Assembly: GCA_024639905.1 (NCBI GenBank)
Contig: JAHEGE010000006.1
Location: forward strand, 62,001-126,000
Source: Gammaproteobacteria bacterium
GTDB lineage: Bacteria > Pseudomonadota > Gammaproteobacteria > Pseudomonadales > Pseudohongiellaceae
Length of the DNA stretch: 64,000 bases
Direction of reading: 5' to 3'
In this document: positions 1 to 64,000 of the stretch, one piece after another
Numbering within the stretch: position 1 is the stretch's first letter
Layout: every line of letters starts with the position of its first letter
The notes under the pieces: generated by a model
The model's database searches: none
The model's input: the letters and a program-made list of their open reading frames with translations, nothing else
Told to the model about the DNA's origin: nothing
Translations under genes and position numbers: made by a program

Positions 1-700
1 GAAACAATCCGTTAATCTTGCCCACTGTGATGCGGGTTGGCGGGCGCATCATGCGGCGCATGAGATCGTCCGCCTCGATGTAAGATTCTCGGCTCGCCTT
101 GGGTATGCCGTCATCGACAACCTTGGTGCGGAGCACTAAGGGCTCGCCAACACGCACTGTGCGAATATCATCTCCCTGAACCTCTACTGCAGGCTTTACA
201 TTCGCTCGGGATTCGGGGCTGCTGGTGCCCGCGCCGAGTGAGCCTGTTTCAGAGGCGATAACAATGTTGTCGACCTGATAGTCGGGCTTAAGCGTGGCAT
301 AGGCCTTACGCTCGACACCATTGACCTTCAAGGTCCAAACCAGCTCACGGTCACCCCAGTCTGCCGGTACGTTAACCTCGAAGTTGAAGCGATTGCGCCG
401 GGGGAGGAAATGCGTTGGTTGCCCCCTATCGGCCTCACCGGGGGAGAAGAAGTTGTCGTCACCGACTGCAACGTCAGGCTCTTCCAGCCAGTTCTCGTTC
501 ATATAGCCGAACATGAAACTGAACGTACCATCAGGATTCGGTCGCCAGCCTTCATAAGCAGGCTCGATATGCTGGCCTTTCTGGTAGCTAGTTTGCGCTG
601 AGGCAGGAGAGGAGAGGGTGGTCAATAAAGGGGTAAAGCTGAGTGCAAGAGCGAGCAGGGCCGAGGCCCTGCTTGTCATGCTACGTGAGTTAACAGCCAT
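1..700 (-). CDS. Secreted protein of unknown function (C-terminus beyond window)
   Basis: The frame is open from an ATG at 700 to the left edge of the window, giving 233 codons without a stop. The N-terminus looks like a Sec signal peptide: a short basic start, a leucine/alanine-rich core, then a likely cleavage after ASAQ near residue 38. The mature part contains GWRPNPDGTFSFMFGYMN and NENWLEEPDVAVG, rich in aromatic residues and proline, without cysteine pairs or a catalytic motif that I recognise. It starts 32 bp after the stop of the cytochrome/copper fusion gene on the same strand, so the two are probably co-transcribed. A GAGGAA stretch lies about 11 nt upstream of the ATG. Function unknown. 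Confidence 0.75.
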   Translation of the reverse strand, partial: MAVNSRSMTSRASALLALALSFTPLLTTLSSPASAQTSYQKGQHIEPAYEGWRPNPDGTFSFMFGYMNENWLEEPDVAVGDDNFFSPGEADRGQPTHFLPRRNRFNFEVNVPADWGDRELVWTLKVNGVERKAYATLKPDYQVDNIVIASETGSLGAGTSSPESRANVKPAVEVQGDDIRTVRVGEPLVLRTKVVDDGIPKASRESYIEADDLMRRMMRPPTRITVGKINGLF

Positions 701-732
701 CTTATCTTGTCTTCCTCAAGTAGTGTGTCGGT

Positions 733-2166
733 TTAGTTCGATGCGACCGAATTGCCTGTAGCAGTATCGTCTTTGTCAGCGATCGGTGCCACGATAGGTG
801 CGAGGCACAGAGGGCAGCCGATCACGTGATCATTAGGTCCGAGATTCAGGACCTGACGACGCTCTTCCATTGCTTCGTGGAATTGGTCGTCGGTTAGCGT
901 CACGCGGATGCCGAGGTCGATGAACATATTGGTTACCGAGCGGTTGCCCGAGCCTTGCCAGTTGCGCGGATCAGGCACGTTAGGGTTAGTGTCAGTGTTG
1001 TTCATGTAACCGACTATATGCAGGATCGTGCCTTTAGGCAGAATCGGTGCAGCGTGGTCTGCATACGGATAGCCGCGCACCCAGTTGTGGTCGTAGCCCA
1101 CGCAGGACAGCGTCTCAATCGTATAGCCCCAGATCGCCTCTAGACACATGCGCTCGCCAGGGGCGTGCAGGTGTGGCTCAAAGCTGATGATCTTGGTGTG
1201 ATTCTCGAGGACAGTGTAAGCGTGAAGCTCTTGATCCTTGGCGTTGCCTTGAATGCTGATGTCCACGCCATTGCCTAGGCCGATGAAAGCGTTCTGGTAC
1301 TTAGGCTTGTAGTCTTTGTCGTGGAAGCGGAAACCGACTTCGAGGTGGCCTGTAGTGTCGCGGCCATTCGAGTGCAGGTGAACCGAATCGGAAACGATTG
1401 CAGAGCCGGCTTTAAGAAGGCGACCAGCATCTTCGTCGAAGATGTCGGCGTTGCGGCCTACTTCGTGCACTGGCCAAGGGATGGAGAAGCCGGGAGCGCG
1501 CTCGCCGTTCTCATCGAGCATGGCGGTGCCCCAGATCATGTGATGGAAAATGTAGCGTCCGCCCACAGTGCCGGAATCGGCAGTGTTGTCGACGTCATTC
1601 ACTTCCACAACCTCAACCGACTTCACGTAACGGTCTTCTTCGAGGCCCGTAGGGATGTAGTCGATCTCGCCCCACCAGTCTGGCGTGCCTGCGAGCTTGG
1701 TGACGTCGTTCATAACAACCACGAGATCTGGTTTGCCTGCTTTCCACTTGAGGCTGTCGTCGAACACCATCTGCTCTGGCGCGTCCGCTACATCACCCTT
1801 AGGCGTGCCGCTACGTGCCCACGTGGAGATGGCGGCGATTTCCGCATCGCTCAGCGAGGGGTCGTCTTTGTATTCTTGGATGCCGATGTTCTTTTCCATA
1901 TACCAAGGCGGCATCGCACCTGCGCGATCGCGGAGGCCTGTCTTATACTCGATAAGGCCTGCAAAAGGAGCGACTTCCTCGTAAGTGACCAGCGGCATTG
2001 GGCCCGCGCCGCCAACTCGGTGGCAGTTCTGACAGCTGCGCTGCAGAATCGGCTCGATGTCTTTATGGAAGGTGACTTCGTCCTGCGCGAGTGCGGCACC
2101 GGCGAATGACAGCGATGCAGCAGCGGCGAGGCCACTCAGCGCGGCTTGTAGGGTGAAGTTGCGCAT
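733..2166 (-). CDS. Secreted cytochrome c / copper type II monooxygenase-like fusion protein
   Basis: This 477-residue protein begins with a signal peptide cleaved near ALAQ (residue 28). A single c-type heme motif CQNCH sits at residues 45-49, in a domain resembling those at the N-terminus of planctomycete-type secreted proteins (FHKDIEPILQRSC). The rest resembles the copper type II, ascorbate-dependent monooxygenase (PHM/DBH) fold, with histidine pairs in IFHHMIW, VHLHSNG and EPHLHAPGE as plausible copper ligands. Heme attachment would occur in the periplasm through the Ccm system, which is present at 60.6-64 kb. The substrate is unknown. It is followed closely by another secreted protein and preceded by a 185-bp gap after SURF1. 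The copper-enzyme assignment is inferred from histidine motifs and family memory. Confidence 0.75.
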   Translation of the reverse strand: MRNFTLQAALSGLAAAASLSFAGAALAQDEVTFHKDIEPILQRSCQNCHRVGGAGPMPLVTYEEVAPFAGLIEYKTGLRDRAGAMPPWYMEKNIGIQEYKDDPSLSDAEIAAISTWARSGTPKGDVADAPEQMVFDDSLKWKAGKPDLVVVMNDVTKLAGTPDWWGEIDYIPTGLEEDRYVKSVEVVEVNDVDNTADSGTVGGRYIFHHMIWGTAMLDENGERAPGFSIPWPVHEVGRNADIFDEDAGRLLKAGSAIVSDSVHLHSNGRDTTGHLEVGFRFHDKDYKPKYQNAFIGLGNGVDISIQGNAKDQELHAYTVLENHTKIISFEPHLHAPGERMCLEAIWGYTIETLSCVGYDHNWVRGYPYADHAAPILPKGTILHIVGYMNNTDTNPNVPDPRNWQGSGNRSVTNMFIDLGIRVTLTDDQFHEAMEERRQVLNLGPNDHVIGCPLCLAPIVAPIADKDDTATGNSVASN

Positions 2167-2351
2167 ATTGCGACTCCTGTTGTTTAGACTCGAGTGATTA
2201 GACTTGAGTGCTAGGGTTGATCGAATACTAGGGTGCCATACGCACGGCGCCCGTTGGTGTTACATAACTACTCGAAGATACCACTTGTCAGCAGAGCAGG
2301 GAAGCCCTCAGCGGGGTCTAGCACGTCACTTCTGGCGCTTTAAGAACCGCT

Positions 2352-3131
2352 TTAAGAGCCCCGTTCGGGGCCGCGTAGAAGCGCCCATAGGTTACTGCTA
2401 GCGAAGAGGCTTGCCGTCACTACGAGTAAGGCGAGGCAAAACCACTGCAGCGCGTAAGACAGGTTTTGATTCACATCCGCGCTGACTGCTGGCCAGTGGC
2501 GAATCATCGTTCCGGGTTGGTCGGCGGTAAGCCTGAGCTCGAAGGGAAACAGCTCTTCGCCGAATACTCGGCCGAGCACATCGAATTCGAGGTCGCGGGT
2601 GAAAATTGGCCATTGGGTCGCGTCTATTTCACTGCCGATGACCCGTGCGCCGGAGGGGGGCACGTAGATCTGTGCTTTCAGGGAAACCGGGCCTTCAACC
2701 GGCGCGGTGCGGATCTTTTCACCGGGGCGATTCACTGCACTAGTCCAGCCGCGATTGACCAGGACGAGCTCACCCGTGGCGCTGAGTCGGAATGGTGTCA
2801 CAACACCATAACCGATCTGGGTTTCGTGAAATTCCGCGAGCAGGAGTATCGTCCTGTCGTTGAGGTATTCGCCCTCTAGTGAGACATGCCGGTTCTGTAG
2901 CTCTGGATTCGCCCGGTTGAGGTGTCCTCGGGGGATGTCTTGAATGGGCTGGGCGCTGATCTGAGATTCCGCCTCCATGACCTGTTGGGCGGCGACTTTT
3001 TCCGCCGCGCGATCGAGCTGCCACAGGCCTAGCCGGCCGAGCCCAAGAATGGCGAAGAGTATGCAGGCGGCGATCGGCCAGTTTACGCGGATGGTGAAGG
3101 CGCCGAGGCTGTAGTGTTTGCTTGAAAGCAT
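2352..3131 (-). CDS. SURF1-family cytochrome c oxidase assembly protein
   Basis: The 259-residue protein has the SURF1/Shy1 layout: an N-terminal transmembrane helix (about residues 18-38) followed by LGLWQLDRAAEK, a periplasmic domain with HVSLEGEYL, LVLVNRGW and YALQW, and a C-terminal transmembrane helix (about 225-247). SURF1 proteins help insert heme a or otherwise assemble aa3-type cytochrome oxidase. No cox genes lie in this window, so the gene is detached from the oxidase operon where it is often found. It lies 45 bp downstream of the M20 peptidase gene in the same direction. Confidence 0.88.
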   Translation of the reverse strand: MLSSKHYSLGAFTIRVNWPIAACILFAILGLGRLGLWQLDRAAEKVAAQQVMEAESQISAQPIQDIPRGHLNRANPELQNRHVSLEGEYLNDRTILLLAEFHETQIGYGVVTPFRLSATGELVLVNRGWTSAVNRPGEKIRTAPVEGPVSLKAQIYVPPSGARVIGSEIDATQWPIFTRDLEFDVLGRVFGEELFPFELRLTADQPGTMIRHWPAVSADVNQNLSYALQWFCLALLVVTASLFASSNLWALLRGPERGS

Positions 3132-3176
3132 TATTAAACCTTTAAAACAGTAGCTTGCAGATGAATCTTTAAGTAA

Positions 3177-4574
3177 TTAAAGCTTTGGCAAAAGCGCCTC
3201 TGAAGTGCCTTGAATGCCGGCAAGACTTAGGATTAACAGGAAAGAAGCCTGCGGCCCAAGCTGCGAATTCGTCGGGACAAACCATTCGTCTGGCGAGTGG
3301 GCGCCACCGCCATCGCCGCCACCATCTATCGTGATGGCGGGTATGTCTAGCGACATTGGCACGTTCGAATCCGTACTTGAGATGCTTAATCCCCTAAAAC
3401 CTATGCCGAGCTCCTCGAATGCCAATGTGGTGAGCTGGATTAATGGGCTAGAAGGATCGGTGCGGCCTACTGGGCGATCACCAATGAGCACGAAGTCGAC
3501 GCTAATCTCACCGCGGTTCCAGCGCGCATTTTCCTCAGCTACGGCCTCTAGCGCGGCGTCTTTGGCTTTTTGCTCGAGGATAGCGAGCTGATTCCGGTCG
3601 TTCGAGCGCATGTCGATAGCGAATACGGCGTCAGCTGCAATCGAGTTTACTGAGGTGCCACCAGCGACTGTGCCAACGGTGAAGGTTGTCTTGGGATCGC
3701 TGGGTGTCTCTAGGTCGCCGATCTTAGCGATAGCCCGGCCCATAGCGTGGATGGCGCTAGCGAGGCCGAATGCCCCAAACGAATGTCCGCCCGGGCCTTT
3801 AAATTGGAATTCGAAACGACGGCTGCCCGTGCCGCCGTTCGTAATGCGACCGAGACGAACACCATCGATGGAAATAAAGCCGTCGATGCCAGGATGGTCG
3901 CGGAAAATAGCCTTAATGCCGCGCAAATCCCCCCGGCCCTCTTCGCCCACATTGCCGGCGAACATGATATCCGCCTCGGTTTCTATGCCGCTGTCATTAA
4001 GCACGTCGATAACCGACAGCATAGCGGCAAGGCCACGGGTGTCGTCACCTATGCCCGGCGCGTAGAAGCGGCCGTTGCGCTCACGCACGGTGGTGTCTAC
4101 GCCTTCTGGGAAGACCGTGTCGAGGTGTGCCGCGATGAGCAGCAGCGGGCCGTTACCCGAGCCCTTACGCACGCCAATGGCATTGCCCTCAGCATCAATA
4201 TAGGCATCGCTCAATCCTCGCTGTTTGAGCTGTTCGAGGAAATACGCCGCGCGGCGCTCTTCTTTAAAGGGCGGCGCAGGGATCTCGGTCAGCCGAAACT
4301 GCTCTTGGATCGCCTCGGGTTCGCGTAACGCTATTTCCGTTAAGGCTTCTGTCACGCGCGGATCATCGAGCACGCGCTCGAATCCTGCGCGCACGTTGTC
4401 ATCTATGATGACGGTGGAATCTTGAGCAAACACTGAGCAAGACAGCGCCAAGAAGGGCGTCGTGAGCGCTGCGATGGCACGGATGCTTCGCAGGCCTGCT
4501 ATGAAGGTGGAGAGTGTGAACTGAATACGCTGCATAGTTTGTCTCTGAGGGGAGGCGACGCTGACGGATGCCAA
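3177..4574 (-). CDS. Secreted M20-family zinc peptidase
   Basis: This is an exopeptidase/deacylase-type metallopeptidase. Metal-site motifs are visible: AAHLDTV (His150), GIGDDTRG (Asp177), GNVGEEG (Glu211/212) and a C-terminal GGGDGGGAHSPDEW histidine. The dimerisation-type stretch FKGPGGHSFG lies between them. A hydrophobic N-terminus ending in SCSVFAQD indicates export. Two starts are possible: a TTG at 4574 with AGAGG 5 nt upstream, or ATG at 4535 (residue 14), which gives a tidier signal peptide. Substrate specificity cannot be read from the sequence. It follows the CDP-alcohol phosphatidyltransferase by 40 bp. Confidence 0.85.
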   Translation of the reverse strand: MASVSVASPQRQTMQRIQFTLSTFIAGLRSIRAIAALTTPFLALSCSVFAQDSTVIIDDNVRAGFERVLDDPRVTEALTEIALREPEAIQEQFRLTEIPAPPFKEERRAAYFLEQLKQRGLSDAYIDAEGNAIGVRKGSGNGPLLLIAAHLDTVFPEGVDTTVRERNGRFYAPGIGDDTRGLAAMLSVIDVLNDSGIETEADIMFAGNVGEEGRGDLRGIKAIFRDHPGIDGFISIDGVRLGRITNGGTGSRRFEFQFKGPGGHSFGAFGLASAIHAMGRAIAKIGDLETPSDPKTTFTVGTVAGGTSVNSIAADAVFAIDMRSNDRNQLAILEQKAKDAALEAVAEENARWNRGEISVDFVLIGDRPVGRTDPSSPLIQLTTLAFEELGIGFRGLSISSTDSNVPMSLDIPAITIDGGGDGGGAHSPDEWFVPTNSQLGPQASFLLILSLAGIQGTSEALLPKL

Positions 4575-4614
4575 TATTGCCTCTCATTCCGCAGGGATAC
4601 AATCGCCGCGGTGT

Positions 4615-5184
4615 TTAGCCATGCGATGGTTGGCGTGGTGCGAGGGCGCGATCAGCGATTGAGGCGAGGGTGCTGAAGGTAAGGAGCCAGATTATTCCGA
4701 TGCCCAACTGGCCCGTTATCGCGGTGATCGTGTTTCCCAATTCATTTGACGCCGAGAGGGTAGAAGAGGCGGTAAAAGACGCGGCAAAAAGGAAAAGAGG
4801 AACGAAATAGAACACGCCGTTCCAGCGCCCTAATACGCTCATGCGTAAGCTTTTTTGCCGATGCAGAAGATAAGAGTCCAAGACGTATTGAGTGAAGGCT
4901 ACAGCGATGAGTGCCGGTAGCAGCGCCGAGATGACGCCTGCGTAGGCGAGCGCCGCTAGCGCACTGGTGACGAATAAAAAGTCTGTCGCATGGTCGAAGA
5001 GCATGCCCCGAGCTGAGGCCGTGCCGAAGTGGCGCGCTGCTCGCCCATCGGCCATGTCGGTCGCCACAGCCAAGGCAAGCAGGCCCAGCAAGGCCACTGC
5101 CGAGAGTGAGCCAGGAACGGCGAAGGCGAGGGCGACTGGCAAGACGAGCGCCAGTCGCAATCCCGTGAGGAGGTTGGCGAGCAT
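4615..5184 (-). CDS. CDP-alcohol phosphatidyltransferase family protein
   Basis: An integral membrane enzyme of 189 residues carrying the complete family signature D-x2-D-G-x2-A-R-x8-G-x3-D-x3-D, seen as DMADGRAAR followed by G, D and D at the right spacing (residues about 43-70). The aspartates bind the divalent metal that activates the CDP-linked donor; the acceptor alcohol (glycerol-3-phosphate, inositol phosphate, serine or another) cannot be told. About six hydrophobic segments follow. Its ATG overlaps the stop of the upstream gene (TAATG), so the two are translationally coupled. Its position after the UPF0104-like membrane protein suggests a joint lipid-related function. Confidence 0.88.
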   Translation of the reverse strand: MLANLLTGLRLALVLPVALAFAVPGSLSAVALLGLLALAVATDMADGRAARHFGTASARGMLFDHATDFLFVTSALAALAYAGVISALLPALIAVAFTQYVLDSYLLHRQKSLRMSVLGRWNGVFYFVPLFLFAASFTASSTLSASNELGNTITAITGQLGIGIIWLLTFSTLASIADRALAPRQPSHG

Positions 5185-6164
5185 TAGCCGAACAGGTCTT
5201 TCTGGGCGCGGCGCCAGAACAGCAAGCCTATCGCGGCGTTAAACAGAATGAAGAAATTGTGCTGCACGAAACCAAATGCCGCGAGTTGGCCTTCGTTCTC
5301 CGGAAAGAGGAAAACCCAGAAGGTAATCGCGCCGGCGCGCATTGGCGTTGGCGCGGCGGCGGCGAAGAAGATAACCGGTAGCAAAGGCAGCAGCGTCATA
5401 ATCGATACGTCTACACCAAACAGGTTGAGAGCGATAGTGTAAACGACGATTGCGGCGATAAGTGCCGGTGAGCGCAGCAGGAAAAAGCCGAGATAGTGGC
5501 TAGGTTTCGCAGAGCGGAATGCGTGAAATAGGCGGCGATCGCGAAACGTGTTGTTGGGTAAAATCGCGCCGCGAAAATACGCTATCCACAGAACCAAGAA
5601 GATCGCCGCACCACTTGCTAAGTAAGGAATCAACGCAAACTCTGCCGGCAACGACTCGCCGCCAACGCTGTAGCCTATGGTTGCCCAGACGAGTAGGTAA
5701 AAGACCTCGCAGAACATAATAAAAATCATCACCGAACCGACTTCCCAGCTGGGGATTTCATGACGCTTATTGAGATAAAACGCCATTGCTCCTTTGCCAA
5801 TCTGCTCGTTGAAGATGGAGATGATATAGGCGCTCGCTCGCACCGGCGCAATGTCTTTGTATTTAATGTCCGAGATAAACCAATTAAGCGCCTTGGTGAC
5901 CACAAGGGTGTCTATCGCGAAATAGAAGAGGGAATAACACACCATAAGTCCCAGCCACGGCACCCAGTCTACAGCGGCGAAAACCTGTGTCATGTAGGCA
6001 GAGAGCTCGAGCCCTTCGCGCGCTGCGGCACCGTTGAGTCGCGTATAGAGATAGTAGAAACAGAGCGCAGTGATGCCTAGGAATATGATCCTGCCTATGC
6101 CGGCTTTTTTCTTTGTCGGGGGTGTTGGTTCGTCGGCCGTCGTGACGTGTGGCGTGTCGCTCAT
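5184..6164 (-). CDS. UPF0104 / lysylphosphatidylglycerol synthase-like membrane protein
   Basis: This 326-residue protein has a short polar N-terminus rich in Lys and Thr followed by about eight transmembrane segments. The stretch AYIISIFNEQIGKGAMAFYL resembles the conserved region of the LPG-synthase transmembrane (UPF0104, YbhN-like) family, which includes transporters/flippases and the membrane half of MprF. No soluble aminoacyl-transfer domain is attached. The stop codon overlaps the start of the CDP-alcohol phosphatidyltransferase, and the start is 4 nt after the SDR stop. Family assignment is by general resemblance; transport or lipid binding is inference. Confidence 0.6.
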   Translation of the reverse strand: MSDTPHVTTADEPTPPTKKKAGIGRIIFLGITALCFYYLYTRLNGAAAREGLELSAYMTQVFAAVDWVPWLGLMVCYSLFYFAIDTLVVTKALNWFISDIKYKDIAPVRASAYIISIFNEQIGKGAMAFYLNKRHEIPSWEVGSVMIFIMFCEVFYLLVWATIGYSVGGESLPAEFALIPYLASGAAIFLVLWIAYFRGAILPNNTFRDRRLFHAFRSAKPSHYLGFFLLRSPALIAAIVVYTIALNLFGVDVSIMTLLPLLPVIFFAAAAPTPMRAGAITFWVFLFPENEGQLAAFGFVQHNFFILFNAAIGLLFWRRAQKDLFG

Positions 6165-6168
6165 GCGC

Positions 6169-7062
6169 TCAGTGCTCCAGTATTTTTTCTAAGGTGTTGT
6201 TGAGAGGCGTCAGAGTCACGCCCAGTTCAGCATGGGCGTTGTGCTCGACGACTTCGTCCTGTGTGATGACATCGATAACCGTTGGGGTGAAACCGCCGCC
6301 ACGTAGCGTGCTGGTGATCCCCGCCATCAGTTTGGTAAACCCGATGGGAATTGAACCAACCGTGAGCGTGGTGTGGGGGTCGATCATGCGCGCGGTTTTA
6401 GTAATTAAGTCACAATAGGCTATAGCTTCAGGCCCGACGAGTTCGTAATTGGCACAGCCCGGAGTCTGTTTTTCACAGGCATTGAAAATGGCGCTGTTGA
6501 GATCGTCTATATCCAATGGCCGCATGCGGTAATGTCCGCCACCTAAGGCCTTGGCTTTCGGGTTCTTTGCCGCTGCGACCAGTGCGCTGGCTCCGGCGGT
6601 GCCCGGACCGAGTAAGATCGGGGTGCGGATGATGGTGGCGCTTAAGCCCGAGGCTGCAACGATTGCTTCCGCCTCGCCCTTCGAGCGGAAATAGGCGTTA
6701 GGCGATGCCGCATCCGCGCCTACCACCGAGATGAACACGAAGTGCTTTGCGTCGATTGCCTTTGCGGCATCAACCACTGCGCGTGTGGCGTCTACATTCG
6801 CGTCACGGTATTTCGTTTGTTTCCCTTCTATCAAGATGCCAGCGAGGTGCACGACACAGTCTGCGCCTGTGAGCGAGGTAGCAAGCGCGGCTGTATCGGA
6901 GTAGCTAATGCAGCGGCCCTCAATCTGCTCGGATTTAGGCAGTGCCTCTAAAGCGCTAGGAGAGCGGACGCCTGCGATGAAAGACAGCGCTGGTTGACTC
7001 GCGGCTTGGGCGAGGAGGTTAGTGCCGACACTGCTGTTGGCGCCGGTGAGTGCAATCTTCAT
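6169..7062 (-). CDS. Atypical short-chain dehydrogenase (NmrA/NDUFA9-like NAD(P)-binding protein)
   Basis: The 297-residue protein begins with a Rossmann dinucleotide-binding motif, MKIALTGANSSVG, then DCVVHLAGI and a long C-terminal part lacking the classical YxxxK catalytic pair. This is typical of atypical extended SDRs that act as isomerases, reductases or NAD(P) sensors. The ATG overlaps the fbiC stop codon (ATGA), so it is translated together with FO synthase. It could be an oxidoreductase linked to deazaflavin chemistry, but nothing in the sequence proves that. Confidence 0.75.
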   Translation of the reverse strand: MKIALTGANSSVGTNLLAQAASQPALSFIAGVRSPSALEALPKSEQIEGRCISYSDTAALATSLTGADCVVHLAGILIEGKQTKYRDANVDATRAVVDAAKAIDAKHFVFISVVGADAASPNAYFRSKGEAEAIVAASGLSATIIRTPILLGPGTAGASALVAAAKNPKAKALGGGHYRMRPLDIDDLNSAIFNACEKQTPGCANYELVGPEAIAYCDLITKTARMIDPHTTLTVGSIPIGFTKLMAGITSTLRGGGFTPTVIDVITQDEVVEHNAHAELGVTLTPLNNTLEKILEH

Positions 7063-9566
7063 GCAGGGGTTCCTGTGTTGAGTTCTGTGGCTGGAGCGGG
7101 GGCGCTGCCTATGGCTGCGATCACCTTACTACGTTGAGATTTCATTGCTGGTTGCAATTCGATGATCTGCAACCCGACAGCTTGTCGCGCCGTTGCACGG
7201 CGCTCCGCTGGCGCGTCGGCGTAGGACGTCGTCCGCATGCGCGGCGTGCGACCGTAGGCGATGAGGGTGTCTTCTATCGCCGCAGGTGTCCACTCTTCGC
7301 CGTGTGCAGCGCCTGCCGCGCGGGTGATGCTTTCATTCATTAGCGAGCCGCCCACGTCATTGGCACCGGCATTGAGGCAGGCGGCGACGCCTGCGCGGCC
7401 CATCTTAACCCACGACGCCTGAATATTGTCGATGAGTCCGTTGAAGACGAGCCGAGGTACGGCATGCATCAGCAGAGCTTCGCGATAGCTTGGTCCGCGC
7501 CTAGCTTGTCCCTTTTTGTACATCGGCGCTTCATGCGCAACGAAAGGGAGAGGAACGAATTCTGTGAAGCCGCCGGTTTGACGTTGTAAATTGGCGATGG
7601 CATGAAGATGATGCGCCCAATGCTGCACCGAGTCGATGTGCCCAAACATAATCGTAGCCGTGGTTTTAAAGCCGACCTCGTGGGCCGCCTGCATAACCTC
7701 GAGCCACTGGGCGGAATTCAGTTTGTCGGGGCATAGTGTAGCGCGGACCTCGTCGTGCAAGACTTCGGCAGCGGTACCGGGCAGCGTGTCTAGCCCTGCG
7801 AGTTTGAGTCTTTCTAAGTACTCACGCAGCGGTAGGTTTAGGGTAGCAGCGCCTTGCCACACCTCGAGTGGCGAAAACGCATGGATATGCATATCAGGGG
7901 TCGCCGCGCGCACGGTATTCAGAATATCGAGGTAAGTTTGGCCCGTATAATCAGGGTGTATGCCGCCCTGCATACAGACCTCGGTAGCGCCACGCTGCCA
8001 GGCTTCAGAGCAGCGCCGTGAGATCTCTTCAGCGCTGATGTCGTAGGGCTTGCCGCGCAAGTTTTCGCTCGCAGCGCCCTTCGAAAAGGCGCAGAACTGG
8101 CACTTGAAATAACACACGTTGGTGTAATTGATGTTGCGATTGACGACATAGCTGACGGTGTCGCCACAGCGCTCAGCGCGCAGTGCGTCGGCGGCTTTAA
8201 CTACCGCGTCGAAGTCTGCGCCTCGGCTGCTCAATAGCAGCGCGATGTCTTCTTCGGTCACTGTCGATTTATCCTGCGCCGCGTCCTCGCGGCAGCGCGC
8301 TAATACCTCGAGCAAGCGCTCGCTTGGTGCGAGAGCACTGGCGGGGAAAGCAGTCGGTGCCTGCTCGCTTACGCCGGCGATCCAATCGTCGCGCTTCGCG
8401 TAGCCGTCTGCATCGCACTGGCGCAGTACTGCTGGCCGCACCGTCGGCGAGAGCCAGCGGCTCGATTGCAGGATATAACGCGGATAGAGCGTAAGACGCT
8501 GATCGAGGTATTTGCCAGCTGCAGCCGTTTCGCGTGCGAGAGTATCCAAATGCGGCCAAGGCGCTTCTGGATTGACGTGATCTGGTGTGAGCGGCGAGAC
8601 GCCACCCCAGTCGTTGATGCCCGCGTCGACGATGCGCTCGAGTACGCCGGGGCTCAAATTAGGCGGCGCCTGTATCGCCATCTCTGCACCAAACACGAGG
8701 CGAGCTACGGCGATGGTCCAGAGAAGCTCTTCGAGGTCAGGCTCCGGAGCCTGCGCCATTTTAGTGTGTGGCTTCGCGCGAAAATTCTGCACGATGACTT
8801 CTTGCAGATGCCCGAAGCGTTCGTGTGAGTCACGCAGCGCAAGAAGAGAGTCGATGCGCTCCGCGCGAGTCTCACCGATGCCGATCAGGATGCCTGAGGT
8901 GAAGGGGATGTTGAGTTCGCCTGCGAGATCGAGTGTGGCTAGCCGCGTCGCGGGATCTTTGTCTGGAGAGCCATAGTGCGGCATGCCTTTCTCGCACAGT
9001 CGCGTCGATGCCGATTCGAGCATGATGCCCATCGATGCGCTGACGTCGCGCAGGGCTAGGAGTTCGTCGCGGCTCAGATTGCCGGCATTGATATGCGGCA
9101 GCAAACCCGTTTCGGCGAGCACGCGGCGAGCGACTTCGATGACATAGTCTACCGTGGTTGCGAAACCGAGCTCGGCTAGCGCTTCACGTGCAGCCTTGTA
9201 GCGCAACTCGGGCTTCTCGCCGAGAGTAAATAGAGCCTCTTGGCAGCCTAGCGCCGCGCCTTCGTGGCAAAGGCGTAAGACCTCGTCGATCGGCATATAG
9301 GCCTGGGGAATGTGTTTGGGTGTCTGCGCGAACGTACAGTAATGGCAGACATCGCGGCACAGCTGGGTGAGGGGGATGAAGACCTTGCGCGAATAAGTGA
9401 CGACAGAGCCAAAGCCGCGATTGCGGAGCGCAGCGGCCTCGCGCATGAGTGCAGACGTATCAAGGCGCCCTGCAAGCGCCAAGGCTTGGGCGTGGTCTAG
9501 CCGCTCAGGGGTTTGTCCGATCCGCGCAGGGGAGTCTAGGGACTGAGTACTGCTTTGACTTAGCAT
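7059..9566 (-). CDS. fbiC: Fused FO synthase (CofG-CofH; 7,8-didemethyl-8-hydroxy-5-deazariboflavin synthase)
   Basis: The enzyme joins 5-amino-6-(D-ribitylamino)uracil and tyrosine to make FO, the deazaflavin chromophore of F420. The 835-residue protein has two radical-SAM halves. The CofG half has CRDVCHYC (Cys70, 74, 77) binding its 4Fe-4S cluster; the CofH half has CYFKCQFC (Cys485, 489, 492). Length and domain order match actinobacterial FbiC rather than separate CofG/CofH. The usual F420 completion genes (cofC, cofD, cofE) are not in the window. It heads a tightly coupled set with the SDR (4-nt overlap), the UPF0104-like protein and the CDP-alcohol phosphatidyltransferase. FO itself is a known antenna for some photolyases. 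Confidence 0.93.
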   Translation of the reverse strand: MLSQSSTQSLDSPARIGQTPERLDHAQALALAGRLDTSALMREAAALRNRGFGSVVTYSRKVFIPLTQLCRDVCHYCTFAQTPKHIPQAYMPIDEVLRLCHEGAALGCQEALFTLGEKPELRYKAAREALAELGFATTVDYVIEVARRVLAETGLLPHINAGNLSRDELLALRDVSASMGIMLESASTRLCEKGMPHYGSPDKDPATRLATLDLAGELNIPFTSGILIGIGETRAERIDSLLALRDSHERFGHLQEVIVQNFRAKPHTKMAQAPEPDLEELLWTIAVARLVFGAEMAIQAPPNLSPGVLERIVDAGINDWGGVSPLTPDHVNPEAPWPHLDTLARETAAAGKYLDQRLTLYPRYILQSSRWLSPTVRPAVLRQCDADGYAKRDDWIAGVSEQAPTAFPASALAPSERLLEVLARCREDAAQDKSTVTEEDIALLLSSRGADFDAVVKAADALRAERCGDTVSYVVNRNINYTNVCYFKCQFCAFSKGAASENLRGKPYDISAEEISRRCSEAWQRGATEVCMQGGIHPDYTGQTYLDILNTVRAATPDMHIHAFSPLEVWQGAATLNLPLREYLERLKLAGLDTLPGTAAEVLHDEVRATLCPDKLNSAQWLEVMQAAHEVGFKTTATIMFGHIDSVQHWAHHLHAIANLQRQTGGFTEFVPLPFVAHEAPMYKKGQARRGPSYREALLMHAVPRLVFNGLIDNIQASWVKMGRAGVAACLNAGANDVGGSLMNESITRAAGAAHGEEWTPAAIEDTLIAYGRTPRMRTTSYADAPAERRATARQAVGLQIIELQPAMKSQRSKVIAAIGSAPAPATELNTGTPA

Positions 9567-9678
9567 GTTGCCGCCAGCATAGGGTCTTCTACTGTGGTTA
9601 GCCTTCTTATTATGGTCCCTAATCTACCTTACCTGCCGCTTCGCGTATAGGCGCCGCTTTTCTCAGGCCGGAGCCCCG

Positions 9679-11052
9679 TTAATCACTCGGGACTAGGTGG
9701 TAGCTCGTCTGTCGTGGCTGGATATAGCGGAAGGCGGTGCCGTCGAAAAAACCGTCTTCTTCGAGTTTCATTTTAAGGGGCGCATCACCCCATTCGGGCA
9801 AACTAACCTCTGCGGTGAGCTCTATAGAGTAAGCGGTGTTCGCATGCAGAGGGTAGTCACCGCTGCCGGGCACGCCGTCCTGCTTGTCCCACATGCCAAT
9901 TGTCGTTCCGGCTGCGTGCCCATGTAGCCCTATTGGATGGGTGTAGATTATCGGTGAAAGTCCACGGTCGATCGCTTGTGCTCGGGCGTGGGCGAGGATT
10001 TGATTGCCGGTCCTGCCGACTTGGAAATTGGCGGTGAGAATGTCTTGCAACGCATTGCCTTCTGCGAGGGCTCGTTTTAGGTGTGCAGGTGCATCAGCCT
10101 CGCCCGCGCGCATAATGTAAGCGTTCTGCTGCGTGTCGGTTTGCAGATTGAGGTAGGTAATACCAAAGTCGATGTGTACATGATCGCCGGGGTGAATGAC
10201 GTCAAGAGCGGCACCTCTATTCTGCAAAGCAAGTGTCGCACTGGCTGGCCGCTCTATCTCTATACTGTTATGAAACCAAGTGCTAAGACCCAAGTCATTC
10301 ACGCGCTGGCGAAACCACCACTCGAGGTCGTCGGTCGTTGTTACGCTTGGCGTAATCGCGGCGCGCGAAAACCCTTCGGCAATAATGGCATGAGCTATGG
10401 CCATCACGTCTGCGTACGTGCGCATCTCGGTCTCTGTCCGCGTCTCCAGCCAGCCTACCGCGAGTTTCTCTGCAGAGACTATGCGCGAACGCAGTGGGGT
10501 AGGGAGTGCGGCACTAAAGTCGCGCTGTTCAGAGAATGTGAGGCCGTCTGCCAGCGCGTAGTCGTTAGAATAGTTGAGCGCGATAGCGCGCGGATTGGCT
10601 TCGCCGAGTATCTCGGCAATGCGCTGATACTGATCTGGCTGAGTTTCAGGATCCCACACGCCAGGGAAAAGGTCGCCAACTGCATAGCGGGCGACGGCCA
10701 TGCGTTCGATGCCGCCCTCATCACCCCTGTCGATGAACAGCAGCACCGTGCGTCGGCGCGCGTTGAGCCAGGTTGCGGGCAGCATGGTCTTGAGCACGGG
10801 GTCTTCGTTGTATTCGCGTCCAATCACCACCCAGGCATCGATGCCTTCGCGGCGCATGAGCGTGGGTATTAGTGTGTCGAGTCGCTCTCGCAGTATCGAG
10901 TCTTGCAGCGCGGCACGTTCGCGCAGCGGCATGATACGCTGTTCAAGCGGGTCGGTGCTAGCCGCGCTGAGCTGTCCGTTAAGCAGCGTCATGCTCATCA
11001 GGAGCGCGAAAATGCGGATCGTAGAATCCGCTCTTCTGGTCATAGAATGCAT
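9679..11052 (-). CDS. Secreted M24-family metallopeptidase (Xaa-Pro aminopeptidase-like)
   Basis: A pita-bread-fold peptidase with an N-terminal signal peptide (hydrophobic run ending NGQLSAAS). Candidate metal ligands are the Asp in VHIDFGITY, the Asp in LQTDTQQN, the His in PIGLHGHAAG and Glu residues in YSIELTAEV and KLEEDGFF. The frame extends upstream to 11187, but that would overlap the neighbouring gene by over 100 bp and lacks a signal peptide; ATG 11052 (or 11043) restores a normal exported N-terminus. It is the last gene of a likely operon with the MaoC-like and AhpD-like genes, and lies 112 bp upstream of fbiC. Confidence 0.85.
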   Translation of the reverse strand: MHSMTRRADSTIRIFALLMSMTLLNGQLSAASTDPLEQRIMPLRERAALQDSILRERLDTLIPTLMRREGIDAWVVIGREYNEDPVLKTMLPATWLNARRRTVLLFIDRGDEGGIERMAVARYAVGDLFPGVWDPETQPDQYQRIAEILGEANPRAIALNYSNDYALADGLTFSEQRDFSAALPTPLRSRIVSAEKLAVGWLETRTETEMRTYADVMAIAHAIIAEGFSRAAITPSVTTTDDLEWWFRQRVNDLGLSTWFHNSIEIERPASATLALQNRGAALDVIHPGDHVHIDFGITYLNLQTDTQQNAYIMRAGEADAPAHLKRALAEGNALQDILTANFQVGRTGNQILAHARAQAIDRGLSPIIYTHPIGLHGHAAGTTIGMWDKQDGVPGSGDYPLHANTAYSIELTAEVSLPEWGDAPLKMKLEEDGFFDGTAFRYIQPRQTSYHLVPSD

Positions 11053-11072
11053 TGAATCAACTTTTTGAGACG

Positions 11073-11891
11073 TTAGTGTTTTTCCGCGATGCGAAATATT
11101 GCCGTGTGTTCGGCCTCGAATGCGAGCGTGTCGCCAACGAACATCGCTATGGTGAGGCGGATAAACTGATGGCCTTTGCGCTCCCATTTGTCGATGGGAC
11201 GGCAGTCCACGCGGACGGCATCGCCTACGTGCAATGCGTTGTGGATCGTGCCGCGGGTGCCAACATGTATCCAGGCTGGGAGCACATAGAGCCGCATCAG
11301 CGCCTTATTGCACGTGTCGAGCAGGTAATAGGGATGGATAAGAGCGCGCGGGTTAGCGTCAGCATAGCAGTCTGCCGTATCACGTTGAGCGTTGACGTGT
11401 AGCGTGTTCTCCTCACGAGTGGGTTGCCAATGCCATGTTGGCGCGGAGCAATCGATTTCTATCGCCTCCCAGCTAATAAGGGGGCGCGCACCTTCGTTGT
11501 AGTGACTCTCGTGTTCGTCGGCGAGCCTGCGAGTATGCAGAGCGCTCTGTTCACTAGACGTTTCTTGTTGCCAGGTGTCCAGTGTCGCAAGCAATACGCC
11601 TTCTTGATTGTGTGCGGTAGTGGCAAGCTGCTGATTGTTTTGCCGCGTCTCGATGCTCACTCTGTCGCCTTCATAGGCGGGAAGCAGGAAGCGCACTTCG
11701 AAACCGCGATGTGAAAGGAACGCTTCACCGAACTCGGCGACCAGTGGCTGGGTCATATAGCCGAAAACATTCACGCCACTCACCAACGCACCGCTGAAAC
11801 CATAGCGCGCAGCGACGTCGTCGCTGTGCATACGGTTCTCGGATTCGGTAGCGTCGTTAAGTGCCTCGATAGAAAAAACAGGGTGTGTCAT
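11073..11891 (-). CDS. MaoC/hotdog-fold dehydratase-like protein
   Basis: The N-terminal half resembles MaoC-like hydratases: MHSDDVAARYGFSGALVSG carries the HxD-like start of the active-site helix, and FLLPAYEGDRVSIE is typical of the following strand. The 272-residue length fits one clear hotdog domain plus a second, more divergent one. Such proteins hydrate enoyl-thioesters or use the fold for binding. The substrate is unknown. It lies 20 bp before the M24 peptidase start and 25 bp after the AhpD-like gene. Confidence 0.65.
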   Translation of the reverse strand: MTHPVFSIEALNDATESENRMHSDDVAARYGFSGALVSGVNVFGYMTQPLVAEFGEAFLSHRGFEVRFLLPAYEGDRVSIETRQNNQQLATTAHNQEGVLLATLDTWQQETSSEQSALHTRRLADEHESHYNEGARPLISWEAIEIDCSAPTWHWQPTREENTLHVNAQRDTADCYADANPRALIHPYYLLDTCNKALMRLYVLPAWIHVGTRGTIHNALHVGDAVRVDCRPIDKWERKGHQFIRLTIAMFVGDTLAFEAEHTAIFRIAEKH

Positions 11892-11916
11892 GAGCGCTTA
11901 GCCAGCTAGGAAATGA

Positions 11917-12528
11917 TTAACGACCGAGAGTATAAAACTCAGGATTCGGTTGGATGCTCGCCACGTTGGCGAGTCGATTCGACAGTGCGAAAAGTGCCGC
12001 GATGGCGCCGATATCCCAGATCTCATCTTGATCAAAGCCAACCTCTTCTAGGGCCTCGAAGTCTTCGTCGTCGATACTGTCTGCCGCCATGCAAACTTTG
12101 CTCGCGTAGTCGAGCATTACGCGTTGGCGTGGCTCGAGTTCCGCCTTGAGATAATTCACGGCGAGCTTGTCGGCGAGAAGCGAGTCCTTCGCGCGAATGC
12201 GCAAGATAGCCCCGTGCGCAACCACGCAGTAGAGGCACTGATTCAGCGCCGAGGTCATCACGATAATCATTTCGCGTTCTGCTTTGCTGAGCCCATCGTC
12301 TTTATCGACGAGGGCGTCGTGAAACGCGAAGAACGCGCGGAATTCCTCCGGGCGATGCGCAAGCGCGAGGAAAATGTTTGGCACGAAACCCGACTTCCTC
12401 TGCACTTCTTCGATGCGTGCGCGAATGTCAGGCTCCATCGCGTCAAGCGGAGGAATAGGGAAGCGGCTTATTGGTGCCGACGCCTCGTTCTTGGGGGCTT
12501 GCTGGCTGTGTTTTGGAGGCTTCGACAT
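11917..12528 (-). CDS. Peroxidase-related AhpD/carboxymuconolactone decarboxylase-like protein
   Basis: A 203-residue helical protein with the AhpD-type redox motif CLYCVVAHG (Cys98, Cys101, His105), preceded by FVPNIFLALAHRPE, typical of the uncharacterised peroxidase-related enzyme subgroup. These proteins act as thiol-dependent peroxidases or related redox enzymes in the cytoplasm. No signal peptide is visible. It is 68 bp downstream of the HD-domain gene and 25 bp upstream of the MaoC-like gene. Confidence 0.85.
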   Translation of the reverse strand: MSKPPKHSQQAPKNEASAPISRFPIPPLDAMEPDIRARIEEVQRKSGFVPNIFLALAHRPEEFRAFFAFHDALVDKDDGLSKAEREMIIVMTSALNQCLYCVVAHGAILRIRAKDSLLADKLAVNYLKAELEPRQRVMLDYASKVCMAADSIDDEDFEALEEVGFDQDEIWDIGAIAALFALSNRLANVASIQPNPEFYTLGR

Positions 12529-12596
12529 AGTGTGTTCTCGTTGAGTGATCGCGTGCTATCTAATGTGGAATTTTAAACGGGTATTGCTTTGGTATT

Positions 12597-13172
12597 CTAA
12601 CCGGCAGGCGCGACTTCTTTGGTCATCACGCGTCGCACCATAGGTTCGAACTCTTCCAGAGTCATGCTGGGGTATTCGCTATCGAAGGCAGGCATGTCAT
12701 AGAGTTCCACAAATTCTTTGGTGTGCTCGAAATGCGGATGATCGGCGAACTTCTCGCGCGCCTCTTTGTTGCCGCCGAGGTGATCGAAATAATAGTAACC
12801 TTGGAATATAGGGTGATTCTGCAGCATCCAATGATTGGCCTCGCTCACGAACGGCTTCAGTATTGCTGCCGCAAGCCCGCCGTGGTCGTAGGTGCCAAGC
12901 GTGTCGCCAATATCGTGAAACAGCGCGCAGACGACGTATTCTTCGTCGCGCCCGTCGCGGTGGGCGCGAGTGGCGGTTTGCAAGCTGTGTTCGAGGCGAT
13001 CGACATTAAAGCCGCCGAAATCGCCGTCGAGTAGCCTTAGGTGGTCGAGTACCCGAGTGGGAATGCCCTGCGCGAACTCCGCGTAGTTCTCGAGGATAAT
13101 CTCGGCATCTTCTTTCGTGCATTCATCGAAGCGAGTGAATTGAGCTTGGCGGGCATTGCTGTGATCGTTCAT
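12597..13172 (-). CDS. HD-domain protein resembling PhnZ/TmpB-type diiron oxygenases
   Basis: This 191-residue HD-fold protein has a complete set of possible metal ligands: His62 (DRLEHSLQTA), His86-Asp87 (FHDIGD), His97 (YDHGG), His120 (QNHPIFQGYY) and Asp164. The LEHSLQ, LFHDIGD and late Asp spacing parallels mixed-valent diiron oxygenases such as PhnZ, rather than phosphohydrolases. No phosphonate genes lie nearby. The region upstream (13173-13372) separates it from a divergent SDR gene and should hold promoters for both. Family membership is judged by eye; the oxygenase role is inference. Confidence 0.6.
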   Translation of the reverse strand: MNDHSNARQAQFTRFDECTKEDAEIILENYAEFAQGIPTRVLDHLRLLDGDFGGFNVDRLEHSLQTATRAHRDGRDEEYVVCALFHDIGDTLGTYDHGGLAAAILKPFVSEANHWMLQNHPIFQGYYYFDHLGGNKEAREKFADHPHFEHTKEFVELYDMPAFDSEYPSMTLEEFEPMVRRVMTKEVAPAG

Positions 13173-13372
13173 GGGACAAATCTCTCCGGTGCTGTATTGG
13201 ACTCACTTGGTTGGCGACTGATGCCAAAGCCACTTTTTGCGGAGCCTTAGTATGCAGCCTCGCTGGGTAATGGCCTGTGATGAGTGATAAACTGAGTGCC
13301 TGCAAAAATAGCCCTTCACAGAGTGAACATCAAGGGCGTCGTCATGTGAGTCATTGAAAAGGTATAGGCAAT

Positions 13373-14248
13373 ATGGTGCATGAGAAAAAGGATCTAACAG
13401 GCAAGGTTATGGTGGTTACCGGCGGCAATAGCGGCATTGGTTTCGAGGCCGCGCGCGATTTTGCACGGCGCGGAGCCAGGATCGTGCTGATCTGCCGCAG
13501 CGAAGCGCGAGGAAAAGCGGCACTGGCCAAAATTGAAGCGGAAACGGCTAACGACCAAGGGCTGCTCTATGTCGCGGATTTTAGCTCGCTTGCCTCTGTT
13601 AGCGCCGTTGCCGATAAACTTCTTGCCGACTTCCTCAAGATCGATGTGCTGTGTAATAACGCCGGCGCGGCGAATGGTAAGCGCACCGAGACGCCGGAGG
13701 GTTTCGAGACAACTCTTGTCACTAATCACCTCTCCGGTTTCCTGCTCACCAAGAAGCTGATGCCGGCGCTAGAGCGTGCCGCCGAGAGTGGCCTGGCGCG
13801 TATCGTGTTCACCAGCTCCTACGGGCACACCAATAGTGCGCTGGATTTCGATGATCTTGGGCTGCAGAACGGCTATAAAACACTTGTCGCCTACGGCCGT
13901 TCGAAACTGATGAATCTGCTTACCGCGCGCGAGCTACAGCGCCGCGTGGGCGCAAGCAATATTGTCACTAGCGCGTTCCATCCTGGCGCCGTGCGGACGC
14001 CAATCTGGAGCAAGGGCGGATTCGTCGGTCGCACACTTGGCCTTGTGCTGTATCCGTTTATGGTTAGTATCAAGAAAGGTGCAGACACGTTTATTTGGCT
14101 TGCCAGTTCCGAAGACGCGGCGAGCGTGGGTGCGAACGGTAATTATTTCTATGAGCGGCGCCAGCCCCGCGTTGCCAAACATGCAACCGACGCGGACGCG
14201 GAACGACTCTGGAACGTCAGCGAGGAGCTCGTAGCGCCGTACCTATAG
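13373..14248 (+). CDS. Short-chain dehydrogenase/reductase (retinol dehydrogenase-like)
   Basis: A classical SDR of 291 residues: TGGNSGIG (residues 16-23) binds NAD(P), LCNNAGAANG stabilises the fold, a serine lies in VFTSSYGH, and YGRSK provides the catalytic Tyr-Lys pair. The spacing between the Ser and Tyr is longer than in minimal SDRs, as in retinol dehydrogenase/WW-oxidoreductase-type members. It is divergent from the HD-domain gene and convergent with the PQQ dehydrogenase gene (22 bp between stops). Substrate unknown. Confidence 0.88.
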   Translation: MVHEKKDLTGKVMVVTGGNSGIGFEAARDFARRGARIVLICRSEARGKAALAKIEAETANDQGLLYVADFSSLASVSAVADKLLADFLKIDVLCNNAGAANGKRTETPEGFETTLVTNHLSGFLLTKKLMPALERAAESGLARIVFTSSYGHTNSALDFDDLGLQNGYKTLVAYGRSKLMNLLTARELQRRVGASNIVTSAFHPGAVRTPIWSKGGFVGRTLGLVLYPFMVSIKKGADTFIWLASSEDAASVGANGNYFYERRQPRVAKHATDADAERLWNVSEELVAPYL

Positions 14249-14269
14249 CGCAGTAGCGGGTTGGTAGTC

Positions 14270-15976
14270 TTAATCCGGCAGCCCGAAGGTAAACACTACA
14301 TTTCCAGCCGCGATTGTCACGAATTGCTCGCCGTCTACCGCATAAGTCATCGGTGCGGCGTGCACGCGTGCACCGAGCGAGGTGTGCCATAACTCGTCTC
14401 CGCTCGCCGCGTCGAGGGCATAAAAATAGCCGTCGGCGCTGCCGCTAAACAGCAGGCCGCCTGCAGTTGTCGAGATGCCAGCAGAGGATCGAGGCATTAT
14501 TGGAAACTCCCAGACTATCTCTGCGCTCTGCGGATCGATTGCTCTAATCGCGCTATGGAAGGCATCCATGGGCTGAATGTAACGACCGCCGCCACCCGTG
14601 AAACTTTCCCCTTCTTCATAGTCTTGGTCGCGTTTGAAAAACTCCTGTTCGCCATCGAACGCGGTGACATAGAACAAGCCTGTTTGCCGGGAGAACGCGG
14701 GCGAATACCAGTTAGTCGCACCGACAATAGGCGGCGAGACTAGGGTGCCTTCGTAGGTTGGAGCCATCCCCGGCACGCGAATAGGTCGTCCGTTACTGTC
14801 GAGGCCCTCCGCCCACGTCTGGCTTGCGTAGGCTTTGCCCTTCAGAAACTCGCCGTTGCTGCGATCGAGCGTGTAGTAAAAGCCATTGCGGTTCGCCCAC
14901 AGCATCGTCTTGCGAGCGCGACCGTCGATGTCGATGTCTGCGAGTATCGGAATCTGAATCGAATCATAGTCGTGGACGTCGTGGGGCGTGAACTGGAAGT
15001 GCCAATCGATCGCTCCCGTGTCGCCATCGAGTGCGAGAACCGAGTCGGAATAGAGGTTGTCGCCTAAACGCACGTCGCCATTCCAATCGGGTCCTGGATT
15101 GCCTGTACCCCAGTAGATAAGATTGAGGTCGGCATCGTAAGAACCCGTGAGCCACGTGGCAGCGCCGCCTGTTTTCCACGAGTCGTCTGCCCACGTGTCA
15201 TTGCCTGGTTCGCCTTCGCCGGGGATGGCGTAGGTGCGCCACGCGAGATCACCGGTCTTGGCATCGTAGGCGTCGATGAATCCGCGAATGCCGTATTCGC
15301 CACCGGCGATGCCCGTAATTACCTTGTCTTTGACAATAAGCGGCGCCGCGGTCTTCGAGTAGCCGGCTTTGTAGTCGGCAACAGTGACATCCCAGAGCAG
15401 ATTGCCAGTGCGGGCGTCTATCGCTACGAGGTGTGCGTCTAGCGTGCTCATGTAGAGGGTCTCATCGAGTATTGCCACGCCGCGGTTATTGCGGCCACAG
15501 CAAATGCGAGTATCCTCGGGGATTTGGTGGTCATAACGCCAGTACTCACGGCCAGTGCGGGCATCGACTGCCACGACATTGCTCGGCGCTTCGGTGATAA
15601 ACATGATGCCGTCGACTACTAAGGGCACCGTCTCGGCGCGATCTATTACCGGAATTTGATACGCCCATTTCATTTCCAGTTCGGCGACGTTGGTTTTGTT
15701 CACTGAGTCGAGCAGGCTGTAGCGCTGAGAGGACTGAGTGCCAGAATAGTTAAGCCAGTTGTGCGGCTCTGCGTCGGCATTAACTAGTCGCTCCCACGTT
15801 ATTGGGCTGAATGCGGGAGTGATAACTGTAGAGAAGGGGGCTTCCTGTGCTTGCGCTAGGCTCGCGCTGCCGAACAAGCTCGCGAAGACCGCGATTGCCA
15901 AACCGAGCGTTCTTCTCATGGAGGGGCTCCTAATCTGCCGCGTAAGGGGATCTGCGTGTTGCAAAATGGTCGTCAT
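14270..15976 (-). CDS. PQQ-dependent alcohol dehydrogenase (quinoprotein)
   Basis: An eight-bladed beta-propeller quinoprotein of about 550 residues. Repeated tryptophan-type motifs (ALDGDTGAIDWHF, AVDARTGREYWRY) and the vicinal cysteine pair in RICCGRNNRG, typical of PQQ alcohol dehydrogenases, are visible. It oxidises an alcohol in the periplasm and passes electrons to cytochrome c. The ATG at 15976 overlaps the cytochrome stop (ATGA) and has GGAG 8 nt upstream. An internal ATG at 15919 also has AGGAG 7 nt upstream and gives a standard signal peptide ending AQAQEA. No C-terminal cytochrome domain is fused; the neighbouring cytochrome supplies it. Confidence 0.9.
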   Translation of the reverse strand: MTTILQHADPLTRQIRSPSMRRTLGLAIAVFASLFGSASLAQAQEAPFSTVITPAFSPITWERLVNADAEPHNWLNYSGTQSSQRYSLLDSVNKTNVAELEMKWAYQIPVIDRAETVPLVVDGIMFITEAPSNVVAVDARTGREYWRYDHQIPEDTRICCGRNNRGVAILDETLYMSTLDAHLVAIDARTGNLLWDVTVADYKAGYSKTAAPLIVKDKVITGIAGGEYGIRGFIDAYDAKTGDLAWRTYAIPGEGEPGNDTWADDSWKTGGAATWLTGSYDADLNLIYWGTGNPGPDWNGDVRLGDNLYSDSVLALDGDTGAIDWHFQFTPHDVHDYDSIQIPILADIDIDGRARKTMLWANRNGFYYTLDRSNGEFLKGKAYASQTWAEGLDSNGRPIRVPGMAPTYEGTLVSPPIVGATNWYSPAFSRQTGLFYVTAFDGEQEFFKRDQDYEEGESFTGGGGRYIQPMDAFHSAIRAIDPQSAEIVWEFPIMPRSSAGISTTAGGLLFSGSADGYFYALDAASGDELWHTSLGARVHAAPMTYAVDGEQFVTIAAGNVVFTFGLPD

Positions 15977-16818
15977 GGCATCATCTCCGGCCTGAGTGAA
16001 TAGAGGTAGGCGACGAGATCGTCGATCTGAGAGTCGCTTAGACTGTTTGCGTAGCTAGGCATCGAGGAGGTTTCGCTGCGGTCGACGCGAACGAGCTGCG
16101 AGCGAGCGAAAGACCACAGCTGAGCTTGTTGGTCCATGATGCGCACTGAGAAGCTGTCTTCGTTCATCCGCAGCCCCGAGTACACTTTGCCGCTTTTGTC
16201 TTCGACGGTCAGCGTCCACCAGCGCGGTGCAACCTCGGCGCTCGGCTCGAGCAGGGCCAGGGTGAGCTCGTCGGGGTTGAGCTGTGTACCGATGCTACTC
16301 AAGTCAGGCCCGAGTCGACCACCTTGCCCTGCCACGACATGACAGCTTAGGCAGTTACCCGCGCCGGCGAACAGCGCAGCCCCTGCTTCAGCAGAGCCCT
16401 CGAGCTGAACATTGGCGGGATCGCTCCCTAGTGATTCGATATAGGCAGCTAACTGCCAGAGTTGTGCGTCTGGCACGTTAGGGTCGACCGCCATCATCGC
16501 CGTGCCGCTTATGCCGCTGCGGAGGATGTTGAAGATGCCGGCGCTGCTGCTCGCGCGTCGAAGCCGTCCCGTGAGGTCCGGAGCGCCGACCTCGTCGTTG
16601 CCCTTGGCGTCGAAACCGTGGCAGCGAGAGCACTGTTTCTCGAAATAATTGCCGCCGGCGCGGACATCAAAAGGAGTGTTGTAAAGATTGCCTGCGTCTT
16701 CGGCTAGGGAGTGCTTCGTGAATAGGCCGATGATAAAGGCAATCGCCAAGAGGCGGTGAGTGGCTAGGCCCAACGCGGTGGTGGGCGATCCTATCGGGAT
16801 TGAACGAAGAAACAGCAT
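15973..16818 (-). CDS. Diheme cytochrome c, electron acceptor of the PQQ dehydrogenase
   Basis: A 281-residue exported protein with two heme motifs, CSRCH (63-67) and CLSCH (156-160). Methionine-containing loops such as GISGTAMMAV and SMPSYANSLS could provide axial ligands. The second half also resembles cytochromes found with membrane-bound sorbosone/glucose-type dehydrogenases (SSIGTQLNPDEL, YSGLRMNEDSF). The 4-nt overlap with the quinoprotein gene makes the pair a likely enzyme-acceptor unit. Confidence 0.9.
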   Translation of the reverse strand: MLFLRSIPIGSPTTALGLATHRLLAIAFIIGLFTKHSLAEDAGNLYNTPFDVRAGGNYFEKQCSRCHGFDAKGNDEVGAPDLTGRLRRASSSAGIFNILRSGISGTAMMAVDPNVPDAQLWQLAAYIESLGSDPANVQLEGSAEAGAALFAGAGNCLSCHVVAGQGGRLGPDLSSIGTQLNPDELTLALLEPSAEVAPRWWTLTVEDKSGKVYSGLRMNEDSFSVRIMDQQAQLWSFARSQLVRVDRSETSSMPSYANSLSDSQIDDLVAYLYSLRPEMMP

Positions 16819-16994
16819 GCTGACTCCGATTTTTTATTATTAATGTCGTTGCAGCATAGCACCGGCGCCCTCGTTGAGGAACTGCCATTGCCGAGCAGTT
16901 ATGACGAAGCTTTTATGACGTCACGCGCGTTTCAGAACGCTCATTACGGCAAGCCCTCGGCGCCGGTGTTAAGCGGGTGGCTTGCCTGGCAGAG

Positions 16995-17639
16995 CTAACG
17001 CTCAGCGAGTGGTTTCTCGCCGGCCCGCAGCGCCATCATCAGAAATCCTGTAAAGGCGGGCGAGTTCGGCGCCAATGAGGGGTGAACAGACTCTCGCATC
17101 ACCTGTATTTGTTTGCGAAATTCTTCATAGAAATCCCAACTCGGTTGAGGCCGATAGTAAAGATTTTCGAGCTCAAATTGCGTGATGATGCCCTTGGCGG
17201 TGGTCGGCTTCACGAAGACTTCAATCTGCGGGTTTGCGTAAACCGGCGCGAGACTTATTATTGACCACTTCGCGAATTTGTACGCGAGCAGCACGCCGAG
17301 AATCTGCTCAAACCCTTTTTGTGCATCGCCATGAAGCTGGGCCTTAAGACCCGCCGTCATGCGGTTCTTCTCCTTCGGCGTCAGGCTTTTGATGAGGTCG
17401 CGGAATTTGGGTTTCTCGAATACAGAGACAAGTGAGGCGCGGCCGACGAGTTTAACCCAGTTCTCGAGCAATTCGTCGGTGTTGCGAAACCGCTTTTTAG
17501 CGAAGTGTTCTACGACGAAATCCTGCATTTTGTCCAGTCGGTGCTTCTTACCAATAGCGACAAGCTCGGGATCGGCGAAGCCGCCGGGGTAGCGGCTAAG
17601 AAACCAGCGTTCGGCCTGTTTGAGTCTCGCTTTGTTCAC
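16995..17639 (-). CDS. Conserved hypothetical protein, about 214 residues
   Basis: A soluble, basic, mostly helical protein starting MNKARLKQAERWFLSRYPGG. Lys/Arg-rich segments (FAKKRFRNTDELLENW, KSLTPKEKNRM) and aromatic patches (ENLYYRPQPSWDFYEEF) stand out. There is no signal peptide and no catalytic motif I recognise. It sits between the cytochrome gene and the DUF2235 gene on the same strand but is separated from the former by about 175 bp, so it is probably an independent unit. Function unknown. Confidence 0.7.
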   Translation of the reverse strand: MNKARLKQAERWFLSRYPGGFADPELVAIGKKHRLDKMQDFVVEHFAKKRFRNTDELLENWVKLVGRASLVSVFEKPKFRDLIKSLTPKEKNRMTAGLKAQLHGDAQKGFEQILGVLLAYKFAKWSIISLAPVYANPQIEVFVKPTTAKGIITQFELENLYYRPQPSWDFYEEFRKQIQVMRESVHPSLAPNSPAFTGFLMMALRAGEKPLAER

Positions 17640-17689
17640 GCTGTGTCCTCATTCTTTCGTGGTCGGCGTACCGGAGATGGGTGCACAGC

Positions 17690-18763
17690 TTACCCTTCTA
17701 TCCCGACTCGCTGCCAGTCGTTGTTCCTGTCTTTTAATAGCGCGTTGAGGGAACGCGCACGTCGCCTATACCCTGCCACGTCTTTTTGCCAGCGCAGTGC
17801 GGCGCTCCGGTGTACCGAACCCTGGACGAGGCGAGTCGCTTTAGGGCGCATGACGAAGAGACCGCTGGCCGAATTGCGGAGGCTCGCAGGCTGTGTGTAG
17901 CGACGCCGCGCATGGCTCTTTAACAGACGTTCGAGTTCGGCTGTGGGGTTTAACGCGAGGCCACAGGACGCCGCCTCGGCTGCCATCCAGGCTAAACTGA
18001 GGTCTGCGAAGCCTGAGTCGGCATGTCCGCCGCCGATGTCGGTGTGGTCGCCGGCAAACCAGACCTGCTTGAGATCGGTGCCGTTGTTGGGCTGTCCGAG
18101 TGCAGGCTGTTGCCACAGCGTGGGCTCGAAGTCGCAGCGACGTTCGTCGAGCGCGAGCGCATGGCGCGCGTGTTTGACGCGACTGCTCAGCGCGGTGTCG
18201 TGAAACAAGAAGCTGCGCTTATCAAGAGAGCCCCAAAAGAGCACGGGAATGCCGAGCGAGCCGACGGTGTCCCAGACGCCAATAAAGTGAATGGGGGTTC
18301 TGTCTGTGTGCGCATAGGCTTGGCGGAATGTTGCGGCTTTCGCCGAATTGGGTGCGCTGGTCTCGCCGCGCTTGCGATAGAGCGCGTAGGCTGCGGGAAT
18401 GCGTCCTGCTTCAGCGGAGCGCAGGATGCCGCTATTGCGTATTAACCCTGCCAATGAGCGCACGGTATAGGCGCCACGGCTAAACCCGAATAGGAAGATC
18501 TCATCGCCTGGGGCATAGTTGTGGACGAGGAATCGGTAGCAGTCTTGAATGTTCTTATCGATGCCGTTGCCGGTGAGCGCAGCGCCTGCGGACAGCGTGT
18601 CGCTGCCAATTCCCCAGTCGTAAAACACGACCTGATCGCAGCAGTGGCCGTCTCGGCTCTGGGTTTGTGAAGCGATTGTTCTGAGCAGGCGGACAACATT
18701 GCTTGGCGTAGAGGTCGTCGGCGCCCCCCAGGTTCCGTCTGCGCACAGGATGATGCGTTTCAT
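17690..18763 (-). CDS. DUF2235-family alpha/beta hydrolase (Tle1-like)
   Basis: The N-terminus MKRIILCADGTWGAP and the nucleophile elbow GFSRG (Ser95) match DUF2235, a phospholipase-like family that includes type VI secretion effectors of the Tle1 group. HFIGVWDTVGSLG and WFAGDHTDIGGGH contain aspartate and histidine positions suitable for the catalytic triad. At 357 residues it is shorter than secreted Tle1 effectors. No VgrG, PAAR, adaptor or immunity gene is adjacent, so a housekeeping lipase role is equally possible. Confidence 0.82.
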   Translation of the reverse strand: MKRIILCADGTWGAPTTSTPSNVVRLLRTIASQTQSRDGHCCDQVVFYDWGIGSDTLSAGAALTGNGIDKNIQDCYRFLVHNYAPGDEIFLFGFSRGAYTVRSLAGLIRNSGILRSAEAGRIPAAYALYRKRGETSAPNSAKAATFRQAYAHTDRTPIHFIGVWDTVGSLGIPVLFWGSLDKRSFLFHDTALSSRVKHARHALALDERRCDFEPTLWQQPALGQPNNGTDLKQVWFAGDHTDIGGGHADSGFADLSLAWMAAEAASCGLALNPTAELERLLKSHARRRYTQPASLRNSASGLFVMRPKATRLVQGSVHRSAALRWQKDVAGYRRRARSLNALLKDRNNDWQRVGIEG

Positions 18764-18800
18764 ATCAGCTCTCCTTCAAATAAAGGACCTGAATTGAGAA

Positions 18801-19289
18801 TCAAACAATATGCCCGATCCATCGCCCCGCGAGCATGACGCCGCACCAGAGCAAGAGTGAGAGCGCGCCGGCGCGGCGCAGTGTTGGCGGCGCAACATCG
18901 GCGCGAAGTAACTTACCGAGGCTGCGATGCAGTACCGCCATGTTAATGCCGGCGAGCAATAAGAGGACTAATTTCCACTGGAACGCAGGATTTACTACAT
19001 GGGATGCGGCGCGGGTAATAAACATGCCAAGCCCTGTAATCGTTGCTACAACGAAGGCAGCCCAGACCCACGGCAAGAGTTCGCGATTCAGTGTGGTGAG
19101 CGGGTAGCGCAATCCAGCGATACCCATCAGGCGAAGATCGATGGTTGCGATAGCGCCCACCACCAAGGCAGCAGCAATCACGTGAATTGACTCGAGGAAG
19201 GGGAACCACGACGTACCGCCTATCTCCCAAGACAGTGGCCAGTTTTCTATGTCGATCCAGAAAGGAGCGTTGAGAAATGCGTCAATCAT
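18801..19289 (-). CDS. Small four-helix membrane protein, paralogue of 19330-19854
   Basis: A 162-residue integral membrane protein with about four transmembrane helices. The segment IHVIAAALVVGAIATIDLRL closely parallels HILGIAAVMGSVVMINLRM in the next gene upstream, and both continue into a leucine/glycine-rich (M/L)G(I/L)A stretch, so the two genes are paralogues. Histidines at helix starts could bind heme, but this is speculative. No known function. Confidence 0.7.
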   Translation of the reverse strand: MIDAFLNAPFWIDIENWPLSWEIGGTSWFPFLESIHVIAAALVVGAIATIDLRLMGIAGLRYPLTTLNRELLPWVWAAFVVATITGLGMFITRAASHVVNPAFQWKLVLLLLAGINMAVLHRSLGKLLRADVAPPTLRRAGALSLLLWCGVMLAGRWIGHIV

Positions 19290-19329
19290 GGCCTTGCTCT
19301 CTAGGGGTGCGGGTTAGATTTGGCTGTCA

Positions 19330-19854
19330 CTAAGCAGGGTAGTACAGGTATTCGGCGTAGGCGATCCAACGGCCTGCCATGGCGGTCATGAGCCACAGGG
19401 CAAGCGAGGCGAGCGCGAGCAGTTTGCCACTAATCGACTGCCACCGTGAGCGCGTCCAAAAACCCTCATGCCTATTGAGACGCCAAATTACAAGGCTCAG
19501 CAGCAAGGCTGGCACTAGGAACGCCAGTTTCCAGAGAAACACCGGATTGTCGAAGTAGCGAAAGGGGCGAGCGAAAAGGAAGAAGCCGCCGGAAACGAGG
19601 TTGCTAGCGAGCGCCCACCACAGCCAAGGAAAGAGTCGGCCGTTCATCTCTGCGAGAGACTGGCTCGGCAGCGCAAGGCCCAGCATTCGTAGGTTAATCA
19701 TGACCACGCTGCCCATCACCGCGGCGATGCCGAGTATGTGCACAGTCTGAATGATCGGCGGGAAACCGGGTACCGTGCGCAGCGTCCAAAGGGCCGCCGC
19801 TTGCAGGGCGCCGCCGTCGATGGCGCCTGCAAGGCCTAGGAAGAAGTCGTTCAC
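19330..19854 (-). CDS. Small membrane protein, paralogue of 18801-19289
   Basis: A 174-residue protein with four or five hydrophobic helices; it shares with its downstream neighbour a His-initiated helix, the DLRL/NLRM motif and LFPWLWWA versus LLPWVWAA. The two genes are 40 bp apart and co-oriented, which points to tandem duplication and a possible heteromeric complex. The start follows the ilvD stop by about 60 bp. Confidence 0.7.
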   Translation of the reverse strand: MNDFFLGLAGAIDGGALQAAALWTLRTVPGFPPIIQTVHILGIAAVMGSVVMINLRMLGLALPSQSLAEMNGRLFPWLWWALASNLVSGGFFLFARPFRYFDNPVFLWKLAFLVPALLLSLVIWRLNRHEGFWTRSRWQSISGKLLALASLALWLMTAMAGRWIAYAEYLYYPA

Positions 19855-19913
19855 CGCTATGCCTCGTTGTTATTAGTAGAATGCTACGGGTAACAGCGTT
19901 ATGTCGTGTGAGC

Positions 19914-21593
19914 TTACAGGTATTTGTCGGTCACCGCGCCTTCGGATGCCGACGCAACAGACGCGGCGTATTTCGCAAGCACGCCGCGTGTGTAGCGCGC
20001 AGCAGGCTTCTGCCATTTGGCCAAGCGTGCGGCGATCTCCTCGTCACTGAGATGCAGCTCGACCGTGTTAGCGTCGGCGTCAATGGAGATCTTGTCGCCA
20101 GTCTCGACGATCGCGATAGGACCACCTTCGCTTGCCTCGGGCGTCACATGGCCTACTACGAAGCCGTGGCTGCCGCCGGAAAAGCGTCCGTCGGTGATTA
20201 ATGCGATCTCTTGGCCAAGTCCCTTGCCCATGATGGCAGAGGTCGGGCTCAGCATCTCGCGCATACCGGGCGCGCCGCGCGGGCCTTCGTAGCGAATGAC
20301 CAGCACGTCGCCTGCGACAACGCTGCCGTCGAGCACGCCGGCGAGGCATTCTTCTTCGGAGTCGTAGACGCGGGCGCTGCCGGTGAACGACACGCCTTCC
20401 TTGCCGGTAATCTTAGCGACTGCACCGCCAGGAGCCAGATTCCCCTTGAGCACACAGAGGTGGCTGTCTTTCTTAATGGGGGCGTCGAAAGGACGAATAA
20501 TATCCTGGCCGTCAGGGTAGGGCGCCACGTTGGCGAGATTTTCGGCGAGTGTCTTGCCTGTGACGGTCATGCAGCTGCCGTCGAGCATGCCTGCGTCGAG
20601 CATCGTCTTCATTAGCGGTTGAATACCGCCGATTTTGATGAGCTCCGACATCAGGTATTTGCCGCTGGGTTTGAGATCGGCAACCATCGGTGTGACTTTG
20701 CCCAGGCGCGTGAAGTCGTCGAGTTCGAGTTCGACGCCCATCGTGAAGGCCATTGCGATCAGGTGAAGCACTGCGTTAGTTGAGCCACCTAGGGCGATGA
20801 CGACTTTGATTGCATTCTCGAAGGCGGCTCGGGTCATGATGTCTGACGGCTTAATGTCATGTTCGATGAGGTGCATGATGGCCTTGCCCGCATCTAGGCA
20901 GTCCTGCTCTTTTTCTTTCGATATGGCGTCCTGTGCAGACGAATTCGGCAGGCTCATGCCCATCGCCTCGATAGCAGACGCCATGGTGTTGGCGGTGTAC
21001 ATGCCGCCGCATGAACCGGGACCAGGGATTGCCGTGTCTTCGATATTCTTGAGTTCGATGTCGGAGACCGTTCCTGCGGCGTGACCGCCAACGGCTTCGA
21101 ATACCGACACGACATTGGTGTGGTTGGGGCCGGGCTGAATCGTGCCGCCGTAAACGAAGATAGAGGGTCGGTTGAGGCGTGACATGCCCATAAGCAGTCC
21201 CGGCATGTTTTTGTCGCAGCCGCCGATGGTGATAATGCCGTCGTGACCCATGCAGCCCGAGACAGTCTCGACGCTGTCGGCGATAACTTCGCGCGAGACT
21301 AACGAGTATTTCATGCCCTCGGTGCCCATCGAGATGCCGTCTGAAATAGTAGGGGCGCTGTAGATGATGCCTTTGCCGCCAGCGGCATTGGCCGCCTTAT
21401 TGACATCTTCGGCGAGTTTATTGATGTGCATATTGCAGGGCGTCACCATGCTCCAGGTCGAACAAACACCGATTTGCGGTTTCTTGAAGTCGTCATCGCT
21501 AAAGCCCACGGCGCGCAGCATCGCGCGGCTCGGTGCGGCTTCGACGCCATCGACAACGAGTTTAGAAAATTTGCGGGTGTCATTCTTGCTCAT
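19914..21593 (-). CDS. ilvD: Dihydroxy-acid dehydratase
   Basis: Catalyses the dehydration of 2,3-dihydroxy-3-methylvalerate/isovalerate in isoleucine and valine synthesis. The 559-residue protein has iron-sulfur cysteines in TPCNMH (Cys53), GGCDKNMPG (Cys125) and [12 protein letters not shown] (Cys194), and the C-terminal [19 protein letters not shown]. Length and the [11 protein letters not shown] motif fit the group that carries a 2Fe-2S cluster, rather than the longer 4Fe-4S enterobacterial form. No other ilv gene is adjacent. The 246-bp region upstream separates it from the divergent Ada-AlkA gene. Confidence 0.96.
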
Positions 21594-21839
21594 AGCGGGG
21601 CTCTCTGCTGGTTGCTGATGTGCGGTGCACTGATCTGGGTTGTCCGGCGATGTGTGCGTCTGCGGCTAAAGGCAAAGCGATCGCGAGAATCGATGGGCAA
21701 GTAATATACACCAGCGCAGCGGGGGGTGCATGCCCTTTGGTTTCGGTCTTTATAAGGAGTCCGATAACGGCTAGTTATCAACGAGGGCATCCTCTATCCT
21801 ATCGCTCCACACGAGATCGATTTTTGGAGAGACGTACAC

Positions 21840-23468
21840 ATGCGCCCTCAACCACTCGCCGAAGGCGCTACGCTGTTGGATAGCTCGGTTTACGAGCAGG
21901 CACGGCAGACTCGTGACGCGCGCTACGATGGGCGTTTCTTCGTCGGCGTAGTAACGACTGGCATTTACTGTCGGCCCGTCTGTCCGGTGCGCGTGCCTAA
22001 ACAGGAGAATGTGCGGCTCTATCGTTCTGCCGCTTCGGCCGCGAGTGCGGGTTTTCGTCCCTGTCTTCGCTGTCGGCCGGAGTCTTCGCCGGGCACGCCG
22101 GCGTGGAGCAGTGGTTCGTGGAAGGTTACGCGCGCATTGGAGTTGATAGAGCGTGGTTTTCTCGACGAGGCAACGCTCGCTGCGCTCGCAGCGCAGCTAA
22201 CAATAGGTGAGCGTCAGCTCGGGCGGCTGTTTCAGGAGCACGTAGGTGCCGCGCCGAGCGAGGTGGCACAGACGCGGCGGCTGCATTTCGCGAAAAAGCT
22301 GATCGATGAGACTACGTTACCGCTTACCGAGGTCTGTTTCGCTGCGGGTTTCGGCAGCGTTAGACGGTTTAACGCGGTAGTGAAAGACACCTACAACAAG
22401 AGCCCGCGGGAGCTGCGTTTAGCGAGTTCGCGCAGCGCTCTGTCAGCCTCTCGTAGCGACTCGTTTGCGAACTCCGTGACAAACTCTGTTAACAACGCGG
22501 GGCAGAGGTCAGCGGGTGTGCCCATAACTCTGAGGCTAAGCTACCGTCCTCCCTTTGACTGGCGCGCCTTGCTGGCGTTTCTCGCGTATCGCGCGATTCC
22601 AGGAGTGGAAAGCGTTGGCGAGCAAAGTTACGCGCGCAGTTTTTGTCTTTTCGCCGAGACTGAATCAATGCAGCTAGCGCGCGATTATCAACACCAGCCG
22701 GTCGCTCAGGGGCATTTTATCGCGCATTTCTGCCCTGCTTCTCCTTCTGTGACTCTCACTGTTTGGATAGATAATACGGCTGCTTTGCAGCGCGTCGTGG
22801 AACGCGTGCGAGCGATATTTGATTTGCGCGCCGACAGCGCTGCGATCGATGCTGCCTTGGCGAAAGATCCCCAGCTTGCGCCGCTCGTTAGTGCATTTGC
22901 TGGCACGCGGGTGCCGGGATGCTGGAGCGGATTCGAGGTTGCGGTACGCGCAATACTCGGCCAGCAGGTAACAGTTAAGGCTGCGTCGACTTTGGTGGCT
23001 CGCGTCGCGCAGCGTCATGGTACGAGCTACGACTGTGATACGCCTGGGATTGACTATTTTTTTCCCGAGCCAGCAACGCTTGCGCGAGCAAGCCTCGACG
23101 GCTTGGGTATCGTACAGGCCCGTATTCAAGCGATTACAGAAGTGGCACAGCGGGTTGTGAGCGGATCGATAAAGCTCACGCCGAGTGCGTCTCTTACCGA
23201 TTTTGTGAAATCGTTCTGCGAGATCAAGGGCATCGGCGAGTGGACTGCGCACTATGTGGCCATGCGCGCGCTCTCAGACCCCAATGCCTTCCCGCATTCC
23301 GATCTTATTCTGCTGCGCGCGGCGGCGGGCGAGGGTGCGGCGTTGAAACCGAAACAGCTGCTACAGCGTGCCGCGGCATGGCAGCCGTGGCGTGCTTATA
23401 CGGTACTATTGCTGTGGCGCAGCTATGCAGATAAACAGAATAGAACCCCGACAGCGCTCAAGAAATGA
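21840..23468 (+). CDS. Ada-type regulator fused to AlkA-like DNA-3-methyladenine glycosylase
   Basis: Three modules are visible in 542 residues. The Ada zinc domain (about 15-85) has Cys44, Cys48, Cys75 and Cys78, of which one accepts methyl groups from phosphotriesters. An AraC-type helix-turn-helix (about 95-190; LAAQLTIGERQLGRLFQEH) follows. The AlkA part (about 230-530) has the helix-hairpin-helix EIKGIGEWTAHY and catalytic Asp488 in HSDLILL. The protein should sense alkylation damage, activate its own regulon and excise alkylated bases. It is followed 19 bp later by ogt. GGAGAGAC lies upstream of the ATG. Confidence 0.93.
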   Translation: MRPQPLAEGATLLDSSVYEQARQTRDARYDGRFFVGVVTTGIYCRPVCPVRVPKQENVRLYRSAASAASAGFRPCLRCRPESSPGTPAWSSGSWKVTRALELIERGFLDEATLAALAAQLTIGERQLGRLFQEHVGAAPSEVAQTRRLHFAKKLIDETTLPLTEVCFAAGFGSVRRFNAVVKDTYNKSPRELRLASSRSALSASRSDSFANSVTNSVNNAGQRSAGVPITLRLSYRPPFDWRALLAFLAYRAIPGVESVGEQSYARSFCLFAETESMQLARDYQHQPVAQGHFIAHFCPASPSVTLTVWIDNTAALQRVVERVRAIFDLRADSAAIDAALAKDPQLAPLVSAFAGTRVPGCWSGFEVAVRAILGQQVTVKAASTLVARVAQRHGTSYDCDTPGIDYFFPEPATLARASLDGLGIVQARIQAITEVAQRVVSGSIKLTPSASLTDFVKSFCEIKGIGEWTAHYVAMRALSDPNAFPHSDLILLRAAAGEGAALKPKQLLQRAAAWQPWRAYTVLLLWRSYADKQNRTPTALKK

Positions 23469-23487
23469 GTCGACAAAGGAAAACGCA

Positions 23488-23997
23488 ATGAGACCGCAAC
23501 CAAACGGGCAATTCTACAGCTATCTCGAAACGCCGATAGGCACTTTGCTGCTCGCCGGCGATGGAGAGGCTTTGAGTTTACTTGGCTTCCCTGAGGGGAA
23601 GATGCGACGCCGACACGAGAGCGGTTGGCACCGCGATGATGATGTGTTCTCGGTGGCGCGGCAGCAGCTCAGCGAGTATTTTGCCGGCGAGCGTGAGGTG
23701 TTCGATGTGAAACTAGCGCCGCAGGGTACCGAGTTTCAGCTCGCCGTATGGCAGGCGCTACGCAAGATTCCTTACGGTGAAACCTGGAGCTATGGCGAGC
23801 TAGCGGCGTCTATAGGTAAGCCGACAGCGTCGCGTGCGGTAGGTGCAGCGAATGGGACGAATCCGATTCCCGTGATTATTCCCTGCCACCGAGTAATCGG
23901 CGCAAGTGGCAAGCTTACAGGGTTCGGCGGCGGTTTAGAGACGAAGGAGCGATTGTTAGAAATAGAGACGAATCGTCGCGCGCCAGGTTTGTTCTGA
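23488..23997 (+). CDS. ogt: Methylated-DNA-[protein]-cysteine S-methyltransferase
   Basis: A suicide repair protein that removes alkyl groups from O6-alkylguanine. The acceptor cysteine lies in IIPCHRV (Cys133), with the helix-turn-helix SYGELAASIGKPTASRAVG just before. ATG 23488 has AAAGGA about 8 nt upstream and gives a 169-residue protein of normal length; the frame continues further upstream but only by overlapping the Ada-AlkA gene. It is co-transcribed with Ada-AlkA as an alkylation-repair operon. Confidence 0.95.
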   Translation: MRPQPNGQFYSYLETPIGTLLLAGDGEALSLLGFPEGKMRRRHESGWHRDDDVFSVARQQLSEYFAGEREVFDVKLAPQGTEFQLAVWQALRKIPYGETWSYGELAASIGKPTASRAVGAANGTNPIPVIIPCHRVIGASGKLTGFGGGLETKERLLEIETNRRAPGLF

Positions 23998-24138
23998 GAA
24001 GAGGAACTCAGGTGCGCTGGCGATGTCGAAAGACCGAGGCTAGTGTCCGCAGTGCGAGTTTGTCGCTAGCCAGATAGAGTAAAGCCGGGCAGTAAAGAAA
24101 TACTGAAAGGAGGTGCTGGGATCGACAGGGGGGCGCTA

Positions 24139-25143
24139 ATGTCTTTCGACTCGCTCGAAGAGAGCTCGTTGCGCGAGCCCGTATTGGGTGAAAGCCAAGG
24201 GCTCTTCGAAGAAGAAGCGCAGCCCGAAGGCCGCGCGGCCTATGAATCGCACTTCGCGAGATTCGAGAAAAAAGCTGTTCTTTCCGTTGCTCTAAGTGCC
24301 GCTCTGCACACTGTCGCATTGGCCACGCTGTGGTTTGCCGGATCTAGCCTAATCGTGCCAGTTCAGCCGCCGGTTGCAGTGCCCGCGGTGCTAAAAATTG
24401 GGCTACAAGCCAATAATCCTTATGTTCCCCTTGCGCCAAGCGATGCGTCCGCCCAGTCACCGTCTCAAGCACAGCGACAAGAGCCGTTTCAGGAACCGGT
24501 GAAAGATTTAGCAGAAGAGCCTGAGAGTGCGTTGCCACGGGAGTCAGCCGCGGTGGCGGTTGAGCGCGATAGCCTGCGTTCGGAGCCTGCTACTTCGGCG
24601 TCAGTACCTCCCACAGTGTTGCTCGCACGGGATCCAAAACCAAAAGGACTTGTAGCGCCCAGTACTGAGGCGATAAATAGTGCGTTGTCACGTGTCAATG
24701 CACAGGACCTAGAGCGGCGAGGACAGGTGGCCTGCACGGCGCAGCAGGAACTATCTGAGCTTTTTGACTGCGCACAGAGTGAAGAGTCAGCGGAGCGCGA
24801 AGCCGCGTACTCAGCGCTGTCTAAAAACTCGACCTACGACTCATTCGTGCGAGTACGCCAAGTCAACCGGAGTGAGCGCGCGGTGCAACAAATAGCGTCT
24901 GAAGCCGGTCGTGTTGGTGAGGCGCTAGAAGCCTCGTCATTGCCCGCGGGCACTAGCGCGTATTTGCTAGAGGAAGTGCAGGCGGCTATCTCGCTCGGTT
25001 CATCGAGCGAAAATAGGACGTTGAAACAGATGAACAGGGTTGTGGATAAGAGTGCAGCGAGCGCGATGGCCGACAGGATTTTGAATGACCCGTGGCTGCA
25101 AAATGTGGCGCGAGAGAGCCGCGCGCGTCGAGTGGTAGACTGA
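24139..25143 (+). CDS. Protein with TonB-like membrane anchor and unknown C-terminal region
   Basis: A 334-residue protein with an acidic cytoplasmic start, a basic flank RFEKK and one transmembrane helix (about 46-76). The helix contains S-x3-H (Ser53, His57), the pattern by which TonB and related proteins contact the ExbB/ExbD motor, and is followed by a short strand-like segment AVLKIGLQ. Unlike TonB, the C-terminal half has no recognisable TonB_C domain; it is Glu/Ala/Ser-rich and probably helical, with two cysteines (VACTAQQELSELFDCAQ). It follows ogt by about 140 bp. Function unknown. Confidence 0.65.
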   Translation: MSFDSLEESSLREPVLGESQGLFEEEAQPEGRAAYESHFARFEKKAVLSVALSAALHTVALATLWFAGSSLIVPVQPPVAVPAVLKIGLQANNPYVPLAPSDASAQSPSQAQRQEPFQEPVKDLAEEPESALPRESAAVAVERDSLRSEPATSASVPPTVLLARDPKPKGLVAPSTEAINSALSRVNAQDLERRGQVACTAQQELSELFDCAQSEESAEREAAYSALSKNSTYDSFVRVRQVNRSERAVQQIASEAGRVGEALEASSLPAGTSAYLLEEVQAAISLGSSSENRTLKQMNRVVDKSAASAMADRILNDPWLQNVARESRARRVVD

Positions 25144-25371
25144 TTCTTTTGCATTCTGTAGGCTGCACAGGCTGTAGACTCAAGCCGCAGTGTTTTGGGT
25201 CAAGTGATAGTCGAGTCATCAATCGAGTCACCAGTTAAGTTTTCGGAGAGAGTTCAATGAAGTTTTTCCTCTAGCGTTTTCGTGCAAGCACAAGGTTAGC
25301 GGCAAACTGCGCTCACCAGTGTACGCTCTAATCGCGTTTGTAGAGCGCGAGTGTTTATCGAGGAAAAATCC

Positions 25372-26883
25372 ATGTCATCTCCCTCTCCGTTTGATTCAAA
25401 AGGGCCGTTTGAATCAAAAGGGCCGTTTGATTCAAAAGAGCTGCCTGATGCAAGATCGTTGCCCACGTCAAAAAAGCTTCCCGAGTTAACAAGGGCGCCC
25501 GGCGTTCTTAATCTTGTTAAACAATCTCTGCGCGGCGACGCCGATTACGACTACACCCAAGGCTCTATCTCCCGCGCGTCGATTCTTCTCGCCATCCCGA
25601 TGATTCTTGAGCTTGCGCTCGAGTCGGTCTTCGCTGTCGTCGATATTTTCTTCGTCGCCCAACTCGGCACAGCTGCAGTGGCTACTGTGGGCTTGACTGA
25701 GTCGATGATGTCGATTCTCTATGCCTTAGCTATTGGTATTGGCATGGGCACTACTGCACTTGTCGCTCGCCGCGTAGGTGAAGGAGACAAGCCAGCTGCG
25801 GCGCTTGCCGCTGGGCAGGCATTGTGGATTGGCTTGGCAATAAGCGTAGGGGTGGCGCTTGTAGGTGTGACCTTCACCGAGGAGCTGCTGAGTTTCATGG
25901 GAGCTGAAAATGCCGTGATCGCGGAAGGGGCGAATTACACACGAATTATGTTCGCAGGTAATTTCACCATCGTATTTCTATTTCTAATAAACGCGATCTT
26001 TCGAGGTGCAGGCGATGCGATGCTCGCGCTCAAGTCGCTGTGGCTCGCTAATGCGATAAATATCGTACTCGATCCGCTGCTGATCTTTGGCATTGGTCCT
26101 TTTCCTGAGCTGGGCGTGGAAGGGGCAGCTGTCGCGACTAATATCGGTCGAGCTGTCGGCGTTGCCTACGCTATTAGTTTTCTCATCGGCCGCTCTGGAC
26201 GACTGCGCGTGGGTGCTGCGCAGCTGCGCATGCAGCTGGCGATTATTATCTCTCTGTTGCGCATTTCGGCGGGCGGCGTGGCGCAGTATCTGATCGCTAC
26301 AATGAGTTGGGTTTTGCTAATGCAGATTGTTGCGGGCTTCGGCAGTGCGGTGATTGCGGGATATGTCATTGCGATCCGTGTGCTCATGTTTGCGATATTA
26401 CCCGCGTGGGGGCTGAGTAATGCCGCCGCGACACTTGCAGGGCAAAATCTCGGAGCAGGTAAACCTGACAGAGCGCAAAAGGCGGTATGGGCTATCGCTT
26501 GGTATTGCACGCTTTATATGGGTGTCGCGGGCGTGCTCTGTTGGGTGTTCGCGCCGGCAATCATCGGATTCTTTAGCCCTGAGGCCGCGGCAGTCGAGAA
26601 CGGGGCGCTAGCGCTGCGTATTGTCAGCTACGGCTTCGTGCCCGCTGGCTTTGGTATGGCGCTAACTCAAGCTTTTAACGGCGCGGGTGACACGCTAACG
26701 CCAACACTGATTAACTTCCTTGCCTTCTGGTTAGCGCAGGTGCCGCTCGCCTATGTGCTTGCCGTAGTGTCAGGCTTCGGTGCGCAGGGAGTTTATTGGG
26801 CCATCTTCGTCTCAGACCTGATCATCGGGGTTGTTGCCTGCGTCGCGTTTGCTCGGGGGCGGTGGAAACTCCGAGAGGTTTAG
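25372..26883 (+). CDS. MATE-family multidrug/cation exporter
   Basis: A 503-residue exporter with about 12 transmembrane helices in two homologous halves. FRGAGDAMLALKSLWLANAINIVLDPLLIFG and FNGAGDTLTPTLINFLAFW are the paired MATE-type loops. It would export cationic compounds in exchange for Na+ or H+. The chosen ATG has GAGG about 8 nt upstream. The cytoplasmic N-terminus is about 50 residues longer than usual and begins with three copies of a six-residue repeat. The stop lies 13 bp before the start of a 111-bp repeat array. Confidence 0.92.
   Translation: MSSPSPFDSKGPFESKGPFDSKELPDARSLPTSKKLPELTRAPGVLNLVKQSLRGDADYDYTQGSISRASILLAIPMILELALESVFAVVDIFFVAQLGTAAVATVGLTESMMSILYALAIGIGMGTTALVARRVGEGDKPAAALAAGQALWIGLAISVGVALVGVTFTEELLSFMGAENAVIAEGANYTRIMFAGNFTIVFLFLINAIFRGAGDAMLALKSLWLANAINIVLDPLLIFGIGPFPELGVEGAAVATNIGRAVGVAYAISFLIGRSGRLRVGAAQLRMQLAIIISLLRISAGGVAQYLIATMSWVLLMQIVAGFGSAVIAGYVIAIRVLMFAILPAWGLSNAAATLAGQNLGAGKPDRAQKAVWAIAWYCTLYMGVAGVLCWVFAPAIIGFFSPEAAAVENGALALRIVSYGFVPAGFGMALTQAFNGAGDTLTPTLINFLAFWLAQVPLAYVLAVVSGFGAQGVYWAIFVSDLIIGVVACVAFARGRWKLREV
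25387..25440 (+). repeat. Three tandem 18-bp repeats inside the MATE gene
   Basis: Three contiguous 18-bp units (25387, 25405, 25423) read ccgtttgattcaaaaggg with one or two substitutions each. In frame they encode PFDSKG, PFESKG and PFDSKE near the N-terminus. The unit is a multiple of three, so copy-number change by slippage would alter protein length without breaking the frame. Confidence 0.95.
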
Positions 26884-26896
26884 CGAGATGCTGTGC

Positions 26897-27250
26897 GCCT
26901 GCGGCTCGTGAGTCTGTCGTGGTCCCGTTGCTGGATCGCTCGTGCCTGCGGAGCCACAGACTCTGCTGCGCTCGCCCTTCGGGATTCTGCTTCGCAGAGT
27001 CTCTGGCTCCTGCGGCTCGTGAGTCAGCGGTGGTCCCGTAGTTGGATCGCTCGGGCCTGCGGAGCCAGAGGCTCTACTGCGCTCGCCCTTCGGGATTCCG
27101 CTTCGCAGAGCCTCTGGCGCCTGCGGCTCGCGAGTCTGTCGTGGTCCCGTTGCTGGGTCGCTCGTGCCTGCGGAGCCAGAGGCTCTACTGCGCTCGCCCT
27201 TCGGGATTCCGCTTCGCAGAGTCTCTGGCTCCTTCGGCTCGTGAGTCTCG
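26897..27250 (+). repeat. Array A: three 111-bp hairpin repeats plus a partial unit
   Basis: Units begin with gcctgcggagcc at 26944, 27055 and 27166, exactly 111 bp apart, preceded by a partial tail unit from 26897. Each unit contains inverted arms (left GGAGCCAGAGGCTCT, right AGAGCCTCTGGCTCC or variants) around a centre with CCCTTCGGG, able to form a CC-UUCG-GG tetraloop. The array fills most of the gap between the MATE stop and xdhC. Because 111 is a multiple of three, long non-genic frames run through it on both strands. The same repeat recurs at 29575-29931. Confidence 0.95.
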
Positions 27251-27419
27251 AGCTGCTTCGTAGCGAGGTCATAAGTTAGACGGGAAAAATGCATCGATGA
27301 AAGACCTGACCCCCGGGTTTGGCAGGCGTTGTTGGCGGCGGAGAAGGGTTGGGCTAAACGTGGGCGAGCCAAATAGGGAGAATCGACGTAAACTACGGCA
27401 TCGATTAGAGAGAGTAGTT

Positions 27420-28415
27420 ATGCGCAGTAGTCAGCAGCACATTATTGAGAGCGTTGAGCGGTGGCTCGCCGAAGGCGAGTCGGTATGGGTATGCACTATC
27501 CTGAAAACCTGGGGCTCGTCGCCGCGGCCTGTTGGCGCGATGTTAGCCTGCAGTCTTGGTGGGGAGCTGGTAGGGTCGCTGTCTGGCGGGTGTATCGAAG
27601 AGGACTTTCTCGAACAACTCAAGGACGGGTCATTGAAGGCGCGTTATGACGAGCACGGCAAGCCGTTCGTGATTCATTATGGCGCCACGGAAGAGGAGCA
27701 GGCGCGTCTCAAATTACCCTGCGGCGGTCAGCTGCATGTGTTGCTCGAATTCGTTTCTGCCACTCCACACAATCAGCGTGTTTTCGCCGAGATTACTCAG
27801 GCACTGCGCAGTCATCAGCGGGTGAGTCGGCGGGTTAACCTAGGCAATGGCGACATCGGCATCGAGGCGATTAGCCCTGATGAGCCCGTGCGCGAAGGCA
27901 AAGAAGCGGTAGCGAGTGACGGCGGCATGATGCTACATCGTCTGAGTCCGGTCTATCGACTGCTACTGCTGGGGGCGGGTGACGTTGCCCGCTACGTTGC
28001 AGAGATGGCCTTAGCGTTGGAATACGACGTGACTCTGTGTGATCCGCGCCCGAATTATCTCGATCACTGGTCGGTGCCTGGCGTGGAACTTTCTACCTTG
28101 CTGCCAGATGATCTCGTGCGCTCTCGTTTTAGCAATCCCTACAGCGGAGTGGTGGCGCTTGCGCACGACCCGCGGGTCGATGACATGGCACTGATGGAGG
28201 CGTTAAAGACAGACGCTTTTTACGTCGGAGCGATGGGTTCTGAGCGCACGTCTGCGGCGCGGCGAGAGCGTTTGCCAGAGCTTGGTTTGAGTGAAACGGA
28301 AATCGCGACGCTGCACGCCCCAATAGGCTATCCGATTGGTAGCAAAACGCCCGCTGAAATCGCTATCGCGGTGATGGCTGAGATCACTGCTGTGCGCCAC
28401 GGGCGGCGGCGCTAG
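27420..28415 (+). CDS. XdhC/CoxI-family molybdoenzyme maturation protein
   Basis: A 331-residue protein with the N-terminal XdhC_CoxI domain (TWGSSPRPVGAMLACS, GSLSGGCIEED, LPCGGQLHVLLE) and a C-terminal Rossmann-like domain (LLLLGAGDVARYVAEM, FYVGAMGSERTSAARRERL). XdhC proteins deliver sulfurated molybdenum cofactor to xanthine dehydrogenase-type enzymes. No molybdenum hydroxylase is in the window, though a MobA/MocA-like nucleotidyltransferase occurs at 40603. ATG 27420 has GAGAG upstream; a longer in-frame extension to 27297 has no support. Confidence 0.9.
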   Translation: MRSSQQHIIESVERWLAEGESVWVCTILKTWGSSPRPVGAMLACSLGGELVGSLSGGCIEEDFLEQLKDGSLKARYDEHGKPFVIHYGATEEEQARLKLPCGGQLHVLLEFVSATPHNQRVFAEITQALRSHQRVSRRVNLGNGDIGIEAISPDEPVREGKEAVASDGGMMLHRLSPVYRLLLLGAGDVARYVAEMALALEYDVTLCDPRPNYLDHWSVPGVELSTLLPDDLVRSRFSNPYSGVVALAHDPRVDDMALMEALKTDAFYVGAMGSERTSAARRERLPELGLSETEIATLHAPIGYPIGSKTPAEIAIAVMAEITAVRHGRRR

Positions 28416-28435
28416 CTTTTATTGATCGAAAGCTA
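28413..28435. terminator. Possible bidirectional termination hairpin
   Basis: A perfect 7-bp inverted repeat TAGCTTT / AAAGCTA with a 9-nt loop spans the stop codons of the convergent xdhC and 28433 genes. It is AT-rich and lacks a long T-run, so it is at best a weak terminator. Confidence 0.35.
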
Positions 28436-29479
28436 CTCTTGCTCGACTTTCAATTCAACACCTGACTCCGCCATCGACTCGAGTCGTCGTGCGCCGGCGA
28501 GAATACCGATGATGCCGTAGTTACCCTCGTGGCATGCGTACTCATAGATTGGCTCTTCGAAGCGCGAGAGCGGATATTCCCCTGACCATTGTGCTGTATA
28601 GACGCTGGGGTCGTCGACGGTAAAGCCATAGATGAGTTTGTTATTGCCGTCCCGACGGAAGGTCTCGATTACTGTGAGGTTTGCAGTAGGTGCCCCGCGG
28701 TATTCGTGCCAAGGATTGTAGTTTTTCGTTTCGACGATAAGCGTATCGCCCTCCCAGCGGCCGATCGAGTCCCCCATCCATTTTTGATGCGCCTCAGAAG
28801 CGGGCGAGCGCTCGTCTACGATTTTGATGATGCGCGCGTCGTGCACCATCTCGACGATTAAGGTGACATAACCGGGTGACTGTACGATCTGTAAGTGACT
28901 GTTATACATGACAGGACTCATCACAGGTCCCGAGCTGTAGCCGAAGGCGACGAGGCAGCGTTCGCCTAATGAGCGTCCTTCGGGGCCGTCATTACGGTCA
29001 CGACGATTAGCTCGCAGCTCGCGCATGCTGTCGTCGAAGCCTGCGACGCGCTCTGGGATGCGGCCGTTCGCTGGAGAGGTAATAGCCGAGGTGCGGAATT
29101 CACCATCGATTGTCGGTAAAAACATGCCGCGGTCGGTCCAGAACAAGTCGTAATTACCAACCGGTGGCAAGGCTTCGGCTGCGGGAGCTGGGCGGTTGGG
29201 ATCCAAAGGCAGGTTATCTTCTTCTACAGCCTGCTGTGCCTGTCGCTCCAGCTCAACTGCCTCGGCCTCGCTGTAAGCTTGTTTCGTACCCAGTTCAGAC
29301 GGACGCTCGAAAGGCATCACAGTCGCGTTTTTCCAATTACCCTGAAGGTCAGGTACGCCCCATTCCGTCGTGGCGGACTGCGCGAAGGTGCTCGAAGCGA
29401 AGGTGAAACAGGTGAGAAAGAGGGCGCCTACGGCTATGCCGGCAAGGTCTCTGGCGTTATTGTTCTTGGTTGAATTCAT
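28433..29479 (-). CDS. Secreted protein of unknown function
   Basis: The 348-residue protein has a signal peptide (hydrophobic run ending TFAQSA, about residue 35). The mature part begins WGVPDLQGNW and includes NGRIPERVAGFDDSM, IVEMVHDARIIKIVDERS, GDSIGRWEGDTLIVET and YEYACHEGNYGIIGIL. These motifs occur in a large family of exported proteins of unknown function from acidobacteria, sphingomonads and marine gammaproteobacteria. A single cysteine pair (CLV and ACHE) could form a disulfide. Convergent with xdhC. Confidence 0.75.
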   Translation of the reverse strand: MNSTKNNNARDLAGIAVGALFLTCFTFASSTFAQSATTEWGVPDLQGNWKNATVMPFERPSELGTKQAYSEAEAVELERQAQQAVEEDNLPLDPNRPAPAAEALPPVGNYDLFWTDRGMFLPTIDGEFRTSAITSPANGRIPERVAGFDDSMRELRANRRDRNDGPEGRSLGERCLVAFGYSSGPVMSPVMYNSHLQIVQSPGYVTLIVEMVHDARIIKIVDERSPASEAHQKWMGDSIGRWEGDTLIVETKNYNPWHEYRGAPTANLTVIETFRRDGNNKLIYGFTVDDPSVYTAQWSGEYPLSRFEEPIYEYACHEGNYGIIGILAGARRLESMAESGVELKVEQE

Positions 29480-29574
29480 GACTGTCTCCCTGGGGTGTCG
29501 CGCTTTTGGTTAGCGTCTTATGGTTGGTTCATAGGCGCTTAAGGTAGTTTAGGCGGTGTTGGTACGCAAGCAGA

Positions 29575-29931
29575 TTGTCCCGTAGTTGGATCGCTCGCGC
29601 CTGCGGAGCCACGGGCTCTGCTGCGCTCGCCCTTCGGGATTCCGCTTCGCAGAGCCTCTGGCTCCTGCGGCTCGTGAGTCTGCGGTGGTCCCGTATCTAG
29701 ATCGTGCGGGCCTGCGGAGCCACAGACTCTGATGCGCTCGCCCTTCGGGATTCCGCTTCGCAGAGTCTCTGGCTCCTTCGGCTCGTGAGTCTGGCACTGG
29801 TTCGTAGCAGGATCGCTCGCGCCTGCGGGGGCAGAGGCTCTGCTGCGCTCGCCCTTCGGGATTCCGCTTCGCAGAGCCTCTGGCTCCTGCGGCTCGTGAG
29901 TCTGTAGTGGTCTCGTTGCTAGATCGGGGCG
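29575..29931 (+). repeat. Array B: three 111-bp hairpin repeats
   Basis: Units begin with gcctgcgg at 29599, 29710 and 29821, again exactly 111 bp apart and in the same orientation as array A. Arms are the same as in array A with paired substitutions. The array occupies most of the gap between the secreted-protein gene start (29479) and the amidase stop (29919), and its last tail runs into the amidase reading frame. No sequence identifiable as a transposase is nearby. Confidence 0.95.
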
Positions 29932-31355
29932 CGGCGCTGCCATGGTGCGGCTTGCTCTATCTGGGCGGCTAGGCGGAGTAGCAGGGCGTCTTGTCCCCAG
30001 TCGGCACTCATCATAATGCCTATGGGAAGGCCAGACGCTGTTCGGTGTAACGGAACAGACATGCTGGGGGCGCCGGTGCCGTTATAGAACGCGGTGAAGC
30101 CACTGTATTCGCGGAATTTTTTGGCATAGTTCTGCATGTCGCTTGCGTTCATGTCGAGCCAACCAAGTGGGGCGGGGGGCTTGCTTAGCACGGGCGAGAC
30201 GATGACATCGAACTGGTGATGGAAGTCGCTCATTTGGAGTTCCGCCGCACGCAAGCAATCACGCGCTGCCACATAGTCGCTTGCGCTGACTTTGGCGCCA
30301 CCTTTTGCCATCACTTTGGTCGAGAGTTCTACGGGAGCGTCGTCTAAGCTTAGGCCAAGCGAGTCGAGGCGCGGCTTGATGCTTTGGAGCACGTGGGTAC
30401 CAATGATCTTCGACATCGCCGCACCTGCAGTTGCATGGTCTACCGGATGTGGACGTTCTTCTACGTGATGGCCGAGGTTTGCTAGCAGCGCTCCTGCGAT
30501 GCGCATGCCTTCAAGCACCTCCGGGTCGATAGTCTCGCCTGTGGGATGTGTGGTCACCAGCGCGATGCGAAGTGCGCTGGGCGCTTCGGTCGCTAGCGCT
30601 TGGGTGAAATGAGCGGCTGCAGGGCCGCCCAGCACAGGATTGGCGAATAGGCCGTGCTCACTTAATGTGATGAGGTCGAGGAACGCAGCGCTATCGCGCA
30701 CGGTTTGGCTGACGACATGACCGACGCTGAAGCCGCTCCAACATTCTGCTAGTGTGCCTTCGATGGCGGTAAGACCACGGCTCGGCTTAAGGCCAAAGAG
30801 GCCACAGTTGGCGGCGGGAATACGGATAGAGCCACCTCCGTCGCTGGCGTGTGCCGCCGGAACGATGCCCGCAGCTACTGCCGCGGCGGCGCCGCCCGAG
30901 GAGCCGCCGGTCGAGAAATCGGTGTGCCATGGATTGCGGCAGGCGCCGCCCTGTTGAGGCTCGGTGGTCAGTGTGAGCCCCCATTCGGGGGTGTTGGTCT
31001 TGCCGAGGAAATTCAATCCTGCGTCGGCATAACGCTGCACAATTTTCGAGTTGGCCTGCGCGATGTGATCTTTGAATAGCGCACTGCCGAAGTTGACAGG
31101 AAGGCCGGCAACGGGGCTGAGGTCTTTGATCAAGAAGGGAACGCCGGCAAGTGGCGATGCCCCGGTGGTATTGGATTCAGCACGCTTCAATGCGCCAACA
31201 AAATCTTCATGCACGATGGCATTTAGAGCAGGATTGATTGCCTGTGCCCGATCGACGGCGCAGCGGTTCACCTCGAGCGCCGAGAAATCTCCCTTAGCTA
31301 TGCCGGCTCCTAAGGCTACGGCGTCGAGTGCGAGATAGTCGTCAAGTGAGAGCAT
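29919..31355 (-). CDS. Amidase-signature family enzyme
   Basis: A Ser-Ser-Lys amidase of about 478 residues. The signature [20 protein letters not shown] and following [20 protein letters not shown] are present, and the catalytic lysine lies upstream in [10 protein letters not shown]. These enzymes hydrolyse amides; without GatB/GatC neighbours it is more likely catabolic or detoxifying than a tRNA amidotransferase. ATG 31355 is preceded by AAGGA at 8 nt. The last residues (RRAPI) and the TAG stop lie in sequence that belongs to the end of repeat array B. Confidence 0.88.
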
Positions 31356-31369
31356 GCGGATTCCTTTTT

Positions 31370-32389
31370 CTAATTGTCGAAGCGGCCTGCCGTATACCAA
31401 GGCACGCCGCTCGCGCGCGCCTCGACGAGGTCGACTACATCGAGGATGAGCGCGAACAGTGCCATGCGTACGACTACGCCGTTGTCGGTTTGCCGAAAGA
31501 TCGCGAGGTTGGGGTGCTGATTGAGATCGTTGTCGAGTTCATTCGCTTCTTCGCGCGAATCGCGCGGCAGCGGATGCATGATGACTGTATTAGGAGCGCA
31601 GTTGCGGGTGTAGATATCTTGATTAAGCTTGAATCTGCCGCGGTAAATGTTTGCTTCCAGTTTGTCGCTGAAGCGCTCTTCTTGGATGCGGGTAAGGTAA
31701 ACGGTGTCGTTGTCTGCGAGCCCTTTTTCCATGTCTTCGGTTTCGATTACGGTATGGCCTGCGTTACGCAGCTGCGTCACTATGGATTCAGGCATTTGCA
31801 ACTCGGCGGGCGAGATGAGCGTGAAAGTGACGCTGCGATACAACAAGAGCAATTGCGATAGCGAGTGCACCGTGCGGCCGTGTTTGAGGTCTCCTACCAT
31901 CGCTATGTGCATGCCATCGACGCTGCGACCGTTAGCGCGCAACTCTTTCTTAATCGTATAAAGGTCAAGCAGTGCCTGCGAGGGGTGTTCATTAGGCCCG
32001 TCGCCGCCGTTGATGACCGGCACGCGGCTAGCGCGCGCGAACTCGTCTACTGAGCCAGATTGAGGATGCCGCATAACAATGATATCGCTATAACCGCTGA
32101 CTACCCTCGCCGTATCGTAGAGCGATTCGCCCTTCGAAATAGAAGAGGTCTTGATATCAGAGGTTTCGCGCACGTAACCACCAAGCAGGTTAAAGGCACA
32201 GCCAAAACTAAAGCGCGTGCGTGTGCTAGGCTCGAAGAACATGTTGCCGAGGATGGCGCCGTCGAGGGCGGTGGTTCGGCGCTCGCGCCGAGCGAAGGGT
32301 TGCATAGTGTCTGCAACCTCGAACACGCGCTCAATGGCTTCACGGTCGAATTGGGTGACGCTGGTGATGTGACTGCCGCGGAATTCCAT
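31370..32389 (-). CDS. pyrB: Aspartate carbamoyltransferase catalytic subunit
   Basis: Catalyses carbamoyl phosphate plus aspartate to carbamoyl aspartate in pyrimidine synthesis. The carbamoyl phosphate loop FFEPSTRTRFSFG, HPSQALLDLY and MHPLPRDSREE are all present. ATG 32389 gives 339 residues and has AAGGA about 10 nt upstream; a TTG at 32407 is in frame but unlikely. No pyrI or pyrC-like partner is adjacent. The amidase gene begins 14 bp downstream. Confidence 0.95.
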   Translation of the reverse strand: MEFRGSHITSVTQFDREAIERVFEVADTMQPFARRERRTTALDGAILGNMFFEPSTRTRFSFGCAFNLLGGYVRETSDIKTSSISKGESLYDTARVVSGYSDIIVMRHPQSGSVDEFARASRVPVINGGDGPNEHPSQALLDLYTIKKELRANGRSVDGMHIAMVGDLKHGRTVHSLSQLLLLYRSVTFTLISPAELQMPESIVTQLRNAGHTVIETEDMEKGLADNDTVYLTRIQEERFSDKLEANIYRGRFKLNQDIYTRNCAPNTVIMHPLPRDSREEANELDNDLNQHPNLAIFRQTDNGVVVRMALFALILDVVDLVEARASGVPWYTAGRFDN

Positions 32390-32507
32390 GCTGGTGTGAT
32401 CCTTCAATTGACGTAGCGCAACCGTGATAGTCTACACCAGATGGAGCGCAGGCAGTAAGGATGGCGCGACGAGATTGAGGCGGCGAGAATGTCGCAGTGG
32501 AGGGGAA

Positions 32508-33935
32508 ATGTCCGGTAAGACACTGTATTGGTATGACTTCGAGACGTTTGGTGCGAACCCTAAACGGGACCGCGCATCGCAGTTCGCCGGCATCCGTACC
32601 GACGAAGCCCTAAATATCATCGGCGAGCCGTTGGTGATTTACTGCAAACCCAGCCCCGATTTTCTGCCCGCGCCGATGGCTTGTTATATTACGGGTATTA
32701 CCCCGCAGAAAGCGCTTGAAGAAGGACTGCCCGAGGCCGAATTTATCAGCAAGATCCTCGCGGAATTCTCCGAGCCTGGTACCTGTGTCGTAGGATATAA
32801 CAGCATTCGCTTCGACGATGAGATGACGCGGCAACTACTGTACCGCAATTTTCACGATCCGTATGAGCGTGAATATAAGCACGGTAACTCGCGCTGGGAT
32901 CTGATCGATGTCGTGCGCCTCTGTGCGGGCGTTCGGCCAGAGGGTATTAATTGGCCGCTGCGTGAAGATGGCGCGCGGACTTTTCGCTTAGACCAGTTGA
33001 CTGTGGCGAATGGCATCGAACACGGGGCAGCGCACGATGCGCTGGCCGACGTGATTGCGACGATCGAAATGGCAAAACTACTGCGCAAGGCGCAGCCACG
33101 TCTGTTTGATTATGCCTATGGATTGCGGGCCAAGTCGGCGGTGCGCGCGCAGTTCGATCTCGCCACTAAGAAACCGCTCCTCCACGTGTCGATGGGCTAT
33201 CCTGCGCGACTAGGGTGTCTGTCCTTCGTCATGCCCCTGTGTATGCATCCTACGAATAACAACTCGATTATTGTCTGTGATTTGCGCGTCGATCCAGCCT
33301 GTTGGCTAGGCTTGTCCGGTGCGGAAATCGCCGCTCGGCTTTATAAAAAGCGCAGTGAACTGAAAGGGGGTGAGCTTCCTATGCCCTTGCAGGCGATAGC
33401 GACAAATAAGTGCCCGATTGTTGCGCCAATGAACGTGCTAGATGAGGAGGCCGCGCGGGCCTATGAGCTTGCGCCGGAGGTCTGGCAGGCGCATTACGAG
33501 GCTATTATGGCGAGCCCTGCCGCACTGCTTGCTGCCAGCGAGGCTTTCGCTGGTGAGGGAGGAGCTGGAGAAAGCGACCCCGATTTCATGATCTATTCTG
33601 GCTTCTTTGGCGACGCAGATAAGAAGCATATGAACACCGTGCGTAAGACCAAGCCCGAGGATCTCGGGCGCCTCGATATCCCCTTTCGCGATGCGCGGCT
33701 CGGCGAGATGCTATTCCGCTATCGGGCGCGTAATTGGCCCGACACGCTAAACCCGCAAGAGTCGCGCCAATGGCAGGCATTCTGTGCAGAACGCGTCACC
33801 AACGAAGCGGCGCGGCTGGAGTTTGAGTCAGGAATTGCCGAGGCCATTGAGCGAGGAGGAGCGGCGGCTGAAGAGTTAATGGCGACACTGCGGGAGTATG
33901 TGGCGGCGCTACCTATCGAAATCGAAACCGCGTAA
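32508..33935 (+). CDS. sbcB: Exodeoxyribonuclease I
   Basis: A 3'-5' single-strand DNA exonuclease used in recombination and mismatch repair. The DEDDh nuclease start YWYDFETFG (Asp10, Glu12) is followed by VVGYNSIRFDDEM and HDALADV, then the ExoI-specific C-terminal region. The length of 475 residues matches the family. ATG 32508 has GGAGG just upstream; the frame extends to 32424 without a ribosome binding site. Divergent from pyrB. Confidence 0.95.
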   Translation: MSGKTLYWYDFETFGANPKRDRASQFAGIRTDEALNIIGEPLVIYCKPSPDFLPAPMACYITGITPQKALEEGLPEAEFISKILAEFSEPGTCVVGYNSIRFDDEMTRQLLYRNFHDPYEREYKHGNSRWDLIDVVRLCAGVRPEGINWPLREDGARTFRLDQLTVANGIEHGAAHDALADVIATIEMAKLLRKAQPRLFDYAYGLRAKSAVRAQFDLATKKPLLHVSMGYPARLGCLSFVMPLCMHPTNNNSIIVCDLRVDPACWLGLSGAEIAARLYKKRSELKGGELPMPLQAIATNKCPIVAPMNVLDEEAARAYELAPEVWQAHYEAIMASPAALLAASEAFAGEGGAGESDPDFMIYSGFFGDADKKHMNTVRKTKPEDLGRLDIPFRDARLGEMLFRYRARNWPDTLNPQESRQWQAFCAERVTNEAARLEFESGIAEAIERGGAAAEELMATLREYVAALPIEIETA

Positions 33936-33974
33936 AATTGCGGGCTCAAGTCGGTATAGCGCACACAGGCGAGC

Positions 33975-35150
33975 ATGGATAAATTCAGCGATATAAGACC
34001 CTATCAGGATGGCGAAGTCAGAGCTGTTCTCGATTCACTTCTGACTGATCGTGAAATGCTTAATAGCATCGCCCGCTTCTACGCCCCTCGTCTTTCGCGG
34101 CTCATGCCGCCGCTGACTCGCTGGCTCGCTCGGAGAAAGTTGACGCAACAGCTTGAGGGTGTCGACTCCATCAAAGAGATGCAGCATGTTATCGCCAACT
34201 ATATGGACAAAATGATCGAGGATACGACGACCTCGCTCACGCATTCGGGTATGGAAAATTTGGTGCCTGGACGCAGCTATCTGTTCGTGAGCAATCATCG
34301 CGACATCGCTATGGATCCGGCGTTTGTTAACTACATGCTCTATCACGCGGGTTTCGAGACTTTGCAAATCGCGATTGGCGACAATCTGCTCAAGAAGCCT
34401 TTCGTCTCAGATCTCATGCGTCTGAACAAGAGCTTTATTGTGCGGCGTTCAGTCAAGGGGCGTGAGCTCCTCGCCGCCTCGAAACTGCTTTCCGAATACA
34501 TCCACCATTGCATCGAAACCGATAACAATGTGTGGATCGCGCAGCGAGAGGGGCGGGCCAAGGATGGCATAGATCGCACCGATCCTGCGCTGCTTAAGAT
34601 GCTGGCTATCGCTCATCGTAAGGAGCCGTTCGGCGAGAGTTTGAGCCGACTGCATATCGTGCCGGTGACTCTCTCGTATGAATACGATGCCTGCGACGAA
34701 CTCAAGGCGCGCGAGCTCGCCGCCTTAGCGAGTGGGGCCGGGTACGCGAAAGATGATCAGACCGATATTCGTTCTATCGTTACAGGGATGATGGGAGAAA
34801 AGGGCGCGGTACACGTGGCTTTTGGCGCTGAACTTGTCATCGACAGTGACGAGCCTGAGGCAGTCGCCGCGCAAATTGATGCGCAGATTATCGCGAACTA
34901 TCAACTGCGAGACATCAATTATCTCGCGCTCGCGCAGCTTCTGTCGCGTGGGTTATTAACAGAGCCGGAAAAGATTCAAGCCGAAAGGGTGTTAGATCGC
35001 TGGAGCGCCCAGCCAAACGCAGCTGAAGCCTTTTCACTTCGTCTCATGAATGTGGCAGACGACGTGCAAGAATACTGGCTGCGCAGCTACGCGAATGGCG
35101 TATTGATGGCCTCGGAGCTTATCGAAAGCGAGCCCCTAAGCCCTGCCTAG
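33975..35150 (+). CDS. PlsC-like glycerol-phosphate acyltransferase family protein
   Basis: A 391-residue protein with the acyltransferase motif SNHRDIAMDPAFVNYML (His108, Asp110), an HRD form of the usual NHxxxxD block, and later FIVRRSVKG and IAQREGRAKDG, which correspond to blocks II and III. It probably acylates a lysophospholipid or related alcohol at the inner membrane, although no strong transmembrane helix is visible. The gene starts 39 bp after sbcB. Its 3' end overlaps the convergent DUF349 gene by 15 bp. Confidence 0.8.
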   Translation: MDKFSDIRPYQDGEVRAVLDSLLTDREMLNSIARFYAPRLSRLMPPLTRWLARRKLTQQLEGVDSIKEMQHVIANYMDKMIEDTTTSLTHSGMENLVPGRSYLFVSNHRDIAMDPAFVNYMLYHAGFETLQIAIGDNLLKKPFVSDLMRLNKSFIVRRSVKGRELLAASKLLSEYIHHCIETDNNVWIAQREGRAKDGIDRTDPALLKMLAIAHRKEPFGESLSRLHIVPVTLSYEYDACDELKARELAALASGAGYAKDDQTDIRSIVTGMMGEKGAVHVAFGAELVIDSDEPEAVAAQIDAQIIANYQLRDINYLALAQLLSRGLLTEPEKIQAERVLDRWSAQPNAAEAFSLRLMNVADDVQEYWLRSYANGVLMASELIESEPLSPA

Positions 35151-37232
35151 CTTCGCTGCAGCAGCCGCGAATCTTTCGCTCAGCTGATTTCTGAGCTCGA
35201 GGCTCATCGGGCCAAGGCATTGCAATCTCAGCTGTTCGTCTCGTGCATGTTTGATGATGTCCGCTGCGCTTTGCTTAGTCTGCCCGAAGGCGGCCTTTAG
35301 CTGCTCGAGTTGTAGCTGCATGCGTAAGGCCTGATCTTCTTTCGGGGTTTCGGCGTTAGCGCTGATCTCGAGTTCTGTGCACAGCCTGCGAGCTTGCTGT
35401 TCGGCCTGAGTGCTAAGAGCGCTAAGAGTCTTGGCGTCGGTTGCAGAGCTCAGGGCATCAAGGCGCGCCTCGAGAACCTTCACAAGGGCTACGTCATCTG
35501 GGCGTTCCATACCCTTCCAAGCCTCGTGATCGAATGCGTCTTTGCTGGTAGCGAAGGCGTCTGCCGTTGATGCTTCTAAGAGCGACTTCTCGAACTTGTC
35601 TAATACAGCGCTGAGCAACGTTACCGTGGCGATGCGCTGTTGCTGTCGCTTGTCTGGCAGCGACTTGTAGCGTGTATCGAAGCGACGCTTAAGCGTATTG
35701 AAACGTTCTGTTAATGGTTTGCGACGATTGCCTAGGCGCGGATCTAATGCAGCCGAGAATGCCTGTGAGAGATCCTGGTATTTGTCACGTGCTTGGCGGA
35801 AATCCTCGTCTTTCAGTGCAAGCAGCGACTCGAGCGCATCGAGCGTTGAATTTGCCTCTGCACTGACTTTTCCTGTGTCTAATTGTCCACGCGAAGCATC
35901 GCGCCGTGGCCGTTCGCCGCGTTCTGCACCGGACTCATCACGCGCGAAAATTTTGTCGCAGGCGGCGCGGAACGCTTTCCAGTAGGCCTGATCGTCTTTG
36001 TGATTGCTCGGGCCAATCTCTTTCCATTGGCGCTGCAATTCTTTCGCGCCACGCATAGCCTCTCCGCGATCCTCGGAGGCTGCAAGCGCTTCGGCGAGAG
36101 CGATAGCACTCTGCTTACGCTCGGCGTTTTCCTGTCCTGCCTCGCGGCGAAGCTTGCGCAGCGCGTTAAGCACCGCGTAGTAGCGTTTTTGCAGCTCTTT
36201 GATCTTCGATTGTTCGACTGGGGCGGTAGCCTTCCAGCGCTCTTCTGCCGCACTAACGAGACGCGCGATCTCCGCCGAGAGCTTTTGCTCGGCAGCCTTG
36301 GATTCGGAATCTGAGTCCGACGTATTCTCGGTCGGTGCCGGAGCGCTCAAACGTGAAAGTTCGGCTTCGAGCTCATCACAGAGTAAGAGTCGCTGCTCGT
36401 AATTTTCGACGAGCGCATTCTTACGCTGTTTAAAGTGGTCTTTGCACGGTGCATAAGCCTCGTCTGACAGTTTTTTAAATTTCTTCCAGAGCGACTCATT
36501 CTGCTGTGACCTGCCCAGTGATTTCCATTCTTGATGTGCCGCGCTTATTGCCTTTGCCCGCTCGCCGCCTTGCGTATCTGATTCAAGCAGTAACTGCATT
36601 GCGGTGATGAGTTCCTTCTTCTTCTCAGCCGAGGCGAAGAGCTTCCAGTCTTTGAGCTCTTGATAACGCACGCGGTGCTCATTGAGTTGCTTCTGCACCG
36701 CGTTGCGCAGTTTGCCGCTTAACGGCCCCAGCGCAGCTTGGACTTTGTCCCATGCAGACAGACTTGCTTCCGAATTGCCTGCCTCGAGTGATTCTTTGAG
36801 CGTTTCGATAGCGGCGTGAGCTTTGGCGCTCATCTCTTCTTGGTGAGCTTTGTTTTGTGCGAGCAGCTCTACCATATGTTGGTGGAGTTCGACTCCGCGG
36901 GCCTTCGCTGACTCAGACTGCTCGGAAAGCTGCTTGCGAATTTCACCGAGGCGATTACCGATGCTGTTGATATCGGTGGTTTGCTTAGCACTCAATGCGA
37001 GGACTATTGGATCGATGATGACAAGCTCCGCCACTGGGTCGGCGTAAACGGGCTGGGTTTTTTCCCCAGGCGTGCCGCCAGTCTTGTTTTCTGCAGGGGC
37101 TGGATCGGCGGGCAACTCAGTCGCTTGTGTGTCTGCGGCGTGGACAATGGCGTCCGCTTCGCTTGATGGCGTGAGGCTCGCCTCTGTTTCGGGAAGCTGC
37201 TCTTCGGGAGTTGCTGTATCGGGTGCTGTCAT
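35136..37232 (-). CDS. DUF349-domain coiled-coil protein
   Basis: A 698-residue, highly charged helical protein. Repeats of the DUF349 type are recognisable from their tryptophan signature: HQEWKSLGRSQQNESLWKKF, RWKATAPVE, ELQRQWKEIGPSNHKDDQAYW and RFDTRYKSL. The N-terminal 70 residues are acidic and Pro/Ala-rich. The family occurs in proteobacteria and actinobacteria without a firmly established role. It is divergent from dinG. Confidence 0.85.
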   Translation of the reverse strand: MTAPDTATPEEQLPETEASLTPSSEADAIVHAADTQATELPADPAPAENKTGGTPGEKTQPVYADPVAELVIIDPIVLALSAKQTTDINSIGNRLGEIRKQLSEQSESAKARGVELHQHMVELLAQNKAHQEEMSAKAHAAIETLKESLEAGNSEASLSAWDKVQAALGPLSGKLRNAVQKQLNEHRVRYQELKDWKLFASAEKKKELITAMQLLLESDTQGGERAKAISAAHQEWKSLGRSQQNESLWKKFKKLSDEAYAPCKDHFKQRKNALVENYEQRLLLCDELEAELSRLSAPAPTENTSDSDSESKAAEQKLSAEIARLVSAAEERWKATAPVEQSKIKELQKRYYAVLNALRKLRREAGQENAERKQSAIALAEALAASEDRGEAMRGAKELQRQWKEIGPSNHKDDQAYWKAFRAACDKIFARDESGAERGERPRRDASRGQLDTGKVSAEANSTLDALESLLALKDEDFRQARDKYQDLSQAFSAALDPRLGNRRKPLTERFNTLKRRFDTRYKSLPDKRQQQRIATVTLLSAVLDKFEKSLLEASTADAFATSKDAFDHEAWKGMERPDDVALVKVLEARLDALSSATDAKTLSALSTQAEQQARRLCTELEISANAETPKEDQALRMQLQLEQLKAAFGQTKQSAADIIKHARDEQLRLQCLGPMSLELRNQLSERFAAAAAKLGRA

Positions 37233-37322
37233 AACATGGGCCGTGGTGTGTGGGACATTGCGTAGTGGCTGAGTTTATCAGAACTTGATTGGCTGCCGAC
37301 ACTATGAATCTGCGTGCAGCTG

Positions 37323-37339
37323 CTATACTGCTAGTATAG
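37323..37339. promoter_or_regulatory. Inverted repeat in the DUF349/dinG divergent promoter region
   Basis: CTATAC and GTATAG form a perfect 6-bp inverted repeat around a 5-nt centre, 66-82 bp upstream of the dinG ATG. TATACT within it could be a -10 element. It does not match the CTGT-N8-ACAG LexA consensus, so SOS control of dinG is not supported here. Confidence 0.4.
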
Positions 37340-37404
37340 AAGATACGTAGACAATTGCAGCATTAACCCTGCTGTTTTCAGGCAGCCTTGGATTATCCGA
37401 ATTC

Positions 37405-39513
37405 ATGTTAGATCAATCGACGAAAGACGCCATTCAGGGCGCGTATCGCCAACTCCTTAGCGCGCGCGAGTTAACCCCGCGTTATGGCCAGCGCCTGATG
37501 ATCGCCGAGATTGCGAAGACGCTTGGCAGCATTGGCCCCAGTCAAGATAAGCCGCCGCTTATCGTTATAGAGGCAGGTACGGGAACAGGCAAGACTATGG
37601 CCTACACGTTGGCGGTGTTACCGATCGCGCGTGAACTGGGTCTGAAGGTGATTATTGCCACCGCCACCGTGGCGCTACAGGAACAGGTCATCCAGAAAGA
37701 CCTGCCAGAAATTTTAGAGGCCAGCGATCTGAACTTCAGCGTGTCCTTGGCCAAGGGGCGCGGGCGTTACCTCTGCCTCAGCAAGCTCGATATGCTGCTA
37801 AGCGGCAGTGATTCCTTGCAGGCGATGATGGACCTCTATGGTGATGATGTCAGTGGTGAAGGCGACCACGTGCTCTACGAGTCGCTGCTTACTGCGCTTA
37901 GCGACGGCTCGTGGGATGGTGATCGCGATACCTGGCGCACGCTCATCAGCGAGGAGAACTGGCGTCCGCTTACCGTCGATAACTCCCAATGTATGGGCCC
38001 TAAATGCAGTAATTTCCGCCAGTGCTGCTTTTACAACGCGCGCGACTCGATGGCCTCTGCGGATTGTATTGTTAGCAACCACGACCTAGTACTCGCAGAC
38101 CTCGCCTTGGGAGGAGGCGTCATCCTGCCGGAGCCAGAAGACTGTCTGTATGTATTCGATGAGGCGCATCATCTGCCTCTGAAGAGTAATAACCATTTCG
38201 CGACTATGACGCGCATCAAGTCGACTATGAATTGGCTGGAGAAGTCAGAGAAGCTGTTCAAGGGGCTACAAAAAGACGAATTCATGGACGCGAAGGCGCA
38301 GAAGTCATTAGCGATGCTGAGTGCGAGCTTGCGCACAGAGCTCGATGTCGCGTGGGTCCTGCTTGAGCAGATCGCTGAAGCCGTGGATACATCGGACAGC
38401 TACGAGGATCGTGTCACCCATGCATTCGAGCTCGGCGTCGTCCCTGAGCCTATCCGCGCCGCGTCGCAGAATCTAGCGACGCTGTTTACGCGTCTCGCGG
38501 CGAGCTTGCAGTCGGTGGTGGACGAGCTCAAAGAAGCGCTAGAAGAGGGCGCTGAACCGGCACGCAAGACGCTCGCTGAGCAATGGTATGGCGTAACTGG
38601 CAGTGCGCAGCAGCGTGCAGAATCCTGCTTGAATTTGTGGGCTAATTACGCCGCGCAAGACCAGTCGTCACGCGCACCTAACGCCCGTTGGCTTAGCTAC
38701 AACCCCGGTGATGCCTACCCTGACATCACGCTTGCTACCAGCCCAGTACTCGCTGCGGACGCGTTGCAGGAACGGTTGTGGGAACGCTGTGCCGGCGCAG
38801 TACTCACCTCGGCTACTCTCTCTGCGCTGGGCGAATTCTCTATGCTTAAAATGCGCGCGGGGCTTCCCGAGCACGCGCAGTATCTGCGCATCCTGAGTCC
38901 ATTCAAATTCAGCGAAGTCGCAACGCTAACGGTCCCGAAAATGGGTTGTTTACCATCGAACGTCCAGGCTCATACAGATTTCATCGCGCGTGCCATCCCC
39001 GATCTCGTCGATCGAAAAGCAGGTTCCCTTATGCTTTTCAGTAGCCGTCGACAGATGCTCGATGTGATGGAGCAGTTGCCGCGAGAATGGGTAGATAAAG
39101 TGTTGTGTCAGGACGATTTCCAGAAATCGCAACTCATTGCCTATCACCGTCAGCGGATAGACGACGGGGAGGGGAGTTTGATTTTCGGCCTCGCGAGCTT
39201 CGCTGAGGGGGTGGACCTTCCGGGCAAATATTGCACTCATGTGTTGATCGCAAAGATCCCCTTCGCAGTGCCGAACGAGCCTATAGAGATGACCTTGGCG
39301 AAATGGGTAGAACAGCAGGGTCTCAACCCCTTCATGACCCTCACCGTGCCCGATGCCGCGTTTAAGCTCGTCCAAGCGACTGGTCGCTTGCTCCGCAACG
39401 AAACCGACTCCGGTAAGATTACAATCTTCGATGAGCGGCTTTCTACTCAGCGTTACGGACGGACAATCATCGACTCGCTGCCGCCCTATAAACTCGAATT
39501 ACTTAAAGCCTAG
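37405..39513 (+). CDS. dinG: ATP-dependent DNA helicase DinG
   Basis: An XPD-like superfamily 2 helicase of 702 residues that unwinds 5' overhang DNA, R-loops and D-loops. Walker A is EAGTGTGKT (near residue 52), Walker B is FDEAHH, and the 4Fe-4S cluster cysteines are in CMGPKCSNFRQCCF. The C-terminal LVQATGRLLRNETDSG is motif VI. Its last bases overlap a convergent small gene by 4 bp. Confidence 0.95.
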   Translation: MLDQSTKDAIQGAYRQLLSARELTPRYGQRLMIAEIAKTLGSIGPSQDKPPLIVIEAGTGTGKTMAYTLAVLPIARELGLKVIIATATVALQEQVIQKDLPEILEASDLNFSVSLAKGRGRYLCLSKLDMLLSGSDSLQAMMDLYGDDVSGEGDHVLYESLLTALSDGSWDGDRDTWRTLISEENWRPLTVDNSQCMGPKCSNFRQCCFYNARDSMASADCIVSNHDLVLADLALGGGVILPEPEDCLYVFDEAHHLPLKSNNHFATMTRIKSTMNWLEKSEKLFKGLQKDEFMDAKAQKSLAMLSASLRTELDVAWVLLEQIAEAVDTSDSYEDRVTHAFELGVVPEPIRAASQNLATLFTRLAASLQSVVDELKEALEEGAEPARKTLAEQWYGVTGSAQQRAESCLNLWANYAAQDQSSRAPNARWLSYNPGDAYPDITLATSPVLAADALQERLWERCAGAVLTSATLSALGEFSMLKMRAGLPEHAQYLRILSPFKFSEVATLTVPKMGCLPSNVQAHTDFIARAIPDLVDRKAGSLMLFSSRRQMLDVMEQLPREWVDKVLCQDDFQKSQLIAYHRQRIDDGEGSLIFGLASFAEGVDLPGKYCTHVLIAKIPFAVPNEPIEMTLAKWVEQQGLNPFMTLTVPDAAFKLVQATGRLLRNETDSGKITIFDERLSTQRYGRTIIDSLPPYKLELLKA

Positions 39514-39677
39514 GCGTTAAGTCTGCGAGCCACGAAGAAACCAACGGCAGCGCCAACTAAGCTGGTTAAAAGTAGCTGGTCGAAGGTGATGCCGAGGCCG
39601 AAGCCGAGCACTAAGCCCATGGTGATGGCAAGGGCGTAGGTCCCTTGCTTGGTATCGCGTTTCTTCTTGCGGGTCAT
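39510..39677 (-). CDS. Small two-helix membrane protein
   Basis: A 55-residue protein: a basic start MTRKKKRDTKQ, then two hydrophobic segments (YALAITMGLVLGFGLGITF and LLTSLVGAAVGFFVA) and a short basic tail. GGAGGAG lies 6 nt upstream of ATG 39677, strong support for translation. The helices are glycine-rich, as in small glycine-zipper membrane proteins. Function unknown. It is immediately upstream on the minus strand of nothing else; the cyclophilin gene is 39 bp further and also minus. Confidence 0.7.
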   Translation of the reverse strand: MTRKKKRDTKQGTYALAITMGLVLGFGLGITFDQLLLTSLVGAAVGFFVARRLNA

Positions 39678-39715
39678 GTGTTTCTCCTCCCACAGACGTT
39701 GTTGGACCAATTGCC

Positions 39716-40606
39716 CTAGAGCGCGCGGAGCGAGTAAATCGCGACGGCATCGCCCGGATTGTCTTCAGTGCTGATCGGGTTTGCGCCTATAGAGTCCGCC
39801 GTGTCTAGGCCTTCTACGATGCGACCAATCGGTGTCATACGACCATCTAGCCAAGGGCTATCGACGAGAGCAATGAAGATCTCAGGAGTGGCACTGCCAG
39901 CCGGGTCAGAAACGAGCGCCACGGTGCCTCGGACCATCATCGGCGTGTCGAGCCCGGTTGAGAAGCGGTGGCCTAGATTGCTTAACGCGTCAGCGACATT
40001 CATCTCTTGGAGTTTTTCTAATACGCGCGAGGAGTTGCCCGCTACAGCCGCCGCGTCATGAATGCCCATGGTAGCGTAGAGCGGAGCTAGGATCTCGCGC
40101 TCGAATTGTGCGCGCGAGGCAATGCCTAGTCGAGGGGCGACGTCCCCTTGGTCGCTGAGTAAGGGCTCCTCGTTTAAGCCGAGGTCGCCTGCATCGATCT
40201 CCTCCGCTAAGGTTTGCGGCATCAGGCCGTAACGATGATCGGCGGGGTTGCCAAACCTAAGGCTCATGGCTGTAACGGGCTTAAAACTCGATTGGTCGTA
40301 GTATCGCGTCTGCATCGAGGTGCCCGAGAACGCGTACCGGCCTTCGATGAGATCGAGTGTGCGAGCGACGTTGCGTGGCGCAGCGCCGGGTAGGAGTTCT
40401 ATGTAGAGCGGACCTTGGGATGAGAACAGGGCGATGAGCGGATTGCTGGCATCCTGCATCTGCGTGCGGGCACTGGTTTCGTCGGCGAAAATAGCGGGGG
40501 CCGAGGCGAAAGTCATGCTAGCAACAAGGAGTGCCGCTAAGCGTGAAACTGAATTGCTTTTAGATAAGAAAGCAGCTCGACAGTGAGCGCCTGGGTGTTT
40601 TCTCAT
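39716..40606 (-). CDS. Exported cyclophilin-like peptidyl-prolyl isomerase
   Basis: A 296-residue protein with a signal peptide (run ending SAPAIFADE). The core resembles a divergent cyclophilin: LYIELLPGAAPRNVARTLDLIEGRYAFSGTSMQTRYY near the N-terminus and IFIALVDSPWLDGRMTPIGRIVEGLDTADSI near the C-terminus, with a longer insert between. Canonical catalytic residues are not all evident, so activity is uncertain. The ATG overlaps the nucleotidyltransferase stop (4 nt). Confidence 0.72.
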   Translation of the reverse strand: MRKHPGAHCRAAFLSKSNSVSRLAALLVASMTFASAPAIFADETSARTQMQDASNPLIALFSSQGPLYIELLPGAAPRNVARTLDLIEGRYAFSGTSMQTRYYDQSSFKPVTAMSLRFGNPADHRYGLMPQTLAEEIDAGDLGLNEEPLLSDQGDVAPRLGIASRAQFEREILAPLYATMGIHDAAAVAGNSSRVLEKLQEMNVADALSNLGHRFSTGLDTPMMVRGTVALVSDPAGSATPEIFIALVDSPWLDGRMTPIGRIVEGLDTADSIGANPISTEDNPGDAVAIYSLRAL

Positions 40607-41253
40607 GTGCCGGACTCGAGGTCATCGCGCGTGTCTATGTCCCTGAGTATACCGCCATCATCTATGTCGAGCGCAAGAGTTTGCGCAGCGTGCTTATTGA
40701 GTAACTCTCTTGCCCCGGTGTCACCCTGTAGCTGTCGTAGTTCATCAAAATAGCTGGAGCCGAAAGCGGTTGGTTGGCCGCGTTTGCCTTCAAAGTACGG
40801 CGTAACGAGGGAGGCCGAAGAGCAGCGCTCTGCGAGTAAGGCATACGTCTGTGCGCACACATAGGGCATATCGGCTAGGCAAACGAGGCACACTTCCCAC
40901 CCATCGATCTGCTGAGCGGCGAAGCTAAGGCTCGCTCCCATACCTAGGTGGGCGGCGTCGAATTCGACTAGCCTCACTATCGGGGCGGCTGGCGGTGACA
41001 CATGTCGAGAGAGTGTTTTATCGATGCTGGCTGTGAACTCGGCCGTCATTTCAGGTCGGCAAACAATGATGATCTCTTCGGCGCTCTGGCTTAATCGGGA
41101 GAGTGTCTGTTCGAAGACGGTGGCCGCTACATGAGGAAGAGGGGCTAACAGTTTGCTGCCGCGGAAGCGTCGGCTAAAGCCGGCGGCAAGCAGCAGTGCT
41201 CCTGCTCTTACTTTGTGGCGAGGTGGAGGATTTTGCTGTAGGGATGTCACCAT
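40603..41253 (-). CDS. MobA/MocA-like NTP transferase
   Basis: A 216-residue nucleotidyltransferase with the signature AGALLLAAGFSRRFRGSKLL (GxxLAAGxSxRxGxxK type) and VCLVCLADMPYV for metal binding. The closest match by eye is MocA-type molybdenum cofactor cytidylyltransferase or related MobA-like enzymes. Together with xdhC at 27.4 kb it hints at a molybdenum hydroxylase elsewhere in the genome. It is translationally coupled to the cyclophilin-like gene. Confidence 0.8.
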   Translation of the reverse strand: MVTSLQQNPPPRHKVRAGALLLAAGFSRRFRGSKLLAPLPHVAATVFEQTLSRLSQSAEEIIIVCRPEMTAEFTASIDKTLSRHVSPPAAPIVRLVEFDAAHLGMGASLSFAAQQIDGWEVCLVCLADMPYVCAQTYALLAERCSSASLVTPYFEGKRGQPTAFGSSYFDELRQLQGDTGARELLNKHAAQTLALDIDDGGILRDIDTRDDLESGT

Positions 41254-41267
41254 GGTGTCTGCGCCGC

Positions 41268-41621
41268 TTAGTGCAGTACTTTGGCGATATCGTGGTCCTC
41301 ATTCTGTCGGTCTTTTTTTTGGCCTTTTTGTCGTCCTTTGCCGCTATCCTCGACGATGTCGACAATGAAGCTGGGCCGCTCCTTTACAAGCTTTGTCGGC
41401 TCTGCGTTACTCGCCGCATACGGTTGGTCGTTACCTGCTTGTGCAGCAGCGACTATCTGCTCGCCAAGATGGGCGCGCAGGCGATTGACGACGCTAGACA
41501 TCACCTCGATGGTTTGGCTCAGCTGGTCGAGAGTGAGGAGGGTGCGTTCAGGATCCTTGCTCGTCGCGCCCTCTGCTGAAGTGTCGTGCATGGCTGACTG
41601 TGTGGGTTTCTTATCGCTCAC
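41268..41621 (-). CDS. Small hypothetical protein with GTG start
   Basis: A 117-residue polar protein; the central segment LLTLDQLSQTIEVMSSVVNRLRAHL is a likely amphipathic helix or coiled coil, the C-terminus is Lys/Gln/Asp-rich. The start is GTG 41621 with AGGAG 5 nt upstream. It lies on the same strand between nrdB and the nucleotidyltransferase with tight spacing (14 bp to the latter). Function unknown. An overlapping plus-strand frame is longer but has no such context. Confidence 0.55.
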   Translation of the reverse strand: MSDKKPTQSAMHDTSAEGATSKDPERTLLTLDQLSQTIEVMSSVVNRLRAHLGEQIVAAAQAGNDQPYAASNAEPTKLVKERPSFIVDIVEDSGKGRQKGQKKDRQNEDHDIAKVLH

Positions 41622-41725
41622 GCGATCTCCTGCTCTATTGGTTTGCGTCCAGAACGCCCGGCTCGAATCCTTCGCGCCGGGCAGACAACTCTGGCTTTAT
41701 CTGGCCTTCAGCTTTGCCGAATGCC

Positions 41726-42994
41726 TTAGTCCCAGGTGAGGGCGCCGCCGGTTTGGTACTCGATTACACGGGTCTCGAAGAAATTCTTCTCTTTGCGCAA
41801 GTCCATGATTTCAGACATCCACGGGAAAGGATTCTCGACACCGGCGAACTGCTCTGGCAGACCAATCTGCACGAGGCGACGGTTGGCGATGAACTGGAGG
41901 TATTCTTCCATCATCGAGGCATTCATACCTAATACGCCGCGTGGCATTGTGTCGCGCGCGTACTCGATCTCTAGCTGTGTCGCTTCTAGAATCATCTGCG
42001 TTGCAGTTTGCTTGAGTTCGTCGGTCCACAGTCCAGGATTCTCAAACTTGATTTGGTTAATCATGTCGATGCCAAAGTTGAGGTGCATAGACTCATCACG
42101 CAGGATGTATTGGAACTGCTCAGAGGTGCCGGTCATTTTATTGCGGCGTCCCATCGACAGTATTTGCGTGAATCCGCAGTAGAAGAAAATGCCTTCCAAG
42201 CAGCAATAGAATGCGATCAGGTTCTTTAGCAGCGCCTGGTCGTTTTCACGAGTACCGGTGTTGAATTTCGGATCGCTAAGCTCGCGGGTGTACTTGAGCC
42301 CCCATGAGGCCTTTTTCGCGACCGACGGTACCTCGTGGTACATATTAAAGATCTCACCTTCATCCATAGATAAAGACTCGATGCAGTATTGGTAGGCGTG
42401 GGTATGTATCGCTTCCTCGAACGCTTGACGCAGGATGTACTGACGGCATTCTGGGTTGGTGATTAGGCGATAGATAGCAAGCACTAGATTGTTGGCTACT
42501 AAGGAGTCTGCTGTTGAGAAAAAGCCTAAGTTACGCTTTACGATGAGACGCTCATCCGCAGTTAACCCCTGTGGGTTCTTCCATAACGCGATATCCGCAT
42601 TCATGTTGACCTCTTGCGGCATCCAGTGATTGGCGCAGCCGTCGAGGTATTTCTGCCAAGCCCAGTCGTATTTGAAGGGGACGAGCTGGTTGAGGTCGGC
42701 GCGGCAATTAATCATCGCCTTATCGTCTACCGTGACACGCGTAGCTGTGCCCTCGAGTTCTTCGATACCAGCGCTGGCATCAAGTGCCGCGACAGCCTGC
42801 TGCGCACGGAGTACCGCTTCGTTCTCCGCTGCTTGCGCGGCTACCGATTCGGCGCTGGCACTGACGGGCGCTGGATGCTCAGGAGCTGGAGCTGGCTCTG
42901 CTTGTTCGGCGCTTAATGTGGATGCCGCTGCGTCAACAACTGGCGCTGCCGGCTCTGCGCTAGGCTCTTTTTCGAATTCATCCCAAGATAACAT
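41726..42994 (-). CDS. nrdB: Ribonucleoside-diphosphate reductase beta subunit (class Ia)
   Basis: Holds the diiron-tyrosyl radical cofactor for nucleotide reduction. The iron ligand region [15 protein letters not shown] includes the probable radical tyrosine, and [10 protein letters not shown] provides later ligands. The 422-residue length includes an N-terminal Ala/Glu/Pro-rich extension of about 60 residues before the conserved core begins at [12 protein letters not shown] 42994 has GAGG upstream; an in-frame TTG at 43009 is less likely. It follows nrdA with a 98-bp gap carrying a strong hairpin. Confidence 0.93.
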
Positions 42995-43056
42995 AGTGTC
43001 TTTCCTCAATTAGCAGCAGCGTCCCTGCAGCTATTTATACGGTGTTCTATTAACAG

Positions 43057-43083
43057 CCTTCCCGCGGCTACGCCGCGGGAAGG
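43057..43083. repeat. Perfect 12-bp inverted repeat between nrdA and nrdB
   Basis: CCTTCCCGCGGC and GCCGCGGGAAGG pair perfectly around a 3-nt loop (tac), 9 bp after the nrdA stop and before the nrdB start. No T-run follows on the minus strand, so it may be an attenuator or mRNA-stability hairpin that sets the NrdA:NrdB ratio, rather than a full terminator. Confidence 0.85.
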
Positions 43084-43092
43084 TATGGCGTG

Positions 43093-45945
43093 CTATTGGC
43101 ACGCTTCGCAGTCTGGATCGTCTAGCGAGCAGGCCTGCGGGACTGGTGCAGCCGTTGGCTCTGCTGACACCTTGTTCAGTTTCATATCCGACACAGTCGA
43201 CTTCTCTGTCGTCGTCGCCGCAAGTGCGCGCAGGTAGTAGGTTGTCTTTAGGCCGCGCAGCCACGCCATCTTGTAAGTGATGTCGAGTTTCTTGCCGCTC
43301 GCTCCTGCTACGTAGAGGTTGAGAGACTGAGCCTGATCGATCCATTTCTGGCGACGGCTGGCTGCGTCGACGATCCAGCGCGGTTCGATTTCAAACGCGG
43401 TGGCGTAGATGCTCTTAATTTCTTCGGGTATGCGATCAATTTTCTGCACGCTGCCCTCGTAATATTTAAGATCGTTCACCATTACGCTGTCCCAAAGTCC
43501 TAGGCGCTTAAGGTCGCGGACTAGGAAAGGGTTAACCACGGTAAATTCGCCTGAAAGATTCGATTTCACGTACAGGTTTTGATACGTCGGTTCGATCGAC
43601 TGCGAGACTCCGCTTATGTTGGCTATCGTCGCGGTGGGCGCGATCGCTAAGACGTTGGAGTTACGCATGCCGTCGCGCTGAATCTTATTACGCAGGCTGT
43701 CCCAATCCAGACGCTGATCCATGTTGACGTCGAAGAACTCATCCCCGCGCGCCTCGTAAAGTAGCTTCAGCGAGTCTATGGGCAAGATGCCTTGATCCCA
43801 CAAAGAGCCTTCGAAAGACTGATAGCGCCCGCGCTCTACCGCGAGGTCGCTCGATGCGGTGAGTGCGTAGTAGCTGATGACTTCCATCGATACGTCGGCG
43901 AACTCTACAGCTTGATCGGAAGAGTAGGCGATGCGTTGGGCATAGAGTGCGTCTTGGAAGCCCATGATGCCCATGCCGATGGGGCGGTGCTTAAGGTTCG
44001 AGTTTTCAGCTTGGGGCACGGAGTAGTAGTTAATGTCGATAACATTGTCGAGCATGCGCACGGCAGTGGTAATCGTCTTCTTTAGCTTTTCGCGATTAAG
44101 CCCGTTCTCATCGACATGGTTCACCATGTTGATCGAGCCGAGGTTGCAAACAGCGATCTCGTCTTTGTTGGTGTTGAGGGTGATTTCTGTACACAAATTA
44201 GACGAGTGCACCGTGCCGATGTGCTGCTGCGGTGAGCGCACATTGCAGGTGTCTTTGAATGTGATCCAAGGATGACCTGTTTCGAAGAGCATTGAGATCA
44301 TCTTGCGCCACAGATCTGCAGCCTTCACCGTCTTGTAAATTTCTACGTCGCCGGCGGCAGCCTTGCGCTCGTACTCAGTGTATTTCTCTTCGAAGGCCAG
44401 TCCGTGCAAGTCGTGCAGTTCAGGCACGTTATTGGGCGAGAAGAGCGTCCACTCTTGATTGTTGAATACGCGCTTCATGAATAAGTCTGGAATCCAGTTT
44501 GCGGTGTTCATGTCGTGGGCGCGGCGGCGCTCATCGCCGGTATTCTTGCGCAGCTCGAGGAATTCTTCGATGTCGAGGTGCCAGGTTTCGAGGTAAGAAC
44601 AGACAGCGCCCTTGCGCTTGCCGCCCTGATTTACCGCGACCGCAGTATCGTTGACGACCTTAAGGAAGGGAACGATGCCCTGTGATTTGCCGTTCGTGCC
44701 TTTAATGCTGGCGCCGAGCGCGCGCACAGGCGTCCAGTCGTTGCCGAGACCGCCTGCCCACTTCGAAAGCATCGCGTTATCGCGAATCGCCGAGTAGATG
44801 CCGTAAAGGTCGTCTGGAACGGTGGTAAGGAAGCAAGACGACAGCTGTGGGCGCAATGTGCCTGAGTTAAACAGCTGTGGCGTAGAGACCATGTAGTCAA
44901 AGCTAGACAGCAAGTTGTAGAACTCGATTGCGCGGTCGTCGCGATTTTCTTCATTGCTGGCAAGACCCATCGCCACACGCATGTAAAACACCTGCGGGAG
45001 TTCGAAGCGCGTGCCATTGCTGTGGATGAAGTAGCGGTCGTAGAGCGTTTGTAGGCCAAGGTAAGTGAACTGCATGTCACGCTCTGCCTGCAGAGCAGCG
45101 CCGAGCTTGCCTAAGTCATATTCGAGCAAGTGAGGTGACAGGAGCTCCAGCTCGACGCCCTTTTCGATATAGGGTTTGAGTGTCGCTGCATAGCGATAGT
45201 GCATCTCTGATTGAGTCGCGGCATCGGCAATATTGAGGAACCCAAGCGCCTCCGAGCGAACCGTATCCATCAGCAGGCGGGCTGTGACATACGAGTAGTT
45301 AGGATCTTTCTCGACCATCGTGCGGGCGCACATTACCAGCGAGGTGCGGACGTCGCTCATCTTCACGCCGGGGTATAAGTTTTTGAGTGTTTCTTTGTAT
45401 ATCGCGTCGGCTGATACACCCTCGAGGCCTTCACAGGCTTCATCGATAACGACGCGCAGACGGTGCGCGTCTAAGGGCGCTTGTTCGCCGCTGTCTAGCG
45501 TGATGCTGATCTGGGCTTCCTTATCGACTTCGACCTCTTTCTTCTGGCGGCGCAGGCGCTCATGCTCCGCGCGGTAGATCACGTAACTACGCGCCACTTT
45601 GTGTTCGCCGCTGCGCATTAGCGCCAGCTCGACTTGATCCTGAATATCTTCAATATGAATCGTGCCGCCGGAAGGCATGCGACGCGCGAAAATCTCGGTG
45701 ATCTGCTTGGCCAGCTGAGCCACGGATTCGTGTATGCGGGTCGAGTCTGCCGCGTTTCCGCCTTCGACCTCTAGATAGGCTTTAGTAATGGCTACGCTAA
45801 TCTTCGATTCGTCGTAACCGACTACCGCACCATTACGCTTTATAACGCGTAGCTGTCCGGGTGCCGTGGCGGCGGGAGTGTGGGACTCAGTGCTTAGCGT
45901 GGGTGCTGGCTTTGCGCTAGCGGTAGGGTGTGCGTCGATCTGCAT
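43093..45945 (-). CDS. nrdA: Ribonucleoside-diphosphate reductase alpha subunit (class Ia)
   Basis: Catalytic subunit that reduces ribonucleoside diphosphates. At 950 residues it is longer than E. coli NrdA (761). After a polar leader, the ATP-cone LRVIKRNGAVVGYDESKISVAI starts near residue 32. A second cone-like segment follows (SGEQAPLDAHRLRVVIDEACEGLEGV through TLKNLYPGVKMSDVRTSL), as in Pseudomonas NrdA. The core has NLCTEITLN and the C-terminal redox pair is in CEACQ. The upstream 886-bp gene-free region carries NrdR-type and DnaA boxes. Confidence 0.95.
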   Translation of the reverse strand: MQIDAHPTASAKPAPTLSTESHTPAATAPGQLRVIKRNGAVVGYDESKISVAITKAYLEVEGGNAADSTRIHESVAQLAKQITEIFARRMPSGGTIHIEDIQDQVELALMRSGEHKVARSYVIYRAEHERLRRQKKEVEVDKEAQISITLDSGEQAPLDAHRLRVVIDEACEGLEGVSADAIYKETLKNLYPGVKMSDVRTSLVMCARTMVEKDPNYSYVTARLLMDTVRSEALGFLNIADAATQSEMHYRYAATLKPYIEKGVELELLSPHLLEYDLGKLGAALQAERDMQFTYLGLQTLYDRYFIHSNGTRFELPQVFYMRVAMGLASNEENRDDRAIEFYNLLSSFDYMVSTPQLFNSGTLRPQLSSCFLTTVPDDLYGIYSAIRDNAMLSKWAGGLGNDWTPVRALGASIKGTNGKSQGIVPFLKVVNDTAVAVNQGGKRKGAVCSYLETWHLDIEEFLELRKNTGDERRRAHDMNTANWIPDLFMKRVFNNQEWTLFSPNNVPELHDLHGLAFEEKYTEYERKAAAGDVEIYKTVKAADLWRKMISMLFETGHPWITFKDTCNVRSPQQHIGTVHSSNLCTEITLNTNKDEIAVCNLGSINMVNHVDENGLNREKLKKTITTAVRMLDNVIDINYYSVPQAENSNLKHRPIGMGIMGFQDALYAQRIAYSSDQAVEFADVSMEVISYYALTASSDLAVERGRYQSFEGSLWDQGILPIDSLKLLYEARGDEFFDVNMDQRLDWDSLRNKIQRDGMRNSNVLAIAPTATIANISGVSQSIEPTYQNLYVKSNLSGEFTVVNPFLVRDLKRLGLWDSVMVNDLKYYEGSVQKIDRIPEEIKSIYATAFEIEPRWIVDAASRRQKWIDQAQSLNLYVAGASGKKLDITYKMAWLRGLKTTYYLRALAATTTEKSTVSDMKLNKVSAEPTAAPVPQACSLDDPDCEACQ

Positions 45946-46080
45946 TATGCGCTCCGGTAAGATTCTGTGCCTTGGTACTGCATGCCTTGGCGAGCTTAGG
46001 GTTCTTTTATTGTTCTGCTGCTGTTTTTATTACTGCTTTTATCGTGCTTTTAAGTGTGTTGGTCGATTTAAGGCCGTACC

Positions 46081-46094
46081 CACTATATATAGTG
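46081..46094. promoter_or_regulatory. NrdR-box-type palindrome upstream of nrdA
   Basis: CACTATATATAGTG is a perfect palindrome about 135 bp upstream of the nrdA ATG and fits the NrdR operator pattern (CwATATaTwGTG core). NrdR represses ribonucleotide reductase genes when dATP is plentiful. The nrdR gene is not in the window. Confidence 0.75.
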
Positions 46095-46447
46095 CTTTAT
46101 CGTTGAGACTTTAGCGTTTTCTGTAAAATCTTTTCGATTTTCTTTCATGGCCGTCCTTTTCGCGGGAAAAAGGCCTTTCATATCTAGCTTATGCGCTGTT
46201 CCCTGTGCGCCGAGTTTTCGACTTCCGCGAAGACTAGCCACAAGGCTCTCGGCGTCGCTTGGCTAGCCGAAATCTACGCGAGACTGCGTCGCTGGGAGAC
46301 CTACGTTAAGCGCGTGCGGCTGCTTTTAAGCACTTGATTTCGCGACTCGCTCAACAAGATGTAGGGGTTTCTGTCCCGGGTCACACAAGATAATGAGTAA
46401 AGGGGGTAAATGCAAGTGTAATAGCTGTTTGTGGCGTGTGCACAGCC

Positions 46448-46456
46448 TGTGGATAA
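46448..46456 (-). promoter_or_regulatory. DnaA box
   Basis: The minus strand reads TTATCCACA, a perfect DnaA box, roughly 500 bp upstream of nrdA. DnaA control of nrdAB is known in E. coli; a single perfect box makes regulation possible but not proven. Confidence 0.5.
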
Positions 46457-46686
46457 CTCGATGCTAGATCGAGCGCATCATCACGGGGGGCGGTAAACCC
46501 GTCAAAGCGGGACTGAAAACACTATCAGCAAGGCAATAGGCGGCAGCTCAGAGTGTGTAATCCGCTATTTTCCGCATGCTGAATTCGCTCGGCTGGGTGA
46601 CTCTTCAGTAGGGGGTTGGCGCGAGGATTACGATCTCTCTTGATCTGAGAAACTCGGCTTCGAAGGGCGCTAATAGAGAAATAAAC

Positions 46687-46700
46687 TTGTTTATAAACAA
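46687..46700. repeat. 14-bp perfect palindrome TTGTTTATAAACAA
   Basis: An AT-rich, perfectly self-complementary 14-mer in the nrdA-argF gap. It could bind a dimeric regulator or IHF/Fis-like protein; no assignment is possible. Confidence 0.6.
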
Positions 46701-46780
46701 TAGGATAAAGAGTAAACCCCTAATCCTTTCAGTGTTGCGGGCCATGTCTGATCCCGCGTTGCACCGACATGGGGCGCAGT

Positions 46781-46794
46781 ACTATATCTAGTGG
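46781..46794. promoter_or_regulatory. Second NrdR-like box near the argF 3' end
   Basis: ACTATATCTAGTGG shares the CTATATmTAGTG core with the box at 46081 but lies 836 bp upstream of nrdA and 38 bp beyond the argF stop. NrdR boxes usually come in closely spaced pairs, so this distant site may be chance or mark another promoter. Confidence 0.4.
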
Positions 46795-46831
46795 TCTCAT
46801 TAAAGTCGAAATCGCCCAAAAAGCTTCCAAA

Positions 46832-47728
46832 TTAGCTATTTAGCAGCAGTTCGATGAGTGCCTTTTGAGAGTGCATGCGGTTCTCGGCTTCATCCCATAC
46901 GACCGATGCGGTGTCGTCTAGCAGCTCTGCGCTAACTTCCTCTCCGCGGTGCGCGGGAAGGCAGTGCATGAAGAGTGCGTCGGCAGCGGCGTGCGCCATC
47001 AATTCAGCGTTAACCTGAAAACCCTCAAATCGCTTAAGGCGTTCGGTTTGCTCTTCCTCTTGACCCATCGAGGCCCAGACATCGGTTACCACGAGGCTCG
47101 CTCCGGCAACAGCCTCCTGAGGAGTCGCGCTGAGCTGAACGCGCGCACTATGGGCGGCCACGAGATCGGCGTTCGGTTCGAACCCTGCCGGGCTGGCGAC
47201 GGCGAGTTCGAAGCCGAGCAGTGCTGCTGCGTTAATGTACGAGTGACACATATTATTACCGTCGCCGATCCACGCGACGCGTTTGCCACGGATTGAGCCG
47301 CGATGCTCTACGAAGGTCTGCATATCGGCTAAAAGTTGGCAGGGGTGGTAGTCATCTGTCAGGGCATTGATTACCGGTACCGAGGAGTGGGCAGCGAAAT
47401 TGACTAGCATGGCGTGATCGAAGGTGCGTATGGCGACGCAGTCGACCATGCGCGATAAGACGCGTGCAGTGTCTTCCACAGGCTCGCCGCGCCCTAGCTG
47501 GGAATCATTGCTCGACAGGAACAACGCGTTGCCGCCGAGCTGGTTCATAGCAACCTCGAACGCAACGCGGGTACGCGTAGAAGATTTCTCGAATATAAGC
47601 CCCAAGGTCCTGCCGTCAGCGCGGCTTGCTAGCTCAGGCGAGCGTTTGAGCTCGATTGCCCGGTGAATAAGTGCCTCGAACTCGCTGGCTGTGAGATCTT
47701 GGAGGGTGAGGAAATGTCTACAGCTCAT
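46832..47728 (-). CDS. argF: Ornithine carbamoyltransferase
   Basis: Converts ornithine and carbamoyl phosphate to citrulline. The carbamoyl phosphate loop [32 protein letters not shown] and the ornithine-loop [13 protein letters not shown] are present. ATG 47728 gives 298 residues, the family norm, and has AAGG 7 nt upstream; the frame runs further upstream to 47833 without support. ArgG, the next arginine-pathway enzyme, is 2.5 kb away on the other strand. Confidence 0.95.
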
Positions 47729-47902
47729 GACGAAACCTTGATTGAGTGGCGCGCTGACGAGGGCGCAGAAAACGGCAAAGCAGCATTCTATCGGCAGGCT
47801 AGTCGTGTGGCAATTCGATGCAAGCCGGCGCACAGCATAGCCAGCACTGAGTGTTCCGCGGTAAACTTACCCTAGATTCACTAATCCATTGCGAGGCACT
47901 GC

Positions 47903-48220
47903 ATGAGCATCGAACAAACTATCAAAGACCAGATCGCCGCGAACCCTATTCTGCTTTATATGAAGGGCAGCCCTGAAGCGCCGCAATGCGGTTTTTCCTC
48001 ACAGGCCACGCAGCTACTTATGGCTTGCGGTAAGAAGTTCGCCTTCGTAGATATACTCTCAAACCCTGATATCCGCGCGACATTACCCGTCGTTTCTGAT
48101 TGGCCGACTTTCCCGCAGCTTTTCGTTAATGGCGAGCTCGTCGGTGGCTGCGATATCGTGGTTGAGATGTATGAGAAGGGAGAACTACAGGAGCTCATCG
48201 CAGGCGTAGACGTCGAGTAA
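47903..48220 (+). CDS. grxD: Monothiol glutaredoxin
   Basis: A 105-residue CGFS-type glutaredoxin (APQCGFSSQA, Cys29) with WPTFPQLFVNGELVGGCDI for glutathione binding. Such proteins carry 2Fe-2S clusters and take part in iron-sulfur trafficking with BolA. It is followed 18 bp after its stop by a clear terminator shared with rnt. Confidence 0.95.
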   Translation: MSIEQTIKDQIAANPILLYMKGSPEAPQCGFSSQATQLLMACGKKFAFVDILSNPDIRATLPVVSDWPTFPQLFVNGELVGGCDIVVEMYEKGELQELIAGVDVE

Positions 48221-48238
48221 CAGAGCCTGCGGGCTTAG

Positions 48239-48269
48239 CCGACGGCAGAAGCCGTCGGTTCTATTTTTT
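48239..48269 (+). terminator. Rho-independent terminator of grxD
   Basis: CCGACGGC and GCCGTCGG form an 8-bp GC-rich stem with an AGAA loop, followed by TTCTATTTTTT. The T-run overlaps the 3' end of the convergent rnt gene. Confidence 0.85.
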
Positions 48270-48980
48270 CAGCTCCCCCAGCTCCCCCAGTGGCCATCCG
48301 CCTAGCCGCTGCCATCGGTTTACGATTTCATAGAATAATTCTGCGGTTTTTGCCGCATCGTAGCGCGCCGAATGCGCTTCGGCATTGTCAAATTCGATGC
48401 CGGCGCATTCGCAGGCGCGCGCGAGCACGGTCTGGCCGAACGCAAGGCCGCTGAGAGTCGCGGTGTCGAAACTCGAGAAAGGGTGAAAGGGGTTGCGCTT
48501 GAGATCGTGGCGAGCACTCGCTGCATTGATGAACCCGTGGTCGAAGTGCGCGTTATGGCCTACCAAGATGGCGCGTTTGCAACCGTTTGCCTTTAAGGCT
48601 TGGCGTATCTGAGTGAATAAGGTGCCGAGCACGTCTTTCTCGGGGCGCGCAATACGCAGCGGGTGGAAAGGGTCGATGCCCGTGAACTTTAACGCAGCCT
48701 CTTCAAGATTCGCGCCTTCGAACGGGACAATGCGTTGGAAGAAAGTCTGCTCTGTTTCCAGCTGGCCCGCGGCGTTAAAACAAGGGATGACCGCGCCGAT
48801 CTCGAGGATCGCATCTGTGGATGCATTGAAACCGCCGGTTTCGATATCCACGATAACAGGTAAATAGCCGCGGAAGCGGGATTCCATTAATGCGGCGCTA
48901 CGCTGCGCCTGTTCTGCCTCTTCCTCGCTATCTTCGTTGTATTCATCGTAATCGTAAGAAGCATCTTCGTGATCGGTCAT
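48261..48980 (-). CDS. rnt: Ribonuclease T
   Basis: A 3'-5' exoribonuclease for tRNA and stable RNA 3' trimming. The DEDDh motif VDIETGGFN (Asp45, Glu47), LVGHNAHFDHGFI and HSARYDAAKT are visible. At 239 residues it has an acidic N-terminal extension of about 25 residues (YDYDEYNEDSEEEAE) not usual for the family. It is 13 bp downstream of pyrC. Confidence 0.94.
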   Translation of the reverse strand: MTDHEDASYDYDEYNEDSEEEAEQAQRSAALMESRFRGYLPVIVDIETGGFNASTDAILEIGAVIPCFNAAGQLETEQTFFQRIVPFEGANLEEAALKFTGIDPFHPLRIARPEKDVLGTLFTQIRQALKANGCKRAILVGHNAHFDHGFINAASARHDLKRNPFHPFSSFDTATLSGLAFGQTVLARACECAGIEFDNAEAHSARYDAAKTAELFYEIVNRWQRLGGWPLGELGELKK

Positions 48981-48993
48981 AGGTTTTCCGTGT

Positions 48994-50037
48994 TTAATCT
49001 AGCACTTGCCAGGCTAGCTGTTCGCCTGCGCGCAAGGGGACGAGTTCTTCGCCATCGAAGGGGAATGTCGCTGGCATCTGCCATGCGCGCTTCTCGAGAG
49101 TGATTTTGCTGGTGTGTCGTGGCAAACCGTAAAAATCTGGCCCGTGATGACTGGCGAAGCCTTCCAGCATCGGCAAGGCATTAGCAGCGTCGAAAACCTC
49201 AGCATAGAATTCAATGGCGGCCGGCGCAGTATAAATCCCCGCGCAGCCGCAAGCTGTTTCCTTCGTCGGTCGCGCGTGTGGTGCAGAGTCGGTGCCTAGG
49301 AAAAATTTCGCGTCACCGCCGGTAGCGGCTGCGATTAATGCGTCTTGGTGACTGCATCGTTTCAAAATAGGAAGACAGTAGTAATGTGGCCTCACACCGC
49401 CGGCGAGCAGGTGGTTACGGTTGTACAGAAGATGATGGGCGGTAATCGTAGCGGCGACATTGGGGCTAGCCTGCTGCACGAATTCCACAGAATCTCGTGT
49501 AGTGATGTGCTCTAGAACCACCTTAAGCTCGGGCAGTTGTTCGCACAGAGGGGCGAGCAGTGTGTCGATGAAGACTTTCTCGCGGTCGAAGATGTCGATT
49601 TCATCGTCCGTGACCTCGCCGTGTATGAGCAGTGGCATGCCGATATGCGCCATGCGCTCGAGCACTGGCATGACCTTCTCCATACTGCTCACACCAGAAT
49701 CCGAGTTTGTTGTCGCACCGGCGGGATAATACTTTACGGCCTGTACCAAGCCGCTGTCGAAAGCCGCGGCGACTGCCGAGGCTTCAAGGTTGTCAGTGAG
49801 GTAGAGCGTCATTAACGGATCAAAGTCACTGCCCTCTGGGCGCGCGGCGATTATGCGGTCACGGTAGGCGATCGCAAGCTCCAGCGATGTCACAGGCGGC
49901 TTTAAGTTGGGCATGACGATTGCGCGGCCAAAATGGCGAGCGCTGTGGGGCACGGTCGTTGCCAAGGCTGCGCCATCACGGAGGTGCACATGCCAATCAT
50001 CGGGGCGGTCGATGACGAGTCGTTGTGTGTCGCTCAT
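48994..50037 (-). CDS. pyrC: Dihydroorotase (class II)
   Basis: Zinc amidohydrolase that closes carbamoyl aspartate to dihydroorotate. [10 protein letters not shown] provides the first zinc histidines, [10 protein letters not shown] and [10 protein letters not shown] later ones, and GTDSAPHA the catalytic aspartate. The carboxylated-lysine site is likely in [18 protein letters not shown] 50037 yields 347 residues, equal to the E. coli enzyme, and begins [15 protein letters not shown] as expected; the frame continues to 50106 without need. Divergent from argG. Confidence 0.95.
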
Positions 50038-50207
50038 AGATTCATCTGCATAGTGAAGCGGGTTGAATGTTGCGGGTCGGATGCCGCTGCATTGTAGCGG
50101 ATTCACGTGAGAAGCTAAACGTGACGGGCTGAGTAATGATAGAATGCAGGCTTTCGTGCCTCAGGAATCAACAAGCTCTTGAGGATCGCCTTTCAGGAGT
50201 ATTACGC

Positions 50208-51419
50208 ATGTCAGAGATAAATAAGGTCGTCTTAGCCTATTCGGGAGGCCTAGACACCTCCGTGATCGCCAAATGGCTCGCAGAGACTTACGGCTGTGAA
50301 GTCGTGACGTTTACAGCCGACCTAGGCCAAGGCGGTGAAGTGGAGCCCGCCCGCGCGAAGGCGCAAGCGATGGGTATCAAAGAGATCTATATCGAGGATC
50401 TGCGTGAGGAGTTCGTGCGTGACTTCGTCTACCCAATGTTCCGCGCAAACGCCTTGTACGAAGGCGAGTATCTGCTTGGGACATCGATAGCCCGCCCGCT
50501 GATCGCTAAGCGCTTAGTAGAGATCGCCGCAGAGACTGGCGCCGATGCCATCTCACATGGCGCCACGGGCAAAGGCAACGACCAGGTACGCTTCGAGCTC
50601 GGGGCCTATGCCTTGGCGCCGGGCATCGAGGTCATCGCTCCTTGGCGAGAATGGGACCTCAATTCACGCGAGAAGCTGCTGGCTTACTGTGCGCAGCACG
50701 ACATCGCTGTGGAGAAGAAGCGTGGGACTAAATCGCCGTATTCGATGGATGCGAACCTGCTGCATATTTCCTACGAGGGCGACATCTTGGAAGACCCCGC
50801 CGCAGAGCCGGAAGAGGCTATGTGGCTTTGGAGTGTCTCACCGGAGGCTGCACCAGATACCCCCACGTATATCGAGCTCGATTATGTAAAGGGCGATATC
50901 ACCGCGATTGATGGTGTAGCGATGAGCCCTGCGACAGTGCTCGAAACCTTGAACAAGGTTGGCGGTGAGAATGGTATTGGCCGCGCAGACATCGTTGAGA
51001 ATCGCTATGTCGGCATGAAATCCCGCGGCTGCTATGAGACACCTGGCGGCACCATTATGCTCAAAGGGCATCGAGCGATCGAATCTTTAACGATGGATCG
51101 TGAACTGGCTCACCTGAAAGACGATCTCATGCCGCGCTACGCATCGCTAGTCTATAACGGGTACTGGTTCTCACCCGAGCGCCTCGCGTTACAAGCATTA
51201 ATCGACGAGTCGCAGCAGTATGTGAACGGTCGTGTGCGGTTAAAGCTTTATAAAGGCAACGTGATCGTTGTAGGTCGTGAGTCTGCTGACTCGCTGTTCG
51301 ATGAGAGTATCGCAACATTCGAAGACGACGACGGCGCCTACGACCAGAAGGACGCGGCAGGCTTTATTAAGCTCAACGCGTTGCGTCTGCGCATTGCTGC
51401 CCGCAAGGGTAGGGTGTAG
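50208..51419 (+). CDS. argG: Argininosuccinate synthase
   Basis: Ligates citrulline and aspartate using ATP. The PP-loop [11 protein letters not shown] lies at the N-terminus, with [15 protein letters not shown] and later [18 protein letters not shown] 50208 has AGGAG 8 nt upstream and gives 403 residues, the family norm; upstream frame to 50136 is not needed. Single gene, convergent with nth (19 bp between stops). Confidence 0.96.
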
Positions 51420-51438
51420 TAGCGCTCACCGGCGGTGT

Positions 51439-52071
51439 CTATGAGGTCTTCTGTTTAAACTCGCAGAGGTCCTCAATGACACAGGCGCCGCAACGAGGTT
51501 TTCGCGCGACACAAATATAGCGGCCTTGTAATATCAGCCAATGATGGGCGTCTAACAAAAACTCCTCCGGCACGAGCTTGAGGAGTTTTTTTTCGACTGC
51601 GAGAACCGTCTCCCCAGGCGCAATGCCGGTGCGGTTTGATACGCGATAAATATGCGTGTCGACGGCCATCGCGACCTGACGAAAGGCGGTGTTGAGAACC
51701 ACGTTCGCGGTCTTTCGGCCGACGCCGGGCAGCGCCTCGAGTGCTTCACGCGAGTCAGGCACCTCGCCCCCGTGTTCGTCAACAAGCAGCGCGCAGGTCT
51801 TGATGACATTCTCTGCCTTCGTGTTAAACAAGCCTATAGTCTTGATGTATTCCTTGAGACCCGCCACGCCAAGTGCGTGGATAGCCTGCGGTGTGTTGGC
51901 GACCGGGTAGAGCTTGTCGGTTGCCTTGTTAACGCCAACATCGGTGGACTGGGCAGAGAGCATGACGGCGATCAACAACTCGAACGGTGACGAGTAGTTA
52001 AGCTCGGTTTTCGGTTCTGGGTTTTCAGCGCGCAGCCGGCTGAAGATTTCAGTGCGTTTCGCCTTGTTCAT
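51439..52071 (-). CDS. nth: Endonuclease III
   Basis: DNA glycosylase/AP lyase for oxidised pyrimidines. The helix-hairpin-helix LPGVGRKTANVV carries catalytic Lys120, Asp138 is in AVDTH, and the 4Fe-4S cysteines are in CVARKPRCGACVIEDLC. The 210-residue length is standard. It is the last gene of the Rnf-remnant cluster, 5 bp after the RnfD-like stop, the same gene order as metG-rnf-nth in related bacteria. Confidence 0.96.
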   Translation of the reverse strand: MNKAKRTEIFSRLRAENPEPKTELNYSSPFELLIAVMLSAQSTDVGVNKATDKLYPVANTPQAIHALGVAGLKEYIKTIGLFNTKAENVIKTCALLVDEHGGEVPDSREALEALPGVGRKTANVVLNTAFRQVAMAVDTHIYRVSNRTGIAPGETVLAVEKKLLKLVPEEFLLDAHHWLILQGRYICVARKPRCGACVIEDLCEFKQKTS

Positions 52072-52076
52072 GCCAA

Positions 52077-53066
52077 TTACTCTTTTTCAGGGGTTCGATG
52101 CAAGGCGCCAGTGACTCGTGCGCGCAGGACAACCTCACCACGCGCAGCAAGGGCTTCATGTTGTGCCTGCAATCTGTCTCGGCTATGTCGCCATTGTCTA
52201 GGTTTAATGAGGCGTGTGTAGAGCGCAGCGATGACGGAGCTCAGCGAGAGTCCGGCGAGTAACAGGAGAACAGGAAGGGTTAGCGTCAGAGGCGTAAGGC
52301 CGTGTGCCGCGATCCCTATTGTCGCGATCGCCGCAAGCAGTGTACTGGCAGTGGTGCCAAAAACTAGCAGACGCGCCCTTGTCACCAGTAAGATCATCGG
52401 CCGTGCAAGACCGCCGACAAGAGTGGCGATACAAAGCGCGAATAGCGGCGAATACACTGCGCACAGCAGCGTGTAGCTCAAACCTCCTACGGCTCCCAGA
52501 AGCCACGTGCCACGTGGATGCGCAGGCGTAGTTTGCAGCGTGGCGAAAAGATGAGGCATTAATGCTAGAGCGACGCCGTGCAGTATCACTGCATTGGGCT
52601 CGGGGCTTTTTGTGAGTAATTGGTACGCTAAACTTGTGAAAAGGAATCCGAGGGTAGCCCGCCAGCGCAGGAGTCCGCGCCAATGTAGCCATGCGGCGGT
52701 GACACCGAGCGCGCCGATAGCGAGGGCTTCGTAAATGAGTCCTGGCGACGTGGTCGATCCAAGCGTGGCAAGAGCCGGGGCATCAAGACGATGTTGCTTA
52801 AACAGAACAAGGAGTAGCCCACCTAACAAGGCGTGGAGACTCAGTGAACCGGCGCCGAGACCTATGAGTCTCGGGAAAAAATGAAGCGCTATAGAAACGC
52901 AGATAGCGCCGTTTATAAGAAGCGCAGCAGAGCCAAGAGTAGGGCTGGTAATGCCGTTCAGGCGCGCGACATCCGCGATACATAACCCTATGAGTAAACA
53001 CGCCATGGCTTGCAGATTGAAAAGCGTGGTGTCGGATCCGCTGTGTAATCGGTTCATGGGGCTCAT
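52077..53066 (-). CDS. RnfD-like membrane protein, flavinylation motif not found
   Basis: A 329-residue protein with about nine or ten transmembrane helices. The second half parallels RnfD/RsxD: GLIYEALAIGALGVTAAWLHWRGLLRWRATLGFL, then GVALALMPHLFATLQ, RGTWLLGAVGGLSYTL and SPLFALCIATLVGGLARPMI. In RnfD a threonine in an (S/T)GAT motif carries covalent FMN shortly before this block. Here the corresponding stretch reads DAPALATLGSTTSPG and no GAT motif occurs anywhere. ATG overlaps the upstream stop (ATGA). It has a basic cytoplasmic C-terminal tail of about 45 residues. Confidence 0.72.
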   Translation of the reverse strand: MSPMNRLHSGSDTTLFNLQAMACLLIGLCIADVARLNGITSPTLGSAALLINGAICVSIALHFFPRLIGLGAGSLSLHALLGGLLLVLFKQHRLDAPALATLGSTTSPGLIYEALAIGALGVTAAWLHWRGLLRWRATLGFLFTSLAYQLLTKSPEPNAVILHGVALALMPHLFATLQTTPAHPRGTWLLGAVGGLSYTLLCAVYSPLFALCIATLVGGLARPMILLVTRARLLVFGTTASTLLAAIATIGIAAHGLTPLTLTLPVLLLLAGLSLSSVIAALYTRLIKPRQWRHSRDRLQAQHEALAARGEVVLRARVTGALHRTPEKE

Positions 53067-53620
53067 TTTGACTGCGTGTCCTCGCGCGCGAGCTGCGCAG
53101 ATTTTGCTGCACGTTTCGCCTTCACGCGTGCGACCGCCGCGGCTATGTCTGCCTGAGCCTTATCCCTCGTGGCTGGCAGTGCGGGCGAGACAGGTGTAGA
53201 ACTCGCCGCTTGCGGCACCAACGCCCCCTGTGGTTTTTGTATCGCCGGTTTGATCGCTCGCTTATTACGTTGTTTCGCCTCCACGCGGCGTTGGCGTTTT
53301 TCGAAGCGCGTCTTCCAGTGTGCGCTAGCGGCACGCTCTCTCGTCTCAGCGTTCGCCAAGGCTTTGCCGTGTTCTAGCAAGTCGGCGAGGGGTAAATGAC
53401 TGGGGCAGGCCGCTGTGCACTTGCCGCAATCCGTGCAGTGCATGAGCCCTTTTTCGTTAAGGTCGTCCAGTCGCTCTGCGTGTGTGGTGCCGGTTGTGCT
53501 CGGCGTGCGGCATAGTGCGATAAGCGCAATGAGTGTGCTTGTCGCGAGCCCTTCAGGGCAGGCGTCATCGCATAGCTGGCAGCTGGTGCACGGCATTGGC
53601 TTCTGGGTCGAGAGGTTCAC
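53063..53620 (-). CDS. RnfC-like ferredoxin domain protein lacking the NADH/FMN part
   Basis: A 185-residue protein corresponding only to the C-terminal section of RnfC/RsxC. Two 4Fe-4S sites are visible: Cys11, 14, 17, 21 ([12 protein letters not shown]) and Cys62, 65, 68, 72 ([12 protein letters not shown]). They are followed by [15 protein letters not shown], a basic coiled-coil ([16 protein letters not shown]) and the Ala/Lys tail [19 protein letters not shown] typical of RnfC. The roughly 370-residue NuoF-like/SLBB portion is absent. Start is GTG 53620, overlapping the RnfB stop (GTGA). Confidence 0.78.
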
Positions 53621-54084
53621 GGCCTGCCTCCCGCCTGTCGCAATCGATTAGTGTCCGCGTCTTCACGTGGTATGAGGTCTATACAATCAACCGGGCAAGG
53701 CTCTACGCACAGATCGCAACCGTTGCACTCGCTTTCAATAACGCTGTGCATCCGTTTCGCTGCGCCGTAGATCGCGTCTGTCGGGCAGGCCTGAAGACAT
53801 TTGGTGCAACCGATACATTCGTCTTCGCGAATCCGTGCCACCGAAGACAGGAGAGGGCGCATGTGAGCGGGATCGAGCGGCTTGGGTGTGTCGTTTACCA
53901 AGCGTGCGAGCCGTCGTGCGGTTATCTCGCCGCCAGGCGGGCAGAGATTCGTTGCCGCGCCATTAAGGATTGCTTCGGCATAGGGTCTGCAGCCGAGGTG
54001 GCCACACTGGCCGCACTGGGTTTGTGGCAGGATGTCATTGATGGCTTCAATTAGCGTGTCAGATGCGGCGACGGAGAAAAACAT
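53617..54084 (-). CDS. rnfB: RnfB-like iron-sulfur protein without membrane anchor
   Basis: Strong resemblance to RnfB/RsxB: the 4Fe-4S domain [19 protein letters not shown] (Cys24, 27, 32, 48) then two ferredoxin clusters (Cys90, 93, 96, 100 and Cys120, 123, 126, 130; [15 protein letters not shown]). RnfB normally begins with a transmembrane helix of about 25 residues; here the protein starts [20 protein letters not shown] and should be soluble. Start is 3 nt after the RnfA-like stop. Confidence 0.85.
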
Positions 54085-54087
54085 GGC

Positions 54088-54684
54088 TTAGAGGATCCCC
54101 GCGAACGCAGAGAAGCAGAGTGTCATGACTGCAAGATACAGAAAGGCGCGCGAGAGGTCGTAATCGTGGCTGCTGCCTTCGGGCAATGCCGCAGCCGCTG
54201 AGCTAAGCCGAGCGCTCTCGCGCAGAGCTGAGAGGAGCACGCTCGTGCCGATAAATCCGATGCCGGCAGCTAGTGCCAACAAAGCAACGAAACTGGAATG
54301 TGCTGTGTAGGCTGTCGCGGAGCCAAACTCGGTGATCAGTACGGCGCCAGCTGTCGCCGTAAAAAAACTGCCCCAGCGTTCGTTTCTCAATTGCCGCGTG
54401 AGCAGTTTTTGGCGGGAGAGGAGGGCGCTTACTAAGAGAACAGAGGCGCCTGCTGAGAGACCCGCGATAGCCCATTGGGTAGCCCAGTAAGAAGCCCAGT
54501 GAGTTGCGCTGATAGCAGTCGCAGGTATCGACGACGGCGCCCGGGTGCCGAATAGAACGGCGCAGGTGGTTATCGCTGTACTAGCTGCGTAGTAGCTGCT
54601 TAAGCGCAAGGCGAGGCGAGGCGAGGCGCTGACGCGCAGCGTCGCCCAAACAAGGACGCTGCCAAGGCAGGCGAAAATGATCAC
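54088..54684 (-). CDS. Divergent RnfA-like six-helix membrane protein
   Basis: A 198-residue protein with about six transmembrane helices, the size of RnfA (about 193). The C-terminus, GIGFIGTSVLLSALRESARLSSAAAALP...LSRAFLYLAVMTLCFSAFAGIL, lines up with the RnfA end (GF, RER, then a final helix with LAF/FAG). The internal half-helix cysteines that hold the membrane 2Fe-2S cluster in RnfA/RnfE are not visible (only one Cys near residue 5, one at about 41 and one near 191). Start is GTG 54684 overlapping the protease stop. Confidence 0.6.
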   Translation of the reverse strand: MIIFACLGSVLVWATLRVSASPRLALRLSSYYAASTAITTCAVLFGTRAPSSIPATAISATHWASYWATQWAIAGLSAGASVLLVSALLSRQKLLTRQLRNERWGSFFTATAGAVLITEFGSATAYTAHSSFVALLALAAGIGFIGTSVLLSALRESARLSSAAAALPEGSSHDYDLSRAFLYLAVMTLCFSAFAGIL

Positions 54685-56240
54685 GGTGCGGCTGCTGCGT
54701 CTGCCTGTGCGGTTGAGCTTGCACTGGGCACTTGATAGCGGGCAAGGATAGAGGCCTCGCTGGCGAGCGCGTCGGCATGATTAATCACCATTTGATAGCC
54801 ATTCTTATTCTCGAAGACGACGTTGTCTTCCTCGTTATTCGCGAGTCGCTTAGAGAAATCAGCGAAGTCGCGAATCGGGTGACCATTCACCGTGTCGACT
54901 ATCCAGTTGCGCCAATCGTGATAACCGAGATTGACGTCGGCGGCGAGCACCTGCAAAGCCACGACCAGTTGGCTGCGTTCTGGTGAGCTCCATTCGCTGC
55001 GCGCCTGTAATAGACTCACCGGCGCTGACCGACTCCAGTCGTTGCCCCAGCGCTTGATCAAATTCATATTCAGCGGAACGAACAGAACGCCTCCATAAAT
55101 TACGTACTCGGGAGTCTGATCGAAGCGCTCGCCGGTGACTAGACTGTAGCTGTCCAGAGATTGTCGTGCCTCGAGTTCTGCCGTGACTGTCTTTCCTGCG
55201 CGAACCAGGGAGAGCGCTACGGGCTCGCCAGCATGGTGCAGGTCGATCGCGTGTTTATAGTCGGTTTGGAGATCATCCGAGAGCTTGATGCTGCCATCCT
55301 CGGCGATGTCATAGTCATCGATGCGCACGATGACATCGTCTTCGAAGATCTGGCCATGGGCCGGAGAGTCATCAAAGACTTTGATAACCAAGACGCCGTC
55401 TTGATCGTCACTTAATCCGTAAGCTTTCTTGGCCGCTGGGCTGTCGAGTGTCTGAGTCCGAAAGCCCAAATCGGGGAAGCCGTCATTGCGTCCGTCTTCA
55501 GCATCGGTAAGCACATGGCGCACGATGCTCGGGGGCACGAAGTAGCCGAGGTTTTCGGAGCGACCACCGCTATTCGCTTGCATAACAACGCCGATGATCT
55601 CGCGGTCGACAATGACCGGGCCGCCGCTATTACCAGGATTAATCGCCGCGTCTATCTGGCCAGCTAAGAGATAGGCGCCGGCATGAGCGTAGACCTGTTG
55701 CTCGACGCGCGATAGGACGCCCTTGGTAATACTTAATGACTTGCCACCCATGGGGTAGCCATAAACAGACACTTCTTTTTGTGGCTCGGGGAGTTCGCCG
55801 AGCGCGAGGGGCTCTAGGTCGTCAAAGAACCCGAGGTCATCGACAGTGATGAGGGCGAGGTCTGCTTCGTGTGAGACGAAAACAACTCGCGCGAGGTAGC
55901 GCTTCGGGTCGTTATGCTTCTGGGCTTGAATGTAGCTGGCGTTGGCGATGACATGCGCATTGGTGAGAATACGCTTGCCCGCGATGACTGAACCCGAGCC
56001 GCTAGATTGGCGCGGTGTAAGGAGTCGCCATGGGGTGAAATAGTCCGGTTCCGCTTGCGTCGTGTAGATCTTTATTACGGAGTCTTGTATCGCTTCCAGC
56101 TCACTCTTTACTTCATTTTCTTGCGCGTGTGCTGGGCCCGCCGCGAAGAGCGTAAATGTCGCGATGATCGCGGCTAATAACACGCTTAAAGCCCATTGGT
56201 CAGAGTGCAGGCTGATGCGCGGATGGGTGTCGCTTTGCAT
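54681..56240 (-). CDS. Exported Deg/HtrA-like serine protease with PDZ-type region
   Basis: A 519-residue protein with a signal peptide cleaved near AHAQEN (residue 40). The trypsin-type triad is complete: His96 (TNAHVI), Asp127 (HEADLALI) and Ser205 (NPGNSGGP). A PDZ-like domain follows (about 250-340: FDDSPAHGQIFEDDVIVRIDDY) and a longer C-terminal region without homology I recognise. It acts in the periplasm. Its stop overlaps the start of the RnfA-like gene by 4 nt, so it is coupled to the Rnf remnant, an unexpected partner. It lies 75 bp downstream of metG. Confidence 0.88.
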   Translation of the reverse strand: MQSDTHPRISLHSDQWALSVLLAAIIATFTLFAAGPAHAQENEVKSELEAIQDSVIKIYTTQAEPDYFTPWRLLTPRQSSGSGSVIAGKRILTNAHVIANASYIQAQKHNDPKRYLARVVFVSHEADLALITVDDLGFFDDLEPLALGELPEPQKEVSVYGYPMGGKSLSITKGVLSRVEQQVYAHAGAYLLAGQIDAAINPGNSGGPVIVDREIIGVVMQANSGGRSENLGYFVPPSIVRHVLTDAEDGRNDGFPDLGFRTQTLDSPAAKKAYGLSDDQDGVLVIKVFDDSPAHGQIFEDDVIVRIDDYDIAEDGSIKLSDDLQTDYKHAIDLHHAGEPVALSLVRAGKTVTAELEARQSLDSYSLVTGERFDQTPEYVIYGGVLFVPLNMNLIKRWGNDWSRSAPVSLLQARSEWSSPERSQLVVALQVLAADVNLGYHDWRNWIVDTVNGHPIRDFADFSKRLANNEEDNVVFENKNGYQMVINHADALASEASILARYQVPSASSTAQADAAAAP

Positions 56241-56314
56241 AGGCGTTCCGTAAAGTGCTTCTTTTGCTATCTTAGGGGGTCTTAGTTGTTAACCAATTGG
56301 CCTCGTTAGGCTGC

Positions 56315-58384
56315 TTAAGTCACCCGCATGCCAGGCTGAGCGCCGTCATGAGGCTCAAGAAGCCATAGCTCGTCTTTGCCAGGTCCGGCGGCCAATACCA
56401 TGCCTTCGGACATGCCGAATTTCATTTTGCGCGGTGCGAGGTTGGCGACCACGACGGTGAGTTTACCGGTGAGCTGCTCGGGCGAATAGGCTGACTTAAT
56501 GCCAGAGAATACGCTACGAGTGACTTCATTGCCGGACGCGTCGTGTCCGATATCAAGGGTAAGCTTGAGCAGCTTATCGGCGCCTTCGACGTGTTCTGCC
56601 AATGCGATACGGGCAATGCGTAAATCAATTTTAGCGAAATCATCGAACTGAATTTCGGGGGCGAAAGGCGAATCCTCTGCCGTGTCCTCCTCAGCCGTTA
56701 TCGCTTCAGCCGTAACCGACTCCTGTGGCGCTGCCGCCGCATACGCGGCTTTCGTTGCGTCGATCATCGCCTCTATTTTTTTAGCTTCCACGCGAGTCAT
56801 GAGCGGTTCGAATTTTCCGATCGTGTGTCCCAGTAGCGCAGTCTGTGAATCGGCCCAGCTTAGCGGAGCAACAGCGAGGAAGCGTTCGGCGTTCGCCGCC
56901 ATAACGGGCAAAACAGGCTTTAGGTAGCACAGCAGTATGCGGAACGCGTTAATGCCGGTGCTGCAGATTCGCTGCAGATTTTCTGAACCCGGTTCGGCTT
57001 TGGCGACGACCCACGGCTGACGGTCATTTATGTATTGGTTAGCCGCATCGGCTAGAGTCATGATTAGGCGTATGGCCTTCGAGTATTCACGTTTTTCGAA
57101 ATGTGTCGCAATCTCTTCGCTTGCGGCCTGAAGGTTTTCGATCAAGGCTACATCGTCGAGAGTGTCTGCCAGTTTGCCAGCGTAGCCTTTGCTGATGAAT
57201 CCCGCGCAGCGGCTGGCGATATTCACGACCTTGCCCACTAGGTCTGAGTTTACCCGAGCGGCGAAGTCTTCGAGATTTAGGTCAAGGTCGTCGACTCCGC
57301 TGGAGAGCTTCGCAGCGAGATAGTAGCGCAGGTATTCAGGGTCCAAATGCTCGAGGTAGGTGCGTGCGTTAATAAACGTGCCACGCGACTTCGACATTTT
57401 CGTGCCGTCGACCGTCAGAAAGCCGTGCACATATACGGCGCTGGGTGTGCGGTAGTTAGCACTGGTAAGCATCGCAGGCCAAAACAGGGTGTGAAAATTG
57501 ACGATGTCTTTGCCGATGAAATGGTACAGCTCGGCGTTTGAGTCTTTGCTCCAGTAATCGTCGAAGTTGTAATCGCTGCGTGTGCACAAGTTCTCGAAGC
57601 TTGCCATGTAGCCGATCGGGGCATCGAGCCAGACGTAGAAGAACTTGCCCGGTGCGCCGGGTATTTCAAAGCCGAAATAGGGCGCGTCGCGGCTGATATC
57701 CCACTGCTGCAGCTCATCATCCAACCACTCTGCTAGCTTGTTCGCGACGGCATCTTGAAGCGTGCCACTGCGCGTCCATTGCCTAAGCATGTCCTTGAAT
57801 TGCGGTAGATCGAAGAAGAAATGCTCGGAGTCTTTCTCGATTGGTGTGGCGCCAGAGATGGTCGACGTCGGATCGATGAGCTCGGACGGGCTGTAGGTAG
57901 AACCGCAGGCCTCGCAGTTGTCTCCGTACTGCTCGGGGGCCTTGCACTTGGGGCAGCTGCCTTTAACGTAACGATCGGCAAGGAAAAGCTGTTTTTCGGG
58001 ATCGAATAGCTGAGTGATAGAGCGCCGCGCGATGTGTCCGTTGGCATCGAGCGCCTGATAAATTGATTCCGAACGCGCCTGATTCTCCGGAGAGTGTGTC
58101 GAATGGAAGTTGTCGAAGCCGACAGAGAAGCCTGCATAGTCCGCCTGGTGAGCCGCGTTCACCTTGTCGATGAGCTGCTGGGGCGTGATGCCTTGGCTCT
58201 CGGCGCTGAGCATAATGGCGGTGCCGTGGGCGTCGTCTGCGCAGACGTATACGCAGTCATGGCCGCGCATCTTCTGCAGGCGAACCCAGATGTCTGTCTG
58301 TACAGCCTCGAGCATATGTCCGAGGTGAATGTCGCCGTTGGCATAGGGGAGGGCGCTAGTGACGAGAATCTTGCGTGGGTTCAC
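56315..58384 (-). CDS. metG: Methionyl-tRNA synthetase
   Basis: Charges tRNA-Met. The HIGH motif is [12 protein letters not shown] (near residue 15), KMSKSRGTF is the KMSKS loop, and zinc cysteines are in [17 protein letters not shown]. The C-terminal tRNA-binding domain ([11 protein letters not shown]) is fused, giving 689 residues as in E. coli-type dimers. It is the first gene of the metG-protease-rnf-nth run. Confidence 0.96.
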
Positions 58385-58436
58385 CGGAATATCCTTGTTG
58401 GCTTGGTAATTCTTGCTGTTACGTTAAAGGGGCGCG

Positions 58437-58601
58437 CTAGACTTCGACCATATCGAAATCTTCCTTGCCCACGCCGCACTCGGGGCACATCCAGTCTTCA
58501 GGGATATCATCCCAGCTGGTTCCCGGCGCAATACCATCGTCTGGTAGGCCGAGCGCCTCTTCATAGACGAAACTACATACTAAACACTGCCACTTTCGCA
58601 T
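58437..58601 (-). CDS. Rubredoxin
   Basis: A 54-residue one-iron electron carrier with Cys6, Cys9 (CLVC) and Cys39, Cys42 (CPEC), and the standard [27 protein letters not shown] core. It usually donates electrons to alkane hydroxylases or oxygen-stress enzymes; no such partner is nearby. ATG 58601 has AGGAT upstream; a longer frame to 58658 is not supported. Divergent from dcd. Confidence 0.93.
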
Positions 58602-58748
58602 CGATCTTATCCTGAATTTGCTAACAACACTTTGGCCGGCAAGGATACGCGAAATCACTGAGTATTTCAGCTATGCTTGCGGGATGCCGATAGCACTGCA
58701 GCGAGGGCCAAACACACAGTTTTAGAGAGATGAGAGTAAGGTTGATAC

Positions 58749-59318
58749 ATGAGCATTAAATCAGATCGATGGATCCGCGAGATGGCGAGCACACAGGGCA
58801 TGATCGAGCCATTTGAGCCCGGCCAGGTGCGCTACGTTGGCGAAGAGAAGGTTATCTCCTATGGCACCTCTAGTTATGGTTACGACGTACGTTGTGCCAC
58901 CGAGTTTAAGATTTTCACCAACGTACACACGACAAGTGTCGTGGACCCAAAGAATTTCGACGAGTCTAGCTTTGTCTCTATAGACGAGCCTTATTGCATC
59001 ATTCCTCCTAATTCGTTTGCATTAGCGCGCACCGTCGAATATTTCCGCATTCCGAAAGACGTGCTCACGATCTGCTTGGGCAAATCGACTTATGCCCGCT
59101 GCGGCATCATCGTCAATGTCACGCCGCTCGAACCGGAGTGGGAAGGGCATGTCACGCTGGAATTTTCAAATACGACGACGCTGCCGGCCAAAATTTATGC
59201 GAATGAAGGGGTCGCGCAAATGCTGTTTTACCAATCGGACGAGCAGTGTGAAATGACTTACAAACAGCGCGGCGGTAAGTATATGGGCCAGACTGGGGTA
59301 ACTCCCCCACGAGCGTAA
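58749..59318 (+). CDS. dcd: dCTP deaminase
   Basis: Converts dCTP to dUTP for thymidylate synthesis. The 189-residue trimeric enzyme shows [41 protein letters not shown] and [12 protein letters not shown], the pattern of the Pseudomonas-type enzyme. It functions in the same nucleotide supply as nrdAB. A 500-bp gap follows. Confidence 0.95.
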
Positions 59319-59824
59319 GACGTCGTGGCGGGTTATTGACGCGTCCGCGCCAACGTTCTGACGCGGCGCGGCGACAGCAAGCGGTTTTTTGACGCGTGGT
59401 CTGTGTCAGACGAGGGTGCTCGGCGCCGGAGCAATGACTAGAAAATGTTTTTCTATTTCCATTCAGTCTAGAGATGATGGATGCAGTGTGTCGATGAAGA
59501 GAAAGTGGAATATTTAGAAACTACTTTAACTTCGCTCTCAATCTTTGTGTTCTAAATCGCGATAAGCAGCTCAATTCTCTCCTAGAAATGTGGCGCTTAA
59601 CTCGCTGCTATCAACTCGAATTCCCGCCCAGCAACAGCGCGCGCGCTTCTCGATATCTCACCACGTTTTTTGTGGGACTGGCCTTAGAGATGTTGGCACA
59701 CGTCTTGCTACATCTTGTGGCATAGACTGATGAGCCTGCTAAATTCTCCAGCACCCATTAAGTCGCCAGAGTCGCCCAGAAGTTTAGGGCTATAAAAAAA
59801 ACTAAGCGTAGGGATGGACGGGTG
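59319..59824. other. 506-bp region between dcd and fliA
   Basis: No gene is seen. A GC-rich inverted repeat CCGCGCC (59345-59351) / GGCGCGG (59365-59371) is followed 13 nt later by TTTTTT and may terminate dcd transcription. A sigma-54-type promoter lies at 59694-59709. The centre is AT-richer and without open frames of note. Confidence 0.6.
59694..59709 (+). promoter_or_regulatory. Sigma-54 (RpoN) promoter upstream of fliA
   Basis: TGGCAC, five bases, TTGCT matches the -24/-12 consensus (TGGCAC-N5-TTGCw) with invariant GG and GC correctly spaced. It points towards fliA and would start transcription near 59720, about 100 bp before the ATG. An enhancer-binding regulator such as FleQ would be needed. 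Confidence 0.72.
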
Positions 59825-60574
59825 ATGACCGAGGGCACAGAGGCCAAAGTATTCGAGGACGTGCTGCCAAATGGCGAGGCAAGCGATGCGAATATGAGCA
59901 TGGTGGTAGAGAAGTACGCGCCTCTCGTTAAACGTATCGCGCATCACCTACTGCTCAGGATGCCTGCGAGTGTTCAGGTCGATGACCTCGTGCAGTCCGG
60001 TATGATCGGCCTTTTGGAAGCCGCAAAAAAATACGACGTCTCAAAGGGAGCAAGTTTTGAGACGTACGCGGGCATCCGTATTCGTGGGTCTATGCTCGAT
60101 GAAGTGCGCAAGGGTGATTGGGCGCCGCGATCCGTGCACCGGAAGTCGAGGAAGGTCGCTGAGGCTATCAAGTCAATCGAAGCGCGGACCGGCCAAGACG
60201 CGAAAGACAAAGATATTGCCGCAGAGATGGAAATCGACCTCAACGCCTATTATGCGATTTTGCAGGACGCGAGCGGCAGTCGCCTGTTCAGCTTTGACGA
60301 CATTATGGAAGGGGATGATTCTGCGATCGAGCTTGCAGCCGGAGAGTTACCAGGTCCCTGCGATGGCTTGCAGCGCTCAACCTTCAAAGAACATCTAGCG
60401 CGAGCGATTGATAACTTGCCACCTCGGGAGAAATTAGTGCTCGCGCTCTACTACGATGAAGAGCTCAATCTTAAGGAAATCGGGGAAGTGATTGGGGTGA
60501 GTGAGTCGCGCGTTAGTCAAATTCATAGTCAAGCAGCCATGCGCTTGCGTTCGCGTCTCTCGGACTGGCGCTAA
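59825..60574 (+). CDS. fliA: Flagellar sigma factor FliA (sigma-28)
   Basis: A 249-residue sigma factor with region 2 (KYAPLVKRIAHHLLLRMPASVQVDDLVQSGMIGLLEA), region 3 and region 4 (IDNLPPREKLVLALYYDEELNLKEIGEVIGVSESRVSQIHSQA), matching FliA. It drives late flagellar genes. A GTG directly before the ATG (59822) could also start it. No flagellar, chemotaxis or anti-sigma (FlgM) gene is in the window; ccmA begins 10 bp after the stop. In Pseudomonas, a chemotaxis cluster separates these two genes. Confidence 0.92.
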   Translation: MTEGTEAKVFEDVLPNGEASDANMSMVVEKYAPLVKRIAHHLLLRMPASVQVDDLVQSGMIGLLEAAKKYDVSKGASFETYAGIRIRGSMLDEVRKGDWAPRSVHRKSRKVAEAIKSIEARTGQDAKDKDIAAEMEIDLNAYYAILQDASGSRLFSFDDIMEGDDSAIELAAGELPGPCDGLQRSTFKEHLARAIDNLPPREKLVLALYYDEELNLKEIGEVIGVSESRVSQIHSQAAMRLRSRLSDWR

Positions 60575-60584
60575 GCCGGTCTGG

Positions 60585-61268
60585 ATGAGTCGCGGTATGC
60601 CATCTAACCCAGAGCAACTGTCTCCCTCTGCAGGTGCGCTAATAACGCCATCTACCCAAGCCTTGCTAGCAGTTAGCGGGCTTAGCTGTGAGCGCGACGA
60701 GCGTCTCCTATTTTCAAACCTGTCCTTCCATGTGGAGCAGGGCTGCGCCCTACAAATCGCAGGCAGTAACGGCAGCGGCAAAACCACTCTGCTGCGCATC
60801 CTGTGCGGTTTACATGATGGTTACGAGGGGCGCATTGACTGGCGTGGCGAGGATCGGCGGGAGCAGGCTGAGGCGTTCGCGGCCGACCTGCTGTATTTCG
60901 GTCATCGGGTTGGCGTGAATAAGGTCCTCACGCCGTTAGAAAATTTGCGTTGGTCAGCAGGTCTGCAAAGCGTTGTGGACGAGCCAGCCTTATTCTCGGC
61001 GCTGGCTGCGGTTGGCTTGCGTGGCTTCGAAGAGTCGCCTTGTTATACCCTGAGTGCCGGGCAGCAGCAGCGCGTTTCGCTCGCACGCCTGCGTCTCAGC
61101 CCTGCCACGCTTTGGGTTTTAGACGAACCCTTTACGACCTTGGATGTTGATGCGGTCGCGCAGCTAGAGCGCACCCTAGCAGCCCACGTTGCAGGCGGAG
61201 GCGCTGTGATTGTGACAACGCACCACAGCCTAAGTTTGCCAAGCCTTGAGCGGCTTACCCTTGGGTAG
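60585..61268 (+). CDS. ccmA: Heme exporter ATP-binding protein CcmA
   Basis: ATPase of the CcmABCD complex that releases holo-CcmE for cytochrome c maturation. Walker A is GSNGSGKTT, the ABC signature LSAGQQQRVSLAR, Walker B LWVLDEPF. ATG 60585 or ATG 60597 can start it; either leaves an N-terminal leader of about 25-30 residues before the ABC fold begins at ALLAVSGLSC. First gene of ccmABCDEF. Confidence 0.94.
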   Translation: MSRGMPSNPEQLSPSAGALITPSTQALLAVSGLSCERDERLLFSNLSFHVEQGCALQIAGSNGSGKTTLLRILCGLHDGYEGRIDWRGEDRREQAEAFAADLLYFGHRVGVNKVLTPLENLRWSAGLQSVVDEPALFSALAAVGLRGFEESPCYTLSAGQQQRVSLARLRLSPATLWVLDEPFTTLDVDAVAQLERTLAAHVAGGGAVIVTTHHSLSLPSLERLTLG

Positions 61269-61280
61269 GGCGGAGACTGC

Positions 61281-61961
61281 ATGAAACCATCGACCCTCAC
61301 GGCCTTTGTCCTGACGCTTAAACGCGATTTGTTGATCGCGTTTAAGCGTAAGAATGACATCGTAAACCCCTTCATGTTCTTCGTTATTGTCGTCTCGCTG
61401 TTTCCCCTGGCCATAAGCCCCGAGCCGGCGCGCCTCGCGGAAATCTCCTCGGGGGTAATTTGGATCGCCGTGTTGCTGTCGGCTATGCTGTCGATGGACA
61501 GCCTGTTTCGCGCTGATTTTGAAGACGGGTCGCTAGAAATGCTCCTGTTGAGTCCGCATCCACTGTTTTTTCTGGTGCTCGCAAAAAACATCGCTCACTG
61601 GCTGGTAAGCGGTCTGCCGGTAGTGGTCGCCTCGCCTTTGTTGGGCTATATGCTCAAGCTGCCTGCTGATGCCTATGCGACGCTGATGCTGACGCTGCTC
61701 ATCGGAACCCCCACGCTCAGCTTAATCGGCTCAATAGCGGTCGCGCTCACTGTTGGTTTAGGTAGCCGCGGCCTGATACTCGCGGTAATAACCCTACCTT
61801 TTAGTGTGCCTGTGCTCATCTTTGGCACGCTGGCGGTGCAAGCGAGTGCCGGAGGGCTGCCTGCGGGCGGCTACCTAGCTCTTATGCTGGCACTTTTAGC
61901 CGGCTCGTTGAGCCTCGCCCCACTGACTTCGGCTGCTGCGCTGCGCATTAGCGTGAGTTGA
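61281..61961 (+). CDS. ccmB: Heme exporter protein CcmB
   Basis: Six-helix membrane subunit of the CcmABCD complex, 226 residues. FKRKNDIVNPFMFFVIVVSLFPLA near the N-terminus and DSLFRADFEDGSLEMLLLSP are hallmark CcmB sequences. It starts 12 bp after ccmA. A 200-bp spacer without a convincing gene separates it from ccmC; it contains a possible -10 element (TATAGT near 62116). Confidence 0.94.
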   Translation: MKPSTLTAFVLTLKRDLLIAFKRKNDIVNPFMFFVIVVSLFPLAISPEPARLAEISSGVIWIAVLLSAMLSMDSLFRADFEDGSLEMLLLSPHPLFFLVLAKNIAHWLVSGLPVVVASPLLGYMLKLPADAYATLMLTLLIGTPTLSLIGSIAVALTVGLGSRGLILAVITLPFSVPVLIFGTLAVQASAGGLPAGGYLALMLALLAGSLSLAPLTSAAALRISVS

Positions 61962-62162
61962 TCTGCTGGTGGGCGGTGAGACACGCGCGCAATAGTCTGC
62001 GGCGCGATCTGATGCCCGTTCTTGGGCGTAGTAAGACCAACTTCAAGCGTGACAGTTTATTGCTATTTATCGACTCTTCCGGAGCGGCATCGTGCCCACC
62101 GGCGCCCGGCGCGTGGTATAGTCACGGGATGAAATCAAGGGTCATATCGGGGTAGGCAAGGT

Positions 62163-62909
62163 ATGTGGTTGTGGTTCGCTAAATTGGGGTCGCCCAAGTG
62201 GTTCTATGAGCTCTCTAGCAAGTGGCTGCCATGGCTGGTAGGTGCCATGGCAATCACGCTTGCCGTGGCTACGGTGTGGGCGCTCCTGTATCTGCCACCA
62301 GACTATCAGCAGGGTTTCACCTCTCGCATCCTCATCGTGCATGTCGCTGTAGCCGGCACGTCGCTTGCCTTCTTCCCACTGATGGCGGTGGCTGGCACGA
62401 TAACACTGGTTTGGAAGATGAAGCTCGCCGATATGGTAGCCAAAAACGCCGCGGCACTCGGCGCCTGGTTCTCTTTCATTACGCTGGCGACGGGGTCTAT
62501 TTGGGGTAGCGTGAGCTGGGGTACTTGGTGGGAGTGGAGCGACAGTCGACTGGTCTCTATGCTGTTCCAGTTCTTTCTGTTGCTCGGCGTCGTGTCGCTG
62601 CGCTCGGCGCTTGAGGACAGCGATAAAGCCGCGAAAGCGTGCGCGCTTTTGTCGATAGTGGGCTGTATTAATGTTGTGGTGATCAAATACTCAGTTGAGT
62701 GGTGGAACACGCTCCATCAGCCGGCGAGCCCTGTTTCGATAGAAAGCGGCAGCGCTAACGGCCCAGAGTTTTGGATAGCCACGGCGCTGATGATTCTTGG
62801 GGTTTATCTGTTCATGAGCGTCAGCCTTATTCTGTCGACTCGTAATGAAATTCTCCGCCGCGAACGTCGGGCTTTGTGGGTTCAGGAGTTGCTACATGAA
62901 TCTGACTGA
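62163..62909 (+). CDS. ccmC: Heme exporter/lyase protein CcmC
   Basis: Six-helix protein that loads heme onto CcmE. The tryptophan-rich periplasmic motif WGTWWEWSD lies at 119-127, with His60 and the later His in NTLHQPAS as heme ligands. Length 248 residues is typical. Its last 14 bases overlap ccmD. Confidence 0.95.
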   Translation: MWLWFAKLGSPKWFYELSSKWLPWLVGAMAITLAVATVWALLYLPPDYQQGFTSRILIVHVAVAGTSLAFFPLMAVAGTITLVWKMKLADMVAKNAAALGAWFSFITLATGSIWGSVSWGTWWEWSDSRLVSMLFQFFLLLGVVSLRSALEDSDKAAKACALLSIVGCINVVVIKYSVEWWNTLHQPASPVSIESGSANGPEFWIATALMILGVYLFMSVSLILSTRNEILRRERRALWVQELLHESD

Positions 62910-63153
62910 TGGCATTCAATTCGACAGCTTCGCCGCCTTTATCGACATGGGTGGCTACGCATTTAACGTGTGGGCTGTGTACGCGCTCTTCGCGCTCTTC
63001 GTGACGGTAAATCTAGTGGCGCCTTTGCGCCAACGGAAGGCTCTGCTGCGTGACCTCAGGCGCCGTCAAACGCTCAATCAGCGCAGCGCAGAATCGACGG
63101 CAGGCGTGGCAGTTGACGAGGCCAATCACAAAGCAGAGAGGGTGGAGACATGA
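62896..63153 (+). CDS. ccmD: CcmD
   Basis: Small membrane subunit (85 residues) of the Ccm complex: one transmembrane helix (about 20-43: AFNVWAVYALFALFVTVNLV) followed by a basic cytoplasmic tail (PLRQRKALLRDLRRRQ). ATG 62896 lies inside the ccmC end and has AGGAG 8 nt upstream. The tail is longer than in many CcmD. Its stop overlaps ccmE by 4 nt. Confidence 0.9.
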   Translation: MNLTDGIQFDSFAAFIDMGGYAFNVWAVYALFALFVTVNLVAPLRQRKALLRDLRRRQTLNQRSAESTAGVAVDEANHKAERVET

Positions 63154-63620
63154 AACCACATCGCCGGAAAATGCTCGGTATTATCCTGTTTATCGCCTTT
63201 GGCCTGAGCGCGGCTGTAGGCCTAACGCTTTACGCGTTGTCGCAAAATATCAATATGTTTTTCACGCCCACCCAGGTCGCCCAAGGCGAAGTCCCAGCGG
63301 GTCAGCACTTCCGCATCGGGGGCATGGTTAAAGACGGGTCGATAGCTCGCGAGGCGGATAGCCTGAGTGTGAATTTCGTGACTACTGATTTCGCGAGCGA
63401 AGTGCCAATTCACTATGTGGGTATACTCCCGGACTTGTTCCGCGAGGGTCAAGGGATTGTCGCCGAAGGCATCGTCGACGCCGGGGGAGTCTTTCAGGCA
63501 TCAAAGGTGCTCGCCAAGCATGACGAAAATTACATGTCGCCGGAGGTAAAGGCAGCGCTTGATGCCGCTGGCGCGAGCGCAGAAAACCATTCCGCAGCGA
63601 GCGAAGGCGGCTCGCTCTAG
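63150..63620 (+). CDS. ccmE: Heme chaperone CcmE
   Basis: Periplasmic heme chaperone anchored by an N-terminal helix (about 9-31). The covalent heme histidine is His124 in LAKHDENY, with Tyr128 as likely axial ligand. 156 residues with a flexible C-terminus. Follows ccmD with a 4-nt overlap. Confidence 0.95.
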   Translation: MKPHRRKMLGIILFIAFGLSAAVGLTLYALSQNINMFFTPTQVAQGEVPAGQHFRIGGMVKDGSIAREADSLSVNFVTTDFASEVPIHYVGILPDLFREGQGIVAEGIVDAGGVFQASKVLAKHDENYMSPEVKAALDAAGASAENHSAASEGGSL

Positions 63621-63655
63621 TATTAAGCTGGTGCTGTGCACCGAGGTAGGATTCA

Positions 63656-64000
63656 TTGCTTCCAGAACTAGGCCACTTCTCCCTCATCCTTGCGCTGTGT
63701 TTGTGCGCTCTGCTCGGGACGCTTCCTCTGCTGGGGGCCGCTCGAGGTAATACACAGTTCATGGGGCTGGCTCGGCCCTTGGTCGCCGGGGTGTTCGTGT
63801 TCATCGGCCTCGCTTATGCGCTGCTGACCTATTCGTTCGCTGTCGATGACTTTTCAGTAACCTATGTACAGCAGCACTCGAATAGCCTGCTACCGCTGCG
63901 CTACAAGCTCACCGCGGTATGGGGAGGGCACGAAGGCTCGTTCCTGCTGTGGACCTTTATGCTGGCGGGATGGATGCTGACCGTGGCGTTGTTCAGCCGC
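63656..64000 (+). CDS. ccmF: Cytochrome c heme lyase CcmF (N-terminal part)
   Basis: The first 115 residues of CcmF, running off the right edge. The start LPELGHFSLILALCLCALLG and the beginning of the heme-handling loop VWGGHEGSFLLW are recognisable. An in-frame stop at 63647 forces translation to begin at TTG 63656 (GAGG lies about 9 nt upstream); the next ATG at 63760 would cut off the first helix. Follows ccmE by 35 bp. Confidence 0.9.
   Translation, partial: MLPELGHFSLILALCLCALLGTLPLLGAARGNTQFMGLARPLVAGVFVFIGLAYALLTYSFAVDDFSVTYVQQHSNSLLPLRYKLTAVWGGHEGSFLLWTFMLAGWMLTVALFSR

Follow-up and report, generated by a model that had tools for sequence, protein, structure and literature searches.

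In the window, by which we mean the whole 64,000-nucleotide stretch of DNA analyzed here, the genes run in the order metG, an HtrA/DegP-like gene, wA, wB, wC, wD and nth. The four genes wA to wD are real, intact and homologous to parts of Rnf, a complex understood as a redox-driven ion pump. The features of the locus, all on the minus strand, are:

54681..56240, minus strand: HtrA/DegP-like protease with a PDZ_3 domain, overlapping wA by 4 bases
54088..54684, minus strand: wA, a divergent RnfA judging from profile comparison; intact ORF
53617..54084, minus strand: wB, RnfB with its Fe-S domain and a 2[4Fe-4S] ferredoxin domain; intact ORF
53063..53620, minus strand: wC, C-terminal part of RnfC only (2[4Fe-4S] domain and helical tail); intact ORF
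53393..53599, minus strand: 2[4Fe-4S] domain of wC (residues about 8-76), Pfam Fer4_10, E=1.3e-9
53111..53167, minus strand: tail motif of RnfC at wC residues 152-170 (last letters [14 protein letters not shown]), nearly invariant in a 6-genome alignment
52077..53066, minus strand: wD, a probable RnfD::RnfE chimeric membrane protein; intact ORF
52374..52763, minus strand: wD residues 102-231, resembling RnfD and matching Pfam profile positions 161-292 of 296
52080..52373, minus strand: wD residues 232-329, its C-terminal part, resembling RnfE and aligned by hhalign to RnfE 171-278
52107..52124, minus strand: RARVTG motif, as found near the RnfE C-terminus, present in 6/6 wD
51439..52071, minus strand: nth, endonuclease III (TIGR01083, E=3.5e-81)

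An earlier note on this DNA had described a reduced Rnf cluster of four overlapping genes between metG and nth. The interval is correct, but the HtrA/DegP-like gene, the customary neighbor of the cluster in the genus, sits between metG and the cluster, and while three 4-base overlaps involving the cluster can be read in the sequence (GTGA for HtrA/wA, GTGA for wB/wC and ATGA for wC/wD), wA and wB do not overlap. The same four-gene form recurs at the same place in five other genus genomes, which argues against a frameshift or assembly error concealing a full-length RnfC, RnfG or RnfE.

Profile searches placed wB and wC in their Rnf families by E-value, whereas wA and wD fell below the Pfam cut-offs and were placed by hhalign. 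wB matched RnfB (TIGR01944) over the cut-off with E=6.1e-59; against the RsxB family NF005415 it scored 197.4 bits, under a curated threshold of 281 bits that only 2/370 class genomes pass. A hydropathy scan of wB found no hydrophobic segment, confirming that its N-terminal membrane helix is missing; in an alignment judged by eye the N-terminus is also short in one other clade member (G060) and hydrophobic in the remaining four. wC matched RnfC/RsxC only from model position 358-363 onward (NF003454, E=2.4e-16, model 363-524; TIGR01945, E=2.7e-9) and aligned with the Fe-S domain and some of the C-terminal end of PDB 8ahx chain C (E=2.2e-9). With its match beginning near model position 360 and with no GGAG motif, wC lacks the NADH/FMN domain, and the description of an RnfC reduced to its two-cluster ferredoxin domain and tail holds. 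Searching the genome for RnfC gave nothing over the cut-off, and a search of genome contigs with wC as query found no relative. The cysteine motifs are intact, with 13 aligned RnfB cysteines (12 of which we take to be ligands) and 8 in wC, each retained in 6/6 window-form genomes, and by pattern the two proteins would carry five [4Fe-4S] clusters in all.

The two membrane proteins are far more divergent. wA clears neither the Pfam cut-off (E=0.3) nor that of NCBIfam (E=0.014), and its placement as a very divergent RnfA comes solely from profile-profile comparison (hhalign probability 88%, E=2.9e-6; equally good column shuffles 0/60); a PDB profile search with the six-row alignment returned nothing but RnfA (E=1.8 and 2.2). 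It had been described as a six-helix protein; the RnfA assignment stands, but six helices appear only in a low-confidence model, and the hydropathy scan gives four segments, compared with six in E. coli RsxA. For wD, which had been read as RnfD-like, the comparisons point to the C-terminal half of RnfD with the C-terminal end of RnfE fused onto it. The homology here derives from hhalign together with a Pfam match under the cut-off (PF03116, E=1.3e-4). By hhalign, the RnfD half reached E=9.2e-4 at a low probability of 18.6-22.7%, and the RnfE half 91.8% and E=7.4e-7 (equally good shuffles 0/60 for each). A first shuffle run gave one anomalous E-value each in 2/4 tests (2.5e-19 and 6e-21); repeating 60 shuffles each for the wD halves and wA with old output removed gave none. 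A PDB profile search of wD with its six-row alignment found nothing at E<=5. Modeling with AlphaFold2 from two-row alignments (window and L141) yielded two models (pLDDT 45.6 and 51.8) that are too poor for fold matches to carry any meaning.

What remains of RnfA, RnfD and RnfE is spread over two membrane proteins in which no known redox ligand is conserved. At the [2Fe-2S] ligand positions Cys26/Cys114 (E. coli RsxA numbering), cysteines are present in 66/66 control RnfA and in 0/6 of the window form, wA included. Cys26/Cys109 of RnfE, present in 68/68 controls, belong to the half that is not in wD; RnfE, listed as missing in the earlier note, is accordingly truncated and fused, its C-terminal end surviving. 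The column of RnfD Thr187 is Thr in 71/71 controls and Leu in 6/6 wD. A loose look-alike of the FMN site, DAPALAT, occurs at residues 95-101 of the window's wD, and the other five wD lack it. The RARVTG motif is present in 31/36 RnfE of the rnfABCDE form described below as well as in every wD, and the best stretches for this C-terminal motif are residues 304-324 of the window's wD (10.1 bits) and 372-389 of the G060 protein. Its codons vary synonymously, so it is retained at the protein level, and a DNA signal serving nth is ruled out.

RnfG, reported missing by the earlier note, is indeed absent from the locus, and genome-wide the only FMN_bind matches were an NqrC-like protein and a 684-aa frame. 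Searches of the assembly (26 contigs, rated 100% complete) for the RnfA/E family, RnfB, RnfC and FMN_bind revealed no second rnf; a separate nqr-type operon is present, with cysteines kept at the equivalent places and with SGAT motifs in the proteins that we read as NqrB and NqrC. The best SoxR-profile match in the genome reached 63.1 bits, where the cut-off is 116.9, and it lacks the SoxR cysteine cluster; a search for RseC at E<=0.1 was negative.

These results bear on two routes by which electrons could still enter or cross the membrane. The first, proposed in the earlier note, has a simplified membrane module of wA and wD carry them across, possibly to serve SoxR or Nth. Membrane proteins are retained beside nth and DAPALAT could be a leftover flavin site, but the RnfA/RnfE cluster cysteines and the conserved FMN motif are gone, the known ligands being absent or unconserved across the six genomes; SoxR and RseC were not found, so that the idea of a SoxR function is rejected, and the link to nth comes down to adjacency, a neighborhood shared with E. 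coli (rsxABCDGE-nth). We regard this route as very improbable. Equally hard to credit is the second, in which RnfB and the RnfC Fe-S domain dock on Na+-NQR and feed NqrD/NqrE, with wA and wD as adaptors: the genome does have an nqr-type operon with its ligands in place, and the RNF and NQR cores resemble each other in structure, RnfB and NqrF both injecting electrons into them according to a 2025 review (PMC12174285), but such an interface finds no support in the sequence, and the domain expected to inject the electrons, the small cluster domain, is absent from the mini-RnfB of relatives.

To place the window form among its relatives, we surveyed 84 genus genomes, the metG-nth stretch being obtained from 74. 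The four-gene form occurred in 6/84, all in one clade, although members may have been missed where the fast-diverging wD served as query. The commonest form is rnfABCDE without RnfG, several of these loci being cut by contig ends. In it the RnfA and RnfE cysteines are lost (0/38 and 0/36), those of RnfB and RnfC are kept, RnfC retains GGAG in 34/37, and RnfD keeps Thr187 in 37/37 but has lost the Ser/Thr three positions earlier in 33/37. Outside the ABCDE operon, an RnfG-profile match exists in many genomes of the genus: among three such loci with genes listed, one lies in a second rnf and two just after a gene that we take to be nuoN, and in G025, a single contig, the best match (E=3.0e-10) falls in a 433-aa frame. 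The ABCDE complexes may use RnfG in trans. Other lineages have RnfB alone, or only its ferredoxin domain (mini-RnfB, 137-148 aa, without the small cluster domain), with an RnfC-type tail, and sister lineages have lost the whole cluster. A FastTree phylogeny covered 73 of the 74 genus stretches and 5 family genomes; L073 and L121, with a single marker each, and loci L075-L077 and L130-L140 are not in it. In it, 10/78 rows were labeled none/remnant, with RnfA N-terminal fragments in four and RnfE fragments in up to three; the labels are coarse, one locus counted there (L230, G007) having a complete RnfA together with a fragment of RnfB.

The tail was traced with an HMM built from 35 RnfC tails. 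It matched 6/6 wC, 7/7 solo RnfB and 10/10 mini-RnfB, as against 0/39 RnfB encoded beside a full RnfC, 0/236 flanking proteins and 0/67 shuffled C-termini, and missed 2/3 B-C fusions as well as RnfC from L074 and L097. The best stretches at the C-terminus were residues 105-181 in the window's wC and 152-213 in that of G060. A cruder regular expression, for which the mini form has no valid shuffle, detected 4/7 solo, 9/10 mini, 2/3 fusion, 6/6 wC and 29/37 ABCDE RnfC proteins. By the HMM, RnfB alone or its ferredoxin domain alone carries an RnfC-type tail in 17/17 cases of the family set. By both methods the tail is absent from the solo RnfB of L134, L136 and L138, which belong to other families of the order, and from the B-C fusion L139; L137 has it by regular expression. 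Among the best 30 class-wide loci for NF005415 (PRK06991), a model that includes the tail and so biases the test to tailed forms, 11/13 RnfB without an Rnf neighbor had the motif and two did not; no RnfB ORF was found in 4/30.

We then asked how strongly the four genes are maintained. Outside a close trio of genomes, wA and wD are only 25-48% identical, and within it their dN/dS is 0.29-0.41, compared with 0.03-0.09 for MetG, HtrA and Nth; given this fast evolution, their role may be slight. Under neutral simulation (distance 0.28, 500 runs), A, B and C stayed intact in 10, 9 and 9 runs and D in 0. The earlier note had argued against random decay, and in the sense of broken genes this is right, all four ORFs being open in 6/6 genomes. 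Slow decay nevertheless stays a serious, if unlikely, rival: the pump would already be dead and the remaining proteins under weak selection, the cluster heading to solo RnfB or loss, with only RnfB functional. It would account for the dN/dS of wA and wD, which exceeds that of the flanking genes roughly 3-12-fold, for the none/remnant rows, some with RnfA or RnfE fragments, and for the solo and mini RnfB forms, which show that loss of the membrane proteins does occur. What speaks against it is that the ORFs stay open despite synonymous sites saturated between the more distant genomes, that RARVTG persists in every wD, and that wC keeps its tail motif and all 8 cysteines.

Judging from the sequence pattern, we favor, at a probability of about 0.56, the reading that the cluster encodes a cytoplasmic ferredoxin module anchored at the membrane, which would neither pump ions nor carry electrons across it. 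An ancestral rnfABCDGE-type operon would have become a remnant after its transmembrane electron wire was dismantled. wB and wC would form a cytoplasmic two-protein ferredoxin, joined and docked by the RnfC tail, as suggested by the C-terminal helix of Azotobacter RnfC, which contacts RnfB and RnfH according to the 2025 review, where the function of that long helix is called not yet understood (PMC12174285). wA and wD would tether this pair to the membrane, with the RnfE-type C-terminal motif of wD as a putative docking site. Electrons might come, as a guess, from a soluble donor (ferredoxin or ferredoxin reductase) and not from NADH via RnfC, and would be delivered to a cytoplasmic acceptor. 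Several observations sit uneasily with such a module: the fast evolution of wA and wD, the sister lineages without the cluster, DAPALAT in the window's wD, and the untailed L134, L136 and L138.

More tentatively, and at somewhat less than even odds, the genus Rnf may first have ceased to be an ion pump and become a membrane-bound NADH-to-RnfB reductase, through loss of the membrane cluster and RnfG, and then been stripped in several lineages to RnfB/RnfC-FeS, RnfB plus tail, or a 137-148 aa ferredoxin plus tail, which would make RnfB with the RnfC tail a pump-independent electron-delivery unit in Gammaproteobacteria. Most examined genus members have Rnf-type operons without the known transmembrane cluster ligands, yet with the NADH, FMN and iron-sulfur parts of RnfC/RnfB kept. 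The longest-kept elements point to RnfB and the RnfC tail, and a role of RnfB apart from pumping thereby becomes testable. These forms also bear on a question raised in the review, namely why E. coli reduces SoxR via Rsx though NADH would suffice (PMC12174285). We found no description of this reduced form in the literature.

Compared with the complete RnfABCDGE systems (Azotobacter Rnf1, PDB 8ahx; E. coli RsxABCDGE), the window has homologous RnfA, RnfB, RnfC Fe-S domain with tail, and RnfD/RnfE parts, but lacks RnfG, the RnfC NADH/FMN domain, the [2Fe-2S] cysteines and the conserved FMN-threonine, and its RnfD and RnfE are fused. The membrane subunits of Na+-NQR are homologous to RnfA, D and E, whereas the window cluster has no NqrF-like gene and nqr is a separate operon in the same genome. 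The sets described by Meheust et al. 2021 are likewise partial Rnf/Nqr; they combine a membrane domain of the NqrB/RnfD type and an NAD-binding domain, and are proposed to deliver electrons to an extracytosolic flavoprotein (PMC8238504), and the four-gene set has neither. With the RnfB/RsxB families NF005415 (PRK06991) and NF006446 (PRK08764) the window shares the RnfB core, and it differs from them in encoding the RnfC Fe-S domain in a gene of its own and in keeping two membrane proteins.

The four genes wA to wD lie between metG and nth in the window, with four-base overlaps between the HtrA gene and wA, wB and wC, and wC and wD; argG is on the opposite strand:

56315-58384, minus strand, metG
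54681-56240, minus strand, HtrA/DegP-like protease gene, after metG
54088-54684, minus strand, wA, divergent RnfA
53617-54084, minus strand, wB, RnfB
53063-53620, minus strand, wC, RnfC 2[4Fe-4S] domain plus tail
52077-53066, minus strand, wD, RnfD/RnfE-like membrane protein
51439-52071, minus strand, nth, after wD

In E. coli K-12, nth immediately follows rsxABCDGE. Directly upstream of metG, the window has a rubredoxin-like ORF (58437-58658, judged from its CxxC motifs). Profile searches identified wB as RnfB (TIGR01944, E = 6.1e-59, above cut-off), and wC matched only the last part of RnfC/RsxC (NF003454 model positions 363-524, E = 2.4e-16; TIGR01945 model positions 358-430, E = 2.7e-9). 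Matches of wA to RnfA were marginal (TIGR01943, E = 0.014; Pfam Rnf-Nqr, E = 0.3); using an alignment of the six genomes of the genus that carry this four-gene set (the window form), hhalign gave RnfA 88% (E = 2.9e-6), a value equalled by 0 of 60 column shuffles, RnfE 33% and NuoM/NuoN 0.1%.

wD matched nothing in NCBIfam and reached PF03116 below its curated cut-off (E = 1.3e-4, profile positions 161-292). With the six-genome alignment, hhalign placed RnfE in the C-terminal part (85%, E = 6.5e-6) and RnfD farther upstream (18.6%, E = 1.3e-3). We split wD at residue 232 of the window protein and tested each part against both families: the N part gave RnfD 22.7% (E = 9.2e-4) and RnfE 0.3%, the C part RnfE 91.8% (E = 7.4e-7) and RnfD 0.2%. 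Column shuffles in repeat runs were never as good as the real alignment, either for the C part with RnfE or for the N part with RnfD (0/60 each). A motif, R-A/V/M-R-V/M/L-T-G/N, occurs in 31/36 RnfE from loci of the ABCDE form (an rnfABCDE operon without rnfG) and, within the last 40 residues, in 38 of 68 control RnfE; all six wD carry it, versus 0/37 ABCDE RnfD, with synonymous codon variation. From the matches of the separated halves, the shuffle tests and the shared motif, we conclude that wD is an RnfD::RnfE chimera, with its RnfE half as the firmer assignment.

Redox ligands were compared with controls of 57-76 sequences per subunit, from loci chosen by RnfB similarity. RnfA Cys26 and Cys114 were found in 66/66 controls, 0/38 ABCDE sequences (one of which, L071, belongs to a different genus in the family) and 0/6 of the window form, and RnfE Cys26 and Cys109 in 68/68 controls and 0/36 ABCDE. 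RnfD Thr187 was present in 71/71 controls, 37/37 ABCDE and 0/6 of the window form. The Ser/Thr three residues before it, which belongs to the [S/T]GA[S/T] flavinylation motif given in PMC8238504, is lost in 33/37 ABCDE; a loose look-alike, DAPALAT at residues 95-101 of the window wD, is missing from the other five. RnfC GGAG is kept in 34/37 ABCDE and absent from the window form, and all eight RnfC cysteines are kept in 37/37 ABCDE and 6/6 wC. The 13 aligned RnfB cysteines are each kept in 38 or 39 of 39 ABCDE and in 6/6 of the window form. In the known path, as described in PMC12174285, RnfB passes electrons to the RnfA/E [2Fe-2S] cluster, RnfG is the periplasmic-side carrier, and electrons return to RnfC via RnfD FMN and riboflavin; because the RnfA/E, RnfG and RnfD ligands are missing, this path cannot operate as known. 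In one genome of the family (G090) RnfG is still present, but RnfA has lost both cysteines and RnfE one of its two, which suggests that cysteine loss can precede the other losses.

The window genome (2.67 Mb, 26 contigs, rated 100% complete) has one RnfB, an RnfH and no RnfC above cut-off, and a profile search found no RseC. Its two Rnf-Nqr family proteins, adjacent on contig 11, are NqrD and NqrE by look and retain cysteines at the cluster positions. SGAT is retained in the proteins read as NqrB and NqrC; FMN_bind matched the latter, NqrC-like protein as well as a 684-aa frame. The earlier note had proposed a reduced Rnf passing electrons across a simpler membrane module, perhaps to SoxR or Nth. 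The best SoxR profile score was 63.1 bits, versus a cut-off of 116.9, and adjacency is the only link of the cluster to Nth. The only match listed for that profile at E ≤ 0.01 is a MerR-type regulator adjoining a 353-aa permease-like protein (L221 354-1884). In the arrangement we infer, wB and wC would pair through the tail as a polyferredoxin anchored by wA and wD, and its electron donor and acceptor would both be soluble.

The main rival reading is slow decay of the cluster. In a close trio (G024, G042 and G078), dN/dS was 0.34-0.41 for wA, 0.29-0.37 for wD, 0.22-0.31 for wC and 0.16-0.25 for wB, and 0.03-0.09 for the flanking Nth, MetG and HtrA. Simulated neutral evolution (no indels, 500 runs) to a distance of 0.28 left A intact in 10 runs, B in 9, C in 9 and D in 0; when the distance was 1.0, none of the four stayed open. 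The four genes are thus kept, with weak constraint on wA and wD.

A wD search was positive in 6 of 84 genus genomes, own genome included, and gave, among 146 relatives, one weak match (E = 0.007) from beyond the genus. The metG-nth stretch was fetched from 74 of the 84, plus some family and order genomes. A MetG+HtrA+Nth+ArgG tree of 78 rows (73 genus, 5 family) comprised 40 ABCDE, 10 mini-RnfB (RnfB ferredoxin domain plus RnfC-type tail), 10 none or remnant, 7 solo RnfB (no other Rnf genes), 6 window form, 3 RnfB::RnfC fusions, 1 ABCDGE and 1 degenerate. Window form and mini-RnfB are each a single clade (support 100); solo RnfB requires four label changes (gains or losses) and the fusions two, and RnfA or RnfE fragments remain after loss in L091, L092, L093 and L096. 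The genus pattern fits a path that starts from full Rnf, passes through an Rnf that has its NADH domain but not its membrane wire, and ends in several shorter forms.

Several loci stand apart. The mini-RnfB of the ten-genome clade (L086 8664-9080 and nine more loci) are 137-148 aa, hold the 2[4Fe-4S] domain and tail only, lie immediately before nth and keep the nine ferredoxin-part cysteines in 10/10. L064, L070, L125 and L139 encode a fusion of RnfB with the RnfC iron-sulfur domain; L064 and L070 have RnfA, D, G and E alongside, with RnfA cysteines intact and the NADH domain absent, and 4.7 kb of other DNA separates the L070 fusion from rnfD. G081 (L097 4889-9275) has RnfA, RnfD and an RnfC without GGAG, no RnfB ORF being found there, and looks caught in decay. 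G040 has only an RnfE piece at its metG-nth place (L094, contig end) and, elsewhere, a second set ordered C-D-G-E-A (L083 5371-9667), whose RnfA keeps the LGICPF and TTNC cysteines. Two genomes with an rnf operon lacking rnfG encode, directly after a gene read as nuoN, an RnfG-like FMN-binding protein with VGASVT (L079 7332-7988; L080 6215-6910). This protein would be either an RnfG that works in trans or a flavoprotein that complex I has recruited.

An HMM made from 35 ABCDE-type RnfC C-termini (70 residues each) matched wC (6/6), solo RnfB (7/7), mini-RnfB (10/10) and fusions (1/3), and none of 39 ABCDE RnfB, 236 flanking proteins or 67 shuffled RnfB C-termini; RnfB thus carries the RnfC tail at those loci of this family that have lost RnfC. 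Across 30 class-wide loci, a tail regular expression matched 11/13 RnfB that had no Rnf gene within 1.5 kb and 0/13 that had one (controls: 0/57 RnfB, 51/76 RnfC). L134, L136 and L138, three further solo RnfB of the order, speak against generality: their long extensions lack the motif by both HMM and regular expression. Neither an RnfC tail moved onto RnfB nor an Rnf that lacks both RnfG and the membrane cysteines was described in the literature searched (titles and abstract starts, few subscription papers). For Azotobacter, PMC12174285 describes a long C-terminal RnfC helix that touches RnfB and RnfH, its function stated as not understood; wC aligns with that RnfC (chain 8ahx_C) over the iron-sulfur domain and on into the chain's C-terminal end, its tail motif lying outside the aligned stretch.
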